From Burkholderia sp. USMB20 (GTDB lineage: Bacteria; Pseudomonadota; Gammaproteobacteria; Burkholderiales; Burkholderiaceae): a stretch of DNA of 64,000 nt. The stretch is taken from contig NZ_JTAN02000001.1 of NCBI RefSeq assembly GCF_000949135.2, positions 1 through 64,000 of the forward strand, read 5' to 3'. The notes below the pieces were generated by a model that made no database searches, was not told the DNA's origin, and was given only the letters and a program-made list of their open reading frames with translations. The position numbers and the translations under genes were made by a program. How positions within the stretch are numbered: position 1 is the first letter of the stretch; every line of letters starts with the position of its first letter. Shown piece after piece: positions 1 to 64,000 of this stretch.

Positions 1-102
1 CCCGACAGCACCGCTTCCCTTCTTCCCCCGCGCCGCGTTTCCGTTAGCGCGAAAGAGGCGTGATTCTAAGCACCTGCCGGCAATCGCGCAAGGGGTTTCG
101 TG

Positions 103-144
103 AAAAATATAAGGCCCCGCACGCTGCCGCGTGCGGGGCCTTAT
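103..144 (-). terminator. Rho-independent terminator of the phosphonate operon
   Basis: A perfect 15-bp inverted repeat (109-123 with 130-144, core AAGGCCCCGCACG) closes a 6-nt loop. On the minus strand it is followed by a T-run from the A-tract at 103-107. It lies 19 bp beyond the stop of the last gene of the phn operon, so it most likely ends that transcript. Confidence 0.8.
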
Positions 145-162
145 AGGGATGCAGCCGAATCG

Positions 163-714
163 TCAGCTCACGCGCACCTGGCGCGCCACGATCTCCATAT
201 AGTGATCGAGATCCGGCGTCGCCTTGCCCTCTTCCTTGGCCGTATCGTCCCAGCGGCGCAGGCGCAGCGCGTCTTCCGCGAACGGGCGCTGCAGGAATGC
301 CGCCGTCTCCGCTTCACTGAAGATGCCGCCCTGCAGCGCGAGGCTGCGCACCGAATCCGGCGACAGGCTCTCGAAGTAGCCGGCGTCCGTGCGACACAGG
401 CAACGCTTCGCGTCGACGTGCAGCCGGATCGGCTCCAGAACCGCGTCCGAAAACAGCGGCCGCAGGAACGGCAGCACGTAATACTGATGCAGATCGTCGA
501 TCCCGCGCGCGCTCGGCGTCTCGCCCTGCCGATTCAGCAAATGCCCGAGGTCATGCAGGAACGCCGCCGCGACCAGCGCCTCGTCGGCGCCCGCCTCCTC
601 CGCCAGCAAGCCGCTCTGCAACGCATGCTCCAGCTGCGTGACGGGTTCGCCGCTATAGGCAACGTGGCCGTGCTCGCGATACAGCCCGTGAATCTCGTCT
701 ACCGTCAATGCCAT
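163..714 (-). CDS. PhnZ-like HD-domain phosphonate oxygenase
   Basis: 183-residue HD-domain protein and the last gene of the phn operon, 4 bp after phnY. The diiron-oxygenase pattern of PhnZ is visible: Tyr20-x-x-Glu23 (substrate lid), His30, the His54-Asp55 doublet, His76, His99, Lys103 four residues after that His, and a C-terminal Trp-Asp-Asp at 155-157. PhnZ cleaves (R)-2-amino-1-hydroxyethylphosphonate to glycine and phosphate. That substrate is normally made by a 2-oxoglutarate oxygenase (PhnY*), and no such gene is present here. The protein may clear environmental hydroxy-AEP or act on a related hydroxyphosphonate. Family assignment is firm; the substrate is inferred. Confidence 0.85.
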   Translation of the reverse strand: MALTVDEIHGLYREHGHVAYSGEPVTQLEHALQSGLLAEEAGADEALVAAAFLHDLGHLLNRQGETPSARGIDDLHQYYVLPFLRPLFSDAVLEPIRLHVDAKRCLCRTDAGYFESLSPDSVRSLALQGGIFSEAETAAFLQRPFAEDALRLRRWDDTAKEEGKATPDLDHYMEIVARQVRVS

Positions 715-718
715 CCGC

Positions 719-4326
<3,608 letters not shown>

Positions 4327-4337
<11 letters not shown>

Positions 4338-5247
4338 CGTTCCCTCCCGTCGCACGCCGGTTCACCCGGCGATAAACCGTATAGAGCGCCAGCGACAGCG
4401 CGAGCATCACGACCGCGCCGGCCGACGCGGTCGGCAGGTCGAGATCGACGGTCGCGCTGCTGTAGATCGCGACCGGCAGGGTCACGAGCCGCGCGCTGCC
4501 GAGCACGAGCAGGATCCCGAACTCGTTCAGCGTCAGCAGGAAACACAGCACCGTGCCGGCGGCGATGCCCGGCCACGCGATCGGCAGCACGACGCGGCGC
4601 GCGAGCATCCAGCCGGACGCGCCGAGGCTGCGCGCCGCTTCGATCAGGCGCAGGTCGAGCGTCGCGAACGACGCGAGCGTCGGCCGCACGACGAACGGCG
4701 TATAGAACACGGTCTGCGCGAGGATCACGCCGCCGATGCCGAACAGGAAGTCGAGCGGCGGGTTCTCGAGATGGAACAGGTGCTGCAGCGCGATGCTGAT
4801 CGAGCCTTGCGAGCCGTACAGGAAGATCAAGGTGAACGCGACGAGGAACGACGGGAACGCGACGTACAGTTCCAGGAAGCGCGTGACGAGCGACGCGCCC
4901 GGGAACGGCTTGAAGAACAGCAGCGCGGCCAGCAGCACGCCGAGCACCGATGCGGTGCCCGCGCTCGCGAACAGCACGCCGACCGTCGTCAGCAGCACGT
5001 TGCGCGTATCGGGGTTGCCGAAGAAGGTCCGGTATGCGGCGAAGCTCAGCCCGTGATCGCCGGACACGCTCAGCAGCACGAGCCGCAGCAGCGGATAGAC
5101 GACGAGCGGGCCGAGCACGACGATCGCGAGCGCGGCGAGGTGCAGGTCGCCCATGCGCTTGCGGCGCCGCGCGGCGGCGGCATGCGCGGCGGCCGACGCG
5201 AGCACGTGCGGCGGCAGGCCGGCTTCAGGGCTCGATAAGGACGACAT
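4327..5247 (-). CDS. phnU: 2-aminoethylphosphonate ABC transporter permease PhnU
   Basis: About 306-residue permease with a cytosolic N-terminus followed by multiple membrane helices and an EAA-type loop (EAARSLGASGWMLARRVVLP). The start at 5247 is preceded by GAGG at a normal distance and overlaps the end of phnT by 23 bp. An upstream in-frame start at 5280 would lie wholly inside phnT. It forms the membrane channel with PhnV. Confidence 0.87.
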
Positions 5248-6340
5248 CGTCTGCCTCGCAATGCAGGGACACGCGCGCACCGCGCTCGGGAGCCGCGCCG
5301 CGGCCGCGTTGCATCGTGACGCGCACGGGTTCGTCGGGCGCCGCGTCGATCATGACCGCGATCGACAAGTCCGCGCCCTGCCATTCGACCGACGACACCG
5401 TGCCGTGCAGGCCGCCCGCCGCGAGCGGCATCACGGTCAGCCGCTCGGGGCGCACGCACGCGACCTTGCCGCGCACGTCGTGACGCGGGTCGCCGAGCGG
5501 GAAGATCACGTGCGGCGGCAGCAGGTTGGCCGGGCCGAGATAGCGCGCGACGTAGCCGTCCCGCGGCGCGTCGTACAGCTGCTGCGGCGTGCCGAGCTGC
5601 GCGATGCGGCCGTCGCGCATCAGCAGCGCGCGGTCGGACAGCACGAGCGCGTCGTCGCGGTCGTGCGTCACGCAGACGACGGTCAGGTTCGGCAGGCGCT
5701 CGTGCAGCGCCTTCAGTTCGCTGCGCACCGATGCGCGCAGATTGGCGTCGAGCGCCGACAGCGGCTCGTCGAGCAGCAGCACGTCCGGCTCGATCACGAG
5801 CGCGCGCGCCAGCGCGACGCGCTGTTGCATCCCGCCGGACAGTTGCGCGGGCAGATGGTGGCCCGCGTCGCCGAGTTGCACGAGCTTCAGCGCGTCGGCG
5901 ACGCGGCGCGTCACCTCCGGCGACGCCATGCCGCGTGCGCGCAGCCCGAAGGCGACGTTCTCGAACACCGACAGGTGCGGAAACAGCGCGTAATTCTGGA
6001 ACAGCAGACCGAGATTGCGCTTGTGCGGCGGCGCATGGGTCAGGTCGCGTCCGGCCACGGTCAGCGTGCCGGTCAGGCCGTCGGCCTTCACGAACCCGGC
6101 GATGAAGCGCAGCAGCGTGGTCTTGCCGCAGCCGCTCTTGCCGAGCACGGTCAGAAATTCACCGGCGCCGATCGACAGCGACAGATCTTCCAGCACCGTG
6201 CGTGCGCCGTAGCGCACGCTCAGGTGCTCGATCTGCACGCCGCCCGGCGCGCCGGACCGCAGCGTTGCTTGCGGTTCGGCGGCGCCGAAAGCGCCGGGAT
6301 GGGTCAGGGTGGTTTCCACCGGGTTCATCCTCTTGCTCAC
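5225..6340 (-). CDS. phnT: 2-aminoethylphosphonate ABC transporter ATP-binding protein
   Basis: 371 residues, CUT-type ATPase: Walker A GKSGCGKTT, signature LSGGMQQR, Walker B VLLLDEPLSALD, the switch His in CVTHD, and a C-terminal TOBE-like region. It energises PhnUV import. The start is uncertain: GTG at 6340, or ATG at 6328, which has AAGAGG directly abutting it. Both lie within the short gap after phnS. Confidence 0.88.
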   Translation of the reverse strand: MSKRMNPVETTLTHPGAFGAAEPQATLRSGAPGGVQIEHLSVRYGARTVLEDLSLSIGAGEFLTVLGKSGCGKTTLLRFIAGFVKADGLTGTLTVAGRDLTHAPPHKRNLGLLFQNYALFPHLSVFENVAFGLRARGMASPEVTRRVADALKLVQLGDAGHHLPAQLSGGMQQRVALARALVIEPDVLLLDEPLSALDANLRASVRSELKALHERLPNLTVVCVTHDRDDALVLSDRALLMRDGRIAQLGTPQQLYDAPRDGYVARYLGPANLLPPHVIFPLGDPRHDVRGKVACVRPERLTVMPLAAGGLHGTVSSVEWQGADLSIAVMIDAAPDEPVRVTMQRGRGAAPERGARVSLHCEADDVVLIEP

Positions 6341-6362
6341 TAATACAGGCAGCGTGCGCCGA

Positions 6363-7454
6363 TCACTTCGGCTTGACGACGTCGAGCTGCTTGCCCGAGC
6401 TGCCGATCACGTCCTTCTTCCAGCGCTCGATCCACACCGGCTTCTTCGCCATCACCTGGGTCCAGTCGACCGGGATCAGCTTCACGCCCGCGATCGCCTT
6501 CTTGACCGCCTCGCCGTTCTTGCCGGCCAGCGGCACGTCCGTGCGGCCCGGGATGCCGTACATGTCCGGCACCTTCGACTGCACGTCGGTCGACATCAGG
6601 TAGTCGATCAGCTTCTTGCCGGCGTCCTGGTTCGGGCCGCTCTTGATCAGGCCGATGCCGTACGGCAGCTGGAACGTGGTCGGCTGGTCGCCGTCCTTCG
6701 CGGCCAGGAAGATCGGCTTGACGGACAGCGCGCCGTGCTCGGCGTCGTCGAGGTCCATCTGCAGGTCGCCGTTCGCGACGCTGATCTCGTTACGCGACAG
6801 CAGCACGTTCAGGTAGCCGGTGCCCTTCGTGTGGAACTTCACGCTCTGCGACAGCTTCGCGAGGTAGTCGAACGCCTTGTCCTCGCCCATCAGCGACGTC
6901 GTCAGGATCAGCACGGCCATCCCGTCGCCGGCGGTGGCCGGGTTCGAGTATGCGACCTTGCCCGCGTAGGCCGGCGACAGCAGGTCGGCGAACGTCTTCG
7001 GCTGGTTCTTCACGACGTCCGGGTTGATCGCGAACGAGAAGTAGTTGTTCACGAACGTCGCCCAGGTGCCGTCTTCCGCCTTCGCGATCGCCGGCACGTT
7101 CTTGTAGTTCACGCTCTGGTACGGCTGCAGCAGGCCCATCTGGCCGGCTTGCTGGATGAACGGCGGCAGCGTGACGATCACGTCCGCCTTCGGCGAATTC
7201 TTTTCGATGTTCGCGCGGTTGACGACCTCGCCGCTGCCCGCCGTCACGATGTTGACCTTGACGCCTTCCTTCTTCTCGAACGCCGGCAGCACATCGCGAT
7301 AGAGGTTCTCGAGACCGTCCGCCGTATACAGCACGACCGCGTTCGCCGCGTGCGCGGGCATCGCGGCGCCTTGCAGCAGACCGGCGGCGCAGGCGGCCAG
7401 CGCGAGCTTGCGGAACGCGCCGGCAGCGGCGCGCGAGGAATTCTGCAGTGTCAT
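6363..7454 (-). CDS. phnS: 2-aminoethylphosphonate-binding periplasmic protein
   Basis: About 363-residue extracellular solute-binding protein, first gene of the minus-strand phn operon. A Sec signal peptide of about 35 residues ends in a PAHA-A type site, and the mature part begins NAVVLYTADGLENLY, typical of iron/phosphonate class binding proteins. The start at 7454 has GGAG eight bases upstream; the open frame beyond it is untranslated leader. It delivers 2-aminoethylphosphonate to PhnUV. Confidence 0.88.
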   Translation of the reverse strand: MTLQNSSRAAAGAFRKLALAACAAGLLQGAAMPAHAANAVVLYTADGLENLYRDVLPAFEKKEGVKVNIVTAGSGEVVNRANIEKNSPKADVIVTLPPFIQQAGQMGLLQPYQSVNYKNVPAIAKAEDGTWATFVNNYFSFAINPDVVKNQPKTFADLLSPAYAGKVAYSNPATAGDGMAVLILTTSLMGEDKAFDYLAKLSQSVKFHTKGTGYLNVLLSRNEISVANGDLQMDLDDAEHGALSVKPIFLAAKDGDQPTTFQLPYGIGLIKSGPNQDAGKKLIDYLMSTDVQSKVPDMYGIPGRTDVPLAGKNGEAVKKAIAGVKLIPVDWTQVMAKKPVWIERWKKDVIGSSGKQLDVVKPK

Positions 7455-7608
7455 CTCACTTCTCCGTAGGCGGAACACCAAACGGCCGGGGCACGATCCG
7501 GCTCCTTTCAGTCGGACAGACCGACAACCGGCCCGTCTCGCTGCCGCGCTGCAGGTGGTTTCGCGCGGCAACCGAAGGATCACAGCGTTCGATGACAACG
7601 CCGTGACG

Positions 7609-7636
7609 TGTGCCACAATTTCCAAAAAATGACACA
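7609..7636. promoter_or_regulatory. candidate operator in the phnS/phnW divergent region
   Basis: TGTGCCA (7609-7615) and TGACACA (7630-7636) form a dyad matching at 6 of 7 positions. Half-site centres are 21 bp apart, or two helical turns. The A/T-rich spacer is unlike the surrounding GC-rich DNA. The dyad lies between the two divergent starts, 74 bp before phnW, where a phosphonate regulator would be expected. No regulator gene is adjacent. Confidence 0.4.
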
Positions 7637-7709
7637 TTTTGCCAATATCATGCAAGTCATTCAGAAATGCCGCCCTGGCGTTTCATCCGATCTTTGCTGG
7701 AGAAAAATC

Positions 7710-8819
7710 ATGTCGGACCCGATTCTGCTCACGCCCGGCCCGCTCACCACGTCCGCCACAACACGCCACGCAATGCAACACGACTGGGGCTCGTGGGACG
7801 CCGCTTTCAATCAATTGACGGCGAGCGTCTGCACGGATCTCGTCACGATCGCGCGCGGCGGCGACGCATACGTGTGCGTGCCGATGCAAGGCAGCGGCAC
7901 GTTTTCGGTCGAAGCCGCGCTCGGCACGCTGGTGCCGCGCGACGGCGTCGTGCTGGTGCCGGACAACGGCGCGTATTGCGCGCGCATCCTGAAGATCCTC
8001 GGCCGGCTCGGCATCGAGTCGATCGCGCTGCCGTTCGGCGAGAATGCGGCGGTCGACCCCGGCGCGGTCGAAGCCGCGTTCGCGCGCGAGCCGCGCATCA
8101 CGCACGTCGCGCTGGTGCACCTGGAAACAAGTGCCGGCATCCTGAATCCGCTCGACGCGATCGCGGCCGTGTGCCGGCGGCACGGCAAGCGGCTGATCGT
8201 CGATGCGATGAGTTCGTTCGGCGCGCTGCCGATCACGCTGGCGGACAGCGGGATCGACGCGCTGATCTCGGCGAGCGGCAAATGCCTGGAAGGCGTGCCG
8301 GGGATGGGGTTCGCGATCGTGCGGCGTGCTGCGCTCGACGCGTGCGAAGGCAACTCGCGGTCGCTCGCGCTCGACCTCCACGATCAGTACGCGTACCTGC
8401 GCAAGACGGGCCAGTGGCGTTTCACACCACCGACCCACGTGATCGCCGCGCTGCGCGCCGCGCTCGACCAGTACCTGGCCGAAGGCGGCCAGCCCGCGCG
8501 CGGTGCGCGCTATGCGGAAAACTGCCGGACGCTGGTCGAATCGATGCGCGCGCTCGGCTTCACGCCGTTCCTCGACGCCGGCGTGCAGGCGCCCGTGATC
8601 GTCACGTTCCATGCGCCCGACCATCCGGCCTACGATTTCCGCCGCTTCTACGACGCGGTGCGCGACGCGGGCTTCATCCTGTATCCGGGCAAGCTGACGC
8701 AACTCGAGACGTTCCGCGTCGGCTGCATCGGCGCGATCGATGCCGGCGACATCCGGCGGGCGGTCGCGGCGATCGCACAGGCGGTCGAATCGCTCGGGAT
8801 CACGATGCGGCACGCGTGA
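7710..8819 (+). CDS. phnW: 2-aminoethylphosphonate-pyruvate transaminase
   Basis: 369-residue class V PLP aminotransferase. It transfers the amino group of 2-aminoethylphosphonate to pyruvate, giving phosphonoacetaldehyde and alanine. The N-terminal [10 protein letters not shown] and the PLP lysine Lys191 in SASGKCLEG are family hallmarks. The ATG at 7710 is preceded by GGAG; upstream in-frame codons belong to the leader. It is transcribed divergently from phnS and feeds PhnY and PhnA. Confidence 0.93.
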
Positions 8820-8859
8820 GCGCGGCGGCCTGAACCGCTTCGCAGTCGCGAGCGGATAC

Positions 8860-8891
8860 AAAAAAGCCCGGCGACCCACAGGTCGCCGGGC
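8860..8891 (-). terminator. terminator downstream of the MFS carrier
   Basis: A perfect 11-bp stem (GCCCGGCGACC, 8866-8876, with 8881-8891) has a CACA loop. The A-tract at 8860-8865 becomes a T-run on the minus strand. It sits between the convergent phnW and MFS genes and acts best for the minus strand. Confidence 0.85.
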
Positions 8892-8921
8892 GAACGCACC
8901 GAGAGTGCGTGGAGCCGGTGC

Positions 8922-10262
8922 TTACAGTTCGATCCGCTTGATGTCGCCGACGACGAAGATGTACGACAGCGCACCGATCAACGCGATCACGCCGATGAAC
9001 ACCAGCGCACCGACGAACGAGCCGGTCGACGCGACGATGAAGCCAACGACGAGCGGCGTGATGATGCCGGCCAGGTTCGCCGCGAAGTTGAAGATGCCGC
9101 CGGTCACGCCGAGCAGGCCGTCCGGCGCGATGTCGGACACGAGCGTCCAGCCGAGCGCGGCCATCCCCTGCGCGAAGAACGCGACCGACATGATCGCGAT
9201 CACGGCTTCGTTGCTTTGCACGTAGTTCGCGAGAATGATCGTCGACGCGAGCAGCAGGCCGGCGATGATCGGCAGCTTGCGCGCGAGGTTCGCGGACTTG
9301 CCGCGGCGCAGCAACCAGTCGGAGAAGATCCCGCCGAACATCACGCCGACCGACGCGGCGATGAACGGCATGATCGCGAAGAAGCCGATCTTCAGCCAGC
9401 CCATGTGGCGCTCGGTCGCGAGATAGGTCGGGAACCAGGTCAGGAAGAACACGAGCGTCGAGTTGCCGGCGAACTGGCCGAGGCAGATACCCGCGAGCTG
9501 GCGCTTCTTCAGCAGCCGGCCGGCCATCGCCCAGCTGAACTTGGCCTGGGCGGGCTTGCCGCCCTTGTCGCCGTCCTTGCGCGCGCCGTGCACGAGACCG
9601 CCGCCCGCTTCGATGTACGCGAGTTCTTCCGAATTCGCGGCCGGATGGTTGCGCGGCTCGTGATAGAACTTCCACCAGACCAGGCCGAACACGATGCCGA
9701 CCGCGCCGACGACCCAGAACAGCGAACGCCAGCCGAACGCCCCCATCAGCGCGAACAGCACGGGGCTGAAGAACGCGAGACCGATGTACTCGCCGACGGT
9801 GTAGGTGCCGGTCGCCATCGCGCGTTCATTCTGCGGGAACCACGTCGCGACGACGCGGCTGTTGGTCGGGAAACACGGCGCTTCCGTCACGCCGAGGCCG
9901 AGCCGGCATGCGAGCAGCGTCCCGACGCCGGGCACGAAGCCCTGCAGGAGCGTGCACAGCGACCACAGCGTCATCGACCAGTAATAGGTGACCTTGCTGC
10001 CGAAGCGGTCGAGGAACAGGCCGCCGGGCACCTGCATCGCGACGTACGTCCACGAGAACGCGGAGAACATGATGCCCATCACGGCCGCGTTGATGCCGAG
10101 CTCCTTGGTGAGCTGCGGCGCAGCCACCCCCAGCACGGTACGGTCGAGATAGTTGATCATCGTGCCGATCGCGAGCAGCGCGAGGATCTTGTAGCGCGCC
10201 GAGGTCCGCCGGACCGTACCGGCCGCCGCGGGCGCGGCGTTCGTGTGGGTGGTGTGCTGCAT
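8922..10262 (-). CDS. MFS transporter, probable shikimate/quinate-type acid uptake
   Basis: 446 residues, twelve predicted membrane helices, anion:cation symporter branch of the major facilitator superfamily (N-terminal NYLDRTVLGVAAPQL). The loop between helices 6 and 7 is long and charged (around residues 215-245). Relatives carry hexuronates, galactonate or aromatic acids. It lies 41 bp after the shikimate dehydrogenase gene in one operon with dehydroquinase. Uptake of shikimate, quinate or dehydroshikimate is therefore inferred from context. The family is certain, the substrate is not. Confidence 0.8.
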   Translation of the reverse strand: MQHTTHTNAAPAAAGTVRRTSARYKILALLAIGTMINYLDRTVLGVAAPQLTKELGINAAVMGIMFSAFSWTYVAMQVPGGLFLDRFGSKVTYYWSMTLWSLCTLLQGFVPGVGTLLACRLGLGVTEAPCFPTNSRVVATWFPQNERAMATGTYTVGEYIGLAFFSPVLFALMGAFGWRSLFWVVGAVGIVFGLVWWKFYHEPRNHPAANSEELAYIEAGGGLVHGARKDGDKGGKPAQAKFSWAMAGRLLKKRQLAGICLGQFAGNSTLVFFLTWFPTYLATERHMGWLKIGFFAIMPFIAASVGVMFGGIFSDWLLRRGKSANLARKLPIIAGLLLASTIILANYVQSNEAVIAIMSVAFFAQGMAALGWTLVSDIAPDGLLGVTGGIFNFAANLAGIITPLVVGFIVASTGSFVGALVFIGVIALIGALSYIFVVGDIKRIEL

Positions 10263-10303
10263 GGTTGTCTCCTGGTCTATTTTTCAGCTGGTCGCTAGAA
10301 GGG

Positions 10304-11158
10304 TCAGCGTGCGACGAGCGACTGAAAGTGTTCGAACATCCGTTCGTCGTCCGGCGTTCGTCCGGTGAAGATCTCGAACGCATCGACGGCCTGGTACACG
10401 GCCATCCCGCCGCCCGGCAGCGTCGCGCAGCCGGCCGCGCGCGCGGCGCGGATCAGTTCGGTTTCGAGCGGGAAATACACGATGTCGGCGACCCACATGC
10501 CCGCGCGGAGCAGCTCGGCCGGCAACGGCAGGCCCGGATGCTTGGCCATGCCGGTCGGCGTGCAATGGATCAGGCCGGTCGCGGCCTGCATCGCGGCCGC
10601 GAGATCGCTGCCCGGCGTGACCCGGGCGGCCGGGAAGCGCTGCTGCAGTTCACCCGCGAGCGCGGTGGCGCGCGTGCCGTCGACGTCGAAGATCGTCAGT
10701 TCGGAAGCACCCATCTGCAGCGCCGCATGCGCGACGGCCGCACCCGCGCCGCCCGCGCCGAGCTGCACGACACGTTCGAGCGACGCATCGGGCAGGCCGC
10801 GGCGGAACGACTTCGCGAAACCCGACCAGTCGGTGTTGTGGCCGATCCGCTTGCCATCCTTGAACAGCACGGTGTTGACCGCGCCGAGTGCGCGCGCGTC
10901 GTCAGACAGTGCGTCGAGGTGCTCGATCACGCGCTGCTTGCAAGGATGCGTGATGTTGAGCCCGTTGTAGCCCATCCGCTGCGCGGCATCGAGCAGTTCC
11001 GGCAGCGCGTCGGCGGTCACGCCGAGCACGTCCAGATCGATGCGCCGGTACACGTAGCCGAATCCCTGGCGGAAGCCTTCTTCCTCGTGCATCGCGGGCG
11101 ACAGCGAACCGCCGATGCCCTGGCCGATCAGGCCGATCAGAAAAGACGGGCGGCTCAT
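10304..11158 (-). CDS. shikimate/quinate dehydrogenase, AroE family
   Basis: 284 residues. It oxidises shikimate (possibly quinate) to dehydroshikimate with NAD(P). An N-terminal substrate domain has the Ser-x-Ser motif SLS at 18-20, catalytic Lys74 in NITHPCKQ and Asp110 in HNTDWSGF. A Rossmann domain follows with GAGGAG. The start ATG at 11158 overlaps the aroQ stop (ATGA). Being in a catabolic operon with dehydroquinase and opposite quiC, it is probably a catabolic paralogue rather than the biosynthetic aroE. Confidence 0.87.
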
Positions 11159-11610
11159 CGTGCGGCTCCTTGGGCAAAAATGGTCGACAGGCGCTGCAGC
11201 GCGAATACGTAGCCTTCGGTGCCGCAGCCGCAGATCACAGCTTCGGCCACCGCCGACACATAAGAGTGGTGACGGAATGCCTCGCGGCGATGCACGTTGG
11301 AGATGTGCACCTCGATCACGGGTTTCGCGATCGCGGACAGCGCGTCGGCCAGCGCGACCGACGTGTGCGTGTAGGCGGCCGGGTTGATCACGATGCCGTG
11401 CGTGTCGTGACGCGCGGCATGCAGCCAGTCGATCAGCTGGTGCTCGGCGTTCGACTGGCGGAAGTCGATCTCCAGCCCGAGCCCGTCGGCCGCCGTGCGG
11501 CAACGCTGCTCGAGGTCGGCGAGGGTCTCCGCGCCGTAGATATGGGGCTCGCGGGTCCCCAGCAGATTCAGGTTCGGGCCGTTCAGCACCAGCACCTTGT
11601 GCTTGCTCAT
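11155..11610 (-). CDS. aroQ: type II 3-dehydroquinate dehydratase
   Basis: 151 residues, the normal length for the dodecameric type II enzyme that interconverts 3-dehydroquinate and 3-dehydroshikimate. Catalytic Tyr25 and Arg20 sit in [20 protein letters not shown] and the [11 protein letters not shown] loop carry the other active-site residues. The start at 11610 has GGAG upstream and gives the family length; a longer frame to 11703 would run into the regulatory region. It is the first gene of a catabolic operon. Confidence 0.92.
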
Positions 11611-11685
11611 GGTGTTTCTGCTCCTAAAACAGGGGCGAATCGCTAGTCGACTTCGCCCTCTGACGTCAAGATTTGGCGCTAGTGT

Positions 11686-11701
11686 GCGCTTGCGCAAGCG
11701 C
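11686..11701. promoter_or_regulatory. 16-bp perfect palindrome between aroQ and quiC
   Basis: GCGCTTGCGCAAGCGC is a perfect palindrome in the 257-bp divergent region. It is followed by A/T-rich DNA with two TTTGTA copies around 11725-11749. The position, 76 bp before the aroQ start and 167 bp before quiC, suits an operator controlling both directions. Confidence 0.45.
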
Positions 11702-11867
11702 AATGTCTTTTCGGGTTTTCGCTAATTTGTACCACCTAGTTAGTTTGTATAATTTCACTCACTCCCCTAGTAAATTCGGGATATGGCGCTCACCGGTAAT
11801 TCAACGACTGGTTCATTCCGGCCCGACCCGGCCGACGCCACACCCCGCTCATCCGCAGGATTCGCCC

Positions 11868-13760
11868 ATGCAGCGCTCGATCGCCACCGTGTCACTGTCC
11901 GGCACGCTCGCCGAGAAGCTCGCCGCCATCCAGGCCGCCGGCTTCGACGGTGTCGAAATCTTCGAGAACGACCTCGTCTACTTCGACGGATCGCCCGCCG
12001 ACGTGCGGCGCATGGCCGCCGATCTCGGCCTCGACATCGTGCTGTTCCAGCCGTTTCGCGACTTCGAGGGCGTGAGCCCGGCCCAGCTCGCCCGCAATCT
12101 CGACCGCATCCGCCGCAAGTTCGACGTGATGCACGCGCTCGGCACCGACCGCATCCTGGTGTGCAGCAGCGTGTCGCCCGACACGATCGCGGACGACGCG
12201 CTGCTGGTCGACCAGCTCGGCGCGCTCGCCGAAGCCGCGCGGCAGGCGGGCGTGGTCGCCGCATACGAGGCGCTCGCGTGGGGCCGCGTCGTGAACCGGT
12301 ACGGCCATGCGTGGCAGCTCGTGAACGCGGTGAACAGCCCGCACCTCGGCCTCGCGCTCGACAGCTTCCATACGCTGTCGCTCGACGATTCGCCGGACGC
12401 GATCGCCGACATCCCGGGCGACCGGATCGCGTTCGTGCAGATCGCCGATGCGCCGAAGCTCGCGATGGACGTGCTCGAATGGAGCCGTCACTACCGCTCG
12501 TTCCCCGGCCAGGGCGACTTCGACCTCGCGCGCTTCACCGCCCGCGTGATCGAGTCCGGTTACAAGGGGCCGCTGTCGCTCGAGATCTTCAACGACGGCT
12601 TCCGCGCCGCGCCGACCGCGATCACGGCCGCCGACGGCCACCGCTCGCTGCTCTATCTGGAAGAACTGACGCGCGCGCGACTCGCGCAGGACGGCCGCGC
12701 GCCGGCCGCCGATCAGCCGCTGTTCGCGCCGCCGGCGCCGCCCGCGCACGTCGGGTTCCAGTTCATCGAGTTCGCGGTCGACGCGCAAGCGGCGGCCACC
12801 GTCGGCGAATGGCTCGGCCGGATGCGATTCCGGCTCGCAGGCCGCCATCGGTCGAAGGACGTGACGCTGTTCCAGCACGGCGCCGCGTCGATCGTGCTGA
12901 ACGCCGAGCGCGACTCGTTCGCCGACGCGTTCTTCCAGCAGCACGGGTTGTCGCTGTGTGCGTCGGCGTTCCGCGTCGACGATGCGAAAGTGGCATTCGA
13001 GCGCGCGGCCGGCTTCGGCTACGCGCCGTTTTCCGGGCGCGTCGGCCCGAACGAGCGCGTGCTGCCGGGCGTGCAGGCGCCGGACGGCAGCCTCGAGTAC
13101 TTCGTCGACGAGACGCCGAACGCACCGACGCTGTATGAATCGGATTTCGTGCTGACCGACATCGACGGCCCGAGCGAGGTCGGCCCGCTCACGGGCATCG
13201 ACCACGTCTGCCTCGCGCTGCCGGCCGACGCGCTCGACACGTGGATCCTGTTCTTCAAGACCGCCTTCGGCTTCGAGGCCGAGCGCAGCTGGCTCGTGCC
13301 CGATCCGTACGGCCTGATGCGCAGCCGCGCGGTGCGCAGCACGGACGGTTCGGTGCGGATCGCGCTGAATGCGTCGGTCGACCGTCATACGGCCGTCGCC
13401 GAATCGCTCGACCGCTATCACGGCACGGGGCTGAACCACGTCGCGTTCCGGACCGACGACATCGTGAAGACGGTCGCCGCGTTCGCGGCCGACGGCGTGC
13501 CGTTCCTGCGGATCCCGCCGAACTACTACGACGATCTGGCCGCGCGCTACGCGTTGCCGGACGAACTGATCGACACGCTGAGCGCCCACCACCTGCTGTA
13601 CGACCGCGACGAAAACGGCGGTGAATTCCTGCACGCGTATACCGAGCTGGTCGACAACCGCTTCTCGCTCGAAATCGTCGAGCGGCGCGGCGGCTACGAC
13701 GGCTACGGCGCTGCCAACGCCGCCGTGCGGCTCGCCGCGCAGGCCCAGCGCAGGAAATAA
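11868..13760 (+). CDS. quiC: 3-dehydroshikimate dehydratase, two-domain (TIM barrel plus HPPD-like)
   Basis: 630 residues. Residues 1 to about 285 are a xylose-isomerase-like TIM barrel with metal ligands in EALAWGR, LDSFHTLS and SLEIFNDGF segments. The remainder holds two glyoxalase/HPPD-like halves (around FIEFAVDAQ and GIDHVCLALPAD, with GLNHVAFRTDD and a C-terminal EIVERRGGYDGYG). This architecture is known for QuiC1-type enzymes that turn dehydroshikimate into protocatechuate. The ATG at 11868 is preceded by AGGA; the frame continues upstream through the regulatory region without a ribosome site. It is divergent from the aroQ-aroE-MFS operon, completing the route. Confidence 0.9.
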   Translation: MQRSIATVSLSGTLAEKLAAIQAAGFDGVEIFENDLVYFDGSPADVRRMAADLGLDIVLFQPFRDFEGVSPAQLARNLDRIRRKFDVMHALGTDRILVCSSVSPDTIADDALLVDQLGALAEAARQAGVVAAYEALAWGRVVNRYGHAWQLVNAVNSPHLGLALDSFHTLSLDDSPDAIADIPGDRIAFVQIADAPKLAMDVLEWSRHYRSFPGQGDFDLARFTARVIESGYKGPLSLEIFNDGFRAAPTAITAADGHRSLLYLEELTRARLAQDGRAPAADQPLFAPPAPPAHVGFQFIEFAVDAQAAATVGEWLGRMRFRLAGRHRSKDVTLFQHGAASIVLNAERDSFADAFFQQHGLSLCASAFRVDDAKVAFERAAGFGYAPFSGRVGPNERVLPGVQAPDGSLEYFVDETPNAPTLYESDFVLTDIDGPSEVGPLTGIDHVCLALPADALDTWILFFKTAFGFEAERSWLVPDPYGLMRSRAVRSTDGSVRIALNASVDRHTAVAESLDRYHGTGLNHVAFRTDDIVKTVAAFAADGVPFLRIPPNYYDDLAARYALPDELIDTLSAHHLLYDRDENGGEFLHAYTELVDNRFSLEIVERRGGYDGYGAANAAVRLAAQAQRRK

Positions 13761-14045
13761 GGGAGCAACGGAATTTCGTCCAGGGGTCGAATCGAATGAG
13801 AAAAACACGACGCCCCTGCGACGCGCGCCGCGCGACCGCACCATCGTGGTGAATCCCGCTGCGGCGCCCGCCCGGCAAGGCCAGCCGCCGGCGGCCGGAA
13901 ACGGCCGCCCGGCGGGCGTTACATCCGGTAACGCACACCGCACCGCAGCATTCGCGCGGTCGCGGCCGTTTTAAGAATCGCTTAAGTCTCCGACGGCACC
14001 ATCCGCAACCAGTACCCGATGGATACCCCGAAAAGGAGGACAGCG

Positions 14046-14309
14046 ATGAGCGCCGTAGATACACCCGCGGGCCGCCCGGCCGCCCCCCCAGTGAAAAAGA
14101 CGATGCTGCGCCGTTTGCTCAGCCATCATGAAATCGCGACGCTGCTCGTGCTGCTGCACGCACCGATCGGCGCGAACGCCAAACCCGAATTGCCCGCGCT
14201 GCAGGAAGCCGGCCTCGTCGAGATGATCAAGCTCGATGCCGACACGGCGCCGAGCTTCCGGCTGACCGAAGACGGCACGGCCGTCCTGAAAGGGCTCGGC
14301 TACCGCTGA
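14046..14309 (+). CDS. small hypothetical protein
   Basis: 87 residues, family not recognised. A strong Shine-Dalgarno (AAAGGAGGA) lies six bases before the ATG at 14046, so it is probably translated. After a Pro/Ala-rich start, the body (about residues 19-87) has helical segments, LRRLLSHHEIATLLVLLHAP and a C-terminal FRLTEDGTAVLKGLGYR. This resembles the wing end of a winged-helix fold of the MarR/PadR kind. A small DNA-binding or protein-binding role is possible but unproven. It stands alone, convergent with the AraC gene. Confidence 0.65.
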   Translation: MSAVDTPAGRPAAPPVKKTMLRRLLSHHEIATLLVLLHAPIGANAKPELPALQEAGLVEMIKLDADTAPSFRLTEDGTAVLKGLGYR

Positions 14310-14374
14310 GCCGCCGCACGCCGAATCCCGTCTCGCCCCCCCTTCAGATCCGCCGGCCCGGCCGGCGCGTCACT

Positions 14375-15169
14375 TCACCCTGCCCGGTCCTGCAGCATCA
14401 GCCGGTATTCCGTCGGCGTCACGCCAACCGTCGCCTTGAACTGGCGCGTGAACGCGCTGTGATCCGTATATCCGCATAGCGCCGCGACGTCGGTCACCTT
14501 GTCGTGCGTGACCAGCAGCGCCGTGGCCGCATCGAGCCGCGTCTTCAGCAGCACCTGGCGCGGCGTCAGGTGAAACACCTTGTGGAAGTAGCGCTCCAGC
14601 TGCGCGACCGACATCCCCGCCATCTGCGCGAGCTGCTTCAGGTTCAGCGGCTGCACGTAGTGATCCTGGATGTGCTGCACCACGTCGGCGAGCTTGCTGT
14701 AGGCCGGATGCGAGCCCTCGTGCGCCTTCAGGTCGCGCGAGATGCCCGCGAGGCCGACCACCTTGCCGGCCGCGTCGCGCAGCGGCTCCTTGCAGGTTAG
14801 GCACCAGCCCGGCTGGCGTCCCGGATACAGATGCAGCTCGAGCTGGTCCATCAGCTGCTGGCCTGCGGTGATCGTCGCCATGTCCTGCTCGAAATAGGTC
14901 TTGCCGAAGCGGCGCGGAAACACTTCGTCGGTCGTCTTGCCGAGCAGGTCGCGCTTGTCCTTGTAGCCGCAGCGCATCGCCAGCGTGCGGTTGACGAGCG
15001 CGTAGCGGCCGTTCGCGTCCTTCACGAAGAACGCGACGTCGGGCAGCGCATCGAACACCGGCTCGAGCAGGCGGAAGTGCGCGAGCATCGCGCCGAGATC
15101 GGCGTTGTCGGGCTGGTAGCGCAACGTATCGGACAGGCTCATGGGCGGTGCGGCAAGCAAGGTCGTCAT
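14375..15169 (-). CDS. AraC-family regulator with N-terminal PAS domain
   Basis: 264 residues. The N-terminal half is a PAS-like sensor (about 30-150: VFDALPDVAFFVKDANGRY, then GWCLTCKEPLRDAAGKVVG). The C-terminal half is an AraC double helix-turn-helix (about 165-260) with the conserved CGYTDHSAFTRQFKATVGVTPTEYR. The start at 15169 is favoured; 15142 is a second ATG in frame. A minus-strand TATAAT at 15204-15209 lies at a suitable distance for its promoter. Its target may be the binding protein on the other side of a 0.66 kb region holding a large dyad. Confidence 0.87.
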   Translation of the reverse strand: MTTLLAAPPMSLSDTLRYQPDNADLGAMLAHFRLLEPVFDALPDVAFFVKDANGRYALVNRTLAMRCGYKDKRDLLGKTTDEVFPRRFGKTYFEQDMATITAGQQLMDQLELHLYPGRQPGWCLTCKEPLRDAAGKVVGLAGISRDLKAHEGSHPAYSKLADVVQHIQDHYVQPLNLKQLAQMAGMSVAQLERYFHKVFHLTPRQVLLKTRLDAATALLVTHDKVTDVAALCGYTDHSAFTRQFKATVGVTPTEYRLMLQDRAG

Positions 15170-15831
15170 CCCGGCATCTGCGAAGGGGTGGCTGATGGCG
15201 TCGATTATAGGAGCGCCGTCTCGAACGCGTCGTGGCGATCGCGGGCCAGCGATCGGGCGGCCCGGCGAATGGCGGCAAGCGCAACGCGCGGCCGATCGGC
15301 GCCGATCGGGCGATTCGCGTGGGCCGGCAAGCACGTCATGCGCCGTGCGGTTGTGCGCGCAACCACTGCGCCGCACGCACGTCCGGCGGGCACGATTTCG
15401 CATCGGCACGTTGCCTGGCGTCGCGCACGGCCGGCGCTGCCGACGCTATCGGCTCACCCCGCCGGCGCCGAGACTACGCGCGCCCGAACCCGCCATCCTA
15501 AAAATGCCGGCGTGTCGCGTCTTGGCGCGTTTGCGCACTCGTCATGACGATTTCAGCATATATAAGGGTTATCGACGATATGCCGAAATCGTCGCCGGCT
15601 GCGCTCCGAACGCGCAAGACGCGCGCATTTTCGCTACCTAGACTTCGATCAACGGTTACGAGACGACATCCCGCCGCCGCCGCGCACGCCGATTCCGGCA
15701 CAACCCGCGCAGCGCATGGCACACCCCGCACGGCTTTCGGAAAGGCCTGCAACCCGATACGTCTCGCCCGGTTTACCGCGCCGGCCGGCTGGCCGGCGGC
15801 GGCCCAACCATGCCATCAAGGGGAAGTGAAA
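15170..15831. other. gene-free divergent regulatory region
   Basis: 662 bp without a supportable gene. It contains a minus-strand TATAAT (15204-15209), a GC-rich stretch, and from about 15540 an A/T-rich island holding the 48-bp dyad described separately. The binding-protein frame stays open through part of this region but has no start signal before 15826-15832. Confidence 0.6.
15546..15593. promoter_or_regulatory. 48-bp near-perfect dyad, candidate operator
   Basis: GACGATTTCAGCATAT (15546-15561) and ATATGCCGAAATCGTC (15578-15593) are inverted copies differing at one base. They are separated by 16 bp that include ATAAGGGTT. The centres are 32 bp apart, three helical turns. It lies 239 bp before the binding-protein start and 377 bp before the AraC-type regulator start, which fits two dimers of a regulator or a loop-forming AraC protein. 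Confidence 0.55.
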
Positions 15832-16968
15832 GTGAAGCTGAAGGTATCGCACGTCGCGCTGGCTGCTGCCTGCGCACTGTCGGGCGCACACGCCATCGCC
15901 GCCGACGTCGTCAAGATCGGTTTCGCCGCACCGCTGACGGGGCCGCAGTCGAACTACGGCTCGGACATGCAGAAGGGCGTGCAACTCGCGATCGCCGATT
16001 TCAACGCGACGAATCCGACGATCGGCGGCAAGCCGGTCACGTTCCAGCTCGACTCGCAGGACGACCAGGCCGACCCGCGCACCGGCACGACGGTCGCGCA
16101 GCGGCTGATCGACGACAACGTCCGCGGGGTCATCGGCCACTTCAACTCGGGCACGAGCATTCCGGCGTCCGACCTGTACGATCGCGCGGGGCTGCCGCAG
16201 ATCTCGATGGCGACGTCGCCGCAATACACGGCGCGCGGCTACAAGACGACCTACCGGCTGCTGACGAGCGACGCGCAGGCCGGCCGCATCGTCGGCACGT
16301 ATGCGGTGAAGACGCTGCACTTCAAGCGCATCGCGATCATCGACGACCGCACGGCCTACGGCCAGGGCATCGCCGACGAATTCGCGAAGGCCGTGCAGGC
16401 CGCGGGCGGCACGATCGTCAAGCGCGACTTCACGAACGACAAGGCGCTCGACTTCTCCGCGATCCTGACCAACCTGAAGGGCATCAACCCGGACGCGATC
16501 TTCTACGGCGGCGGCGATGCGCAGTCGTCGCCGATGATCCGCAAGATGCGCCAGCTCGGGATGAAGTCCGCGTTCGTGACCGGCGAGATGTCGCGCTCGC
16601 CGACGTTCCTGAAGGTCGGCGGCGACGCGGCCGAAGGCGCGATCGTCTACATGGGCGGGCTGCCGAAGGAAAAGATGCCGGGCTTCGCCGGCTACGCATC
16701 GCGCTACAAGGCACGCTTCAACGAAGACGTGATCACCTATTCGCCCTACTCGTACGACGGCACGATCGCGCTGCTCACCGCGATGAAGGACGCGAACTCG
16801 ACCGACCCGAAGGTCTATACGCCGTATCTCGGCAAGGTGTCGATCAAGGGCGTGTCGGCGCCGAGCATCGCGTACGACGCGAAGGGCGACCTGAAGGATG
16901 CGCCGGTGACGATCTACAAGGTCGAGCACGGCGCGTTCAAGCCGGTCGACACGATCGCCGGCAACTGA
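15832..16968 (+). CDS. branched-chain-type ABC substrate-binding protein (orphan)
   Basis: 378-residue periplasmic binding protein of the LivJ/LivK fold. The signal peptide ends AIAADVV near residue 23, then VKIGFAAPLTGPQSNYGSDMQKG follows, with PQISMATSPQYT and YGQGIADEFAKA segments of the type I fold. The likely start is GTG at 15832, seven bases after AAGGGGA; GTG at 15826 is the alternative. No permease or ATPase genes adjoin it, so it must share a transporter encoded elsewhere. The ligand (amino acid or aromatic acid) is unknown. Confidence 0.85.
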   Translation: MKLKVSHVALAAACALSGAHAIAADVVKIGFAAPLTGPQSNYGSDMQKGVQLAIADFNATNPTIGGKPVTFQLDSQDDQADPRTGTTVAQRLIDDNVRGVIGHFNSGTSIPASDLYDRAGLPQISMATSPQYTARGYKTTYRLLTSDAQAGRIVGTYAVKTLHFKRIAIIDDRTAYGQGIADEFAKAVQAAGGTIVKRDFTNDKALDFSAILTNLKGINPDAIFYGGGDAQSSPMIRKMRQLGMKSAFVTGEMSRSPTFLKVGGDAAEGAIVYMGGLPKEKMPGFAGYASRYKARFNEDVITYSPYSYDGTIALLTAMKDANSTDPKVYTPYLGKVSIKGVSAPSIAYDAKGDLKDAPVTIYKVEHGAFKPVDTIAGN

Positions 16969-17289
16969 TCGCGCAGACCCCGTCACACGCGGCGCGGCAA
17001 GCGGTTCTCCCGCCTGCCGCGCCGCGTGCGTTTCGGGCTCGACGAAGTTCGAAGCATGCCTCGGCGCGGCCCCGCGCGCGCGCATTTCGCGCTCCTGTAG
17101 AATCCCCCCACCCGCTTTGACGCTTCGTCTGCGTCGTGCCCCATCCCGGTGCGACGGTGCGTGTCACATGCCCCATCCGGCACTCGACGCACGCTCGACG
17201 ACGCAGGCCGCGCCTTGCCAGTCCATGCCGATAGCGGGTTCTGGAGACGCAGCACCGACAACTACATTCGAAAACCGATCGTCCTGACC
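16969..17289 (+). other. intergenic stretch with terminator and weak promoter
   Basis: 321 bp without a gene. The left part holds the terminator of the binding-protein gene. Further right a TAGAAT hexamer (17098-17103) could be a -10 element for the MHS carrier, with no clear -35. No ribosome site precedes any upstream in-frame start of the carrier. Confidence 0.4.
16986..17034 (+). terminator. hairpin terminator after binding-protein gene
   Basis: A perfect 14-bp inverted repeat (16986-16999 with 17015-17028, CACGCGGCGCGGCA) has a 15-nt loop followed by CGTTTC. It starts 18 bp after the stop codon. The T-run is short, so efficiency is uncertain. Confidence 0.55.
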
Positions 17290-18600
17290 ATGCAAGCTTC
17301 CGAATTGAGCGGCGTGCCTCGCGCCGCCGAACGCGCGCTCACGCGCAGCGACTACAAGACCCTTGGCCTTGCCGCACTCGGCGGCGCCCTCGAGTTCTAC
17401 GACTTCATCATCTTCGTGTTCTTCGCACCCGCGATCGGGCAGCTGTTCTTCCCGCACGACATTCCCGACTGGCTGCGCCAGTTGCAGACGTTCGGCATCT
17501 TCGCGGCCGGCTATCTCGCGCGCCCGCTCGGCGGCGTGATCATGGCGCACTTCGGCGACCTGTTCGGCCGCAAGCGGATGTTTACGCTGAGCGTGCTGAT
17601 GATGTCGGTGCCGACGCTGCTGATGGGCCTGCTGCCGACCTACGACTCGATCGGCATCCTCGCGCCGGTGTTGCTGCTGCTGTTCCGCGTGCTGCAGGGC
17701 GCGGCGGTCGGCGGCGAAGTGCCGGGCGCATGGGTGTTCGTGTCGGAACACGTGCCGTCGCGCCACATCGGCTATGCGTGCGGCACGCTGACCGCGGGCC
17801 TCACGGCCGGCATCCTGCTCGGCTCGCTGGTCGCCGCGGGCATCAACAGCCGTTACTCGGGCGCCGAAGTCACCGCGTTCGCGTGGCGCATTCCGTTCCT
17901 GCTCGGCGGCGTGTTCGGCCTGTTCTCCGTGTACCTGCGCCGCTGGCTGCACGAGACGCCGGTGTTCGCCGAAATGAAGGCGAAGAAGGCGCTCGCGGCC
18001 GAGATTCCGCTGAAGGCCGTGCTGCGCGACCACGGCCGCGCGGTGATCGTGTCGATGCTGCTCACGTGGATGCTGTCGGCGGCGATCGTCGTCGTGATCC
18101 TGATGACGCCCGCGCTGCTGCAGAAGCAGTTTCACCTGACGCCCGCGACCACGCTGTTCGCGAACAGCGTCGCGACGCTTTGCCTGACGGCCGGCTGCAT
18201 CACCGCCGGCTCGCTCGCGGGCTGGATCGGCGCGAAGCGCGTGCTCGGCATCGGCGGCCTCGTGCTGGCCGCGTGCTATTACCTGCTGTTCGCGCAGGTC
18301 GCGGCCGACGCGTCGACGCTGCCGCTGTACTACGGGATCGCCGGCTTCATGGTCGGCACGATCGGCGCGGTGCCGTTCGTGATGGTCAAGAGCTTCCCGC
18401 CCGTCGTGCGCTTCTCGGGCATCTCGTTCTCGTACAACGTCGCGTATGCGATCTTCGGCGGCCTCACGCCGGTGATCGTGTCGCTGATGATGAAGTCGAA
18501 TCCGCTCGCGCCGGTCGTGTACGTCGCGGCGATCTGCGTGCTCGGCGCGATCGCGGTGCAGTTCTCGAAGGATGCGAAGGACCCGAAGGACACGCGCTGA
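17290..18600 (+). CDS. MFS transporter, metabolite:H+ symporter (MHS) family
   Basis: 436 residues with twelve membrane helices. The MHS signature is clear: GGALEFYDFIIFVFF in helix 1 and the loop GDLFGRKRMF after helix 2, plus VLQGAAVGGEVPGAWVFVSEH in helix 4. Family members import citrate, 2-oxoglutarate, proline/betaine or aromatic acids with protons; the substrate here cannot be told. The ATG at 17290 is chosen by family length, but no strong Shine-Dalgarno precedes it. A strong terminator follows. Confidence 0.87.
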   Translation: MQASELSGVPRAAERALTRSDYKTLGLAALGGALEFYDFIIFVFFAPAIGQLFFPHDIPDWLRQLQTFGIFAAGYLARPLGGVIMAHFGDLFGRKRMFTLSVLMMSVPTLLMGLLPTYDSIGILAPVLLLLFRVLQGAAVGGEVPGAWVFVSEHVPSRHIGYACGTLTAGLTAGILLGSLVAAGINSRYSGAEVTAFAWRIPFLLGGVFGLFSVYLRRWLHETPVFAEMKAKKALAAEIPLKAVLRDHGRAVIVSMLLTWMLSAAIVVVILMTPALLQKQFHLTPATTLFANSVATLCLTAGCITAGSLAGWIGAKRVLGIGGLVLAACYYLLFAQVAADASTLPLYYGIAGFMVGTIGAVPFVMVKSFPPVVRFSGISFSYNVAYAIFGGLTPVIVSLMMKSNPLAPVVYVAAICVLGAIAVQFSKDAKDPKDTR

Positions 18601-18631
18601 ACGTCGGCGCGCACGCGCCGGCCGGATGAAC

Positions 18632-18675
18632 AAAGGGCCGAATCCCGCGGCGTGCGGGATTCGGCCCTTTTGTTT
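18632..18675. terminator. bidirectional terminator
   Basis: A perfect 17-bp stem (AAAGGGCCGAATCCCGC, 18632-18648, with 18654-18670) closes a 5-nt loop and is flanked by T-runs on both strands. It separates the convergent MHS carrier and DoxX genes. Confidence 0.9.
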
Positions 18676-18725
18676 GGCTTCAGCGTAGCGACTTGCGTGC
18701 GTCGCGCCATCCAGCCCGGTTCGAT

Positions 18726-19163
18726 TCAGCGCAGCGCGCCGTACGACGAACTCGGCCGGCGCAGCGCGTCGATGCTTGCGCCGCCGGCGCCGGTCACGAA
18801 CAGCAGCAGGAAACCGCCGGCGATCGCGACGTTCTTCCAGAAGTGGATCACCATGTCGTGCTGGACCGCGGCGTCCGTCGCGTCCCAGAAATTGTGTCCG
18901 ACCATCGCGGTCGCGATCGTATAGAACGCCATCAGCAACGCGAGCGGCTTCACCTTGTACCCGACGATCAGCAGCAGGCCGCCGAGCGCCTCGATCGTGA
19001 CGACGACCGGCCCCGTCACCTGCGGATAGGGCACGTTCAGCCCGTGCAGATAGCCGATGAAATCGCTGTAGCCGAGCAGCTTCATCACGCCGCCCCACAA
19101 GAACAACGCCGCCAGCGCCAGGCGCGCGAAAAAAATGACGCCGGAATCGACGGAACGCGTCAT
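18726..19163 (-). CDS. DoxX family membrane protein
   Basis: 145 residues with four predicted membrane helices. DoxX hallmarks are ARLALAALFLWGGVMKLLGY at the N-terminus, the glycine-rich helix EALGGLLLIVGYKVKPLALL, and HFWKNVAIAGGFLLLF near the end. The start at 19163 has GGAG-rich sequence upstream. DoxX proteins sit in the inner membrane and several are linked to oxidative or thiol stress; the function of this one is unknown. It is a single gene. Confidence 0.87.
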   Translation of the reverse strand: MTRSVDSGVIFFARLALAALFLWGGVMKLLGYSDFIGYLHGLNVPYPQVTGPVVVTIEALGGLLLIVGYKVKPLALLMAFYTIATAMVGHNFWDATDAAVQHDMVIHFWKNVAIAGGFLLLFVTGAGGASIDALRRPSSSYGALR

Positions 19164-19388
19164 GCCTCTCTCCTCGTATGCAATTCGGCCGTCCACACGA
19201 GGCGTGCCCGTGCGGTTCGGGGTCGCGCGGCCCTGCCGGGCCGGCGGCAAATGGGCCAGCATAGAGGGTCTTTCCGCGGTGTCCAAGAAAAAGGTTGTAG
19301 CAAATCTTTACACCGCGGCGGTCATGCAGGCGCGGCGGCACCGCGAAACACGGTGTTCGGCCCTGGCGGATAAATAACGGAACAGGCC

Positions 19389-19844
19389 CTAACCGGCGTC
19401 GCTCAACAGCACGCCTTTCTTGAAGATGAAACAGCCGTAGCCGCGCGACTCGCCGGTGACGATCACCGCATACGCCTGCTGAGCGCGCTCGTAGAACGCG
19501 AAACGGTCGATGCCCGTGAGCGGCACCGCGCGCCCTTCCGCACGATCGATCTCGGCCTGCACTTCGCGCTGCACGGGCGGCACCGCGGCCGGATCGCCGA
19601 CGACTTCCATCCGCCAAGCGGGTGTGTCGACGAACGTGTCGAGCGGCAGCACCGACAGCACCGCGCGCGCGACGCGCGCCGAGTCGGCGCCGTCGATGCG
19701 CAGCGCGCGGCCGACCACCGTGTGCCCGGCGACGGATTCCGCCGGAAAATTCGCATCGCAGATCACCAGTTCATCGCCGTGGCCCATCGCGCGCAGCGCG
19801 TGCAGGATGTCGGCGTGCAACAGCGGATCGAGATTCTTCAACAT
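19389..19844 (-). CDS. RbsD/FucU family sugar mutarotase
   Basis: 151 residues. The N-terminal sequence LLHADILHALRAMGHGDELVICDANFPAES carries the catalytic-region His and Asp of the RbsD/FucU mutarotase fold, and the C-terminal RGYGCFIFKKGVL is typical of FucU. It probably interconverts the anomers of fucose or a related sugar in the cytosol. The rest of a fucose pathway is not next to it, so the physiological sugar is uncertain. Confidence 0.85.
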   Translation of the reverse strand: MLKNLDPLLHADILHALRAMGHGDELVICDANFPAESVAGHTVVGRALRIDGADSARVARAVLSVLPLDTFVDTPAWRMEVVGDPAAVPPVQREVQAEIDRAEGRAVPLTGIDRFAFYERAQQAYAVIVTGESRGYGCFIFKKGVLLSDAG

Positions 19845-19923
19845 GTGGGAAAGGCTCCGGGATCGGGAACGAATCGCATAACGTTACCCGATCCCGGCCG
19901 CCGCCGGGCATGCGTCGCTCGTA

Positions 19924-20316
19924 TCACGACGCCGCGGCCGGCATTTCGTCGATGAAACCCGTGACCGACTTCAGGCGGCCCGACGCATCGACGGTGCCGA
20001 AGTCCGAACCTTTCACGACCGCCGCGCCGTCGGGCGACACGAGCGCCCACGAGAAGCGCAGGTGCTGACCGAACCCGTCGACGTCGGTCGTGCGGCGAAA
20101 GCGATACGCGGGGAAACGCTCCTGCACCGCAGCGATCATCGTGTCGATGCCAGCATGGCCGTCGCCGGCCATCAGCGGATCGCGATAGGCCGCGTCGCTC
20201 GCGTAGGTCGCATCGATCAGCGCGCGCCGGCGTGCGACGTCGGGTTCGTTCCAGGCATCGAAATAGCGGTCGATCACGTCGGCGTGAGCCGACTGGGCGG
20301 TTTCGGCGGTGTTCAT
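19924..20316 (-). CDS. SnoaL/NTF2-like protein
   Basis: 130-residue single-domain protein of the NTF2/SnoaL-like cone fold. It opens with a helix (VIDRYFDAWNE), then YASDAAYRDPLMAGDGHAGIDTMI, and ends with strands GSDFGTVDASGRLKSVTGFID. Such proteins are small ligand-binding or isomerase/hydrolase proteins, and no specific reaction can be assigned. The ATG at 20316 is preceded by AAGGAG. It may share a transcript with the FucU-like gene 79 bp downstream. Confidence 0.8.
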   Translation of the reverse strand: MNTAETAQSAHADVIDRYFDAWNEPDVARRRALIDATYASDAAYRDPLMAGDGHAGIDTMIAAVQERFPAYRFRRTTDVDGFGQHLRFSWALVSPDGAAVVKGSDFGTVDASGRLKSVTGFIDEMPAAAS

Positions 20317-20483
20317 GGCGAGGCTCCTTGTGTCGATGGGGGGACGATGTCGCAAACGTTTCGTGTTCGCGTGCCGCCATCGTCGCCGGCCTCGCGTGGG
20401 CGGTCGATTACGTGCGAGGTAAGGAATTCGTGCCGGCCGCGGAAAATACGCATGCGCCGCACCGCGCACCCGCCGCCGCCATC

Positions 20484-20508
20484 AAAAACGGGCGCCCGAA
20501 GGCGCCCG
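20484..20508 (-). terminator. terminator of garD
   Basis: A perfect 8-bp stem (CGGGCGCC, 20489-20496, with 20501-20508) has a CGAA loop, followed on the minus strand by five T. It lies about 35 bp after the garD stop. Confidence 0.8.
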
Positions 20509-20540
20509 CATCGCATCGTCTGCCGCCGTCGCGGCGCGCG

Positions 20541-22094
20541 TCAGGTCACCGGCGCCGGATTGAACAGCGTCAGCGCATTCGCGAGCTTCCATTGCTCGGC
20601 CCACGTGCGGCGCTTGCCGCTCGCGACGTCGAGCATCAGCCGGAACAGTTCCCAGCCCACGTCCTCGATCGACGCCGCGCCGGTCGCGATCTGCCCCGCG
20701 TCGAGATCCATCAGGTCGTGCCAGCGGCGCGCGAGATCGCTGCGCGTCGCGACCTTGATCACCGGCACCTGCGCGAGGCCGTACGGCGTGCCGCGCCCCG
20801 TCGTGAAAACGTGCAGGTTCATCCCCGCCGCGAGCTGCAGCGTGCCGCAGATGAAGTCGCTCGCGGGCGTCGCCGCGTACAGCAGCCCCTTCTGCCGCGC
20901 CCGGTCGCCGGGACGCACGACGCCGGCGATCGGCGCGCTGCCCGACTTCACGATCGAGCCCATCGCCTTCTCGACGATGTTCGACAGGCCGCCCTTCTTG
21001 TTGCCGGGCGTCGTGTTCGCGCTGCGGTCGACGCGGCCGCGCTGCAGGTAGCGGTCGTACCAGTCCATCTCGCGGATGATCTCGCGGGCGACGTCCTCGT
21101 TCGCCGCGCGCGACGTGAGCTGCGCGACGCCGTCGCGCACTTCGGTCACCTCCGAGAACATGATCGTGGCGCCCGCCCGCACGAGCAGGTCGGCCGCGAA
21201 GCCGACCGCCGGGTTCGCGGTGAGCCCCGAGAACGCGTCGCTGCCGCCGCACTGCACGCCGACGACGAGATCCGACGCCGGGCAGGTTTCGCGACGGCGG
21301 CGGTTCAGCCGTTCGAGATGCGATTCGGCCATCTTCATGATCGAGTCGATCATCGAGTTGAAGCCGACGTGCGCGGCGTCCTGCAGGCACACGACGCCGC
21401 CGTTGTCCGGCGCGCCGTCGGCCGCCACCGGAATCGAGCCCGGCGGCAGCAGGCGCTCGGGCTGCAGCTTCTCGCAGCCGAGGCTCACCGTCATCACCTC
21501 GCCGCCGAAGTTCGGATTCAGGCTGATGTTGCGCAGCGTGCGGATCGGAATGTCGGCATCGGGCGCATCGATCGCGACGCCGCAGCCGTATGTGTGCTCG
21601 AGCCCGACCACGTCGTCGACGTTCGGGTAACGCGGCAGCAGTTCGTCCTTGATCCGCTTCACCGCATGCTCGACGACGCCCGACACGCATTGCACGGTCG
21701 TCGTGATCGCGAGGATGTTGCGCGTGCCGACCGAGCCGTCGGCATTGCGAAAGCCCTCGAACGTATAGCCTTCGAGCGGCGCCAGCGGCGGCGCGGCACG
21801 CGTGGCGAGCGGCAGGTCGTCGAGCCCCGGCGGCTCGGGCATGCGCATCGTGCGCTCGTTGACCCAGCTGCCGCGGCGCAGCTCGGCGAGCGCGTAGCCG
21901 ATCACGACGTTGTAGCGGACGATCGGATCGCCGGCCGCGAGGTCGACCAGCGCGACCTTGTGCCCTTGCGGCACGCCTTCGCGCAGCGTCAGGCCGTCGG
22001 CGAACGTCGCGCCCTCGGGCAGGCCGCCGTCGTTGACGACGATCGCGACGTTGTCGTCCGGGTGCACGCGGATATAAAGCGGGGAAGCAGTCAT
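20541..22094 (-). CDS. garD: galactarate dehydratase
   Basis: 517 residues of the altronate/galactarate dehydratase family. A small N-terminal SAF-like domain (about 1-85, [16 protein letters not shown]) precedes the large catalytic region ([53 protein letters not shown]). It dehydrates galactarate to 5-dehydro-4-deoxyglucarate for KdgD. The start at 22094 has an AGGA ribosome site; longer readings cross the divergent promoter. It is transcribed away from kdgD with an operator-like dyad upstream. Confidence 0.93.
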
Positions 22095-22127
22095 CGGAAT
22101 TCCTGGGAGGCTACCGGTCAAATCGTT

Positions 22128-22142
22128 AGTCATCATATGACA
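22128..22142. promoter_or_regulatory. galactarate-regulon operator, site A
   Basis: AGTCATCATATGACA is a close dyad and matches the TGTC-N7-GACA pattern found at three other places in the two galactarate loci. It lies 34 bp before the garD start, where a repressor would block transcription. The geometry resembles FadR-type GntR operators. Confidence 0.5.
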
Positions 22143-22168
22143 TTCAACACCAAGCCGCGATGCTGCGT

Positions 22169-22180
22169 AAACCCTTATCC
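22169..22180. promoter_or_regulatory. AAACCCTTATCC element, garD side
   Basis: This exact 12-mer recurs at 25897-25908 upstream of the ketoglutarate-semialdehyde dehydrogenase gene. The core ATAAGGGTT on the reverse strand also occurs inside the 48-bp dyad at 15562-15570. It is a possible activator site or shared promoter element. Confidence 0.4.
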
Positions 22181-22243
22181 GGAAAGACCCTATCTCTCGC
22201 CGGCCGGCAAACCGCTTGCGCCGCGCTTTTCCGCGTTGTACGA

Positions 22244-22258
22244 TGACATACAACGACA
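22244..22258. promoter_or_regulatory. galactarate-regulon operator, site B
   Basis: TGACATACAACGACA fits TGTC-N7-GACA with one mismatch and lies 69 bp before the kdgD start. Overlapping bases also form TGTA-N8-TACA (from 22238). Confidence 0.45.
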
Positions 22259-22327
22259 TCGCCAATATGGCCCGGATGCCGTACCCGACGAACCCATCAG
22301 CACTCGCGCTGGACGGACGACCCAACC

Positions 22328-23242
22328 ATGACTTCACCGCAAGAACTCAAACAGATCATTTCCCACGGCCTGCTGTCGTTTCCGCTGACGGATTTCGACG
22401 CGGACGGCAGCTTCCGCCCGGCCACCTATGCCGAGCGTCTGGAATGGCTGGCGCCGTATGGCGCGACCGCGCTGTTCGCGGCCGGCGGCACCGGTGAATT
22501 CTTCTCGCTCACGCAGCGCGAGTATTCGGACGTGATCCGCGTCGCGACGGAAACCTGCAAGGGCAAGGTGCCGATCCTGGCCGGCGCCGGCGGCGCGACG
22601 CGCGTCGCGATCGAATACGCGCAGGAAGCCGAGCGCCTCGGCGCGAGCGGCGTGCTGCTGATGCCGCACTACCTGACCGAAGCCAGCCAGGAAGGCATCG
22701 CCGAGCACGTCGAGCAGGTGTGCCGCGCGCTGAAGATCGGCGTCGTGGTGTACAACCGCGCGAATTCGAAGCTGAATGCCGACATGCTCGAGCGCCTCGC
22801 CGATCGTTGCCCGAACCTGATCGGCTTCAAGGACGGCGTCGGCGAAATCGAGAGCATGGTCACGATCCGCCGCCGCCTCGGCGACCGCTTCGCGTACCTC
22901 GGCGGCCTGCCGACGGCCGAAGTCTACGCGGCCGCGTACAAGGCGCTCGGCGTGCCGGTGTACTCGTCGGCCGTGTTCAACTTCATCCCGAAGACGGCGA
23001 TGGCATTCTACGAAGCGATCGCGAAGGACGACCACGCAACGGTCGGCCGTCTGCTCGACGAGTTCTTCCTGCCGTACCTGAAGATCCGCAACCGTCGCGC
23101 GGGCTACGCGGTCAGCATCGTGAAGGCGGGCGCGAAGCTCGTCGGCCACGACGCCGGCCCGGTGCGCGCGCCGCTCGTCGACCTCACCGACGCCGAAATG
23201 GCCGAACTCGACGTGCTGATCAAGAAGATGGGCCCGCAGTAA
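22328..23242 (+). CDS. kdgD: 5-dehydro-4-deoxyglucarate dehydratase
   Basis: 304 residues of the DHDPS/NAL class I aldolase family. It converts 5-dehydro-4-deoxyglucarate to 2-oxoglutarate semialdehyde, water and CO2. The Schiff-base Lys168 lies in [22 protein letters not shown] is the substrate carboxylate loop, and [10 protein letters not shown] holds the catalytic Tyr. It is divergent from garD, whose product is its substrate; the next enzyme is encoded 1 kb downstream on the other strand. Confidence 0.94.
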
Positions 23243-23325
23243 GCGGCGGGCTGACCAACGGCACGCGATCCAGTGCGTGCCGGCCCGCGCGGGACCGGCG
23301 GTTCCGCCCGGCGCTCCCCCTTTCG

Positions 23326-23360
23326 ACGGCCGCCCCGTGCTTCGCGGGCCGGCCGTTTTC
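23326..23360 (+). terminator. terminator of kdgD
   Basis: The hairpin pairs ACGGCCG (23326-23332) with CGGCCGT (23350-23356), an inner CCCG/CGGG extension and one mismatch, followed by TTTTC. It is located just before the convergent hypothetical gene. Confidence 0.6.
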
Positions 23361-23361
23361 A

Positions 23362-23916
23362 TTACATCTGTGCGATGGTTCCGACGATCCGGTAGCGCAG
23401 GCTGCCGAGCCTGAGACGGGTCGCGGCGATATCGGTGCCGGCCGCCGACCGCCGGAAGCGCGTGTTCGGATCGTCGGCAAGAATCTGATCCAGCACGTCG
23501 GGATCCACGACCGCATCGAAAAATCGGCCGAGCGTGAGCGTCGCATACTGTTTCGCGGTCGCGAGCTGGCTGTTGGCCTGCATCAGCGCCTCGGTGCGCA
23601 GGCCCGGATCGCGCTCGTCGATGCTGCGGCGATGCTTCAGCGCAAATACCAGCGCCTCCATGTCCAGCCGGAACCGCTTGACGGCCTGGCCGAACCCGAG
23701 CGAATGCGGATCGGCGCCGGTGACGGGCCGCCCCTGATTGATCGTCACGTCGAATTCACTGCCGCCCAGGTCGCGCTGCAATTCGAACAGCGCATTGGCC
23801 AGTACGCGCCCTTCGCTGGTCTCGCCGATCTGGGTACGCACCGATTTCGCGACGTCGCCGATCGCTTTCCACAATCCGGCCGCGAACAGGTGGTCGCCAC
23901 GCTTGCTGATATTCAT
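23362..23916 (-). CDS. hypothetical protein
   Basis: 184 residues, not recognised. It has no signal peptide or membrane segment. Predicted to be largely helical: a KAIGDVAKSVRTQIGETSEGRVLANALFE region, then DVTINQGRPVTGADPHSLG, a helical MEALVFALKHRRSIDE region, and a C-terminal Arg-rich strand. It was probably captured between galactarate genes by chance, as it lacks their operator. The start at 23916 is preceded by AAGGAG. Presence of a good ribosome site and typical codon use support it being real. Confidence 0.6.
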   Translation of the reverse strand: MNISKRGDHLFAAGLWKAIGDVAKSVRTQIGETSEGRVLANALFELQRDLGGSEFDVTINQGRPVTGADPHSLGFGQAVKRFRLDMEALVFALKHRRSIDERDPGLRTEALMQANSQLATAKQYATLTLGRFFDAVVDPDVLDQILADDPNTRFRRSAAGTDIAATRLRLGSLRYRIVGTIAQM

Positions 23917-24104
23917 CGGAGGGCTCCTTGTTGGTTTTTGTCGGTCTCTCAGGCTCGCCTGCGGACCGGCGGGTCCGAGGCCTCGCTAATGTAGGAGAAA
24001 TTCCGGCGGCGTGGAAGCCGCCATCCATCTCGTCAAGGCGGCGCATCATGAGAAGCATCATTCGATGCCCCCCGCTCTCTAATCGAGCAAAACCGGCCCT
24101 CCAT

Positions 24105-24146
24105 CAAAAAGGCGGCGGGGTACCCGTGGGCACCGTGCGCCGCCTT
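24105..24146 (-). terminator. terminator downstream of ketoglutarate-semialdehyde dehydrogenase
   Basis: AAGGCGGCG (24109-24117) pairs with CGCCGCCTT (24138-24146). The 20-nt interior contains a GGGTACCC palindrome. The A-tract on the left gives a minus-strand T-run. Confidence 0.6.
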
Positions 24147-24205
24147 GTTTCAACCTTGCCGGAACGCGCCCCTCCCGGGACGCGGCCTTCAGTCGTCCTG
24201 CGCCA

Positions 24206-25783
24206 TCACTCCGCCTTCCCGTCCCGCAGCCGCGGAATGTCGAGCGGATTGCGTTCCTGCAGCCCTTCGGGCAGCAGGTCGTCCGGGAAGTCCTGATAGC
24301 ACACGGGCCGCAGGAAACGGTCGATCGCGGTCGCGCCGACCGACGTGACGGCCGGGTTCGACGTCGCCGGGAACGGCCCGCCGTGCACCATCGCATCGCA
24401 CACCTCGACGCCGGTCGGGTAGCCGTTGACGAGCAGGCGCCCGGCCTTGCGTTCGAGGATCGGCAGCAGGCGGCGCGCGAGCGGCTTGTCGTCGGCGTCC
24501 AGTTGCAGCGTGGCCGTCAGCTGGCCCTCGAGTGCGTCGAGCACGCGCGCGACTTCGTCGAGATCGCGGCAGCGCACGATCAGCGACGCCGGCCCGAACA
24601 CCTCGTGGCCGAACGCCGGTTCGGCCAGGAACGCCTGCGCGGCGACTTCGTACAGCGCGCCGCCTGCCTGGCATTCGGTCTGCGCCGCCTCGCCCGCGCC
24701 GATTTCGCGCACGCCCGGCAGTTCGGCCAGCTTGCCGCGGCCGTTGCGATAAGCGTCGGCGATGCCGCGCGTCAGCATCACGCCGGCCGGCTTCTTCGCG
24801 AGCGCCTGTGCGGCGACGGACTCGAAGCGATCGAGATCGGGGCCGTCGACCGCCAGCACGAGACCCGGGTTCGTGCAGAACTGGCCGGTGCCGAGCGTCA
24901 GCGAATCGACGAAGCCGGTCGCGATCGCGTCGCCGCGCGCGGCCAGCGCGGCCGGAAACAGCACGACCGGGTTGATGCTGCTCATTTCCGCATAGACGGG
25001 AATCGGTTGCGGGCGCGCGTTCGCGAGCTGCACGAGCGCCATGCCGCCCTGCCGCGACCCGGTGAAGCCGACGGCCTGGATCGCCGGATGGCTGACGAGC
25101 GCCGCGCCAATCACGCGGCCGGGGCCGATCAGCAGCGAGAACACGCCGGCCGGCATCCCGCATTTCGCGACCGCCGCGCGGATCGCGCGGCCGACCAGCT
25201 CGGACGTGCCGAGGTGCGCCTCATGGGCCTTCACGATCACCGGGCAGCCGGCCGCGAGTGCCGACGCGGTATCGCCGCCGGCCACCGAGAACGCGAGCGG
25301 GAAGTTGCTCGCGCCGAACACGGCGACGGGCCCGAGCCCGACCTTCTGCAGCCGCAGGTCCGAGCGCGGCAGCGGCGTGCGCGCGGGCTGCGCGGGGTCG
25401 ATCGACGCGGCGAGGAAGCGCCCGTCGCGCACGACGCGCGCGAACAGCCGGAGCTGGCCGACGGTGCGGCCGCGCTCGCCCTGCAGCCGCGCGACGGGCA
25501 GGCCCGTTTCGGCGTGCGCGCGTTCGATCAGCGCGTCGCCGAGCGCGACGATTTCGTCGGCGATCGCCTCGAGAAACGCCGCGCGGGCCGCGAGCGGCTG
25601 CGTGCGATACGCGTCGAAGGCGTCGCGCGCGAGTTCGCACGCGCGCTCGACATCGGCCTGCGTCGCGACGCCGAAGGCCGGCGCATCGATCGGCGCGCCC
25701 TTCGTCGGGTCGAACGCGCGCAGGGTACCGGCCGAGCCGGCCACCGCGTCGGCGCCGATCAGCATCTCTCCAGTCAGTTGCAT
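24206..25783 (-). CDS. 2-oxoglutarate semialdehyde dehydrogenase
   Basis: 525-residue aldehyde dehydrogenase of the alpha-ketoglutaric semialdehyde branch ([20 protein letters not shown], catalytic Cys in [19 protein letters not shown]). It would oxidise the KdgD product to 2-oxoglutarate, completing galactarate catabolism. The ATG at 25783 follows GGAG at normal spacing; the open frame upstream crosses regulatory DNA. Two TGTC-N7-GACA sites lie in its upstream region, the same pattern as at garD/kdgD. Context and family both agree, but an overlapping role in arabinose or hydroxyproline breakdown is possible. Confidence 0.88.
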
Positions 25784-25837
25784 GGGTGTGCTCCGTGGTT
25801 CGGGAATGGTTCGCTCATTGTAGCCCAACAGATATGA

Positions 25838-25852
25838 TGTCTGCTGACGACA
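25838..25852. promoter_or_regulatory. galactarate-regulon operator, site C
   Basis: TGTCTGCTGACGACA matches TGTC-N7-GACA exactly, 55 bp before the start of the semialdehyde dehydrogenase gene. Confidence 0.5.
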
Positions 25853-25896
25853 TGGCGATATTCCTGTCGCTCCACAGTTACTCGACCGCAGGCCGC

Positions 25897-25908
25897 AAAC
25901 CCTTATCC
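25897..25908. promoter_or_regulatory. AAACCCTTATCC element, dehydrogenase side
   Basis: Second exact copy of the 12-mer found at 22169-22180, again upstream of a minus-strand galactarate gene and close to a TGTC-N7-GACA site. Confidence 0.4.
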
Positions 25909-26005
25909 ATGCGGCACAAGCAGGAAATTCTTGCCTCTCCCTCGGCCGTCCGAAGGGAAAACCCGAGGTGTCCGCGCGCCCTCGTTGCAGGTAATTTTTG
26001 GCCCA

Positions 26006-26020
26006 TGTCATACGACGACA
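26006..26020. promoter_or_regulatory. galactarate-regulon operator, site D
   Basis: TGTCATACGACGACA is an exact TGTC-N7-GACA match, the best of the four, placed 168 bp upstream of site C. Two sites at that spacing (about 16 turns) could allow looping. Confidence 0.5.
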
Positions 26021-26407
26021 TATATTAGGCACGCAATCGGCGCACCTCTAGAGATCTTCCGATCAAACTCGCCGGCAGCGCGCGTGCCGCACCGCCGTGC
26101 GCTACTGGATCCGGGCGCCGCTGTCCGTCGTCACGACGCTCAACGATGCGGACCGCGCGACGCCGTCGGTCACCGGCATGCCGATCCGCAAGGCGTTCGG
26201 CATGATCCGGTGACGACGGGCCGGATCTTCCCGGCGCTCAGCCGGGCGTACGTGCTCGCGCAACTGCCGAGCGGCCGGTTCCCCGATTCGTCGATCGAGT
26301 TGCCCATCGGGCGCAGGCAGCGGGCAGCATCGGCGCTGCACACCGATCCGGAATGCTTACCTCGCAGGTAATGCCCGGCACGCGCGGGATTGCCTATCAT
26401 CTTCGTC

Positions 26408-27256
26408 ATGAACTCGACCGCCACCCTCCAATCGCTGCCCCCGTCCGCCGGCCGCGCGTCCGGTATCGGCTCGCTGCTGCGCACCTGGCGTCAACGCCGC
26501 CGCCTGAGCCAGATGGCGCTCGCGCTGGAGGCCGAGGTGTCCGCGCGGCACCTGAGCTTCGTCGAATCGGGGCGTGCGCGGCCGAGCCGGGAGATGGTGC
26601 TGCATCTCGCCGAGCGCCTCGACGTGCCGCTGCGCGAGCGCAATGCGCTGCTCGTCGCGGCCGGCTATGCGCCGCTGTTTCGCGAGCGGCCGTTCTCCGA
26701 TCCGCAGCTCGATGCGGCGCGCCAGGCGGTCGAAGCCGTGCTGCGCGGCCACGAGCCCTACCCGGCGCTCGCCGTGGATCGCCACTGGACGCTGCTCGCC
26801 GCGAACCGGATGCTCGGCGCGCTGGTCGCGCAGGCCGATCCGGCGCTCCTGCGGCCGCCCGTCAACGTGCTGCGGCTGAGCCTGCATCCTGACGGCCTCG
26901 CGCCGCAGATCGTCAACTGGCACGAGTGGCGCGCGCATATCCTGCACCGGCTGCAACGGCAGATCGACGCGAGCGGCGACCGCACGCTGCATGCGCTGCG
27001 CGACGAACTCGCGAACTATCCGGCACCGGCCGGCCAGCCCGCCGACACGCAGGCACGCGCCGACTACGCGGACATCGCGGTGCCGCTGCGGCTGCGCACG
27101 GCAGCCGGCGAACTGACGTTCTTCAGCACGACGACGGTGTTCGGCACGCCGGTCGACGTCACGCTGTCGGAGCTCGCGATCGAGGCGTTTTTCCCGGCGA
27201 ATCCGGAGACGGCGGACGCGATGCGCGCGCTGGCGGACGCGTTGCCGGCGCAGTGA
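26408..27256 (+). CDS. XRE-family regulator with MmyB-like ligand domain
   Basis: 282 residues. An N-terminal XRE helix-turn-helix occupies about residues 18-80 (LLRTWRQRRRLSQMALALEAEVS, HLSFVESGRARPSREMVLHLAERLDVPLRERN). The rest is an MmyB-like PAS-type ligand-binding domain (PALAVDRHWTLLAANRMLGALV ... ELTFFSTTTVFGTPVDVTLSELAIEAFFP). Members usually control a nearby oxidoreductase; here the neighbours give no clear target. The ATG at 26408 is used; a TTG 18 bp earlier is unlikely. Confidence 0.87.
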   Translation: MNSTATLQSLPPSAGRASGIGSLLRTWRQRRRLSQMALALEAEVSARHLSFVESGRARPSREMVLHLAERLDVPLRERNALLVAAGYAPLFRERPFSDPQLDAARQAVEAVLRGHEPYPALAVDRHWTLLAANRMLGALVAQADPALLRPPVNVLRLSLHPDGLAPQIVNWHEWRAHILHRLQRQIDASGDRTLHALRDELANYPAPAGQPADTQARADYADIAVPLRLRTAAGELTFFSTTTVFGTPVDVTLSELAIEAFFPANPETADAMRALADALPAQ

Positions 27257-27262
27257 GCATCG

Positions 27263-27889
27263 TCAACGACGCTCGAACGCCAGCTTCACGCCCAATCCGA
27301 GCAGGACCGCGCCGCTCGCCCGGTGCATGCGGGTCAGGATGCGCGGATTGCGCCGGATCGACGTCGACAGCAGGCCGGCGAACAGCGCGACCGGCCCCTT
27401 GACGAGAAACGTCAGGCCGGCAAACGTCGTGCCGAGCACGAACAGCGACAGCATCGGATGCGCGGCGCCCGCGGGGACGAACTGCGGCAGGAACGCGAGA
27501 TAGAACAGCGCGACCTTCGGATTCGACACGTTGGACAGCGCGCCTTGCGCGAACGTGCGCAACCCGGACGCCGGCGCGTCGCGACCGCTCGCGAGCGTCA
27601 GCTCGCCCGACGACCGCAGCAGCGTGATGCCGAGGTACAGCAGATACAGCGCGCCGATCATCTTCAATGCAGTGAACAGCCATTCGGATGCCTGAAGAAG
27701 CGCACCCAGCCCGAGCGTCGCGAGCATCGTATGCACGAGCAGCCCGACGCTGACGCCCGCCGCGGTCACGAGGCCCGCCCGCGTGCCGCCGGATAACGTG
27801 CGCGACATCACGAGCACCATGTCCTGGCCCGGCGTCAGAATGATCAGAAGGGAAGTGGCCATGAACGGCAACCAGGCTACGTGCGGCAT
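27263..27889 (-). CDS. LysE/RhtB family amino-acid exporter
   Basis: 208 residues with six membrane helices. The LysE/RhtB signature is present: ILTPGQDMVLVMSRTLSGGTRAGLVTAAGVSVG near the N-terminus and KMIGALYLLYLGITLLR, followed by ALSNVSNPKVALFYLAFLPQFV. The start at 27889 follows GGAG. It is divergent from an Lrp-type regulator, the usual arrangement for exporters induced by their amino-acid substrate. Confidence 0.9.
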   Translation of the reverse strand: MPHVAWLPFMATSLLIILTPGQDMVLVMSRTLSGGTRAGLVTAAGVSVGLLVHTMLATLGLGALLQASEWLFTALKMIGALYLLYLGITLLRSSGELTLASGRDAPASGLRTFAQGALSNVSNPKVALFYLAFLPQFVPAGAAHPMLSLFVLGTTFAGLTFLVKGPVALFAGLLSTSIRRNPRILTRMHRASGAVLLGLGVKLAFERR

Positions 27890-28063
27890 CGGAACTCTCC
27901 TGAAAGCGGCGCCAGGCGGGACGGGCGGGAATCGCGCGCGTCCGATGAGCCGGGCAGTCATCGGATTATCGGCAACTTGCCGTGGAGAATGGCTGCGAAG
28001 TCGGCTACTTTCGAGGCACGATTTGGCGTTATTCTCCAATATCGACTTCATCGGTAGTCAAAA

Positions 28064-28528
28064 ATGCCAATCAAGCTGGATGCCATCGATCGGCGCATTC
28101 TGCGTGCGCTGCAACGGAACTCGAACCAGACGAACGCCGAACTCGCGCAGCAGGCCGGCCTCTCGCCCACGCCCTGCCTGCGCCGCGTTCACCTGCTGGA
28201 GGAACAGGGCGTGATCGACGCGTACGTCGCCCTGCTGAACCCGGCGGCCGTCGAGCTGCGGTTCACGGCCTTCGTGCGCGTCACGCTGGAACGCCAGGAC
28301 AAGACGACCGTCGAGCGCTTCGCGCGCGAGATGGAGCAGGCGCCGGAAGTGCTCGAATGCCATCTGATGGCCGGCAGCTACGACTATCTGCTGCGCGTCA
28401 TCGCGAAGGATCTCGACGACTATCAGCGCTTTCAGATGGAGACGCTCACGCAGATCGAAGGCGTACGCAACGTCGAAACCGAGATTCCGCTGAAGCGCAT
28501 CAAGCAGACGGTGCGTCTGCCGATCTAG
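28064..28528 (+). CDS. Lrp/AsnC family transcriptional regulator
   Basis: 154 residues. The N-terminal helix-turn-helix (LDAIDRRILRALQRNSNQTNAELAQQAGLSPTPCLRRVHLLEEQGVI) is followed by a C-terminal RAM ligand-binding domain (EVLECHLMAGSYDYLLRVIAKDLDDYQRF). The protein probably controls the divergent LysE exporter and itself across the 174-bp gap. Length is normal for the family. Confidence 0.92.
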   Translation: MPIKLDAIDRRILRALQRNSNQTNAELAQQAGLSPTPCLRRVHLLEEQGVIDAYVALLNPAAVELRFTAFVRVTLERQDKTTVERFAREMEQAPEVLECHLMAGSYDYLLRVIAKDLDDYQRFQMETLTQIEGVRNVETEIPLKRIKQTVRLPI

Positions 28529-28537
28529 GCAGGCGAA

Positions 28538-28565
28538 AAGACAACGGTGTGCGCACCGCTGTCTT
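28538..28565 (+). terminator. possible terminator after the Lrp gene
   Basis: AAGACA-A-CGGTG pairs with CACCG-C-TGTCTT around a TGCG loop. No T-run follows, so termination is doubtful. Confidence 0.3.
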
Positions 28566-28734
28566 CGGATCAGGCGCCAGAACACTACAATGACGTCCGT
28601 TCGTACAAGATCCTGAAATGTCGTCCGCCACCCGGGCCACGCCGGCGGCGGCACCCTTCACTTGACGATGCCGGCACGCCCCGGTCTACCGCGGCCATTC
28701 CAACAATGATTCCGCTCGGTCGTTCGCCCGTCTC

Positions 28735-29763
28735 ATGATTCCCGCTCCGATTTTCTCCGGCACCTTCTTCATCGTTCTCGGCATTTCGTTTCTGGCGGCC
28801 GTCTCTGTCGTGCTCTGGATCGTTGCGCTGGTGCTGTTTCCGCCTGTACGACGATCGTTTCGAGCATATCGGCGACGCTCCACCGCCATCTTCGCCGCCC
28901 TGTGCGTGACGAGCAGCTTCGTCGTCGCGATGGTGGCGATCGGGCTGCAGGCCGAGGCGAACATCAGAAAGGAAGAGGCCGCGAAGCATCCCGCGCTCGT
29001 GAAGAGCGAGCGTCTGCTGGGCATCGACATGCCGCCCGGCACGCGGCTGTCGCTCTCGACTGCCGGCGACATGAACTCGATCGAGAAAGCCGAGTTTCCG
29101 CATGCGGTCGATGTCTACGGCATTGCGGCCGTCGCGCTGACGGTCGGGACGGAATTCGACGATGAAGCGCCGCGCAACGACCGGGACCTCGCCACCCTCA
29201 CCGCACTGACGCTCACCATCACCGGGCCCCGGACGATCGATGGTTGGACCTGCGGTTCGAAAGCGCCGCTGAAGATCGTGCTGCGCAACGATGCGCGGAC
29301 CAGGACGCTCTGGTCATGCCACCTGGCCGACGGCAATCGCGTGGCCGGCGGTGTCGTACCCGCCGGGTCGCGCGTCATGAGAAGCACCACCACCTATGGG
29401 GACGGCATGCGCGACAACGACTATTGGGAGATCAGGGTCGCGGAAGGCGACGTGTTCGAATTGTCATCGATACCGCTGCGTCACCCCGAACTGCGACTCG
29501 ATCGGGAACGCAACGTTCTCGCGTTCGACTACGCGACGCTGGCGCGTGCGGCGAGCGTCGGTAACATCGCCTACCCGGCCGGCACCGAAGTCGCGTTCGG
29601 CGTGCGCGGGCTGCGCGAAGACTACCCCGGTGCGTGGCGCTTCAGGACACGCGGGCGCCAGCACGCGGTCGACAAAAACACGGGACCGATCGCCGATGGT
29701 GCGTCGGTCGTACAGGCGCCTTCGGGGAAGGTTTACGCGATCTTCCCGGGTCGTACCGACTGA
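28735..29763 (+). CDS. membrane-anchored protein of unknown function
   Basis: 342 residues, not recognised. Two hydrophobic segments lie near the N-terminus (about 9-35, FFIVLGISFLAAVSVVLWIV; and about 51-70, IFAALCVTSSFVVAMVAIGL). The remaining about 270 residues, rich in strands, are probably periplasmic, and include two Cys (in DGWTCGSKAPL and TLWSCHLADG) that may pair. Late motifs YGDGMRDNDYWEIRVAEGDVFELS and VAFGVRGLREDYPGAWRF give no family. Codon use is slightly less GC-biased than its neighbours. Confidence 0.65.
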   Translation: MIPAPIFSGTFFIVLGISFLAAVSVVLWIVALVLFPPVRRSFRAYRRRSTAIFAALCVTSSFVVAMVAIGLQAEANIRKEEAAKHPALVKSERLLGIDMPPGTRLSLSTAGDMNSIEKAEFPHAVDVYGIAAVALTVGTEFDDEAPRNDRDLATLTALTLTITGPRTIDGWTCGSKAPLKIVLRNDARTRTLWSCHLADGNRVAGGVVPAGSRVMRSTTTYGDGMRDNDYWEIRVAEGDVFELSSIPLRHPELRLDRERNVLAFDYATLARAASVGNIAYPAGTEVAFGVRGLREDYPGAWRFRTRGRQHAVDKNTGPIADGASVVQAPSGKVYAIFPGRTD

Positions 29764-29929
29764 ATGCGCTGCGCCATGACCGGCCGGCGGCCGAGTGCGA
29801 GCGCAGCGGAATGGTGATTGCACGGTTCGCGCAGAAATGCCGAAGTCCCGCAAGGACGCGGGCGCGGGCGTCGGCTATCGCCGGCAAGCCACACCGAGCG
29901 GCATGGCGACGCCGGACGGTTTGCCGACG

Positions 29930-31141
29930 CTACGTATAAAGCGACGCCTGCGGCAATTCGCCCGTCAGCGCGAACCGGCCGACGTCGCGCAGCCGATAGT
30001 CGAGCGGATCGTGCAGCGTATGCGTGCGCGCGTTGCGCCAGAAGCGGTCGAGGCCGTGCGACGCGGCCGTCGCGCGTGCGCCGCACGCGTCGAACAGCGC
30101 CTCGCCGTTCTCGAGCGCCGCGCGCTGCGCGACGATCTTCGCGTCCGACACCGCGAGTGCTACCTCGGCCCGTTCGTCGGCCGTCAGCGCGTCATGCCGC
30201 GACCATGCGCGCTGCAACGCGACGGCCGCGCGGTCGGCGAGCGCCGCCGCCGCGACCGCCTGCACGCGCATGTCGCCGAAGCGCTGCAGCGTATAGGGAT
30301 CGTCGCTCGCCTGCGCGACACCCGCGTTGATCCACGGCCGGCCGTGCTCCAGCACGTAGTCGCGCGCCTCGGCCAGCGCGCCTTCCGCGAGCCCGACGAA
30401 CAGGTTCGTCAGCACGAGCTGCGACACCAGCGTGCGCAGCGTCGCGCGCGGCGTCGGCGGCGTCTCGGAGCGGTGCAGCACCTCGTCCGGCGCGAGCGTC
30501 ACGCCGTCGAAGCGCACGCTGCCGCTATCGGTCTGGCGCTGGCCGATCGGATCCCAGTCCTCGTTGACCGTGATCCCGTCACGATCGGTCGGCACCACGC
30601 CGAACACGGCGCGGCCCGTTTCCGGATCGTGCGCGGACACGGTCATCCGCTGCGAGCCGCGCGTGCCCGAACAGAAGCCCTTCACGCCGTCGAGCCGGTA
30701 GCCGCCGTCCGGCGTCGCGGTCGCCACGAGCCGCGTGTCGAGCGGGTTGACCGCATTGCCCCACCACCAGCGATGCTCGACCGTGCCGCGCAGATAGCGT
30801 TCGCGCTGCGCCGCGCTGCCCCACACGTCGACGCTCACCACCTGCAGGATCTGGAACCCGACCAGATGCGCGAGCGCGCTGTCGACGCGCGCGATCCGCC
30901 GGATCGTGTCGTAGATCGCCGGCCACTCGGCTTCCTGTCCGCCGAATTCGCGCGGCACCGCGAGCGTCAGCAGGCCCGCGTCGGCGAGCCGCTGCTTTTC
31001 GTCGGCCGCGTGACCGCCCGCGCGGTCGCGCTCGGCAGCCGTCGCACGCAGCGCGTCGATCGCACGCGCCAGCGCATCGGCGTCGAGCGCGCGTGCGTCG
31101 GTTTCCGGCGCCAGCGTCGCCGGGCCGCGGGGATCGTTCAT
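29930..31141 (-). CDS. acyl-CoA-dehydrogenase-like flavin monooxygenase (SfnB/DszC type)
   Basis: 403 residues with the acyl-CoA dehydrogenase fold: a helical N-terminal domain (about 20-130), a beta domain (WWWGNAVNPLDTRLVATATPDGGYRLDGVKGFCSG), and a C-terminal helical domain. It lacks the usual catalytic Glu context and groups with DszC/SfnB enzymes that use reduced flavin on organosulfur compounds. It is the last gene of a sulfur-scavenging operon with an NtaA/DszA-type monooxygenase and a methionine-type importer. It overlaps the preceding gene by 4 bp. Confidence 0.82.
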   Translation of the reverse strand: MNDPRGPATLAPETDARALDADALARAIDALRATAAERDRAGGHAADEKQRLADAGLLTLAVPREFGGQEAEWPAIYDTIRRIARVDSALAHLVGFQILQVVSVDVWGSAAQRERYLRGTVEHRWWWGNAVNPLDTRLVATATPDGGYRLDGVKGFCSGTRGSQRMTVSAHDPETGRAVFGVVPTDRDGITVNEDWDPIGQRQTDSGSVRFDGVTLAPDEVLHRSETPPTPRATLRTLVSQLVLTNLFVGLAEGALAEARDYVLEHGRPWINAGVAQASDDPYTLQRFGDMRVQAVAAAALADRAAVALQRAWSRHDALTADERAEVALAVSDAKIVAQRAALENGEALFDACGARATAASHGLDRFWRNARTHTLHDPLDYRLRDVGRFALTGELPQASLYT

Positions 31142-31995
31142 GCGACGGCTTCCTGTGCAACGGTTTCGTGCGCAACGATTTCGCCCGACAACGGCACCAG
31201 CGCGCCGAGCCGGCGGCCGGTCAGCCGCGACAGGATCTCGCGCCGCCAGTCGTCGTAGATCGCGCGGTATTCGGCGATATCCGCACCGAACACGTGCGCG
31301 GTGTGCGCGTATTCGTCATGCAGATAACCGTCGAGCCGCGCCTGGGTTTCCTCGTCGGCCGCGATCACGCGGTCGACCAGCGCGTCGCGCTCGGCGGGCG
31401 GCAGCGCGTTCAACGTGTCGAACCACCACTGGACGATCTGCACGCGATGCCACTCCTCGTCCGGACGGATCCGGTTCTCGCCGTGCTCGCGCATCGCGCC
31501 GTCGGCGATGCGGCCGGTCTTGCGCTGGATCCACAGCTTCGCGAGGATGTGCAGCTCGTAATGCCATTCGAACGCGAGAAAGCCCGCGACGTCGCGCACC
31601 GCGATGTCGCCGATGCGTTCCCAGTGCGCGGCGACGAGCCGCTCGACCTCCGGCAGCGGATCGCGGCCCGTCAGTTCGGTCACGCGCTCGCGCCCGATCA
31701 CCGCGTGCGCGCCGTCGTCGCCGAGCTGGCGCGACAGGATCAGCTGGAAATGCGGGTTATCGCGAAACAGCGTGTCGATCGCCTTCGCGACGACCTGCAC
31801 GATGAACAGGTCGTGCGACGCCATCTTCGTGTAGTAGTCGGCGACGGCGGCGAGCTCGTCCGCGCCGTGCGGCTCGCGCGGCGGCGTCGCCAGTTTGTCA
31901 GGGAAGCCGGGGCGATGGCGTCGTGCGACGTCCAGAAACAGGGCTTCCTCGAATTGTCCGTTCCATTCGCGCGGCGCGCCGATGGGCAAGGTCAT
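31138..31995 (-). CDS. ferritin-like protein in sulfur operon
   Basis: 285 residues, helical, without a named family that I recognise. Several acid/His pairs are spaced as in ferritin-like diiron proteins: QLGDDGAH at 90-97, FEWHYELHIL near 140-150, DEEWHR near 175, and HDEYAHTAH near 225. A metal-bound oxidase role next to the flavin enzymes is plausible but unproven. It is coupled to the downstream SfnB-like gene by a 4-bp overlap and follows the permease gene by about 50 bp. Start ATG at 31995. Confidence 0.6.
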   Translation of the reverse strand: MTLPIGAPREWNGQFEEALFLDVARRHRPGFPDKLATPPREPHGADELAAVADYYTKMASHDLFIVQVVAKAIDTLFRDNPHFQLILSRQLGDDGAHAVIGRERVTELTGRDPLPEVERLVAAHWERIGDIAVRDVAGFLAFEWHYELHILAKLWIQRKTGRIADGAMREHGENRIRPDEEWHRVQIVQWWFDTLNALPPAERDALVDRVIAADEETQARLDGYLHDEYAHTAHVFGADIAEYRAIYDDWRREILSRLTGRRLGALVPLSGEIVAHETVAQEAVA

Positions 31996-32049
31996 GGGTA
32001 TCGTTCTCTCAGGGTCTTCAATGAAAAGAGCCGGCGCTCGTGGCGCCGC

Positions 32050-32706
32050 TCAGGTACGCCGGGTCACGCGTCGGACCAGGCGGTCGCCCGTGATTTGCAC
32101 GGCCGAAACGAGTGCGATCAGGATCACGATCACGGTCACCATGACCGTGGTGTCGAAACGCTGATAGCCATAGCGGATCGCGAGATCGCCGAGCCCACCC
32201 GCGCCGACTGCGCCCGCCATCGCGGTCGAGCCGATCAGCGCGACGACGGTGATCGTGAAACCGCCGAGCATGCCGGGCAACGCCTCCGGCAACAGCACGT
32301 GCCACACGATGTGGCGGCGTTTCGCGCCCATCGCGAGCGCGGCCTCGATCAGCCCGCGATCGACTTCGCGCAGGCTCACTTCCGCAATCCGCGCAAAGAA
32401 TGGAATCGCTGCGATCGACAGCGGCACGACGGCCGCCCACACGCCGATCGTCGTGCCGATCAGCACGCGCGTGAACGGCAGCAGCGCGACGAGCAGGATG
32501 ATGAACGGTGTCGAGCGGAACACGTTGACGAGCGCGCCGAGCACCGCGTTCAGGCCACGGCGCGCGTAAATGCCGCCGGGCGCGGTCGTCACCAGGATCA
32601 CCGCGAGCGGGATGCCGATCAGCGCGGCGATCGCGGCCGACGCGGCGACCATCGACAGCGTGTCGCGGATCGCGTCGAGCAGTTCGGGCCACCAGAGTTC
32701 AAACAT
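32050..32706 (-). CDS. methionine-type ABC transporter permease
   Basis: 218-residue MetI-like permease with five or so helices and the EAA loop [25 protein letters not shown]. The start at 32706 has GGAGG ten bases upstream and overlaps the ATPase stop by 8 bp. With the ATPase and binding protein of this operon it should import an organosulfur compound, possibly methionine or a sulfonate/sulfone. Confidence 0.87.
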
Positions 32707-33898
32707 AGCCGAGCACCTCCGCATGATTCGCGTGGCGGCGCGCGCGTTCGAGCAACGCGGCGACCGCGCCGCCGCGTGCCGGCGGGTGGCCGGCGTCGTC
32801 CGCGCGCGGCGACGCCGCGATCACGAGGCGCCCTTGCGCATGCCCCTGAATGCGCTCGATCCCGCCGTGCAGGAAGCGCACCGAGCCGCCGAGCGCCGCC
32901 GCGAGCGCGCCGACGTCCGGCTCGCCGCCGCTTTCGCCCGTATAACGGACGTCCAGCACGACTTGCGCGCCGTCGGGCAGCGCGGCCAGCTCGGGCAACG
33001 GCTGCACGCGCGCGGCGAGTTCGGCCGGCAGGTCGTGCACGAGCGTGCTGAGCAGGGCGCGCGTCGCGCCGTGGCGCGGATCGCCGAACACGCGCCACAC
33101 CGGGCCCGTTTCGACGACCTCGCCCTGCTCGATCACCGCGACCGTGTCGCACACCGCGCGGATCACTTCCATCTCGTGCGTGATCAGCACGATCGTCAGT
33201 CCGAGGCGGCGGTTGATATCGGCGAGCAGCATGAGGATCGATTGCGTCGTCTCGGGGTCGAGCGCCGACGTCGCCTCGTCGCACAGCAGCACCTCCGGGT
33301 CGTGCACCAGCGCCCGCGCGATGCCGACGCGCTGCTTCTGGCCGCCCGACAGGCTCGCCGGATACGCGTCGCGTTTCGCGGCCAGCCCGACGAGATCGAG
33401 CAGCGCCTCGGCCTTGCGCGTGCGCTCGGCCTTCGGCACGCCGGCGATCTTCAGCGGCAGCGCGACGTTCTCGAACACCGTCTTCGCCGACAGCAGGTTG
33501 AAATGCTGGAACACCATGCCGGTGCGACGCCGCAGCGCGACGAGCCCGTCCTCGTCGAGCGCGCCGACGTCGACCCCCTGCACGCGCACGCTGCCCGAAC
33601 TCGGACGTTCGAGGCCGTTCACGAGCCGCAGCAGCGTCGACTTGCCGGCACCGCTGCGGCCGATGATGCCGAACACCTCGCCGCGCCGCACGTCGAGCGT
33701 CACGTCGCGCAGCGCGGCGGCCTGGCCGCGCGGCGTCGCGAACACCTTGCCGACGTGTGCGAACGACACGGCGGCGGCGCCGTCGGCCCGCGCGGCCGCT
33801 GCGTTACGCGAATCATGCGCGTCATGCACGTCCGCACCCGCACCGGCCCGCACCGCCGATGCCTCGATGAAACCCAGCGTATCGAACAATTGCGTCAT
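32699..33898 (-). CDS. methionine-type ABC transporter ATPase with NIL domain
   Basis: 399 residues. An unusual N-terminal extension of about 40 residues is followed by the ATPase core: Walker [10 protein letters not shown], signature LSGGQKQR, Walker [13 protein letters not shown], switch ITHE. Residues from about 290 form a NIL-like regulatory domain ([40 protein letters not shown]) as in MetN. A start within the extension is possible, since MetN proteins are usually about 345 residues. Confidence 0.87.
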
Positions 33899-33916
33899 CG
33901 CTTCGCTCCGTCACGT

Positions 33917-35335
33917 TCACGCATGCGCGGGATGCCTGGGTTCGGGCGCCGGCACGGCGGCCGGCCGGTGCTGTGCGCCCGTGTGCCACGCGGGCAGCCG
34001 CGCGCCGGCGCCGAACAGCTTCTCGCGCAGCGTCGGCGCGGGATCGTAGTCTTCCTTGTAGATGCCGCGGTTCTGCAGCTCGGGCACGACCCAGTCGACG
34101 AAATCCTCGAACGATTCGGGCATCACGGTGCGCGTCAGGTTGAAACCGTCGATGCCCGTCTCGTCGATCCACGACTGCAGTTCGTCCGCGACCTGCGACG
34201 GCGAGCCGACGATCGGCGCATAGCGGCCGCCGAGCGACATCTGTTCGAGCATCCGGCGCACGGTCCACGTGCCGGTCGTGCTCTTGCGCGAGATCGCGTC
34301 GACGGCCGACTGGATCGAGTCGGTCTTCACGTACGAGATCGGCTCGTCGAGGCCGTACTTCGCGAAGTCGATGCCGGTCGAGCTAGCGAAATGCGCGAGG
34401 CCGGCTTCCGGGCTCGCATAGCGCCGGTATTCGTCGAACTTCTCGCGCGCGAGCCGCTCGGTTTCGGCGGTCACGACGCTCACGCCCGCGAAAATCTTGA
34501 TCGATGCGGGATCGCGGCCCTGCCGCGCGGCGGCTGCGCGAATATCCAGCGCCGCCGCGCGCGCCGCGGCCTTGCTCTGCCCGTTCACGAACACGCACTC
34601 CGCATGCCGCCCCGCGAACTCGACGCCGCGCGCGGACGAGCCGGCCTGGTACAGCACCGGCGTGCGCTGCAGCGACGGCTCGCTCAGGTGGATCGCGTCG
34701 ACCGAATAGAACGGCCCGTCGTGCTTCACGCGCCGCACCTTGCCAGGCTGCGCGAACACGCGCGCCTGCGCGTCGCGGATCACCGCGTCGTCGTCCCAGC
34801 TCTGTTCCCACAGCTTGTAGACGACGTCCATGTAGTCGTCCGCGCGTTCGTAGCGGTCGTCGTGGCCGATCTGCTGTGCGAGGCCCATCCCGCGCGCGGC
34901 GCTGTCGAGATAGCCGGTCACGATGTTCCAGCCGATGCGCCCCTTCGTCAGGTGATCGAGCGTCGACATGCGGCGCGCGAACAGGTAAGGCGGCTCGTAG
35001 GTCAGGTTCGCGGTCACGCCGAAGCCGAGATGTTGCGTGACCTGCGCCATCGCGGGCACGAGCAGCAGCGGATCGTTGACGGGCACCTGCACCGATTCGC
35101 GCAGCGCGGCGTCCGGGCCGCCGCCGAACACGTCGTACACGCCGACGATATCCGCGAGAAAGATCCCGTCGAACTTGCCGCGTTCGAGCGTCCTCGCGAG
35201 ATCGGCCCAGTAGTCCAGATCGGTGTAGTGCGCGGAGCGGTCGCGCGGATGCGTCCACAACCCGTGGTTGATGTGCCCGACGCAGTTCATGTTGAACGCG
35301 TTGAGCAGGATCTTCTTGCGGTTCGCCGTCGTCAT
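33917..35335 (-). CDS. flavin-dependent monooxygenase, NtaA/SnaA/DszA family
   Basis: 472-residue FMNH2-dependent monooxygenase of the luciferase-like superfamily. N-terminal ILLNAFNMNCVGHINHGLWTHP, ARTLERGKFDGIFLADI, TKGRIGWNIVTGYLDSAARG and LYQAGSSARGVEFA are typical of the DszA/NtaA branch that oxidises sulfones, sulfonates or chelators. The start at 35335 follows GGAGG. It is the second gene of a five-to-six gene operon after the binding protein. It needs a flavin reductase, and none is in the operon. Confidence 0.87.
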   Translation of the reverse strand: MTTANRKKILLNAFNMNCVGHINHGLWTHPRDRSAHYTDLDYWADLARTLERGKFDGIFLADIVGVYDVFGGGPDAALRESVQVPVNDPLLLVPAMAQVTQHLGFGVTANLTYEPPYLFARRMSTLDHLTKGRIGWNIVTGYLDSAARGMGLAQQIGHDDRYERADDYMDVVYKLWEQSWDDDAVIRDAQARVFAQPGKVRRVKHDGPFYSVDAIHLSEPSLQRTPVLYQAGSSARGVEFAGRHAECVFVNGQSKAAARAAALDIRAAAARQGRDPASIKIFAGVSVVTAETERLAREKFDEYRRYASPEAGLAHFASSTGIDFAKYGLDEPISYVKTDSIQSAVDAISRKSTTGTWTVRRMLEQMSLGGRYAPIVGSPSQVADELQSWIDETGIDGFNLTRTVMPESFEDFVDWVVPELQNRGIYKEDYDPAPTLREKLFGAGARLPAWHTGAQHRPAAVPAPEPRHPAHA

Positions 35336-35345
35336 GTCGCCTCCG

Positions 35346-36176
35346 TCACCACGCGATCGCGTACAGCGAGCCGAACGCGTTGTCGAGCGCACGGCGCACC
35401 GCCGGCGAATGCTGGTAGATCGCGATGAACTTGCGGATGCGCGCGTCGTTCACGCTCTCGGGCCGCACGACCCACTGGATCGCGAAGTTCTTGTTCTCGG
35501 TGCCGTCGAACAGCAGCGCGCTGTTCGGGTCGGTCGTGCCGGCGAGCTTGATGAAGCTCGGATAGCCCTGCGCGAGGTCGACGTCGTCGAGCGAGCGCGC
35601 GAGCTGCGACGCTTCGAGCGGGATGATCTTCAGGTGCTTCGGGTTGGACACGATGTCGTGCGTCGTCGCGCGGTAGTCGGCGCCCGGCTTCAGCGTGATG
35701 AGGCCCGCGCGCTGCAGCAGCAACAGTCCGCGCCCGCCGTTCACCGGATCGTTCGCGATCGCGACACGCGCGCCGTCCTTCAGCTCGTCGAAGCGCTTCA
35801 CCTTCTTCGAGTAGAGGCCGATCTTCATGATCGTGCCCGGCGCGATCGAGACGAAGTCATAGCCGCCCTGCTTCTTCGCGTTCTCGAGAAACGGAATGTG
35901 CTGGAAGTAGTTGACGTCGATGTCCTTGTTCGCGAGCGCCGCGTTTGGCGTATTCCAGTCGGTGAACTCGACGATCTTCACGTCGAGGCCTTGCTCCTTC
36001 GCCTCCTTCGCGGCAATCTTCAGCGCGTCGATCTGCGGGCTCGTCGAGATGCCGACCTTCAGCGGCGCGGTGTCGGCACGGGCGCCGTTCAGCATCAGGA
36101 CACCGAGCAGCGCGGCTGCCAGCAGGCGGGCCACGCGGCCGGGGGAAAAGCGGGCGGAAAAAACGGCATGCAGCAT
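35346..36176 (-). CDS. MetQ-like substrate-binding protein without lipobox
   Basis: 276 residues of the NlpA/MetQ family (PLKVGISTSPQIDALKIAAKEAKEQGLDVKIVEFTDWNTPN, DVNYFQHIPFLENAK, DPVNGGRGLLLLQRAGL). The signal peptide ends NGARADTA and contains no Cys, so unlike MetQ it is a free periplasmic protein rather than a lipoprotein. It is the first gene of the sulfur operon; an AGGAG precedes the ATG at 36176. Regulation is unseen, with no clear CysB site recognised. Confidence 0.86.
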   Translation of the reverse strand: MLHAVFSARFSPGRVARLLAAALLGVLMLNGARADTAPLKVGISTSPQIDALKIAAKEAKEQGLDVKIVEFTDWNTPNAALANKDIDVNYFQHIPFLENAKKQGGYDFVSIAPGTIMKIGLYSKKVKRFDELKDGARVAIANDPVNGGRGLLLLQRAGLITLKPGADYRATTHDIVSNPKHLKIIPLEASQLARSLDDVDLAQGYPSFIKLAGTTDPNSALLFDGTENKNFAIQWVVRPESVNDARIRKFIAIYQHSPAVRRALDNAFGSLYAIAW

Positions 36177-36403
36177 GGGAACCACTCTCCTGTCCAAAGA
36201 CGGTATCGACGGATGAGCGGCGCCGCGGCGAACGCGCGGGCGTTCTCCGGACAGTCGGTCGTCACATCGGAAAAAGATCAGCCGATGATAGAGAGCGGCA
36301 GGAAGGCGGTCTACGAAGCGATTGTGCGAAGAAAATCGCGTGCGGCGATATGGCGCCAGGGCGCGCGTCCGATGCGCGTGCGGCCGCCCCGCCGGCCATC
36401 GGG

Positions 36404-36448
36404 CCGAAATCTCGGCCTGCCCGCCGGGCGAATTCCGAAATCTCGGCC
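36404..36448 (+). promoter_or_regulatory. tandem upstream activator sites for the sigma-54 promoter
   Basis: Two exact copies of CCGAAATCTCGGCC (36404-36417 and 36435-36448), each nearly palindromic, are spaced 31 bp apart, three helical turns. They lie about 110-155 bp before the expected transcription start. This is the normal layout for a DctD-type enhancer-binding protein, whose gene lies downstream. Confidence 0.65.
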
Positions 36449-36512
36449 AGCCGGGTGTTGCCACCCTTTCCGCAGACGAAACAAAATCCTTATAAATCAA
36501 TGCCCTAAAAAT

Positions 36513-36530
36513 ATTCCGGCAGGCCGGAAT
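36513..36530. repeat. perfect inverted repeat beside the sigma-54 promoter
   Basis: ATTCCGGC and GCCGGAAT are separated by AG. It abuts the -24 element, so a bound protein here could block RNA polymerase. It is not similar to the tandem upstream sites. Confidence 0.45.
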
Positions 36531-36532
36531 GC

Positions 36533-36550
36533 TTGGCACGGGGGTTGCAT
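36533..36550 (+). promoter_or_regulatory. sigma-54 promoter of the 2-hydroxycarboxylate transporter
   Basis: TTGGCACGGGGGTTGCAT is a perfect match to the -24/-12 consensus TGGCACG-N4-TTGCA, with GG at 36535-36536 and GC at 36547-36548. The start of transcription should be near 36560, about 50 bases before the gene. The downstream response regulator has the GAFTGA motif needed for sigma-54 activation. Confidence 0.85.
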
Positions 36551-36611
36551 TAATAGACGCCACACGATGCCGCATAGCAATGCGGGCATTCCAAACATCA
36601 GGAGACACGTC

Positions 36612-37976
36612 TTGCAGACCTCAATCCCCACCCAATCCCGTCCGGAGGCACTTGCCGAAGCCGGTCCCGCCACGCGCACACGCTTCTGGCCGGAAGGCTG
36701 GTGGAAGCTGATGGAAATCCGCATCGGCATCATCCCGCTGCCGGTCTACGTGATCCTGTTCGGGCTGATCGTCGGCTTCGCGGTGACGGGCAAGGTGCCC
36801 GGCGAGATCTCGATGGCGATCGCCGTGCTCGCGTTCTTCGGCTTCACCTGCGCGGAACTCGGCAAGCGCCTGCCGCTCTTGCGCAACATCGGCGCGGCCG
36901 CGATCTTCGCGACCTTCGTGCCGTCGGCGCTCACCTACTACCACGTGCTGCCGAAGCCGGTGCTGAACCTCACCGTCGAGTTCACGAAGTCGACCAACTT
37001 CCTGTACCTGTTCATCGCGTCGATCATCGTCGGCAGCATCCTGAGCATGGACCGGCGCGTGCTGATCCAGGGCTTCGTGAAGATCTTCATTCCGCTCGCC
37101 GCCGGTTCGGTCGCGGCCGCGATCGTCGGCACGGCGGTCGGCACCGCGCTCGGCCTCGGCGCGCGCCACACGCTGCTGTACATCGTCGTGCCGATCATGG
37201 CGGGCGGCGTCGGCGAAGGTGCGATTCCGCTGTCGATCGGCTATTCGGAACTGATGCACCTGCCGCAGGGCGAGATGTTCGCGATGGTGCTGCCGCCGGT
37301 GATGCTCGGCAGCCTGACCGCGATCATCCTGTCGGGCGCGCTCGACATGCTCGGCAAGCGCCTGCCGCACCTGACCGGCAACGGTCGCCTGCAGGTCGGC
37401 GAAAGCGGCGACATGACGCCGGAAAGCGAGGAGATCCGCGGCCACGTCGACGTCACGCACATCGCGGGCGCCGGCATCACGGCGATCACGCTGTACCTCG
37501 TCGGCCTGATGGCGCACAAGCTGTTCGGCCTGCCCGCGCCGGTCGCGATGCTGTTCCTCGCGGTGCTGGTGAAGCTCGCGCGCGCGGTGTCGCCGCCGCT
37601 GCAGGAAGGCGCGTTCGTCGTCTACAAGTTCTTCTCGACCGCTGTCACGTACCCGCTGCTGTTCGCGATCGGCGTCGCGATGACGCCGTGGGACAAGCTG
37701 ACCGCCGCCTTCACGATCGTCAACGTCGTCACGATCGTGTCGACCGTCGCGACGCTGATGGGCACCGGTTTCGTGGTCGGCCGCCTGCTGAAGATGTACC
37801 CTATCGACACCGCAATCGTGAACGCCTGCCACAGCGGGCAAGGCGGCACCGGCGACGTCGCGATCCTGACCGCCGCGAACCGGATGCAGCTGATGCCGTT
37901 CGCGCAGATCGCCACGCGCATCGGCGGCGCGATCGTCGTCACCGTGACGCTGGTCCTGGTCGCGCACTTCGGATGA
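36612..37976 (+). CDS. 2-hydroxycarboxylate transporter (CitS/MalP family)
   Basis: 454 residues, about eleven helices, with the two paired signature loops of the 2HCT family: GGVGEGAIPLSIGYSEL and HSGQGGTGDVAILTAANRM. It imports citrate, malate or a similar acid with sodium or protons. The start is taken as TTG at 36612, ten bases after AGGAGA, giving family length; the next ATG (36711) would remove the N-terminus. A sigma-54 promoter precedes it, and a two-component system that likely senses the substrate follows. Confidence 0.87.
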   Translation: MQTSIPTQSRPEALAEAGPATRTRFWPEGWWKLMEIRIGIIPLPVYVILFGLIVGFAVTGKVPGEISMAIAVLAFFGFTCAELGKRLPLLRNIGAAAIFATFVPSALTYYHVLPKPVLNLTVEFTKSTNFLYLFIASIIVGSILSMDRRVLIQGFVKIFIPLAAGSVAAAIVGTAVGTALGLGARHTLLYIVVPIMAGGVGEGAIPLSIGYSELMHLPQGEMFAMVLPPVMLGSLTAIILSGALDMLGKRLPHLTGNGRLQVGESGDMTPESEEIRGHVDVTHIAGAGITAITLYLVGLMAHKLFGLPAPVAMLFLAVLVKLARAVSPPLQEGAFVVYKFFSTAVTYPLLFAIGVAMTPWDKLTAAFTIVNVVTIVSTVATLMGTGFVVGRLLKMYPIDTAIVNACHSGQGGTGDVAILTAANRMQLMPFAQIATRIGGAIVVTVTLVLVAHFG

Positions 37977-38070
37977 CGCGCCGCTGCGCGCACCGTCGCG
38001 CAGGCTGCTTCGCACGCGCCGCCGCCGGCTTTGCCGGCGCGCGGCGCGCGTCGTTGTGGCGGGGCGTTTG

Positions 38071-38124
38071 GGACGGCCGGAGTTGCGGACGGCCGGTCTC
38101 GGACGGCCGGTCTCGGACGGCCGG
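38071..38124 (+). repeat. four copies of GGACGGCCGG before the sensor kinase
   Basis: Copies at 38071-38080, 38087-38096, 38101-38110 and 38115-38124 have spacers of 6, 4 and 4 bases; the middle pair forms a 14-bp unit GGACGGCCGGTCTC. The repeat ends 12 bp before the kinase start. Each copy contains CGGCCG, so copies could pair with one another in RNA. Confidence 0.75.
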
Positions 38125-38136
38125 TTGCGGGCATCG

Positions 38137-40012
38137 ATGAGGGCGAACGTGCAGAAGAGCTTCAAGGGAATCCCGTGGTGGGGCTGGGCGTCGGCCGCCG
38201 TGCTGTATGTCGGCGTGGCGGGCGCGGCGGTCGATTTCGCGTGGGAACGCGCGATCGACGCGCTCGAGGAAACCGGCGCGCACCGGCTCGACCTGTACGC
38301 GTCGAGCCTCAAGAGCGAACTCGGCCGCTTCGAGATCCTGCCCGGCCTGGTCGCCCGGCAAGACGGCGTGCGCGCGCTGCTGCGGGCCGCGCCGCAAGAC
38401 CGGCCCGCGCTCGCGCACACGGTGGACACGTATCTCGAAGCCGTGAACCGCGATGCGGGCAGCGGCGCCGTCGACGTGATCGACCTGCAGGGCGAAGTGA
38501 TCGCCGCCAGCAACTGGAACGAGACGATCAGCTTCGTCGGCACCAACGTGTCGTACCGGCCGTACTTCAAGGATGCCCTGGCGCACGGCAGCGGCCGCTT
38601 CTTCGGGATCGGCACCAACACCGGCGTGCCGGGCGTCTATTTCGCGAGCGCGGTGCGCGACGGTGGCGTGCCGATCGGCGCGGCGGCCGTGAAGATCAGC
38701 GTCGACCCGCTCGAATCCGCGTGGCGCGCGCCGGGCGTCGCCGCGATGGTGGTCGACGGCAACGGCGTGGTCGTGATCTCGACCGAGCCGGCGTGGAAGT
38801 TCACCGCGCTGCGCCCGATCACCGCGCAGCAGCAGCGCGACATCCAGGCGTCGCGGCAATACGCGGGCCGCACGGTCGACATGCTGCCCTACCGCCACCT
38901 CGGCGACCGCAGCGCCGCCGCATGGTTCGGCACGTTCCCCGATCCGCGTCACGCCGGCCGCAGCACGCGCTATCTCGTGATGTCGCGGCCCGCGCCGCAG
39001 GCCGGTGATTCGCTGATGGTGCTGCTCGACATCGCCGGCGCGCGGCGCCAGCAGCAGACCGCGTTCGCGTTCGTCACCGGCGCGTTCCTGATCGCCGCGC
39101 TGCTGGCCGGCTACGCGATCCAGCGGCGCCGGGCGATCGTCGCGCGGCTGAACGCCCAGGATGCGCTGCGCCGCGCGAACGACCGGCTCGAGCTGACCGT
39201 CGCGCAACGCACGGCCGCGCTGACGGCGGCGAACGAGCGGATGCAGCGCGAGATCGTCGAGCGCGAGCGCACCGAGCAGCGGCTGCGCGATTCACAACAG
39301 GAAGTCGTGCACGCGGGCAAGCTCGCGGTGCTCGGGCAGATGGCCGCGGGCCTCACGCACGAGCTGAACCAGCCGCTCGTCGCGATCCGCACGCTGTGCG
39401 ACAACGCGCGTACGTTCTTCGAGCGCGGCCAGCCGGCGCCGGCGTATGCGAATCTCGAACGGATCGGCAAGCTCGTCGACAGCATGGCCGTGCTCACCGG
39501 CGAGCTGAAGACCTTCGCGCGCAAACCCGACGTCGAGCGCGTCGCGGTGTCGCTGAACGAGGCCGTCGCGCATGCGCGCCTGATCTACGATGCGCGGATC
39601 CGCGACGAAGGCGTGCAGCTCGACGTGAACATCGCGCCCGGCACGACGGTGTCCGCGGAATCGAGCCAGTTGCAGCAGGTGATCGTGAACCTGCTCGGCA
39701 ACGCGCTCGACGCGGTGCACGACGCGCCGGTGCGGCGCATTGTGATCGAAGCCGCCGGGCCGGACGACGCCGGCCGCGTGCGTTTCTCGGTGGCCGACAG
39801 CGGCGCGGGCATCGCGCCCGACGTGCTGCCGCACCTGTTCGAGCCGTTCGTCACGACCAAGCCGCGCGGCCAGGGCCTCGGGCTCGGCCTCGCGATCACG
39901 TCGCGCATCGTCGAGGCGTTCGGCGCGAAGATCGCCGCGACGAACCGCGACGAAGGCGGCGCGCAGTTCAGTATCGAATTCGCGGCGGCAACGCCGCAAC
40001 AGAGGATAGAGC

Positions 40013-40023
<11 letters not shown>
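38137..40023 (+). CDS. DctB-type sensor histidine kinase
   Basis: About 628 residues. Helix 1 (about 14-36), a periplasmic double-Cache-like sensor of some 270 residues (VDVIDLQGEVIAASNWNETISFVGTNVSYRPYFKDAL, GTNTGVPGVYFASAV), helix 2 (QTAFAFVTGAFLIAALLAGYAI) and a coiled coil come first. The kinase core follows: H-box GLTHELNQPLVAI, N-box NLLGNALDAV, DSGAGIAP and GQGLGLGLAI. This is the DctB layout for C4-dicarboxylates. The start is ATG 38137; GTG 38149, with a better ribosome site, is the alternative. It overlaps the regulator gene by 11 bp. Confidence 0.88.
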
Positions 40024-41374
<1,351 letters not shown>

Positions 41375-41399
41375 CGCGAACGAGGATACGCAGAACAGC

Positions 41400-41729
41400 A
41401 TGGATCGCATCGACATCACCGAACGCGGCCGCATCGACGGCCACCTGATCCGCGGCGTCACGCGCGCGCAGAAAACCTTCCGACCGAGCGACTGGCCCGA
41501 GCGCCTCGCGGGTGTCATCACGCTGTTCGTCGGCGAGCGGCGGCCCGGCTATCCCTGCGCACTGTCGCGGCTCGCGATGCCGGTCGTCGATGGGGGCGCC
41601 AAATGCCTGTTCGTGTCGGACGAATTGCGCGACGTATGCGCCGACGCGTTCGACTTCGCGATGCAGTTCGCCGCCGACAACGACCTTCCCGTCGAGCTTC
41701 AGACCGCGCCCGCGCTGGCGGTGCGGTGA
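41400..41729 (+). CDS. DUF3579 family protein
   Basis: 109 residues from the ATG at 41400; GTG at 41364 would add 12 residues and overlap the regulator gene. The sequence HLIRGVTRAQKTFRPSDWPERLAGVITLF ... RPGYPCALSRLAMPVVDGGAKCLFV is typical of the DUF3579 family of beta-proteobacteria. No function is known. It probably shares the two-component transcript. Confidence 0.8.
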   Translation: MDRIDITERGRIDGHLIRGVTRAQKTFRPSDWPERLAGVITLFVGERRPGYPCALSRLAMPVVDGGAKCLFVSDELRDVCADAFDFAMQFAADNDLPVELQTAPALAVR

Positions 41730-41823
41730 TGCGCGGGTCGCGTTCGGCGGCCCTTTCTCCCGTTTCCCCCCGCTCAGATGCGCGCCTGCGCAGGCGTTCA
41801 CACGTGCTTTCAGCCGCCAAATA

Positions 41824-41838
41824 AATCATCAGATGATT
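41824..41838. repeat. 15-bp palindrome upstream of hydrolase gene
   Basis: AATCATCAGATGATT is a palindrome around a central A in an A/T-rich stretch. It lies 151 bp before the hydrolase start. It could be an operator. Confidence 0.35.
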
Positions 41839-41988
41839 GAAGACTTCGGCACTTCCCCACGCTGCGACAAGGGTTTTCAGCCGAGCCATCAATAAAATTG
41901 ATCGTCACGATGAAAATTATGCGTTTTCCTTGCAGCTTGCCGTGAGGCATAGTTGCGATGTGATGACGCACCCATTGAGTTTTCAGTC

Positions 41989-42840
41989 ATGAACATGCGA
42001 ATCGAGCCTTCGGTGCTCGCGAACCCCGACCTGCAATTTGCGACGCTTTCGTCAGGCATCAGCCTGCCGTATGTCGAGCGGGGCAGCGGCGCACCGATGG
42101 TCTTCGTGCACGGATCGTTGTGCGACTACCGTTACTGGGATCCGCAACTCGCGTCGTTGTCGGCCCATTACCGCTGCATCGCGCCGAGCCTGAGCCATTA
42201 CTGGCCGGCCGTCGAGGCGGGCATCCAGGACGAGTTCAGCTGGCAGAACCACGTCGACGAGCTCGCCGAATTCATCGACGCGCTCGATCTCGGCCCCGTG
42301 CATCTCGTCGGCCACTCGCGTGGCGGCAGCGTCGCGTTCAACGTCGCGCGCCAGCATCCGCAGCTCGTCGACACGCTGACGCTCGCCGATCCGGGCGGCC
42401 CGCTACAACAGCCGGGCGTGCGCGAAGCCGCGCTGCCGGCCGCCGCGATCGCCCTGCGCACGCAGGCCGTGAACCTGATCGGGCAAGGCGAAGTGGAAGC
42501 CGGCCTCGAAATGTTCGTCGACTCGGTGAGCCTGCCCGGCGCATGGAAGAAGAGCACGTCGCGCTTTCGCACGATGGCGATCGACAATGCGAGCACGCTG
42601 CCGAAGCAGCTGCAGGATCCGCTGCCCGCGTATTCGCAGCACACGGCATCGGATATCGCATGCCGCACGCTGCTGATCGACGGCCAGCGCAGCCCGAAGA
42701 TGTTCCGCAACAACGTCGACACGCTGTCGCAGTGGATCGGCGATGCTCAACGGCAGACCGTCGCCGGTGCGTCGCACGGGATGAACGCCGCGAGCCCCGC
42801 GGTGTTCAACCGTTACGTGCACGAGTTCGTCGCCGCGTAA
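41989..42840 (+). CDS. alpha/beta hydrolase
   Basis: 283 residues. The oxyanion region is MVFVHGSLCDYRYWDPQL, the nucleophile elbow GHSRGG holds the catalytic Ser, and a C-terminal GASHGM supplies the His. The class covers esterases, lactonases and C-C hydrolases; the substrate is unknown. The ATG at 41989 is used; upstream in-frame codons lack a ribosome site. The upstream DNA is unusually A/T-rich with a palindrome. It probably stands alone, since the next locus is decayed. Confidence 0.85.
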   Translation: MNMRIEPSVLANPDLQFATLSSGISLPYVERGSGAPMVFVHGSLCDYRYWDPQLASLSAHYRCIAPSLSHYWPAVEAGIQDEFSWQNHVDELAEFIDALDLGPVHLVGHSRGGSVAFNVARQHPQLVDTLTLADPGGPLQQPGVREAALPAAAIALRTQAVNLIGQGEVEAGLEMFVDSVSLPGAWKKSTSRFRTMAIDNASTLPKQLQDPLPAYSQHTASDIACRTLLIDGQRSPKMFRNNVDTLSQWIGDAQRQTVAGASHGMNAASPAVFNRYVHEFVAA

Positions 42841-42945
42841 CGCTCGCGGGCGGCATTCGGTCCGCCCGTCACTTCCCGTCACTTCCCGCCCCTTTCCTGA
42901 ACGAAGCGATACGGGCTGCCCCGCATCGCTTCGCCCGCCTCCGCG

Positions 42946-43089
42946 TCAAACGATCGGTTCGGGCTTGCGCGTCACCGCATCCGACAACCCGAACACGCTG
43001 TCGAACGACCAGTTGTACGCGAACGTGAAGATCGGGAAGAACACGATCAGCACGGACGGCGAACTCGCGCCGCTCGTGTTCGCGAACAT
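42946..43089 (-). pseudogene. C-terminal remnant of a PACE-family efflux transporter
   Basis: The minus strand encodes SSPSVLIVFFPIFTFAYN followed by WSFDSVFGLSDAV, matching the last helix and ending of PACE (chlorhexidine/acriflavine-type) transporters as I recall them (LIVFF..YTF.FNW.FD.VFGLP). The first two-thirds of the about 145-residue protein, including three helices, is missing. No ribosome site precedes the fragment, so it is almost certainly not functional. Confidence 0.45.
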
Positions 43090-43102
43090 CCGGAACGGGC
43101 TG

Positions 43103-43201
43103 CCGCCGCCCGTGTATCTGCGGCGGCCGAAACATACGGGGCTCGGCAAGGCAGCCAGCGAACTGATGCGGGCACTGCGGGCTGAAGGCAGTCACGGCTG
43201 A
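43103..43201 (+). pseudogene. possible C-terminal remnant of a LysR regulator
   Basis: The plus strand encodes LPPPVYLRRPKHTGLGKA followed by ASELMRALR and a stop, which resembles the final strand and helix of LysR proteins. PACE genes are often divergent from LysR genes, and the position and direction fit a deletion that joined both C-termini. The short length makes this tentative. Confidence 0.25.
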
Positions 43202-43264
43202 TCGGTGCGGCGAATCATCGCCGCACCGTCGGTCAACGCTGGATGGTTTGACCGTTAGTTGCGG

Positions 43265-43696
43265 TTAATGCGAACCAGCCGCCGCACCCTGGATCGAATC
43301 GACGAGCGCAGCGTTGTCGTACCGTCGCCCGGCAATGCCCCATCCGCCGTCGACCGCATGCACGACATTCACCCAGATCTGCGCCGGCGTCAGCCGCCCG
43401 CCTGCGCGATGCAGCACGATCGCGGTCGCCCGTTCGACGAATTGCCGCTGCTTGTCGGGCGCCGCGAGCGCCACGGCCGGCAGCTTCAGCTCGACGAATG
43501 CCGCGGGCTCCGCGCGACCATGCACGAAGGTCCGGTGACGCGGCAGCACATTGAGCGAGCCGATCACGTTCGGCGCCAAGAACGCATTCCCGGTCAGCCC
43601 TTCGACCTCCAGCAGCGCATCGGTCAGTTCGGCAAATACCGGCCCTTCGTCTTCCTGCGAGAAAACCCCTTCAGATACTGTCAGCGTAATCGGCAT
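43265..43696 (-). CDS. tautomerase family protein
   Basis: 143 residues beginning Met-Pro-Ile-Thr, so processing leaves the catalytic N-terminal Pro of the tautomerase superfamily. It is twice the length of 4-oxalocrotonate tautomerase, as in fused or MIF-like members (VERATAIVLHRAGGRLTPAQIWVNVVHAVDGGWGIAG). The substrate is unknown. It is divergent from a TetR gene with a clear operator between them, so the pair is probably induced by a small organic compound. Confidence 0.85.
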   Translation of the reverse strand: MPITLTVSEGVFSQEDEGPVFAELTDALLEVEGLTGNAFLAPNVIGSLNVLPRHRTFVHGRAEPAAFVELKLPAVALAAPDKQRQFVERATAIVLHRAGGRLTPAQIWVNVVHAVDGGWGIAGRRYDNAALVDSIQGAAAGSH

Positions 43697-43772
43697 CGCA
43701 CGTTCTCCAGGTCAGGTCATCGGAATCGTGACGTGATATAAATATCAGTCACTCTCTATACATTAGACACTG

Positions 43773-43810
43773 ATCGCTCTCTATGCAAGCGATAAAGAGC
43801 GATCGCTCTG
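43773..43810. promoter_or_regulatory. TetR-type operator cluster
   Basis: GATCGCTCT (43773-43781) and AGAGCGATC (43797-43805) form a perfect dyad with a 15-bp spacer. A third copy, GATCGCTCT, at 43802-43810 overlaps the second. It lies immediately before the TetR start (43824) and 77 bp before the tautomerase start. Confidence 0.65.
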
Positions 43811-43823
43811 AAGCGAGCCTGTC

Positions 43824-44420
43824 ATGCGTTATTCCGTCGAGCACAAGCACGAAACCCGCGCGCGCATTCTCGAGGCGGCGAGCCGCCTGTTCCGCCAGGA
43901 GGGCTATGGCGGCTCCGGCATCGGTCCGCTGACGAAGGCGGCGGGCGTCACCAACGGCGCGTTCTACGGGCATTTCAAATCGAAAGGCGAAGCGTTCCGC
44001 AGCGTGGTCCTCGCCGGTCTCGACCAACTCCGGCAAGGCGTCGCGATCTTCAAGGCCGAGCATGGCGCGCGCTGGCGGCGTCCGTTCGTGTCGTTCTATC
44101 TCGGGCCGCGGCGCACCTGCGCGCTCGGCGAAAGCTGTGCGCTGCCGAGCCTGTCGCCCGAAGTGATGCGCGCCGACGACGACACGCGCGACGCCTATGA
44201 ACAGGCGTTGCGGCAGATCGTCGACGAAGTGTCGTCCGGGCTCGGCGACGCCCCCGACGACGATCGCGCGATCGCGTTCCTCGCGCTGCTGACGGGCGGC
44301 GTCACGCTCGCGCGTGCAGTGCGCGATCCCGAACTGGCGCAGCGCATCGCCGATGCGGTCGGCCGCTACGCGGTGGTGATCGCCGAACGCACGGACGTGA
44401 AGCCCGAACAGCAGGCATAA
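43824..44420 (+). CDS. TetR family transcriptional regulator
   Basis: 198 residues. The N-terminal helix-turn-helix (TRARILEAASRLFRQEGYGGSGIGPLTKAAGVTNGAFYGHFKSKGEAF) is standard, and the C-terminal ligand domain carries CALGESCALPSL, found in many NemR/AcrR-like members that sense reactive compounds through Cys. It likely represses itself and the divergent tautomerase through the dyad 14 bp upstream. Confidence 0.9.
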   Translation: MRYSVEHKHETRARILEAASRLFRQEGYGGSGIGPLTKAAGVTNGAFYGHFKSKGEAFRSVVLAGLDQLRQGVAIFKAEHGARWRRPFVSFYLGPRRTCALGESCALPSLSPEVMRADDDTRDAYEQALRQIVDEVSSGLGDAPDDDRAIAFLALLTGGVTLARAVRDPELAQRIADAVGRYAVVIAERTDVKPEQQA

Positions 44421-44432
44421 CGCACGGCCAAT

Positions 44433-44467
44433 AAAAAACCCCGATCCGCGTTGCCACGGAATCGGGG
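44433..44467 (-). terminator. terminator of the ceo efflux operon
   Basis: CCCCGAT-CCG (44439-44448) pairs with CGGAATCGGGG (44457-44467) with one bulge. The A-tract at 44433-44438 gives a minus-strand T-run. It separates the operon from the convergent TetR gene. Confidence 0.75.
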
Positions 44468-44514
44468 CTCTTCGATCAGCCACCTGCTCGAACGGCCCCT
44501 GGCGGGCCGCTGCT

Positions 44515-46050
44515 TCAACGCGCGGCGACTTCCGCCTTGACGGACGCCGCATCGCCGACGGCCGTCGGCACCGCACCCCACCCGCCGCCCAGCGCACGGA
44601 TCAGGTTCACGGTCGACACGGCCTGCGCCCCGGTCAGCTGGTTCGCCTGCAACTGCGACTGCAGCACCGACCGCTCGCTGTCGATCACGTCGAGATAGGC
44701 CACTTCGCCTTCCTGATACTGCGTCCGCGACAGCGTCGCCGCACGGCGCGACGCATTGACGGCCGCATCCTGCGCGCGAATCTGGTCGTCGAGCAGACGC
44801 AGATCGGCGAGATTGTCCTCGACCTCGCGGAACGCGACGAGCACCTGCTGCCGGTAGTTCGCGACCTGCTCGTCATACTGCGCGCGCGCCTGCTGCACGC
44901 CGGCCGCCCGTCGCCCGCCGTCGAACAGCGGCAGCGTCAGCGCGGTGCCGGCGAACGGCCCGAGCAGGAACGTGCGGCTCGACCACATGAACAGGTTGCC
45001 GAGCGTCGACGCCTCATAGCCGAACGCGCCCGTGATATCGAGCTTCGGGAAGTACGCCGACTTCGCGAGACCGATCCGCGCGTTCGCGGCCGCCATCGCG
45101 CGCTCGGCCGCCGACACGTCCGGGCGGCGTTCGAGCAATGCCGACGGCAGACCCGGCGGGACCTTCACCGCGACCGGCACGATCGGCGTTTCCTTGAACG
45201 CGAAGTCCGCGGGCGCCTTGCCGAGCAGGATCGCGAGCGCATGCTCGGACGCCGCGCGCCGGCGCGCGACGCCGACCGCATCGGCCTGCGCGGTCGCCAG
45301 CTCGTTCTTCGCGCGCGACACGTCGAGCTCGCTGATGTCGCCTTCGTTGAAGCGGCGCTGTACGAGCTTCAGCGCCTGATCACGCAGTTCGACCGTGCGG
45401 CGGTACAGGTCCTGGTCCGAGTCGAGCTGGCGCAGTTCGAAGTAGTTCTGCGCGACGTCCGCCTGCAGCGCGAGCTGCACCGAACGGAACAGCGCTTCGC
45501 TCTGCGCCTGGTCGGCACGCGACGCCTCGACGTTGCGGCTCACGCGGCCGAACAGGTCGGCCTCGTACGACACCGTGCCCTGCGCGCGCCACAGCGTCGC
45601 GGTGGTCGGGCCGGTGCCCTGCGGCTGGAACTGCGACGCCGACGACAGCCCTTCGCGCGTCGGCCCGAACCCGGCGCCGACCTGCGGGAACCACTGCGAG
45701 CGCGCGGTGCGGGTCGCCGCACGCGCTTCTTCGACGCGCGCCGCCGCGGCCTTCAGGTTCTGGTTCGCGGCGAGCGCCTGCGACTCGAGCGAGTCGAGCA
45801 CCGGATCGCCGAACACCTTCCACCATTCGCCGCGATGCTCGCCGTCCGCCGGTTCGGCGGTCTTCCACGTGCCGGCCTGTTCGCCGGCCGCGAGCGTCGG
45901 CGCTTCCTTGAACGCCGCGGGCGTCGACACGTCCGGGCGCTTGTAGTCGGGCCCCACCGCGCACGCGGCGAGCAGCGTCGCGAGCAGGGTGCTCGCGGCC
46001 GCCACCTTCGCGAAGCGCATCAGGCCATTCGTGTTGTGCATGTTGTCCAT
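44515..46050 (-). CDS. opcM: RND efflux outer-membrane lipoprotein
   Basis: 511 residues of the OprM/NodT family. The signal peptide ends in the lipobox LLAAC, giving lipidated Cys about 31 residues in. Two homologous outer-membrane-factor repeats follow (EEARAATRTARSQWFPQVGAG; ANARIGLAKSAYFPKLDITGAFGY). It forms the outer-membrane tunnel for CeoAB. The start at 46050 has GAGGA eight bases upstream; an ATG at 46068 overlapping ceoB is possible. Gene order and sequence match OpcM of the Burkholderia cepacia complex. Confidence 0.9.
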   Translation of the reverse strand: MDNMHNTNGLMRFAKVAAASTLLATLLAACAVGPDYKRPDVSTPAAFKEAPTLAAGEQAGTWKTAEPADGEHRGEWWKVFGDPVLDSLESQALAANQNLKAAAARVEEARAATRTARSQWFPQVGAGFGPTREGLSSASQFQPQGTGPTTATLWRAQGTVSYEADLFGRVSRNVEASRADQAQSEALFRSVQLALQADVAQNYFELRQLDSDQDLYRRTVELRDQALKLVQRRFNEGDISELDVSRAKNELATAQADAVGVARRRAASEHALAILLGKAPADFAFKETPIVPVAVKVPPGLPSALLERRPDVSAAERAMAAANARIGLAKSAYFPKLDITGAFGYEASTLGNLFMWSSRTFLLGPFAGTALTLPLFDGGRRAAGVQQARAQYDEQVANYRQQVLVAFREVEDNLADLRLLDDQIRAQDAAVNASRRAATLSRTQYQEGEVAYLDVIDSERSVLQSQLQANQLTGAQAVSTVNLIRALGGGWGAVPTAVGDAASVKAEVAAR

Positions 46051-46060
46051 CTTGTTGTCC

Positions 46061-49000
46061 TCAAGCATCCGAAGCCGACGCACCGGAAGGCGACACGCCA
46101 TAGCCGGCCGAGTCCTTGCCCGCGACGTGGATCTTGCCGCCCGCCAGCGTGCGCAGCACGACGTAGAACACCGGCGTCAGCATCAGCCCGAACAGCGTCA
46201 CGCCGAGCATCCCGAAGAACACCGCGACACCCATCGCATGGCGCATTTCCGAACCCGCACCGGTCGACGTGACGAGCGGCACGACGCCCATGATGAATGC
46301 GATCGACGTCATCAGGATCGGGCGCAGCCGCAGCCGGCTCGCCTCGATCGCGGCCTCGAGCGGCGTCCTGCCGTCGTGCTCCAGTTCACGTGCGAATTCG
46401 ACGATCAGGATCGCGTTCTTCGCGGACAGCCCCACCAGCACCATCAAGCCGATCTGCGTGAAGATGTTGTTGTCGCCCTGCGTGAGCCACACACCCGTCA
46501 GCGCCGACAGAATGCTCATCGGCACGATCAGGATCACCGCGAGCGGCAGCGTCAGGCTTTCATACAGCGCGGCGAGCACGAGGAACACGAGCAGCACGCT
46601 GATCGGGAACACGTACATCGCCGAATCGCCTGCCAGGATCTGCTGGTACGTGAGGTCGGTCCATTCGAACCGCACGCCGCGCGGCAGCGTTTCATGCGCG
46701 ATACGCTCGATCGCCGCCTGTGCCTGACCCGACGAGAAGCCCGGCGCCGGGCCGCCGTTGATGTCGGCTGCGGTGTAGCCGTTGTAGCGCACGACCATTT
46801 CCGGGCCGAACGTCGGCGTCACCGTGACGAGCGACGACAGCGGCACCATTTCGCCCTTGTCGTTGCGCGTCTTCAGCTGCAGGATGTCGTCCGCGCGCTG
46901 ACGGAACGGCGCGTCGGCCTGCACGCGCACCTGGTACACGCGTCCGAAGCGGTTGAAGTCGTTCACGTACAGCGAGCCGAGATACACCTGCATCGTGTTG
47001 AACACGTCGGTGACCGGCACGCCGAGCTGCTTCGCCTTCACACGGTCGAGATCGACGTTGAGCTGCGGCACGTTGATCTGGTAGCTCGTAAACAACGGGC
47101 CCAGCTCAGGCGCCTGCTGCGCGCGCTTGATGAAGTCGTTGGTCGCATCCGACAGCTTCGCGTAGCCGACCGCGCCGCGATCCTCGATCTGCATCTTGAA
47201 CCCGCCGAGCGTGCCGAGGCCGAGCACCGGCGGCGGCGGGAACACCGCGACGAACGAATCCTTGATCGCACCGTACTGCTGGTTCAGCGCACCGGCGATC
47301 GCACCGGCCGACAGCGCCTTGCCGTGCCGCTCCGAGAACGGCTTGAGCGTGACGAACACGATGCCCGCGCTCGAGCTGTTGGTGAAGCCGTTCACCGACA
47401 GCCCCGGGAACGCGACCGCACTCTCGACGCCCGGCTGCTTCAGCGCGATCGAACCCATGTCGCGGATCACCTTCTCGGTGCGGTCGAGCGACGCGCCGTT
47501 CGGCAGCTGCGCGAACGCGATCAGGTATTCCTTGTCCTGCGCGGGCACGAAGCCGCCCGGCACGACCTTCGACACGAGCACAGTCGCACCCACCAGCACG
47601 AGGTACACGCCGAGCATCAGCGTCTTGCGCGACAGCACGCCGCGCACGCCGCGGCCGTAGTTCTCCGCGCCGCGATGGAACACCTTGTTGAAGCCGCGGA
47701 AGAAGCCGCCGAGCACGCGGTTCATCACGCGCGTGAGCCAGTCTTCCTTGTCGCCGTGGCCCTTCAGCAGGATCGCGGACAGCGCCGGCGACAGCGTCAG
47801 CGAGTTGAACGCCGAGATCACCGTCGAGATCGCGATCGTCATCGCGAACTGCTTGTAGAACTGGCCGGTCAGGCCCGACATGAACGCGAGCGGCACGAAC
47901 ACGGCGACGAGCGTCAGCGCGATCGCGATGATCGGCCCGCTCACTTCCTGCATCGCCTTGTAGGTCGCCGCCCGCGCGTTCATCCCGCTCTCGATGTTGC
48001 GCTCGACGTTCTCGACGACGACGATCGCATCGTCGACCACGATCCCGATCGCGAGCACCATCCCGAACAGCGACAGCGCGTTGATCGAATACCCGAACGC
48101 CAGCAGCAGCGAGAACGTGCCGATGATCGACACCGGCACCGCGATCAGCGGAATCAGCGACGCGCGCCAGGTCTGCAGGAACACGATCACGACGATCACG
48201 ACCAGCGCGATCGCTTCGAGCAGCGTGTGCACCACGGCCTTGATCGACGAGCGCACGAACTGCGTCGGGTCATAGACGATCTTGTAGTCGACGCCGGCCG
48301 GCATGTCCTGCTTCAGCTCGGCCATCGTCTTGCGCACTTCGTCGGAGATCTGCAGCGAGTTCGCGCCCGGCGACTGGTTGATCGCCATCGCGACGGCCGG
48401 CTTGTTGTCGAGCAGCGAGCGCAGCCCGTACTCGGACGCGTCCAGCTCGATGCGCGCGATGTCGCGCAGATGCGTGACGCCGCCGTCCGGCGTCGTCTTC
48501 ACGACGATGTCGCCGAACTCGTCTTCCGTCTGCAGACGGCCACGCGCGTTCACCGACAGTTGCAGCGGCGTGCCGGGCAGCGACGGCGACGCGCCGATCA
48601 CGCCGGCCGCGACCTGCACGTTCTGCTCGCGGATCGCCTGCACGACGTCCTCGGCCGACAGTCCGCGCTGCGCGACCTTCTGCGGATCGAGCCACACGCG
48701 CATCGCGTAGTCGCCCGAACCCCACAGCTGCACCTGGCCGACGCCCTGGATCCGCGACAGGCGATCCTTCACGTTGATCAGCGCGTAGTTGCGCAGGTAG
48801 GTCATGTCGTAGCGGTTGTCCGGCGAGATCAGGTGGACCACCATCGTCAGCGTCGGCGAGCTCTTCACCGTGGTGATGCCGAGCCGCTGCACGTCTTCCG
48901 GCAGGCGCGGCAACGCCTGGTTCACGCGGTTCTGCACGAGCTGCGTGGCCTTGTCCGGATCGGTGCCGAGCTTGAACGTGACGGTGATCGTCATGTTGCC

Positions 49001-49261
49001 GTCGCTGTTCGCCTGAGACTGCATGTAGAGCATGTCCTCGACGCCGTTGATCTGCTCTTCCAGCGGCGACGCGACCGTCTCGGCGATCACTTTCGGGTTC
49101 GCGCCCGGGTACTGCGCCTTCACGATCACGGAAGGCGGCACGACTTCCGGATACTCCGAAATCGGCAGCAGGAACATCGCGATCACCCCGCCGAGCAGGA
49201 CGATCACCGATAGGACTCCTGCAAAGATCGGCCGGTCGATAAAGAATTTGGAAATGTTCAT
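46061..49261 (-). CDS. ceoB: RND multidrug efflux permease
   Basis: 1066 residues, hydrophobe/amphiphile efflux type with twelve helices and two large periplasmic loops. Visible: N-terminal MNISKFFIDRPIFAGVLSV, helix 4 motif GIVVDDAIVVVENVERN with the paired Asp residues of proton relay, and FTQIGLMVLVGLSAKNAILIVEFA in helix 10. Proton-driven export of chloramphenicol, trimethoprim, fluoroquinolones and salicylate is described for CeoB. It ends 11 bp before opcM. Confidence 0.92.
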   Translation of the reverse strand: MNISKFFIDRPIFAGVLSVIVLLGGVIAMFLLPISEYPEVVPPSVIVKAQYPGANPKVIAETVASPLEEQINGVEDMLYMQSQANSDGNMTITVTFKLGTDPDKATQLVQNRVNQALPRLPEDVQRLGITTVKSSPTLTMVVHLISPDNRYDMTYLRNYALINVKDRLSRIQGVGQVQLWGSGDYAMRVWLDPQKVAQRGLSAEDVVQAIREQNVQVAAGVIGASPSLPGTPLQLSVNARGRLQTEDEFGDIVVKTTPDGGVTHLRDIARIELDASEYGLRSLLDNKPAVAMAINQSPGANSLQISDEVRKTMAELKQDMPAGVDYKIVYDPTQFVRSSIKAVVHTLLEAIALVVIVVIVFLQTWRASLIPLIAVPVSIIGTFSLLLAFGYSINALSLFGMVLAIGIVVDDAIVVVENVERNIESGMNARAATYKAMQEVSGPIIAIALTLVAVFVPLAFMSGLTGQFYKQFAMTIAISTVISAFNSLTLSPALSAILLKGHGDKEDWLTRVMNRVLGGFFRGFNKVFHRGAENYGRGVRGVLSRKTLMLGVYLVLVGATVLVSKVVPGGFVPAQDKEYLIAFAQLPNGASLDRTEKVIRDMGSIALKQPGVESAVAFPGLSVNGFTNSSSAGIVFVTLKPFSERHGKALSAGAIAGALNQQYGAIKDSFVAVFPPPPVLGLGTLGGFKMQIEDRGAVGYAKLSDATNDFIKRAQQAPELGPLFTSYQINVPQLNVDLDRVKAKQLGVPVTDVFNTMQVYLGSLYVNDFNRFGRVYQVRVQADAPFRQRADDILQLKTRNDKGEMVPLSSLVTVTPTFGPEMVVRYNGYTAADINGGPAPGFSSGQAQAAIERIAHETLPRGVRFEWTDLTYQQILAGDSAMYVFPISVLLVFLVLAALYESLTLPLAVILIVPMSILSALTGVWLTQGDNNIFTQIGLMVLVGLSAKNAILIVEFARELEHDGRTPLEAAIEASRLRLRPILMTSIAFIMGVVPLVTSTGAGSEMRHAMGVAVFFGMLGVTLFGLMLTPVFYVVLRTLAGGKIHVAGKDSAGYGVSPSGASASDA

Positions 49262-49307
49262 GGGTTGCTCTGTCTGGTTGAACGCGGAAATCGAAGCGGC
49301 GGGCCGC

Positions 49308-50525
49308 TTACGATTCCGCCTTCGCCGGTGCGGCCGGCTTCGCGTTGTCCGCGAGCGGCGCGGACGGCGCATCGCCGCCCGTCATCGGGACCATGTGCGG
49401 CTTCACCTGCTCGCCCGGCCGCACGCGCTGCGTGCCGTTCACGATCACGCGATCGCCGGCGGCGAGGCCGCTCACGATCACGCGCCGGTTGCCGTGCTGC
49501 ATGCCCTGCTGCACTTCGCGATACGACACGCGGCCCTGCTGGTCGACGACGAACACGAACTTCTTGTCCTGGTCGGTGTTGATCGCCGCATCGTCGACGA
49601 GCAGCGCCTCGTGCGGTGCGCTGCCACCCACCTTCACGCGCGCGTAGAGCCCGGGGACGAGCGTACCGTCCGCGTTGTCGAAGCGCGCGCGCACGCGGAT
49701 CGTGCCGGACGACGTGTCGAGCCGGTTGTCGACCGAGTCGATCTCGCCGCTGCGCGAGTAGCCGGTTTCGTTCGCGAGGCCGAGCTCGACCGGCACCTTG
49801 CGGCCGTTGCGCGCGCCGTTGATGTACTGCAGGTAGGTCTGCTCGTCCGCGTCGAACGATGCGTAGATCGGCGACACCGACACCAGCGTCGTCAGCGGCG
49901 CGGCCGACGCGCCGGCCGACACGACGTTGCCGAGTGTGATTTCCGCGCGCGACACGCGGCCCGACACGGGTGCGGTGATGCGCGTATAGCCGAGGTTGAT
50001 GCGCGCCGTTTCCAGCGCGGCTTCGGCGGCCTTCAGGTTCGCCGTCGCTTCGCGCGCCGCGTTCTGCTTCTCGTCGTAGTCGCGCTTCGCGATCGCGTTG
50101 TCGCCGATCAGCCGCTGCGCGCGCTGCCAGTCGCTCTGCGCGTAGCCGTTGCGGGCCTGCGCGGCGGCGAGCTGCGCGGCCGCGCGGTCGGTTTCCGCCT
50201 GGTACGGGCGCGGATCGATCACGAACAGCACGTCGCCCTTTTTCACGAGCGCGCCGTCCTTGAAGTTCACCGCGACGATCGTGCCCGACACCTGCGGGCG
50301 CACGTCGACTTTCTCGACCGCCTCGAGGCGGCCCGAATAGCCTTGCCAGTCGGTGACGGTCTGCGGCACGACGGTCGCGACGTCGACTTCGGGCAGCGGC
50401 GCTGCCGCCTTTTCGGGCGCGTTCGCGTTCACGCGCATCGCGCCGAACGTGCCGAGGCCGACGACGGCGAGCGTCGCGATCGCCGCGGTCGCGATTCGGG
50501 AGCGGGAGGTGCGTAGGATGGCCAT
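49308..50525 (-). CDS. ceoA: RND efflux periplasmic adaptor
   Basis: 405-residue membrane fusion protein. An N-terminal membrane anchor (about 11-32) lacks a lipobox Cys. The lipoyl halves are VDVRPQVSGTIVAVNFKDGALVKKGDVLFVID and INLGYTRITAPVSGRVSRAEI, joined by an alpha-hairpin; a beta-barrel and membrane-proximal domain follow. It bridges CeoB and OpcM. The start at 50525 follows GGAG; the 46-bp gap to ceoB indicates one operon. Confidence 0.92.
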   Translation of the reverse strand: MAILRTSRSRIATAAIATLAVVGLGTFGAMRVNANAPEKAAAPLPEVDVATVVPQTVTDWQGYSGRLEAVEKVDVRPQVSGTIVAVNFKDGALVKKGDVLFVIDPRPYQAETDRAAAQLAAAQARNGYAQSDWQRAQRLIGDNAIAKRDYDEKQNAAREATANLKAAEAALETARINLGYTRITAPVSGRVSRAEITLGNVVSAGASAAPLTTLVSVSPIYASFDADEQTYLQYINGARNGRKVPVELGLANETGYSRSGEIDSVDNRLDTSSGTIRVRARFDNADGTLVPGLYARVKVGGSAPHEALLVDDAAINTDQDKKFVFVVDQQGRVSYREVQQGMQHGNRRVIVSGLAAGDRVIVNGTQRVRPGEQVKPHMVPMTGGDAPSAPLADNAKPAAPAKAES

Positions 50526-50557
50526 GTGGATCTCCAATAAGCGTGGATTGGTTCTGG

Positions 50558-51418
50558 TTATTCGGAACGGTTCGGCTGGCGCGCCTGGAAGCGGCACTGG
50601 AAGAAGCGCACGGCCTCCTCGAGCGCGGCCTCGTGCGTCGCGAGCGCCGCGTGCGTGACGTCCGGGTAGCGGATCACCTGCGTGAGCACGCCCGACGAAA
50701 TCAGGCAGCCCGCATATTTCTCCGCTTCGACGTGCAGCACGTCGTTCTGCGCGGTGACGACGAGCGTCGGCGGCAGGCCCGCGAGGCGCACCGATTCGAG
50801 CGGCGCCGCATACGGGTGCATGCGCTGCGCCGCCTGCGGCAGATAGGCGCGATAACAGGCCGCGCATTCGCGCGCGGTGATGTCCGACGCAAGGCGTTCG
50901 GCGTCGCCGATGCGCGTCATGCTCGGGTCGAGCATCGGCCCGAACAGCGCCTGCGCGGCGATCGACACTTCGCCGCGATCGCGCGCGATGAACGCGAGAC
51001 AGTTCGCGAGCTGGCCGCCCGCATCGTGCCCCGCGACGCCGATCTTCTTCGGATTGCCGCCGAACGCGCGGGCGCGCGTCGCGGCCCACACGGCCGCGCG
51101 ATACGCATCCTCCGGCGCGGCCGGAAAAGGAAAGGCCGGCGCGAGCGAATAATCGACCGACACTACGAGAGCCGGTAAGCGTTCTGCTAAAAAGCGCGCG
51201 GCGAAATCGGCGTCATCCAGCGTGCCGCGCACGAAACCGCCGCCGTGGAAGTAAAGCACTACCGGCAATCCGGTCTTGTCCGCGCGCCGATAGAGGCGCA
51301 GCACGATGTCCTGCGCGTAGCCGGGGATTTCCACCTCCGCGACCGTCAGTGCCGCGCCGGCTCTGGCTTCGGCGGGCAACGCGGCTTTCAGGAATTTGCT
51401 GAATTCAGAAGCGTCCAT
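50558..51418 (-). CDS. llpE: LlpE-like alpha/beta hydrolase, hormone-sensitive-lipase family
   Basis: 286 residues, first gene of the ceo operon. The oxyanion-hole motif is HGGGF (58-62), and Asp/His candidates occur late (AQNDVLHVEAEKY; DVTHAALATHE). The nucleophile elbow, normally GDSAGG, reads GHDAGG at 130-135. The catalytic Ser is therefore Asp132 (codon GAT). It may be a non-hydrolytic relative or use another chemistry. The gene order with ceoAB-opcM matches the lipase-like llpE of Burkholderia cenocepacia. Confidence 0.85.
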   Translation of the reverse strand: MDASEFSKFLKAALPAEARAGAALTVAEVEIPGYAQDIVLRLYRRADKTGLPVVLYFHGGGFVRGTLDDADFAARFLAERLPALVVSVDYSLAPAFPFPAAPEDAYRAAVWAATRARAFGGNPKKIGVAGHDAGGQLANCLAFIARDRGEVSIAAQALFGPMLDPSMTRIGDAERLASDITARECAACYRAYLPQAAQRMHPYAAPLESVRLAGLPPTLVVTAQNDVLHVEAEKYAGCLISSGVLTQVIRYPDVTHAALATHEAALEEAVRFFQCRFQARQPNRSE

Positions 51419-51483
51419 GACGATGCAGCATCCATTTCGAGATGGAACGAATTCTGGGTCCGGCAGACATCCGGATAAATGCC

Positions 51484-51489
51484 TATAAT
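51484..51489 (+). promoter_or_regulatory. -10 element for ceoR
   Basis: A perfect TATAAT, 103 bp before the ceoR start, with no clear -35 at 17 bp. The transcript would include the hairpin at 51523-51554. Confidence 0.4.
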
Positions 51490-51522
51490 CCGGCAACACA
51501 ATTCAACGCCCCCGAACAATCC

Positions 51523-51554
51523 AGGCTGCGCTTACCCATGAGGTAGCGCAGCCT
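51523..51554 (+). promoter_or_regulatory. large hairpin in the ceoR leader
   Basis: AGGCTGCGC-T-TACC (51523-51536) pairs with GGTAGCGCAGCCT (51542-51554) around CATGA with a one-base bulge. Flanking CCGAAC (51512-51517) and GTTCGG (51559-51564) could extend it. No T-run follows, so it looks like a leader structure or operator rather than a simple terminator. Confidence 0.5.
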
Positions 51555-51591
51555 TGTCGTTCGGGCGGCAAATTAGATTGCGGAGGTTGTG

Positions 51592-52596
51592 ATGGACCGG
51601 CTTCAGGCCATGCAGGTGTTTACTCGCGTCGTCGATACAAGCAGCTTCACCAAGGCAGCAGAGTCGCTCAGCCTGCCGCGGGCGTCCGTCACGACGATCA
51701 TCCAGAATCTCGAAGCGTTCCTCGGCGTGCGGCTGATGCACCGGACCACGCGCCGGCTGTCGCTCACGCCGGACGGTGCCGCGTACTACGAACGCTGCGT
51801 GCGGATCCTCGCCGATGTCGAGGAAACCGAAGCAAGCTTCCAGAACAACAACCGGAAGCCGCACGGAAAGTTGCGTATCGACATGCCGGGCTCGATCGGG
51901 CGGCTGCTCGTGATTCCGTCGCTGTGCGAATTCCACACGCGCTATCCGGACATCGACCTGCAGCTCGGCCTGTCTGACCGGCCGGTCGACCTGCTGCAGG
52001 AAGGCGTCGACTGCGTGATCCGCGTCGGTGCGCTGCAGGATTCGTCGCTGGTTGCGCGCCGGGTCGGATTGTTCGAGTGCGTGTCGGTCGCTGCGCCCGC
52101 GTATCTCGAGAAGTTCGGCGAGCCGCGGACGATCGAGGATCTGAACGACCACAAGGCCGTCAACTACTTCTCGAGCCGCACGGGCCGCACGATCGACTGG
52201 ACGTTCCTGACCGACGGCAAGGAAGTCGAGGTCAAGATGAACGCGATCGTGTCGGTCAACGATGCCGATGCGTACGTGACGTGCGGGCTCGAAGGCTTCG
52301 GCCTGATCCAGCCGCCGCTGTTCATGGTGCTGCCGCACCTGCGCGACGGCCGGCTCAAGGAAGTGCTGCCCGGCCTCAAGCCGCTGCCGATGCCGATCTC
52401 GGTCGTGTATCCGCACAGCCGGCACCTGTCGCCGAAGGTACGCGTGTTCGTCGACTGGATCGCCGAAGTGTTCGACCGCTGCCCGCTGCTGAGCGGCAAG
52501 GGCAGCCTCGACGCGACGTGCAGCAAGCGCACGTTCGAGGAAGCCGAGCGCGCACCGGCGCTCGACACGCCGGTCATCAACGAGTGGGTCGCGTAA
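51592..52596 (+). CDS. ceoR: LysR-type regulator of the ceo operon
   Basis: 334 residues. An N-terminal winged helix (MQVFTRVVDTSSFTKAAESLSLPRASVTTIIQNLEAFLGVRLMHRTTRRLSLT) is followed by a periplasmic-binding-like effector domain (LRIDMPGSIGRLLVIPSL, DCVIRVGALQDSSLVARRVG). The C-terminal tail runs past the usual end by about 30 residues. The ATG at 51592 is five bases after GGAGG. Its divergent position matches the CeoR/BpeT regulators that respond to salicylate or chloramphenicol; the inducer here is inferred. Confidence 0.88.
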   Translation: MDRLQAMQVFTRVVDTSSFTKAAESLSLPRASVTTIIQNLEAFLGVRLMHRTTRRLSLTPDGAAYYERCVRILADVEETEASFQNNNRKPHGKLRIDMPGSIGRLLVIPSLCEFHTRYPDIDLQLGLSDRPVDLLQEGVDCVIRVGALQDSSLVARRVGLFECVSVAAPAYLEKFGEPRTIEDLNDHKAVNYFSSRTGRTIDWTFLTDGKEVEVKMNAIVSVNDADAYVTCGLEGFGLIQPPLFMVLPHLRDGRLKEVLPGLKPLPMPISVVYPHSRHLSPKVRVFVDWIAEVFDRCPLLSGKGSLDATCSKRTFEEAERAPALDTPVINEWVA

Positions 52597-53012
52597 TCGT
52601 CTGAACCGCGGTGCGCGGGCTGTGCGGCCCGCGTACCGTCCTGCCTTCGCGCCGCCACGGCGTCACGTTCGTGCCGCCTTCCCCGCCGCACAGCGCCTTT
52701 CCTGAATCCGCATCACACCTTTGCGCCGTGCGCGGAAATCGGCCGCGTGCGTGACGGCGCGCGCCGCGCGACATCGCCGGGAGCCCCGCTGCAGGCGGCT
52801 GTGCGCGATTTTCGAGTAACCCTGCCGACAGTACGGATCGCGATTGTTCCACCATCACGACAATTCAATTCGCGTCAGCCGCATTTATCGCGCCGGAACG
52901 GCCCCCTAGAGTAAACCCTGTCGCGCACCTCGTTGCGCATCGAACAGATCCCGCTTGACGGGACCGGAGCAAGCGCCGACGCGCCAACTCCGACCAACAC
53001 AGGAGTTACGTC
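52597..53012 (+). other. gene-free stretch between ceoR and the DUF4148 gene
   Basis: 416 bp with no supportable gene. It holds a hairpin after ceoR and, on the right, a weak promoter pair (TTTATC 52884-52889 and TAGAGT 52907-52912, spacer 17) for the small secreted protein. The rest is GC-rich without visible structure. Confidence 0.4.
52610..52637 (+). terminator. possible terminator of ceoR
   Basis: GGTGCGCGGGC (52610-52620) pairs with GCCCGCGTACC (52627-52637) with one G-A mismatch, loop TGTGCG. No T-run follows, so confidence is low. Confidence 0.35.
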
Positions 53013-53309
53013 ATGAACCGCCGCCATCTTCTCTCCGCCGTCGCACTCGCACTCGCCGTGTCCGCACCGGCCTTCGCCGATACGACCACCCCGCACGCCG
53101 GCGACTACGCGAACACGTCGTGGTACACGCAGCACAACAACGGCCCGCGCACGCGCGCCGAAGTCAGCGCGGAAGTCGAGCAGGCCCGCCGCGACGGCAC
53201 GCTGGCCTGGCTGCGCAAGGCGAATTCGTATCCGCAAGGGCTCGAACTCGCGCAAGGCCCGTATCGCCCGACACCGGAAGGCAACCAGCTCGCCGGCGCA
53301 GGCCGTTGA
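53013..53309 (+). CDS. DUF4148 small secreted protein
   Basis: 98 residues. A Sec signal peptide of about 22 residues ends APAFADT. The mature part has TRAEVSAEVEQARRDGTLAWLRKANSYPQG, the core of the DUF4148 family that is expanded in Burkholderia. It is probably periplasmic; no activity is known. AGGAG precedes the ATG at 53013. Confidence 0.88.
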   Translation: MNRRHLLSAVALALAVSAPAFADTTTPHAGDYANTSWYTQHNNGPRTRAEVSAEVEQARRDGTLAWLRKANSYPQGLELAQGPYRPTPEGNQLAGAGR

Positions 53310-53411
53310 GCATCGATCAACGCGCAACGCCGCGCAGCGGATGATCCGCGGCGCGGCATCGAGACACCGCCATCGAACACCCGATTAGTCAGTTAGTTGC
53401 AGGAGCCTGTG

Positions 53412-53501
53412 ATGAACGATCAACTTCCTTCGCCGCTCGATCATTGGGACGACACGACGCCCGTCTGGACGCCGTTCCGTTCCGCGCCGCACGCGCATTG
53501 A
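53412..53501 (+). CDS. predicted 29-residue protein
   Basis: A short open frame from ATG 53412 to TGA 53501, preceded by CAGGAG seven bases upstream, as good a ribosome site as on real neighbours. The peptide is rich in Pro, Asp, Trp and His (starting MNDQLPSPLDHWDD, ending SAPHAH), with no signal peptide or membrane segment. It lies 102 bp after the DUF4148 gene on the same strand and may share its transcript. Confidence 0.4.
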   Translation: MNDQLPSPLDHWDDTTPVWTPFRSAPHAH

Positions 53502-53536
53502 ACTTCGCGTCGATCTCTCGCTGAAGACGCTGGCCT

Positions 53537-54604
53537 TCAACGGCGCGGCACGCCGTCGCGCCATTCGCCCCAGTGCGTGACGATGTCCTGAACGAGCGGA
53601 TTGCCCGCGCGGTACAGGTTTTCGGTCGCCGGGGCGAAACCACCCTGGTCCGCATAGTTCAGCAGATTGTCCGCGCTCGTCTGCCCTGCATACGGCCGGT
53701 CGAAATCGGAACCCGTGCGCAGCACCGCGACGCGCGACAGGTCGACCCGCTTCACGCTCGCCGCGCGCTTGAGCGCTTCATAGGTCGCGTTGTCTTCCTG
53801 TGCGGTCATGCAGTAGGTGCCCTTGCCGTCGGTGAGGATCTTGGTCCACTGGCGCGCGCGCTCGCCGATCAGCGTGCCCGAGAACCACGTATTGCCCGAT
53901 GACGTGTCGCACTGGATCACCGTCGGCGGCCGATTCGCCGGCGCATACGTGAACTTCGCGCGCGCGGCCTGGGCCTGCGCGCTGTCGGCGAGCACGACGT
54001 TGCGCGACAGCGCATACGCGGCATCGGTCAGCTGCGGGTTGAGCTGGAATACTTCGGTGCGGTAATCGAGCGGCGGCTTGTCGTTCGGGCTCTTCGTATT
54101 GATGCCGAGAAAGCCGGTATTCCAGCCGGCCGGAATCTCGCGCGCATCGAGCTCCCACTGCAGGCTGAAGTCGACCAGGTATTTCGACCAGGCGGCGGAG
54201 CCGACCGTGCCTTGCGCGGGGTCGACGCCCGCGATGCCCGACACGAGGAAGTACGTGCGGCGCAGGTCGAAACGCTGCGAGAACGTGAGCGCCATGATCG
54301 TCGCGGACGCGTTCGCATAGCCCATGCCGGTCGTCACCACGCACACGTCCTGCTTGTTGCAGTGAACGGCCGGATAGTCGGGCGACAGGCCGGGCACGGT
54401 GATGTCGCGCCACGGGCCGAGCCGGTCGAGCCATGCCTGGCCTTCCGGACCGAACATCGTGATGATCATGACCTTGACCGGGCGGCCCTGTGCACCGGTC
54501 TCGGCGAATGCAGCGTTGCCCTGGTTGTTCTGCGCAATCGACGGCGCGGTCGCACAGGCGGCAAGCGAGAATGCAGCTGCGGAAAGGATGGAGCGAGTCA
54601 GCAT
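53537..54604 (-). CDS. purine nucleoside permease (NUP) family lipoprotein
   Basis: 355 residues. The signal peptide contains a lipobox, SLAAC, near residue 17, so a lipidated exported protein is predicted. The mature part carries the NUP-family core: KVMIITMFGPEGQAWLDRL, CVVTTGMGYANASATIMAL, YFLVSGIAGVDPAQGTVGSAAWSKYLVD and TYCMTAQEDNATYEALKRA. The family is named for fungal purine nucleoside uptake, but its fold is like nucleoside phosphorylases. A periplasmic nucleoside-binding or cleaving role is possible. The start at 54604 follows AAGGA. Confidence 0.87.
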   Translation of the reverse strand: MLTRSILSAAAFSLAACATAPSIAQNNQGNAAFAETGAQGRPVKVMIITMFGPEGQAWLDRLGPWRDITVPGLSPDYPAVHCNKQDVCVVTTGMGYANASATIMALTFSQRFDLRRTYFLVSGIAGVDPAQGTVGSAAWSKYLVDFSLQWELDAREIPAGWNTGFLGINTKSPNDKPPLDYRTEVFQLNPQLTDAAYALSRNVVLADSAQAQAARAKFTYAPANRPPTVIQCDTSSGNTWFSGTLIGERARQWTKILTDGKGTYCMTAQEDNATYEALKRAASVKRVDLSRVAVLRTGSDFDRPYAGQTSADNLLNYADQGGFAPATENLYRAGNPLVQDIVTHWGEWRDGVPRR

Positions 54605-54850
54605 CGGCGTTCCTTGTTTCGGTGATGTTGGGTGAGAACGGCTCTCGGAGACTGCGCGAGGGAGTATAGAACGCGCGTGTGCGATGCGGAACCCGACTAC
54701 GAAACGGCGGGCGGTGTTTCGTCTCGCGATTGTTGTACGCCCGGTTCGCATGCCGCCTGACAAAAAAAATCAGGAATGCTACTCGGTTGATCGATATGAA
54801 ATCGCCACATCTTCCGCCAATGATCGTGACCGACGACTGCGCTCGAGCCG

Positions 54851-55441
54851 CTAGACGCGAAGCATCCCCGCAACGCCATAACCGAGCACGACCAGTGCGG
54901 CCACCACATGACTCGCGGCGAGCCATCGCGGCGACTTCACGATGCGCCCGATTGCGCTGCCGCCGAACGCGAACACGAGTTGCCCGGCGAGACTGCCGGC
55001 AAACACGCAGGCGGCACCGAGCAGCCAGTGCCGATGCGCACCGGCCGCTGCGGTGGCATAGCCATAGAACAGCAGGATGGTCAGCGGATTCGCGAGCGTG
55101 ACGAAGAACATCGACGTGAACGGGCGCGCGCCCGGCGGCGGCGCGGCGCCGTTCAGCGTGCGGCGCCGATCCTGCAACGCGCGCCACAGCATGCGTGCGC
55201 CCATTGCAAGCAACACGAGCGCGCCGACGAAGCGGAACAGCGGCAGGTGCGACGCGAGCGTGCTCGCGAGCATCGCGCCAATGGTGAACGCGACGAGCGC
55301 ATAGCAGCCGTCGGCCGACGCCACGCCCATTGCCGCGCGCACGCCGCTCGCGGTGCCGGCGCGCATCCCGTAGTTCGCGATCATCAGCGCGACGGGCCCG
55401 ACCGACAGCGCGATCATCAGCCCGAACAGGAAATCGTTCAT
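54851..55441 (-). CDS. LysE family exporter
   Basis: 196 residues with about six helices. LysE-like motifs are MIALSVGPVALMIANYGMRAGTASGVRAAMGVASADG and FFVTLANPLTILLFYGYATAAAG. It probably exports an amino acid. A short gap separates it from selD upstream on the same strand, with no regulator adjacent. The substrate is unknown. Confidence 0.87.
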   Translation of the reverse strand: MNDFLFGLMIALSVGPVALMIANYGMRAGTASGVRAAMGVASADGCYALVAFTIGAMLASTLASHLPLFRFVGALVLLAMGARMLWRALQDRRRTLNGAAPPPGARPFTSMFFVTLANPLTILLFYGYATAAAGAHRHWLLGAACVFAGSLAGQLVFAFGGSAIGRIVKSPRWLAASHVVAALVVLGYGVAGMLRV

Positions 55442-55514
55442 CGGTCGTCGATGCCTTCGAGGGAAGGCATCGATTCTAGCGACCGACAGCGATCCAGCGT
55501 GAAAAAAAACCGCG

Positions 55515-56588
55515 TCAGGCGACGTCGACGCGCGCGGGCCCGTCCACCATCTCGCCGATCACGGCCGCACGGTCGAAGCCGTCGGCGCGGAAGCACGCGA
55601 GCACGTCGTCGACGGCATCCGGCGCGCACGCGACCAGCAGGCCGCCGGACGTCTGCGGATCGGTCAGCAGCGCCTGCGCGACGGGCGGCAGCCCGTCGGC
55701 GAGCCGCACGTCGGCGCCATATGCGGCCCAGTTGCGGCCCGATGCGCCGGTGAACACGCCGTCGGCGACGAACGCCTCGACGCCCGCCAGCCACGGCAGC
55801 GATGCGTAATGCACGCGTGCGGTCAGCTTCGCGCCGCGCGCCAGTTCGAGCGTATGGCCGAGCAGCCCGAAGCCCGTGACGTCGGTCAGCGCATGCACGC
55901 CCGGCAGCGCGGCGAGTTCGGCGCCCGGCCGGTTCAGCTTGGTGGTCGTCGCCACCATCTGCGCGTAGCCCGCGTCGTCGAGCTGGTTCTTCTTCAGCGC
56001 GGCCGACAGCACGCCGACGCCGAGCGGCTTGCCGAGCACGAGCACGTCACCCGCGCGCGCGGCCGCATTGCGCTTAACGCGCGACGGATGCACGACGCCG
56101 ATCGCCGCGAGCCCGTAGATCGGCTCGACCGAATCGATCGAATGACCGCCCGCGACCGGAATGCCGGCATCCGCGCACACCGATTCGCCGCCGCGCAGCA
56201 CGGCCGCGATCGTCTCGTGCGGCAGCACGTTGATCGGCATCCCGACCAGCGCGAGCGCGAGAATCGGCTTGCCGCCCATCGCGTAGACGTCGGACAGCGC
56301 GTTGGTGGCCGCGATGCGGCCGAAGTCGAACGGATCGTCGACGATCGGCATGAAGAAGTCGGTCGTCGCGACAATCGCCTGCTCGTCGTTCAGCCGGTAG
56401 ACGGCCGCGTCGTCGGAGGTCTCTGTGCCGACCAGCAGGTCCGGGAACAGCGCGGGCGGCGTCGCCCGCTTCAGCAGCTCGGACAGCACGCCCGGCGCGA
56501 TCTTGCAGCCGCAGCCGCCGCCATGCGACAGGCTCGTGAGGCGCGGAACGGCGGGCGAGGTGAGGGGGGCTTCGGTCATCGTCGGCAT
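55515..56588 (-). CDS. selD: selenide, water dikinase
   Basis: 357 residues. It makes selenophosphate from selenide and ATP. The glycine-rich catalytic segment HGGGCGCKI has Cys26, Cys28 and Lys29; TTDFFMPIVDDPFDFGRIAATNALSDVYAMGG carries the Mg-binding Asp residues and DVTGFGLLGH the domain-2 signature. A Cys, not selenocysteine, is used. Start 56588 or 56579. selA, selB and selU are not adjacent. Confidence 0.93.
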   Translation of the reverse strand: MPTMTEAPLTSPAVPRLTSLSHGGGCGCKIAPGVLSELLKRATPPALFPDLLVGTETSDDAAVYRLNDEQAIVATTDFFMPIVDDPFDFGRIAATNALSDVYAMGGKPILALALVGMPINVLPHETIAAVLRGGESVCADAGIPVAGGHSIDSVEPIYGLAAIGVVHPSRVKRNAAARAGDVLVLGKPLGVGVLSAALKKNQLDDAGYAQMVATTTKLNRPGAELAALPGVHALTDVTGFGLLGHTLELARGAKLTARVHYASLPWLAGVEAFVADGVFTGASGRNWAAYGADVRLADGLPPVAQALLTDPQTSGGLLVACAPDAVDDVLACFRADGFDRAAVIGEMVDGPARVDVA

Positions 56589-56684
56589 CCGGTGAATAAC
56601 AACGTTCTATTATCGACAATTCCGCGCGAGCGCGCCCGGCACCCACATAATTGACGGCGCCCGCCCTCGTCCGCTCGCTCATTC

Positions 56685-57656
56685 ATGGATCACCTGTTCA
56701 TCGGCCTCGTGCTGTGCTCCGCCCTCTTGCACGCGATCTGGAATGCCTTCCTCCACGTGAGCGAAGACCGTCTCGTCCAGCTCGGCACGATGTCGCTGCC
56801 GTATCTCGCGTTCGGCATTGCGGGCGTCGTACTGCTGCCCGCGCCGGCGCCCGCCGCATGGCCGTACGTCGCGACGTCGGCCGTGCTCGAGGTCGCGTAC
56901 TGCTTCACGCTGGCGCGTGCATACCGCAACGGCGAGTTCGGGCAGATCTACCCGATCGCGCGCGGGATCTCGCCGTTGCTCGTGTCGGTGCTGGCGTTCG
57001 CGATGCTGCACGAGCGGCCGACGCCGTTCGGCTTCGCGGGCATCGCGCTCGTGTCGTTCGGCATCATGTCGCTCGCGTTGCGGCGCGGCTTCCGGTTCTC
57101 CGGCGAAGGCGTGCCGTACGCACTGCTCACGGGCGTGTTCATCGCCGCGTATTCGATCTGCGACGGCATCGGCTCGCGTGTATCGGGCAGCGCGCTCGGC
57201 TATATCGCGTGGGTTTATCTGCTGTGGAGCGTGCCGCAACTCGTGTTGGTGTGTGCGATGCGCGGCGGCCCGCGCGTGGTGTTCGGTTCGCGCGCGTCGC
57301 TGCGGCAAGGCGCGATCGCCGGCACGATCTCGCTCGCCGCCTATGGAATCGTGATTCTCGCGTACCGGCATCTGCCGGTCGCGACGGTATCGGCACTGCG
57401 CGAGACAAGCTCGATCTTCGCGGTCGCGATCGGCTGGTTCGTGATGCGCGAGCGGCCCGGCGCGCAGCGCGCTCGCAGCATGCGCGCTGGTGGTCGCGGG
57501 CGCGGCGTTGATCCGGCTTTGACGCGCGTGCGTATGCCCTCAGGAAGGACCGGCAGTCACGGCAGGTCCGGTGCACTCGGCAGTTGGGCCGTTGTGTGCT
57601 TGCAGCCGAGGTTTTTCCAGACGAGGCAATTGTCTCCGCGCGGCGGAGACAATTGA
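56685..57656 (+). CDS. EamA/DMT family transporter, frameshifted at the 3' end
   Basis: Up to about residue 260 this is a ten-helix drug/metabolite-type carrier (MDHLFIGLVLCSALLHAIWNAFLHV; LPVATVSALRETSSIFAVAIGWFVMRERPGAQRA). After that the frame turns basic and runs to 57656. In another frame the DNA from about 57470 reads ALAACALVVAGAALIRL and stops at 57522, exactly the expected last helix of the family. A one- or two-base indel in the GC run at 57461-57472 explains it. It may be a true mutation or a sequencing error. Confidence 0.75.
   Translation: MDHLFIGLVLCSALLHAIWNAFLHVSEDRLVQLGTMSLPYLAFGIAGVVLLPAPAPAAWPYVATSAVLEVAYCFTLARAYRNGEFGQIYPIARGISPLLVSVLAFAMLHERPTPFGFAGIALVSFGIMSLALRRGFRFSGEGVPYALLTGVFIAAYSICDGIGSRVSGSALGYIAWVYLLWSVPQLVLVCAMRGGPRVVFGSRASLRQGAIAGTISLAAYGIVILAYRHLPVATVSALRETSSIFAVAIGWFVMRERPGAQRARSMRAGGRGRGVDPALTRVRMPSGRTGSHGRSGALGSWAVVCLQPRFFQTRQLSPRGGDN
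57627..57655. repeat. perfect 13-bp inverted repeat with 3-nt loop
   Basis: CAATTGTCTCCGC and GCGGAGACAATTG are separated by GCG. It lies between the convergent EamA and gabR genes. It has no T-run, but a TTTTT lies 12 bp to the left. It could be a terminator for both or a small mobile-hairpin remnant. Confidence 0.55.
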
Positions 57657-57765
57657 CCTGGACCTGCTTGAAAACGCTGATCCATATCGACTCCCTCTCA
57701 TACGTGACTTTCGCATCGCGCTCTGCCGTCTCGAGCGTTGGTCGTCACCTCAACTGCCGCACACG

Positions 57766-59274
57766 TCAAGCCGCCGCAATCAGTCCGTCGAACGCCCGCT
57801 CGTCGATCGCCTCGGCCAGCGTCGCGAACGCCGTCGCGATCTCGTCCTCCGGCACGCACGCATAGCCGAGCAGCAAGCCCGACGCCGCGCGTTCGCGCTC
57901 CGCGTAATAACCGGACAGCGGCCGCACGACGATGTTGCGTTCGAGCGCGGCCTGCGCGACCGCGCGATCGTCGACCCCGTCCGGCAGGCGCGTGACGAGA
58001 TGCAGCCCCGCATCGCTGCCGAGTGCCTGCAGCGTGTCGCCGTAGCGGCGCGCGACCGCATCGAGCAGCACCTCGCGGCGCTGCCCGTACAGCGTGCGCA
58101 TCTTGCGGATATGCGACACGAAGTGCCCTTCCGCGATAAACTCGGCGAGCACCGCCTGCTGCAGCAGCTGCCCTTCGCGATACAGCTCGGCGCTCGCGGT
58201 CGCGAAGCTCTCCGCGAGCGGCTCCGGCGCGACGAGGTAACCGACGCGCAGCCCCGGGAACAGCGTCTTGCCGAAGCTGCCGACGTAGATCACCTGCCCG
58301 GCCGTATCGAGCCCCTGCAGCGACGCGAGCGGCCGGCTGCCGTAGCGGAATTCGCTGTCGTAGTCGTCCTCGATGATCCAGCAGCCGTGCTGGCGCGCGT
58401 ATTCGAGCAGCATCCGGCGCCGCGCGAGGCTCATCACCATCCCGAGCGGATACTGGTGCGACGGCGTGACGAGCATCAGCTTCGGCGGCTCGGCGAGATC
58501 GGCGGCCGACGGCGCGATCCCTTCGTCGTCGACCGGAATCGGCCGCGTGGTCAGCCCCGACACGTTCAGCACGCTGCGCACGCCCCAGTAGCACGGATCC
58601 TCGGTCCAGATCGCGTCGCCCGGATCGGTCAGGAGCCGCACCGCGAGGTCGATCGACTGGTGGATCCCGGTCGTGATCACGATCTGCTCGGGCGTGCAGC
58701 GCACCGAACGCGACGTGCGCAGGTAGTCGGCCAGCGCCTCGCGCAACAGCGCGAGGCCGCCGCCCGGCGCGTAGGTCAGCAAATCGGGGCGCAATCTCCG
58801 CCAGTACTTGTTGTGCAGCCGTGTCCACACGCGCGCCGGAAAGCGCGACACATCGGGCACGCCGGGCATGAACGCGCCGCCCTGGCGCTTCGACACGCCC
58901 GCGCCCTCGACGAGCCGCGTGCCGCGCGCGGACAGCCGCCGCGCGGACGATGGCGCCACCGCCGGGCCGGCGGCCGGGTCGGGCGACGCGCCGACGATCT
59001 CGTCCGGCGCGCTGTCGGCGACGAACGTGCCGCGCCCCGTCGCCGAGTTCACATAACCTTCGAGCGCAAGCTGTTCGTAAACCTGCGTGACCGTGTTGCG
59101 GGCGATCCCGAGCTCGGCCGCCAGCAGCCGCGACGACGGCACGCGCGTGCCGGCCGGCAGTTCGCGCGACAGGATCGCCTGCTGCAGCAGCCGATGCAGC
59201 TGCCGGTAGATCGGCTGTTCGCCGCCGCGCACGAGGCGCTGCGCCAGCCAGTCCGACAACACGCTTGCGCGCAT
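57766..59274 (-). CDS. gabR: GabR-type MocR regulator (GntR helix-turn-helix plus aminotransferase domain)
   Basis: 502 residues. The N-terminal winged helix is about 10-85 (PIYRQLHRLLQQAILSRELPAGTRVPSSRLLAAELGIARNTVTQVYEQL). A class I aminotransferase-like domain starts at about 150, with a PLP lysine in YVGSFGKTLFPGLRVGY. GabR binds PLP and GABA to activate gabTD. The start at 59274 follows AGGAG. It is divergent from gabT with a palindrome between. Confidence 0.9.
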   Translation of the reverse strand: MRASVLSDWLAQRLVRGGEQPIYRQLHRLLQQAILSRELPAGTRVPSSRLLAAELGIARNTVTQVYEQLALEGYVNSATGRGTFVADSAPDEIVGASPDPAAGPAVAPSSARRLSARGTRLVEGAGVSKRQGGAFMPGVPDVSRFPARVWTRLHNKYWRRLRPDLLTYAPGGGLALLREALADYLRTSRSVRCTPEQIVITTGIHQSIDLAVRLLTDPGDAIWTEDPCYWGVRSVLNVSGLTTRPIPVDDEGIAPSAADLAEPPKLMLVTPSHQYPLGMVMSLARRRMLLEYARQHGCWIIEDDYDSEFRYGSRPLASLQGLDTAGQVIYVGSFGKTLFPGLRVGYLVAPEPLAESFATASAELYREGQLLQQAVLAEFIAEGHFVSHIRKMRTLYGQRREVLLDAVARRYGDTLQALGSDAGLHLVTRLPDGVDDRAVAQAALERNIVVRPLSGYYAERERAASGLLLGYACVPEDEIATAFATLAEAIDERAFDGLIAAA

Positions 59275-59300
59275 GATTGGCTCCTGAATATTTATTGAAA

Positions 59301-59321
59301 TGGCTCTGATTGCCAGAGCCA
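59301..59321. promoter_or_regulatory. operator-like palindrome between gabR and gabT
   Basis: TGGCTCTG and CAGAGCCA are exact inverted copies with the 5-bp centre ATTGC. It lies 27 bp upstream of the gabR start and 80 bp before gabT. TATAGT at 59330-59335 could be the gabT -10 element, so the site overlaps the promoter region. Confidence 0.6.
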
Positions 59322-59400
59322 AATGTGATTATAGTCGCCTCCATGGGCTGCCAATGCGGCCGATTTTTATCCCACCGGACAGAACATCAAGGAGATGACC

Positions 59401-60684
59401 GTGAAGAATGCCGACCTGCAGGCCCGCAAGAACGCCGCCACCCCGCGCGGCGTCGGCGTGATGTGCGATTTCTACGCAGCCCGCGCCGAGAACGCGGAGC
59501 TGTGGGATGTCGAAGGCCGCCGCTTCATCGATTTCGCCGCCGGCATCGCGGTGCTGAACACGGGCCACCGCCACCCGAAGATCGTCAAGGCGATCGCGGA
59601 TCAACTGAACAGCTTCACGCACACCGCTTACCAGATCGTCCCGTACGCGTCGTACGTCGAGCTGGCGGAAAAGATCAACGAACGCGCGCCGGGCGACTTC
59701 CCGAAGAAGACCGCGTTCTTCACGACCGGCGCCGAAGCCGTCGAAAACGCGATCAAGATCGCGCGCGCCGCGACCGGCCGTCCGGGCGTGATCGCGTTCT
59801 CGGGCGGCTTCCACGGCCGCACGATGATGGGCATGGCGCTGACCGGCAAGGTCGCCCCGTACAAGCTGAACTTCGGCCCGTTCCCGGGCGACGTGTTCCA
59901 CGCGCCGTACCCGAACGCGCTGCACGGCGTGACGACGGCCGACTCGATCAAGGCGATCGAGATGCTGTTCAAGGCCGACATCGATCCGAAGCGCGTCGCC
60001 GCGATCATCTTCGAACCGGTCCAGGGCGAAGGCGGCTTCAACCCGGCGCCGGCCGAGTTCGTGCGCGCGCTGCGCAAGATCTGTAACGAGCACGGCATCC
60101 TGCTGATCGCCGACGAAGTGCAAACGGGCTTCGCGCGTACCGGCAAGCTGTTCGCGATGCAGCACTACGACGTGCTGGCCGACCTGATCACGATGGCGAA
60201 GAGCCTCGCGGGCGGCATGCCGCTGTCGGGCGTCGTCGGCCGTGCGGACGTGATGGACGCAGCGGCTCCCGGCGGCCTCGGCGGCACCTATGCGGGCAAT
60301 CCGCTGGCCGTCGCGTCGGCGCACGCGGTGCTCGAGATCATCGACGAAGAGAAGCTGTGCGACCGTGCGACGCAACTCGGCGACGTGCTGAAGGCGAAGC
60401 TGAATTCGCTGCAGGCCGACGTGCCGCAGATCGCCGACGTGCGCGGCCCGGGCGCGATGATCGCGGTCGAGTTCCTGAAGCCGGGTTCGGGCGAGCCGGA
60501 CGCGGAATTCACGAAGCGCGTGCAGACGCGTGCGCTCGAGCGCGGGCTGCTGCTGCTCGTGTGCGGCGTGTACTCGAACGTCGTGCGCTTCCTGTTCCCG
60601 CTGACGATCCCGCAGGCCGTGTTCGACGAAGCGCTCGTGATCCTCGAGGAAGTGCTGAAGGAAACGGTCGGCGTGCCGGCCTGA
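59401..60684 (+). CDS. gabT: 4-aminobutyrate aminotransferase
   Basis: 427 residues, class III PLP aminotransferase. It moves the amino group of GABA to 2-oxoglutarate, giving succinate semialdehyde for GabD. PLP-binding Lys267 lies in MAKSLAGGMPLSG; FTTGAEAVENAIKIARAATGRPG and FEPVQGEGGF are conserved. The start is taken as GTG 59401, seven bases after AAGGAG; ATG 59395 directly abuts that site. It is controlled by GabR and followed by a terminator before gabD. Confidence 0.93.
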   Translation: MKNADLQARKNAATPRGVGVMCDFYAARAENAELWDVEGRRFIDFAAGIAVLNTGHRHPKIVKAIADQLNSFTHTAYQIVPYASYVELAEKINERAPGDFPKKTAFFTTGAEAVENAIKIARAATGRPGVIAFSGGFHGRTMMGMALTGKVAPYKLNFGPFPGDVFHAPYPNALHGVTTADSIKAIEMLFKADIDPKRVAAIIFEPVQGEGGFNPAPAEFVRALRKICNEHGILLIADEVQTGFARTGKLFAMQHYDVLADLITMAKSLAGGMPLSGVVGRADVMDAAAPGGLGGTYAGNPLAVASAHAVLEIIDEEKLCDRATQLGDVLKAKLNSLQADVPQIADVRGPGAMIAVEFLKPGSGEPDAEFTKRVQTRALERGLLLLVCGVYSNVVRFLFPLTIPQAVFDEALVILEEVLKETVGVPA

Positions 60685-60709
60685 GTTCCGGTCCACGTCA
60701 ACTGAATGC

Positions 60710-60744
60710 GCCGCCGCCGTCGTCAGGACGGCGGCGGCCTTTTT
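60710..60744 (+). terminator. terminator between gabT and gabD
   Basis: A perfect 12-bp stem GCCGCCGCCGTC (60710-60721 with 60727-60738) has loop GTCAG, followed by CTTTTT. It lies inside the gabTD pair, so gabD is probably expressed at a lower level or has its own promoter in the about 30 bp left, which is too short for an obvious one. Confidence 0.85.
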
Positions 60745-60773
60745 ATCCGTCATTTTCAAGGCAGGCGATTCAT

Positions 60774-62243
60774 ATGAGCACCGTTCAGGAAACCCTGGCA
60801 CTGAAAGATCCGTCGCTGTTCCGCCAGCAGGCGTATGTCAACGGCGAATGGCAAGGCGCGGCGAACGGCGAGTCGTTCGAGGTCCGCAACCCGGCAACCG
60901 GCGGCCTGCTCGGCACCGTGCCGGCGATGGGCACGGCCGAGACGCGCCACGCAATCGAGGCCGCGAACGCCGCATGGCCGGCATGGCGCAAGAAGACCGC
61001 GAAGGAGCGCGCGGCGATCCTGCGCAAGTGGCACGACCTGATGATGGAAAACGCCGACGACCTCGCGCTGATCCTGACCACCGAGCAGGGCAAGTCGCTC
61101 GCCGAGGCGAAGGGCGAGATCGGCTACGCGGCGTCGTTCCTCGAGTGGTTCGCGGAGGAAGGCAAGCGCGTGTACGGCGACACGATCCCGACGCCGGCGA
61201 GCGACAAGCGCATCGTCGTGACGAAGGAAGCGATCGGCGTGTGCGCGGCGATCACGCCGTGGAATTTCCCGGCGGCGATGATCACCCGCAAGGTCGGCCC
61301 GGCGCTCGCGGCAGGCTGCCCGATCGTCGTGAAGCCGGCTGAAGCGACGCCGTTCTCGGCCCTCGCGATGGCCGTGCTGGCCGAACGCGCGGGCGTGCCG
61401 GCCGGCGTGTTCAGCGTCGTCACCGGCGACCCGAAGGCGATCGGCGGCGAGCTGACGTCGAACCCGATCGTGCGCAAGCTGTCGTTCACCGGCTCGACGC
61501 CGGTCGGCCGCCTGCTGATGTCGCAATGCGCGGCGACGGTCAAGAAGGTGTCGCTGGAACTCGGCGGCAACGCACCGTTCATCGTGTTCGACGACGCCGA
61601 TCTCGATGCCGCCGTGCAGGGCGCGATCGCATCGAAGTACCGCAACAGCGGCCAGACGTGCGTGTGCACGAACCGCTTCTACGTGCACGAAGCCGTGTAC
61701 GACCAGTTCGCGCAGAAGCTCGCGGCGGCGGTCGGCCAGCTGAAGGTCGGCCGCGGCACGGAGCCGGGCGTCACGCAAGGTCCGCTGATCAACGAAGCGG
61801 CCGTGCTGAAGGTCGAGGCGCACATCGAGGACGCGCTCGCGAAGGGCGCGACCGTCGTGACGGGCGGCAAGCGCCACGCGCTCGGCCACGGCTTCTTCGA
61901 GCCGACCGTGCTGACGGGCGTCACGCCGGCGATGAAGGTCGCGAAGGAAGAGACGTTCGGGCCGCTCGCGCCGCTGTTCAAGTTCGGCAGCGACGACGAG
62001 GTGATCCGCCTCGCGAACGACACCGAGTTCGGTCTCGCCGCGTACTTCTACAGCCGCGACATCGGCCGCGTGTGGAAGGTCGCCGAAGCGCTCGAGTACG
62101 GGATGGTCGGCGTGAACACGGGCCTGATCTCGAACGAAGTCGCGCCGTTCGGCGGCGTCAAGCAGTCGGGCCTCGGCCGTGAAGGCTCGCACTACGGCAT
62201 CGACGACTACGTCGTGATCAAGTACCTCTGCCTCGCCGTCTGA
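60774..62243 (+). CDS. gabD: succinate-semialdehyde dehydrogenase (NADP+)
   Basis: 489 residues, aldehyde dehydrogenase. It oxidises succinate semialdehyde to succinate. Key segments are ITPWNFPAAMITRKVGPALAAGC, FTGSTPVG, ELGGNAPFIVFDDAD and the catalytic Cys296 in SGQTCVCTNR, including the CxC pair of GabD. The ATG at 60774 gives the usual GabD length. The second gene of the gab unit. Confidence 0.94.
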   Translation: MSTVQETLALKDPSLFRQQAYVNGEWQGAANGESFEVRNPATGGLLGTVPAMGTAETRHAIEAANAAWPAWRKKTAKERAAILRKWHDLMMENADDLALILTTEQGKSLAEAKGEIGYAASFLEWFAEEGKRVYGDTIPTPASDKRIVVTKEAIGVCAAITPWNFPAAMITRKVGPALAAGCPIVVKPAEATPFSALAMAVLAERAGVPAGVFSVVTGDPKAIGGELTSNPIVRKLSFTGSTPVGRLLMSQCAATVKKVSLELGGNAPFIVFDDADLDAAVQGAIASKYRNSGQTCVCTNRFYVHEAVYDQFAQKLAAAVGQLKVGRGTEPGVTQGPLINEAAVLKVEAHIEDALAKGATVVTGGKRHALGHGFFEPTVLTGVTPAMKVAKEETFGPLAPLFKFGSDDEVIRLANDTEFGLAAYFYSRDIGRVWKVAEALEYGMVGVNTGLISNEVAPFGGVKQSGLGREGSHYGIDDYVVIKYLCLAV

Positions 62244-62276
62244 CGGTTCGGGGCCTGGCGCTTCGGCGACAGGCCC

Positions 62277-62304
62277 TGACCGCCCGGCCGGAACCGGGCG
62301 GTCA
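62277..62304 (+). terminator. hairpin after gabD
   Basis: A perfect 11-bp stem TGACCGCCCGG (62277-62287 with 62294-62304) with a CCGGAA loop. No T-run follows, so it may be an inefficient or Rho-assisted end of the gab transcript. Confidence 0.45.
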
Positions 62305-62324
62305 CGACGCGGGCCGGTACCTCC

Positions 62325-62347
62325 TCTCCGCCGTGCCCGCGTCACCT
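62325..62347 (+). repeat. left copy of 23-bp direct repeat
   Basis: TCTCCGCCGTGC...GTCACCT, identical over 23 bp to 63597-63619. The two copies bracket the unrecognised gene and its leader, as would follow insertion or duplication of the module. Confidence 0.75.
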
Positions 62348-62610
62348 TGCCGTGCGCGATGTCGGCACGCGTTCCGTGCGCGACGTCGATGCCGCATCGG
62401 CCAAACGTCATGCCGTTCGGCAATTTCGTTCAAGTCTCATTTCTCGTTCCGCTGCCAGCCGCTAGATTGAGCGTTCCACCTCGATCCGGTTTGCCTGCGC
62501 ATGAACAGTTCCTCCATCCGCCCGACCTGCGTATCCCCCGCGCACCGCGCCCTCGTCGCGCTTCCTCGCACCCGTCCCGGCATCGCGCCCCGCACGAAGG
62601 GAGCCCGCAC

Positions 62611-63558
62611 ATGAGCGTCGGATCAGCCGATCGTCGTACGTGCCCGCCCGAGGAAAAGCGCAGCGGGCCGAGCAATCACCAGCCGTTCAACGTCGTCTAC
62701 GACGGGCCCGCGCTCGGCGAGCACCGGATGGACGTGCGTGACCTCGCACCGGTGCTGCTCGCGATCGCCGACCTGTTCTCGTCCGCCAACAAGGAACTCA
62801 ATGGCGACCACTCCGAGGTTCGTCTCGAGGTCAGGGGCGGCTTCAAGGCCGGCTCGTTCCATGCAGAGCTGATCTTCGTCCAGTCGCTCGCGAGCCAGAT
62901 CCGCGACCTGTTCGCCGGGCCGAACGCCAATGCGTTCAGCAACGCACCGGCAATCCTCGCCGCATTGGGGATCATCGGTGGCGGCGGGCTGATCGGCCTC
63001 ATTCGCACGCTGCGCGGGCGCAAACCGCATCGCACCGAGCCGGACGGAGCGCATGTCAGGATCTGGATGTCGGAGCAGGAATGCTTCGTCGTCGATGAAC
63101 CCATCGTCCGGCTGTATCGGAACCGGGCCGTTCGCGTCAACCTGCAGAAAATGCTCTCGCCGCTCGAACATGACGGCATCGACAGCTTCGGCATCGTCCG
63201 CGACGACATCGTCGAACTCTCGATCGAACGCGACGAACTCGGTACGTTCGCGAGCAGCGACGATCCCGGCGAAATCGTCACCGACACGATCGCACTCAAG
63301 ATGTTGAAGCTCGAATCCGTCGTGTTCAAGGACGGCAACAAATGGCGCGTGCACGACGGCACGTCCGCGTTCTATGCGTCGCTGGACGACGAACGGTTCA
63401 TCGCGAAGATCGATGCCGGCGAGCGCTTCGGAAAGGGCGACGTGCTGGTCGTCGATCTGCGTCAGACGCAGATCGTCACCGACGACGGGCTTCGCAACGA
63501 ATACCGGATCGTCACGGTTCGCGAGCACCGTGCGCCGTTGCAACCGGCGCTGATTTGA
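62611..63558 (+). CDS. protein of unknown function in a repeat-bounded module
   Basis: 315 residues, family not named. AAGGGAG precedes the ATG at 62611. N-terminal domain about 25-105 (NVVYDGPALGEHRMDVRDLAPVLLAIADLFSSANKEL), a Gly-rich hydrophobic segment about 110-130 (AILAALGIIGGGGLIGLIRTL) that may insert in a membrane, and a strand-rich C-terminal half with two similar-looking blocks (VDEPIVRLYRNRAVRVN; IVTDDGLRNEYRIVTVREH). Similar accessory-genome proteins of unknown role exist, as I recall. Codon choice is more relaxed than in gabTD. Acquired function (defence or stress) is only a guess. Confidence 0.75.
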   Translation: MSVGSADRRTCPPEEKRSGPSNHQPFNVVYDGPALGEHRMDVRDLAPVLLAIADLFSSANKELNGDHSEVRLEVRGGFKAGSFHAELIFVQSLASQIRDLFAGPNANAFSNAPAILAALGIIGGGGLIGLIRTLRGRKPHRTEPDGAHVRIWMSEQECFVVDEPIVRLYRNRAVRVNLQKMLSPLEHDGIDSFGIVRDDIVELSIERDELGTFASSDDPGEIVTDTIALKMLKLESVVFKDGNKWRVHDGTSAFYASLDDERFIAKIDAGERFGKGDVLVVDLRQTQIVTDDGLRNEYRIVTVREHRAPLQPALI

Positions 63559-63596
63559 TCTGCGCCCCCCCGTGGAGGTGACGCGCGGGCCGCGCG

Positions 63597-63619
63597 TCTC
63601 CGCCGTGCCCGCGTCACCT
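63597..63619 (+). repeat. right copy of 23-bp direct repeat
   Basis: Exact second copy of the repeat at 62325-62347, located 38 bp after the stop of the unrecognised gene and just before the end of the chemoreceptor gene. Confidence 0.75.
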
Positions 63620-63632
63620 GCCTTGCCCGCCT

Positions 63633-64000
63633 TCAACGAAACACGTTCACCGCATCCACAAGCCGCGTCGCCTGCTGCTTCAGGCTTTCCGACGCCGCCG
63701 CGCTCTGCTCGACCAGCGCCGCGTTCTGCTGCGTGATGTTGTCCAGATGCACGACCGCCTGGTCGACCTGCGCAACCCCGGTGCTCTGCTCGGCCGTCGA
63801 CGAGCTGATCTCCGCGATCAGGTCCGACACGCGCTTCACCTGCGTGACGATGTCCTCCATCGTCTTGCCCGCGCCGTCGACGATCCGTGCGCCCGACTCG
63901 ACCCGCTCGACACTCGCGCCGATCAGTGTCTTGATTTCCTTCGCCGCGTTCGCGCTGCGCTGCGCGAGCGCCCGCACCTCGCCGGCGACCACCGCGAAGC
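63633..64000 (-). CDS. methyl-accepting chemotaxis protein, C-terminal part
   Basis: The window holds about 122 C-terminal residues; the gene continues beyond 64000. The signalling hairpin tip FAVVAGEVRALAQRSANAAKEIKTLI is followed by a long coiled coil with methylation-type Gln/Glu pairs (ISSSTAEQSTGVAQVDQAV) and ends VDAVNVFR without a CheR-docking pentapeptide. It belongs to inner-membrane chemoreceptors; its ligand domain is outside the window. Confidence 0.9.
   Translation of the reverse strand, partial: FAVVAGEVRALAQRSANAAKEIKTLIGASVERVESGARIVDGAGKTMEDIVTQVKRVSDLIAEISSSTAEQSTGVAQVDQAVVHLDNITQQNAALVEQSAAASESLKQQATRLVDAVNVFR

What the first reader, a model, noticed from the sequence alone, without database searches (positions are those of the whole stretch)
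62325..63619. Unrecognised gene in a module bounded by 23-bp exact direct repeats
Identical 23-bp copies lie 1.25 kb apart, one after gabD and one 38 bp after the stop of a gene with no named family. Base use in the module is less GC-biased than around it. This is the best candidate here for an acquired, undescribed function; the protein has a novel N-terminal domain, a central Gly-rich hydrophobic segment and a strand-rich C-terminal half.
Basis: partly seen in the sequence, partly recalled or inferred. Interest (0 to 1): 0.7.

Follow-up and report, generated by a model that had tools for sequence, protein, structure and literature searches.

The report
Solo phage-defence gene in terminator hotspot
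A single gene, related to a prophage protein that helps a bacterium block other phages, sits between two duplicated hairpins in a chromosomal spot where close relatives carry nothing or other genes, so it is probably an exchangeable anti-phage gene rather than something of unknown kind.

Summary
The exact 23-bp copies at 62325-62347 and 63597-63619 are far beyond chance; they are the best-kept part of a duplicated 34-38-nt stem-loop half that follows gabD. The site is a hotspot, with PAAR/M35, Tle3 or TerD cargo elsewhere. Gene divergence barely follows gabD divergence (r 0.21), so alleles are exchanged.

The gene is not undescribed. It belongs to NCBIfam LAPAL_fam and PADLOC candidate PDC-S42 and is a distant homologue, along nearly its whole length, of mycobacteriophage MichelleMyBell gp29, half of a prophage abortive-infection pair. 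No gp30-like membrane partner was found, but the protein has its own hydrophobic segment and a predicted C-terminal OB fold. Best reading: a solo gp29-type defence gene. Defence, sensing and the way it inserts are inferred. NCBI's label 'phage structural protein' is probably misleading.

The parts
62611..63558 (+). CDS, 315 aa, gp29-type protein of LAPAL_fam / PDC-S42 (product P0001)
62680..62883 (+). coding part: N-terminal alpha/beta region with the YDGPAL..DLAPVL motif, residues 24-91
62944..63012 (+). coding part: Gly-rich hydrophobic segment, residues 112-134 (highest 19-residue Kyte-Doolittle mean 2.06, at 113-131)
63271..63546 (+). coding part: predicted OB-fold domain, residues 221-312, with FKDGNKWRVHDG and W245, D260, D277 invariant in 81 sequences
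62348..62610 (+). leader; stretch 62390-62540 matches at this site in 17 of 65 genomes (9 of them without this gene); only two 32-nt matches were listed elsewhere
62310..62347 (.). left stem-loop half after gabD, 38 nt; its last 23 nt (62325-62347) are the exact repeat
63586..63619 (.). right copy of the stem-loop half, 34 nt; its last 23 nt (63597-63619) are the exact repeat
60774..62243 (+). left flank, gabD (succinate-semialdehyde dehydrogenase), conserved in filled and empty genomes
63633..63999 (-). right flank, 3' end of a convergent gene, methyl-accepting chemotaxis type (name recalled from its sequence, no family search run), cut by the window end

Best explanation
The module is a one-gene accessory cassette (leader, one ORF, duplicated hairpin) in a hotspot between convergent gabD and a chemotaxis gene on a Burkholderia cepacia-complex-like chromosome. 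Its protein is a solo homologue of MichelleMyBell gp29. Most likely it acts as an abortive-infection defence: the C-terminal OB-type domain meets a nucleic acid or nucleoprotein made by an infecting phage, and the hydrophobic segment, which takes the place of the separate membrane protein gp30, carries a membrane-linked toxic response that stops phage production. SHOWN: repeats, empty sites, hotspot, incongruent alleles, family membership, homology to gp29, no gp30-like ORF found next to the gene. PREDICTED: OB fold, hydrophobic segment. INFERRED: defence by this gene, the trigger, the membrane action, and that the hairpins mediate gain and loss.
Against: No phenotype was tested for this gene or any close relative. 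Identity to gp29 is about 18%, and single-sequence tblastn reaches gp29 only in the C-terminal part at E 0.02. gp29 is described together with gp30, for which no counterpart was found here. In 18 of 156 loci the gene is near head, portal, terminase, protease or neck genes of Mu-like make-up. The OB match is a fold, not proof of DNA binding; Foldseek's best E is 4.5e-3. The model breaks the hydrophobic stretch into two short helices, so a membrane anchor is uncertain; only 41 of 81 family sequences reach a hydrophobic mean of 1.6 anywhere. Defence-island enrichment was not measured, and several solo chromosomal copies have ordinary-looking neighbours.
Confidence: 0.62

Rival explanations
1. Phage structural protein, as NCBIfam names it: a virion part left in the chromosome from a Mu-like prophage.
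For: NF053583 is named 'LAPAL motif-containing putative phage structural protein'; 18 of 156 loci have portal, terminase, head, protease or neck genes nearby.
Against: The flanking frames in the window are gabD and the chemotaxis gene. In A2, vB_LmoS_188, PMBT6 and the contigs with a CI-type repressor the gene lies by int or cI, not in the structural operon. Intact solo copies lie at several chromosomal sites in Caballeronia, Paraburkholderia and Trinickia. gp29 is reported as a defence protein.
Confidence: 0.07
2. The gene is older at this site and the empty genomes lost it by recombination between the two hairpin copies; there was no recent acquisition in the window lineage.
For: A second hairpin copy is found in 7 of 10 filled sites at up to 5 substitutions and in 8 of 10 at a looser limit; the two copies are identical over 37 nt in G010 and in G013. 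They are a ready deletion substrate. G001, 98% identical to the window in gabD, is empty; the leader persists in 9 genomes with other or decayed cargo.
Against: The first side branches at the midpoint root of the gabD tree (G042, G060, G049, G063, G064, G023; G014, G025) do not hold the gene, though the root is for drawing only; gene divergence does not follow gabD (window against G047: gabD 2.3%, gene 15.1%; G011: gene 26-28% at 2.9-4.7% gabD); G011 has a different left junction.
Confidence: 0.3
3. It serves the secretion/competition cargo of the hotspot (type VI immunity or effector accessory), not phage defence.
For: The same site and leader carry PAAR, M35 peptidase or Tle3 genes in relatives.
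Against: The family occurs in temperate phages of Lactobacillus, Listeria and Bifidobacterium, hosts without type VI systems (recalled); no secretion gene is beside the window gene.
Confidence: 0.1
4. Superinfection exclusion at the membrane: blocks DNA entry of other phages rather than aborting infection.
For: Prophage position next to int and cI; hydrophobic segment.
Against: For the homologue's phage MichelleMyBell, adsorption and injection are reported to proceed (PMC6426606 passage).
Confidence: 0.15

Closest known systems
MichelleMyBell gp29/gp30 (record-note name MMB_gp29_gp30; that this is a DefenseFinder name is recalled), mycobacteriophage abortive-infection pair
   Same: Homology to gp29 along nearly the whole length, including the OB-like C-terminal part; phage relatives of the window gene share its temperate-phage setting near int and the repressor.
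   Different: No gp30-like ORF found; own hydrophobic segment (2.06 against a best of 1.09 in gp29); chromosomal, not prophage; about 18% identity.
PADLOC PDC-S42 (PDC = phage defence candidate, PMC11514479 passages)
   Same: E 1.3e-84 over nearly the whole model; 8 of 8 relatives tried from phages and varied bacteria hit it.
   Different: A candidate class only; the model has no description. 0 papers held contain 'PDC-S42'.
NCBIfam NF053583 LAPAL_fam
   Same: 265.5 bits against a cut-off of 60.
   Different: Its 'phage structural' label does not fit the chromosomal and int/cI contexts.
SSB/RPA-type OB folds (Rim1, RPA70N, HIN domains)
   Different: Fold only; 13% identity; DNA binding untested; the first two thirds of the protein are outside the match.

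Membership tests
NCBIfam NF053583 LAPAL_fam | score above curated cut-off (60 bits) | tested here: met
   265.5 bits, residues 26-307
NCBIfam NF053583 LAPAL_fam | phage structural role, as named | tested here: inconclusive
   window flanks are gabD and a chemotaxis gene; 18 of 156 relatives near structural genes, 35 of 156 just after CI-type repressors
PADLOC PDC-S42 | match to its protein model | tested here: met
   E 1.3e-84, residues 22-310
MMB gp29/gp30 defence system | gp29 homologue | tested here: met
   hhalign E 6.8e-13 over residues 35-310; gp29 hits the same PADLOC model
MMB gp29/gp30 defence system | small membrane partner gp30 next to gp29 | tested here: not met
   no such ORF in the window; taking the longest 40-130-aa downstream ORF of each locus, a membrane-like one in 6 of 158, one of them MichelleMyBell; so the window is not filed as a two-gene MMB system
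MMB gp29/gp30 defence system | phage-defence phenotype | not testable with these tools
   needs plating assays
OB-fold single-strand binding proteins | OB fold | tested here: met
OB-fold single-strand binding proteins | nucleic-acid binding | not testable with these tools
   binding assay needed
transposon or integrase-borne element | own recombinase | tested here: not met
   between the repeats the listed frames of 80 aa or more are this gene and frames that overlap it or its leader; none was searched as a recombinase apart from the gene itself
transposon or integrase-borne element | flanking direct repeat with a single copy in the empty site | tested here: met

The most novel reading that the evidence does not exclude
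A minimal mobile defence unit: one gp29-type gene that repeatedly enters gaps between genes by duplicating the sequence it lands in (a terminator-like hairpin in Burkholderia and Stenotrophomonas, restriction-methylase gene ends in two other lineages), with no recombinase of its own, and whose product fuses an OB-type sensor with a built-in membrane effector so that it works without gp30.
Probability: 0.17. Interest if true: 0.7.

Novelty: new variant of a known kind. Interest (0 to 1): 0.43.

Why it matters
It ties three separately catalogued names (LAPAL_fam 'structural protein', PADLOC candidate PDC-S42, MichelleMyBell gp29) into one family, suggests that a family found in phages, plasmids and many bacterial genomes is defensive, and offers a solo version whose sensing and killing parts can be tested in one protein. 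The gabD site also shows a candidate defence gene and type VI cargo taking turns at one chromosomal spot.

Full report
What is there. The exact 23-bp repeat is at 62325-62347 and 63597-63619, with none expected by chance. It is the core of a longer stem-loop half that follows gabD (38 nt left, 34 nt right). Both copies can fold with upstream sequence into a stem-loop, but the simple scan calls no terminator. Between them lie a 263-nt leader and one ORF of interest, 62611-63558, 315 aa. A GGGAG precedes its ATG (sequence). GC is only mildly lower than around it.

Empty, filled and otherwise occupied sites. The window's assembly is not held. In the nearest held genome, G001, the gabT-gabD stretch and the end of the chemotaxis gene are 97.5% and 94.4% identical to the window, with a single repeat copy between them and no gene. 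Of 65 genomes of that genus, 9 hold a close relative of the gene (71-89% identity), all 9 at this site. I inspected 52 sites: 9 with the gene, 27 with under 200 nt between gabD and the chemotaxis gene, and 16 with other content. By family search the other content includes PAAR and M35-peptidase genes (G028), a Tle3 gene (G006) and a TerD gene (G019); in the remaining sites similar PAAR-type frames, decayed forms, TerD-like clusters and insertion-sequence-like remains are my reading of the frames. The other 13 genomes were not inspected because gabD's end matched only partly.

History. A second stem-loop copy is found in 7 of 10 filled sites, the window counted, at up to 5 substitutions, and in 8 of 10 at a looser limit, the eighth (G024) only 71% alike; none was found in G003 and G011. 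In G010 and in G013 the two copies are identical over 37 nt. Left and right copies are 90% alike within a genome and 85% between genomes, but left copies of different genomes are also 89% alike, so concerted change is only suggested. In G011 a 44-nt piece like the chemotaxis gene's end follows the left hairpin, so its insertion point differs. Gene divergence correlates poorly with gabD divergence (r 0.21 over 45 pairs): the window and G047 differ by 2.3% in gabD and 15.1% in the gene, while G036 and G034 differ by 3.3% and 3.9%. On the gabD tree three well-supported sister pairs hold one filled and one empty genome: window/G001, G013/G061 and G034/G062. The tool's label count leaves empty genomes out; against the PAAR and ter genomes the gene's label needs 4 changes (2 forced by well-supported branches) and is more clustered than in shuffles (mean 7.6; 3 of 500 as low), so part of its spread may be vertical; many branches are weak. 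Exchange at the site is therefore well supported; gain in the window lineage versus loss in G001 is open. The leader matches at this site in 8 genomes with the gene and 9 without, so what follows it has been swapped or lost.

What the protein is. Pfam has nothing. NCBIfam LAPAL_fam matches at 265.5 bits, PADLOC PDC-S42 at E 1.3e-84, and phrog_3243 (unknown function) at 1.2e-63. Six phage records of three distinct phages match at E 1e-3 or better; in all three the gene is the annotated neighbour of the integrase gene, and in vB_LmoS_188 also of a putative superinfection immunity gene. Eight plasmid records match, 6 over 80% of the length or more. Wider scans found 146 relatives in genome contigs and 134 in viral contigs, of which 80 each were kept. 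Among 156 loci whose frames I called, 35 have a CI-type repressor within 400 nt upstream on the same strand, many of them near-identical contigs, and 18 have portal, terminase, head, protease or neck genes nearby, a Mu-like set by my reading; by distinct central protein the repressor cluster is in 28 of 117 loci. The structural neighbourhoods may explain NCBI's label. Solo copies sit at several different chromosomal places in Caballeronia, Paraburkholderia and Trinickia (10 loci listed). In an even draw of 299 genomes of the bacterial family, 36 exceed the NCBIfam cut-off.

The link to a tested system. At a loose limit, P0001 finds gene 29 of MichelleMyBell and its kin (C-terminal part only, E 0.02 for MichelleMyBell) and a Vibrio phage protein (2e-6) whose record note is MMB_gp29_gp30__gp29. 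MichelleMyBell gp29 hits PDC-S42 at 1.6e-16 over residues 39-297. The family profile aligns with gp29 along nearly its length at E 6.8e-13. From passages only: MichelleMyBell's system is described as typical of abortive infection, in which adsorption and injection proceed (PMC6426606); its prophage lowers Tweety plating by four to five orders, and Tweety gp54 can be tuned against it (PMC8549241); gp29 is called toxic and gp30 a putative membrane protein, mechanism unknown (PMC11856565). The primary paper (Dedrick 2017) is not held.

Recurrence of flanking duplications. Exact repeats of 17 nt or more flank 4 of 71 other family loci and 0 of 223 control frames. They are L129 (the G047 site again), L194 (27 nt, the 3' end of an MmeI-type restriction gene), L192 (hairpin, Stenotrophomonas) and L187 (34 nt, ahead of a methylase frame, with a third copy further down). 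This is suggestive only.

Verdict. Observation confirmed; 'undescribed' not supported; exchange at the site supported. I file the protein as a member of LAPAL_fam/PDC-S42 and a homologue of gp29, not as an MMB two-gene system, because gp30 was looked for and not found. The window is Burkholderia cepacia-complex-like (94.6% to a B. cenocepacia replicon over 96% of a 6.3-kb query, 95.3% to B. arboris over 72%).

Noticed in passing
window 62244-63632 and its counterparts in L101-L118: The gabD-chemotaxis gap is an insertion hotspot in the genus: PAAR, M35 peptidase, Tle3 or TerD genes, insertion-sequence-like remains, or nothing.
   Followed up: partly
L022-L042 (G-handle genomes): A second family member, mostly 30-42% identical to this one, occurs elsewhere in 27 of 65 genomes; in 9 of them the match is partial, in pieces or holds a stop, which suggests frequent decay.
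   Followed up: no
L161, L165, L167, L168, L171, L172, L180: A same-strand small frame (71-92% alike between these loci) follows the second family member in Burkholderia; not membrane-like, nature not examined.
   Followed up: no
window 62390-62540: The leader is kept at this site in 9 genomes that lack the gene and carry other or decayed cargo; what it does is unknown.
   Followed up: partly
L187:5922-6912; L194:5323-6362: Family members beside restriction or methylase genes, flanked by 34- and 27-nt copies of sequence at those genes' ends.
   Followed up: partly
L192:5809-7020: A Stenotrophomonas copy lies between two imperfect copies, about 50 nt, of a hairpin sequence, a layout like the window's.
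   Followed up: no
NCBIfam NF053583: The family name 'putative phage structural protein' probably reflects Mu-like neighbourhoods only and may mislead annotation.
   Followed up: partly
L009 and several of L102-L118: Two tandem chemotaxis genes, each about 94% identical to the window's gene end in G001, follow the site, and short pieces like the end of such a gene lie inside several occupied sites.
   Followed up: no
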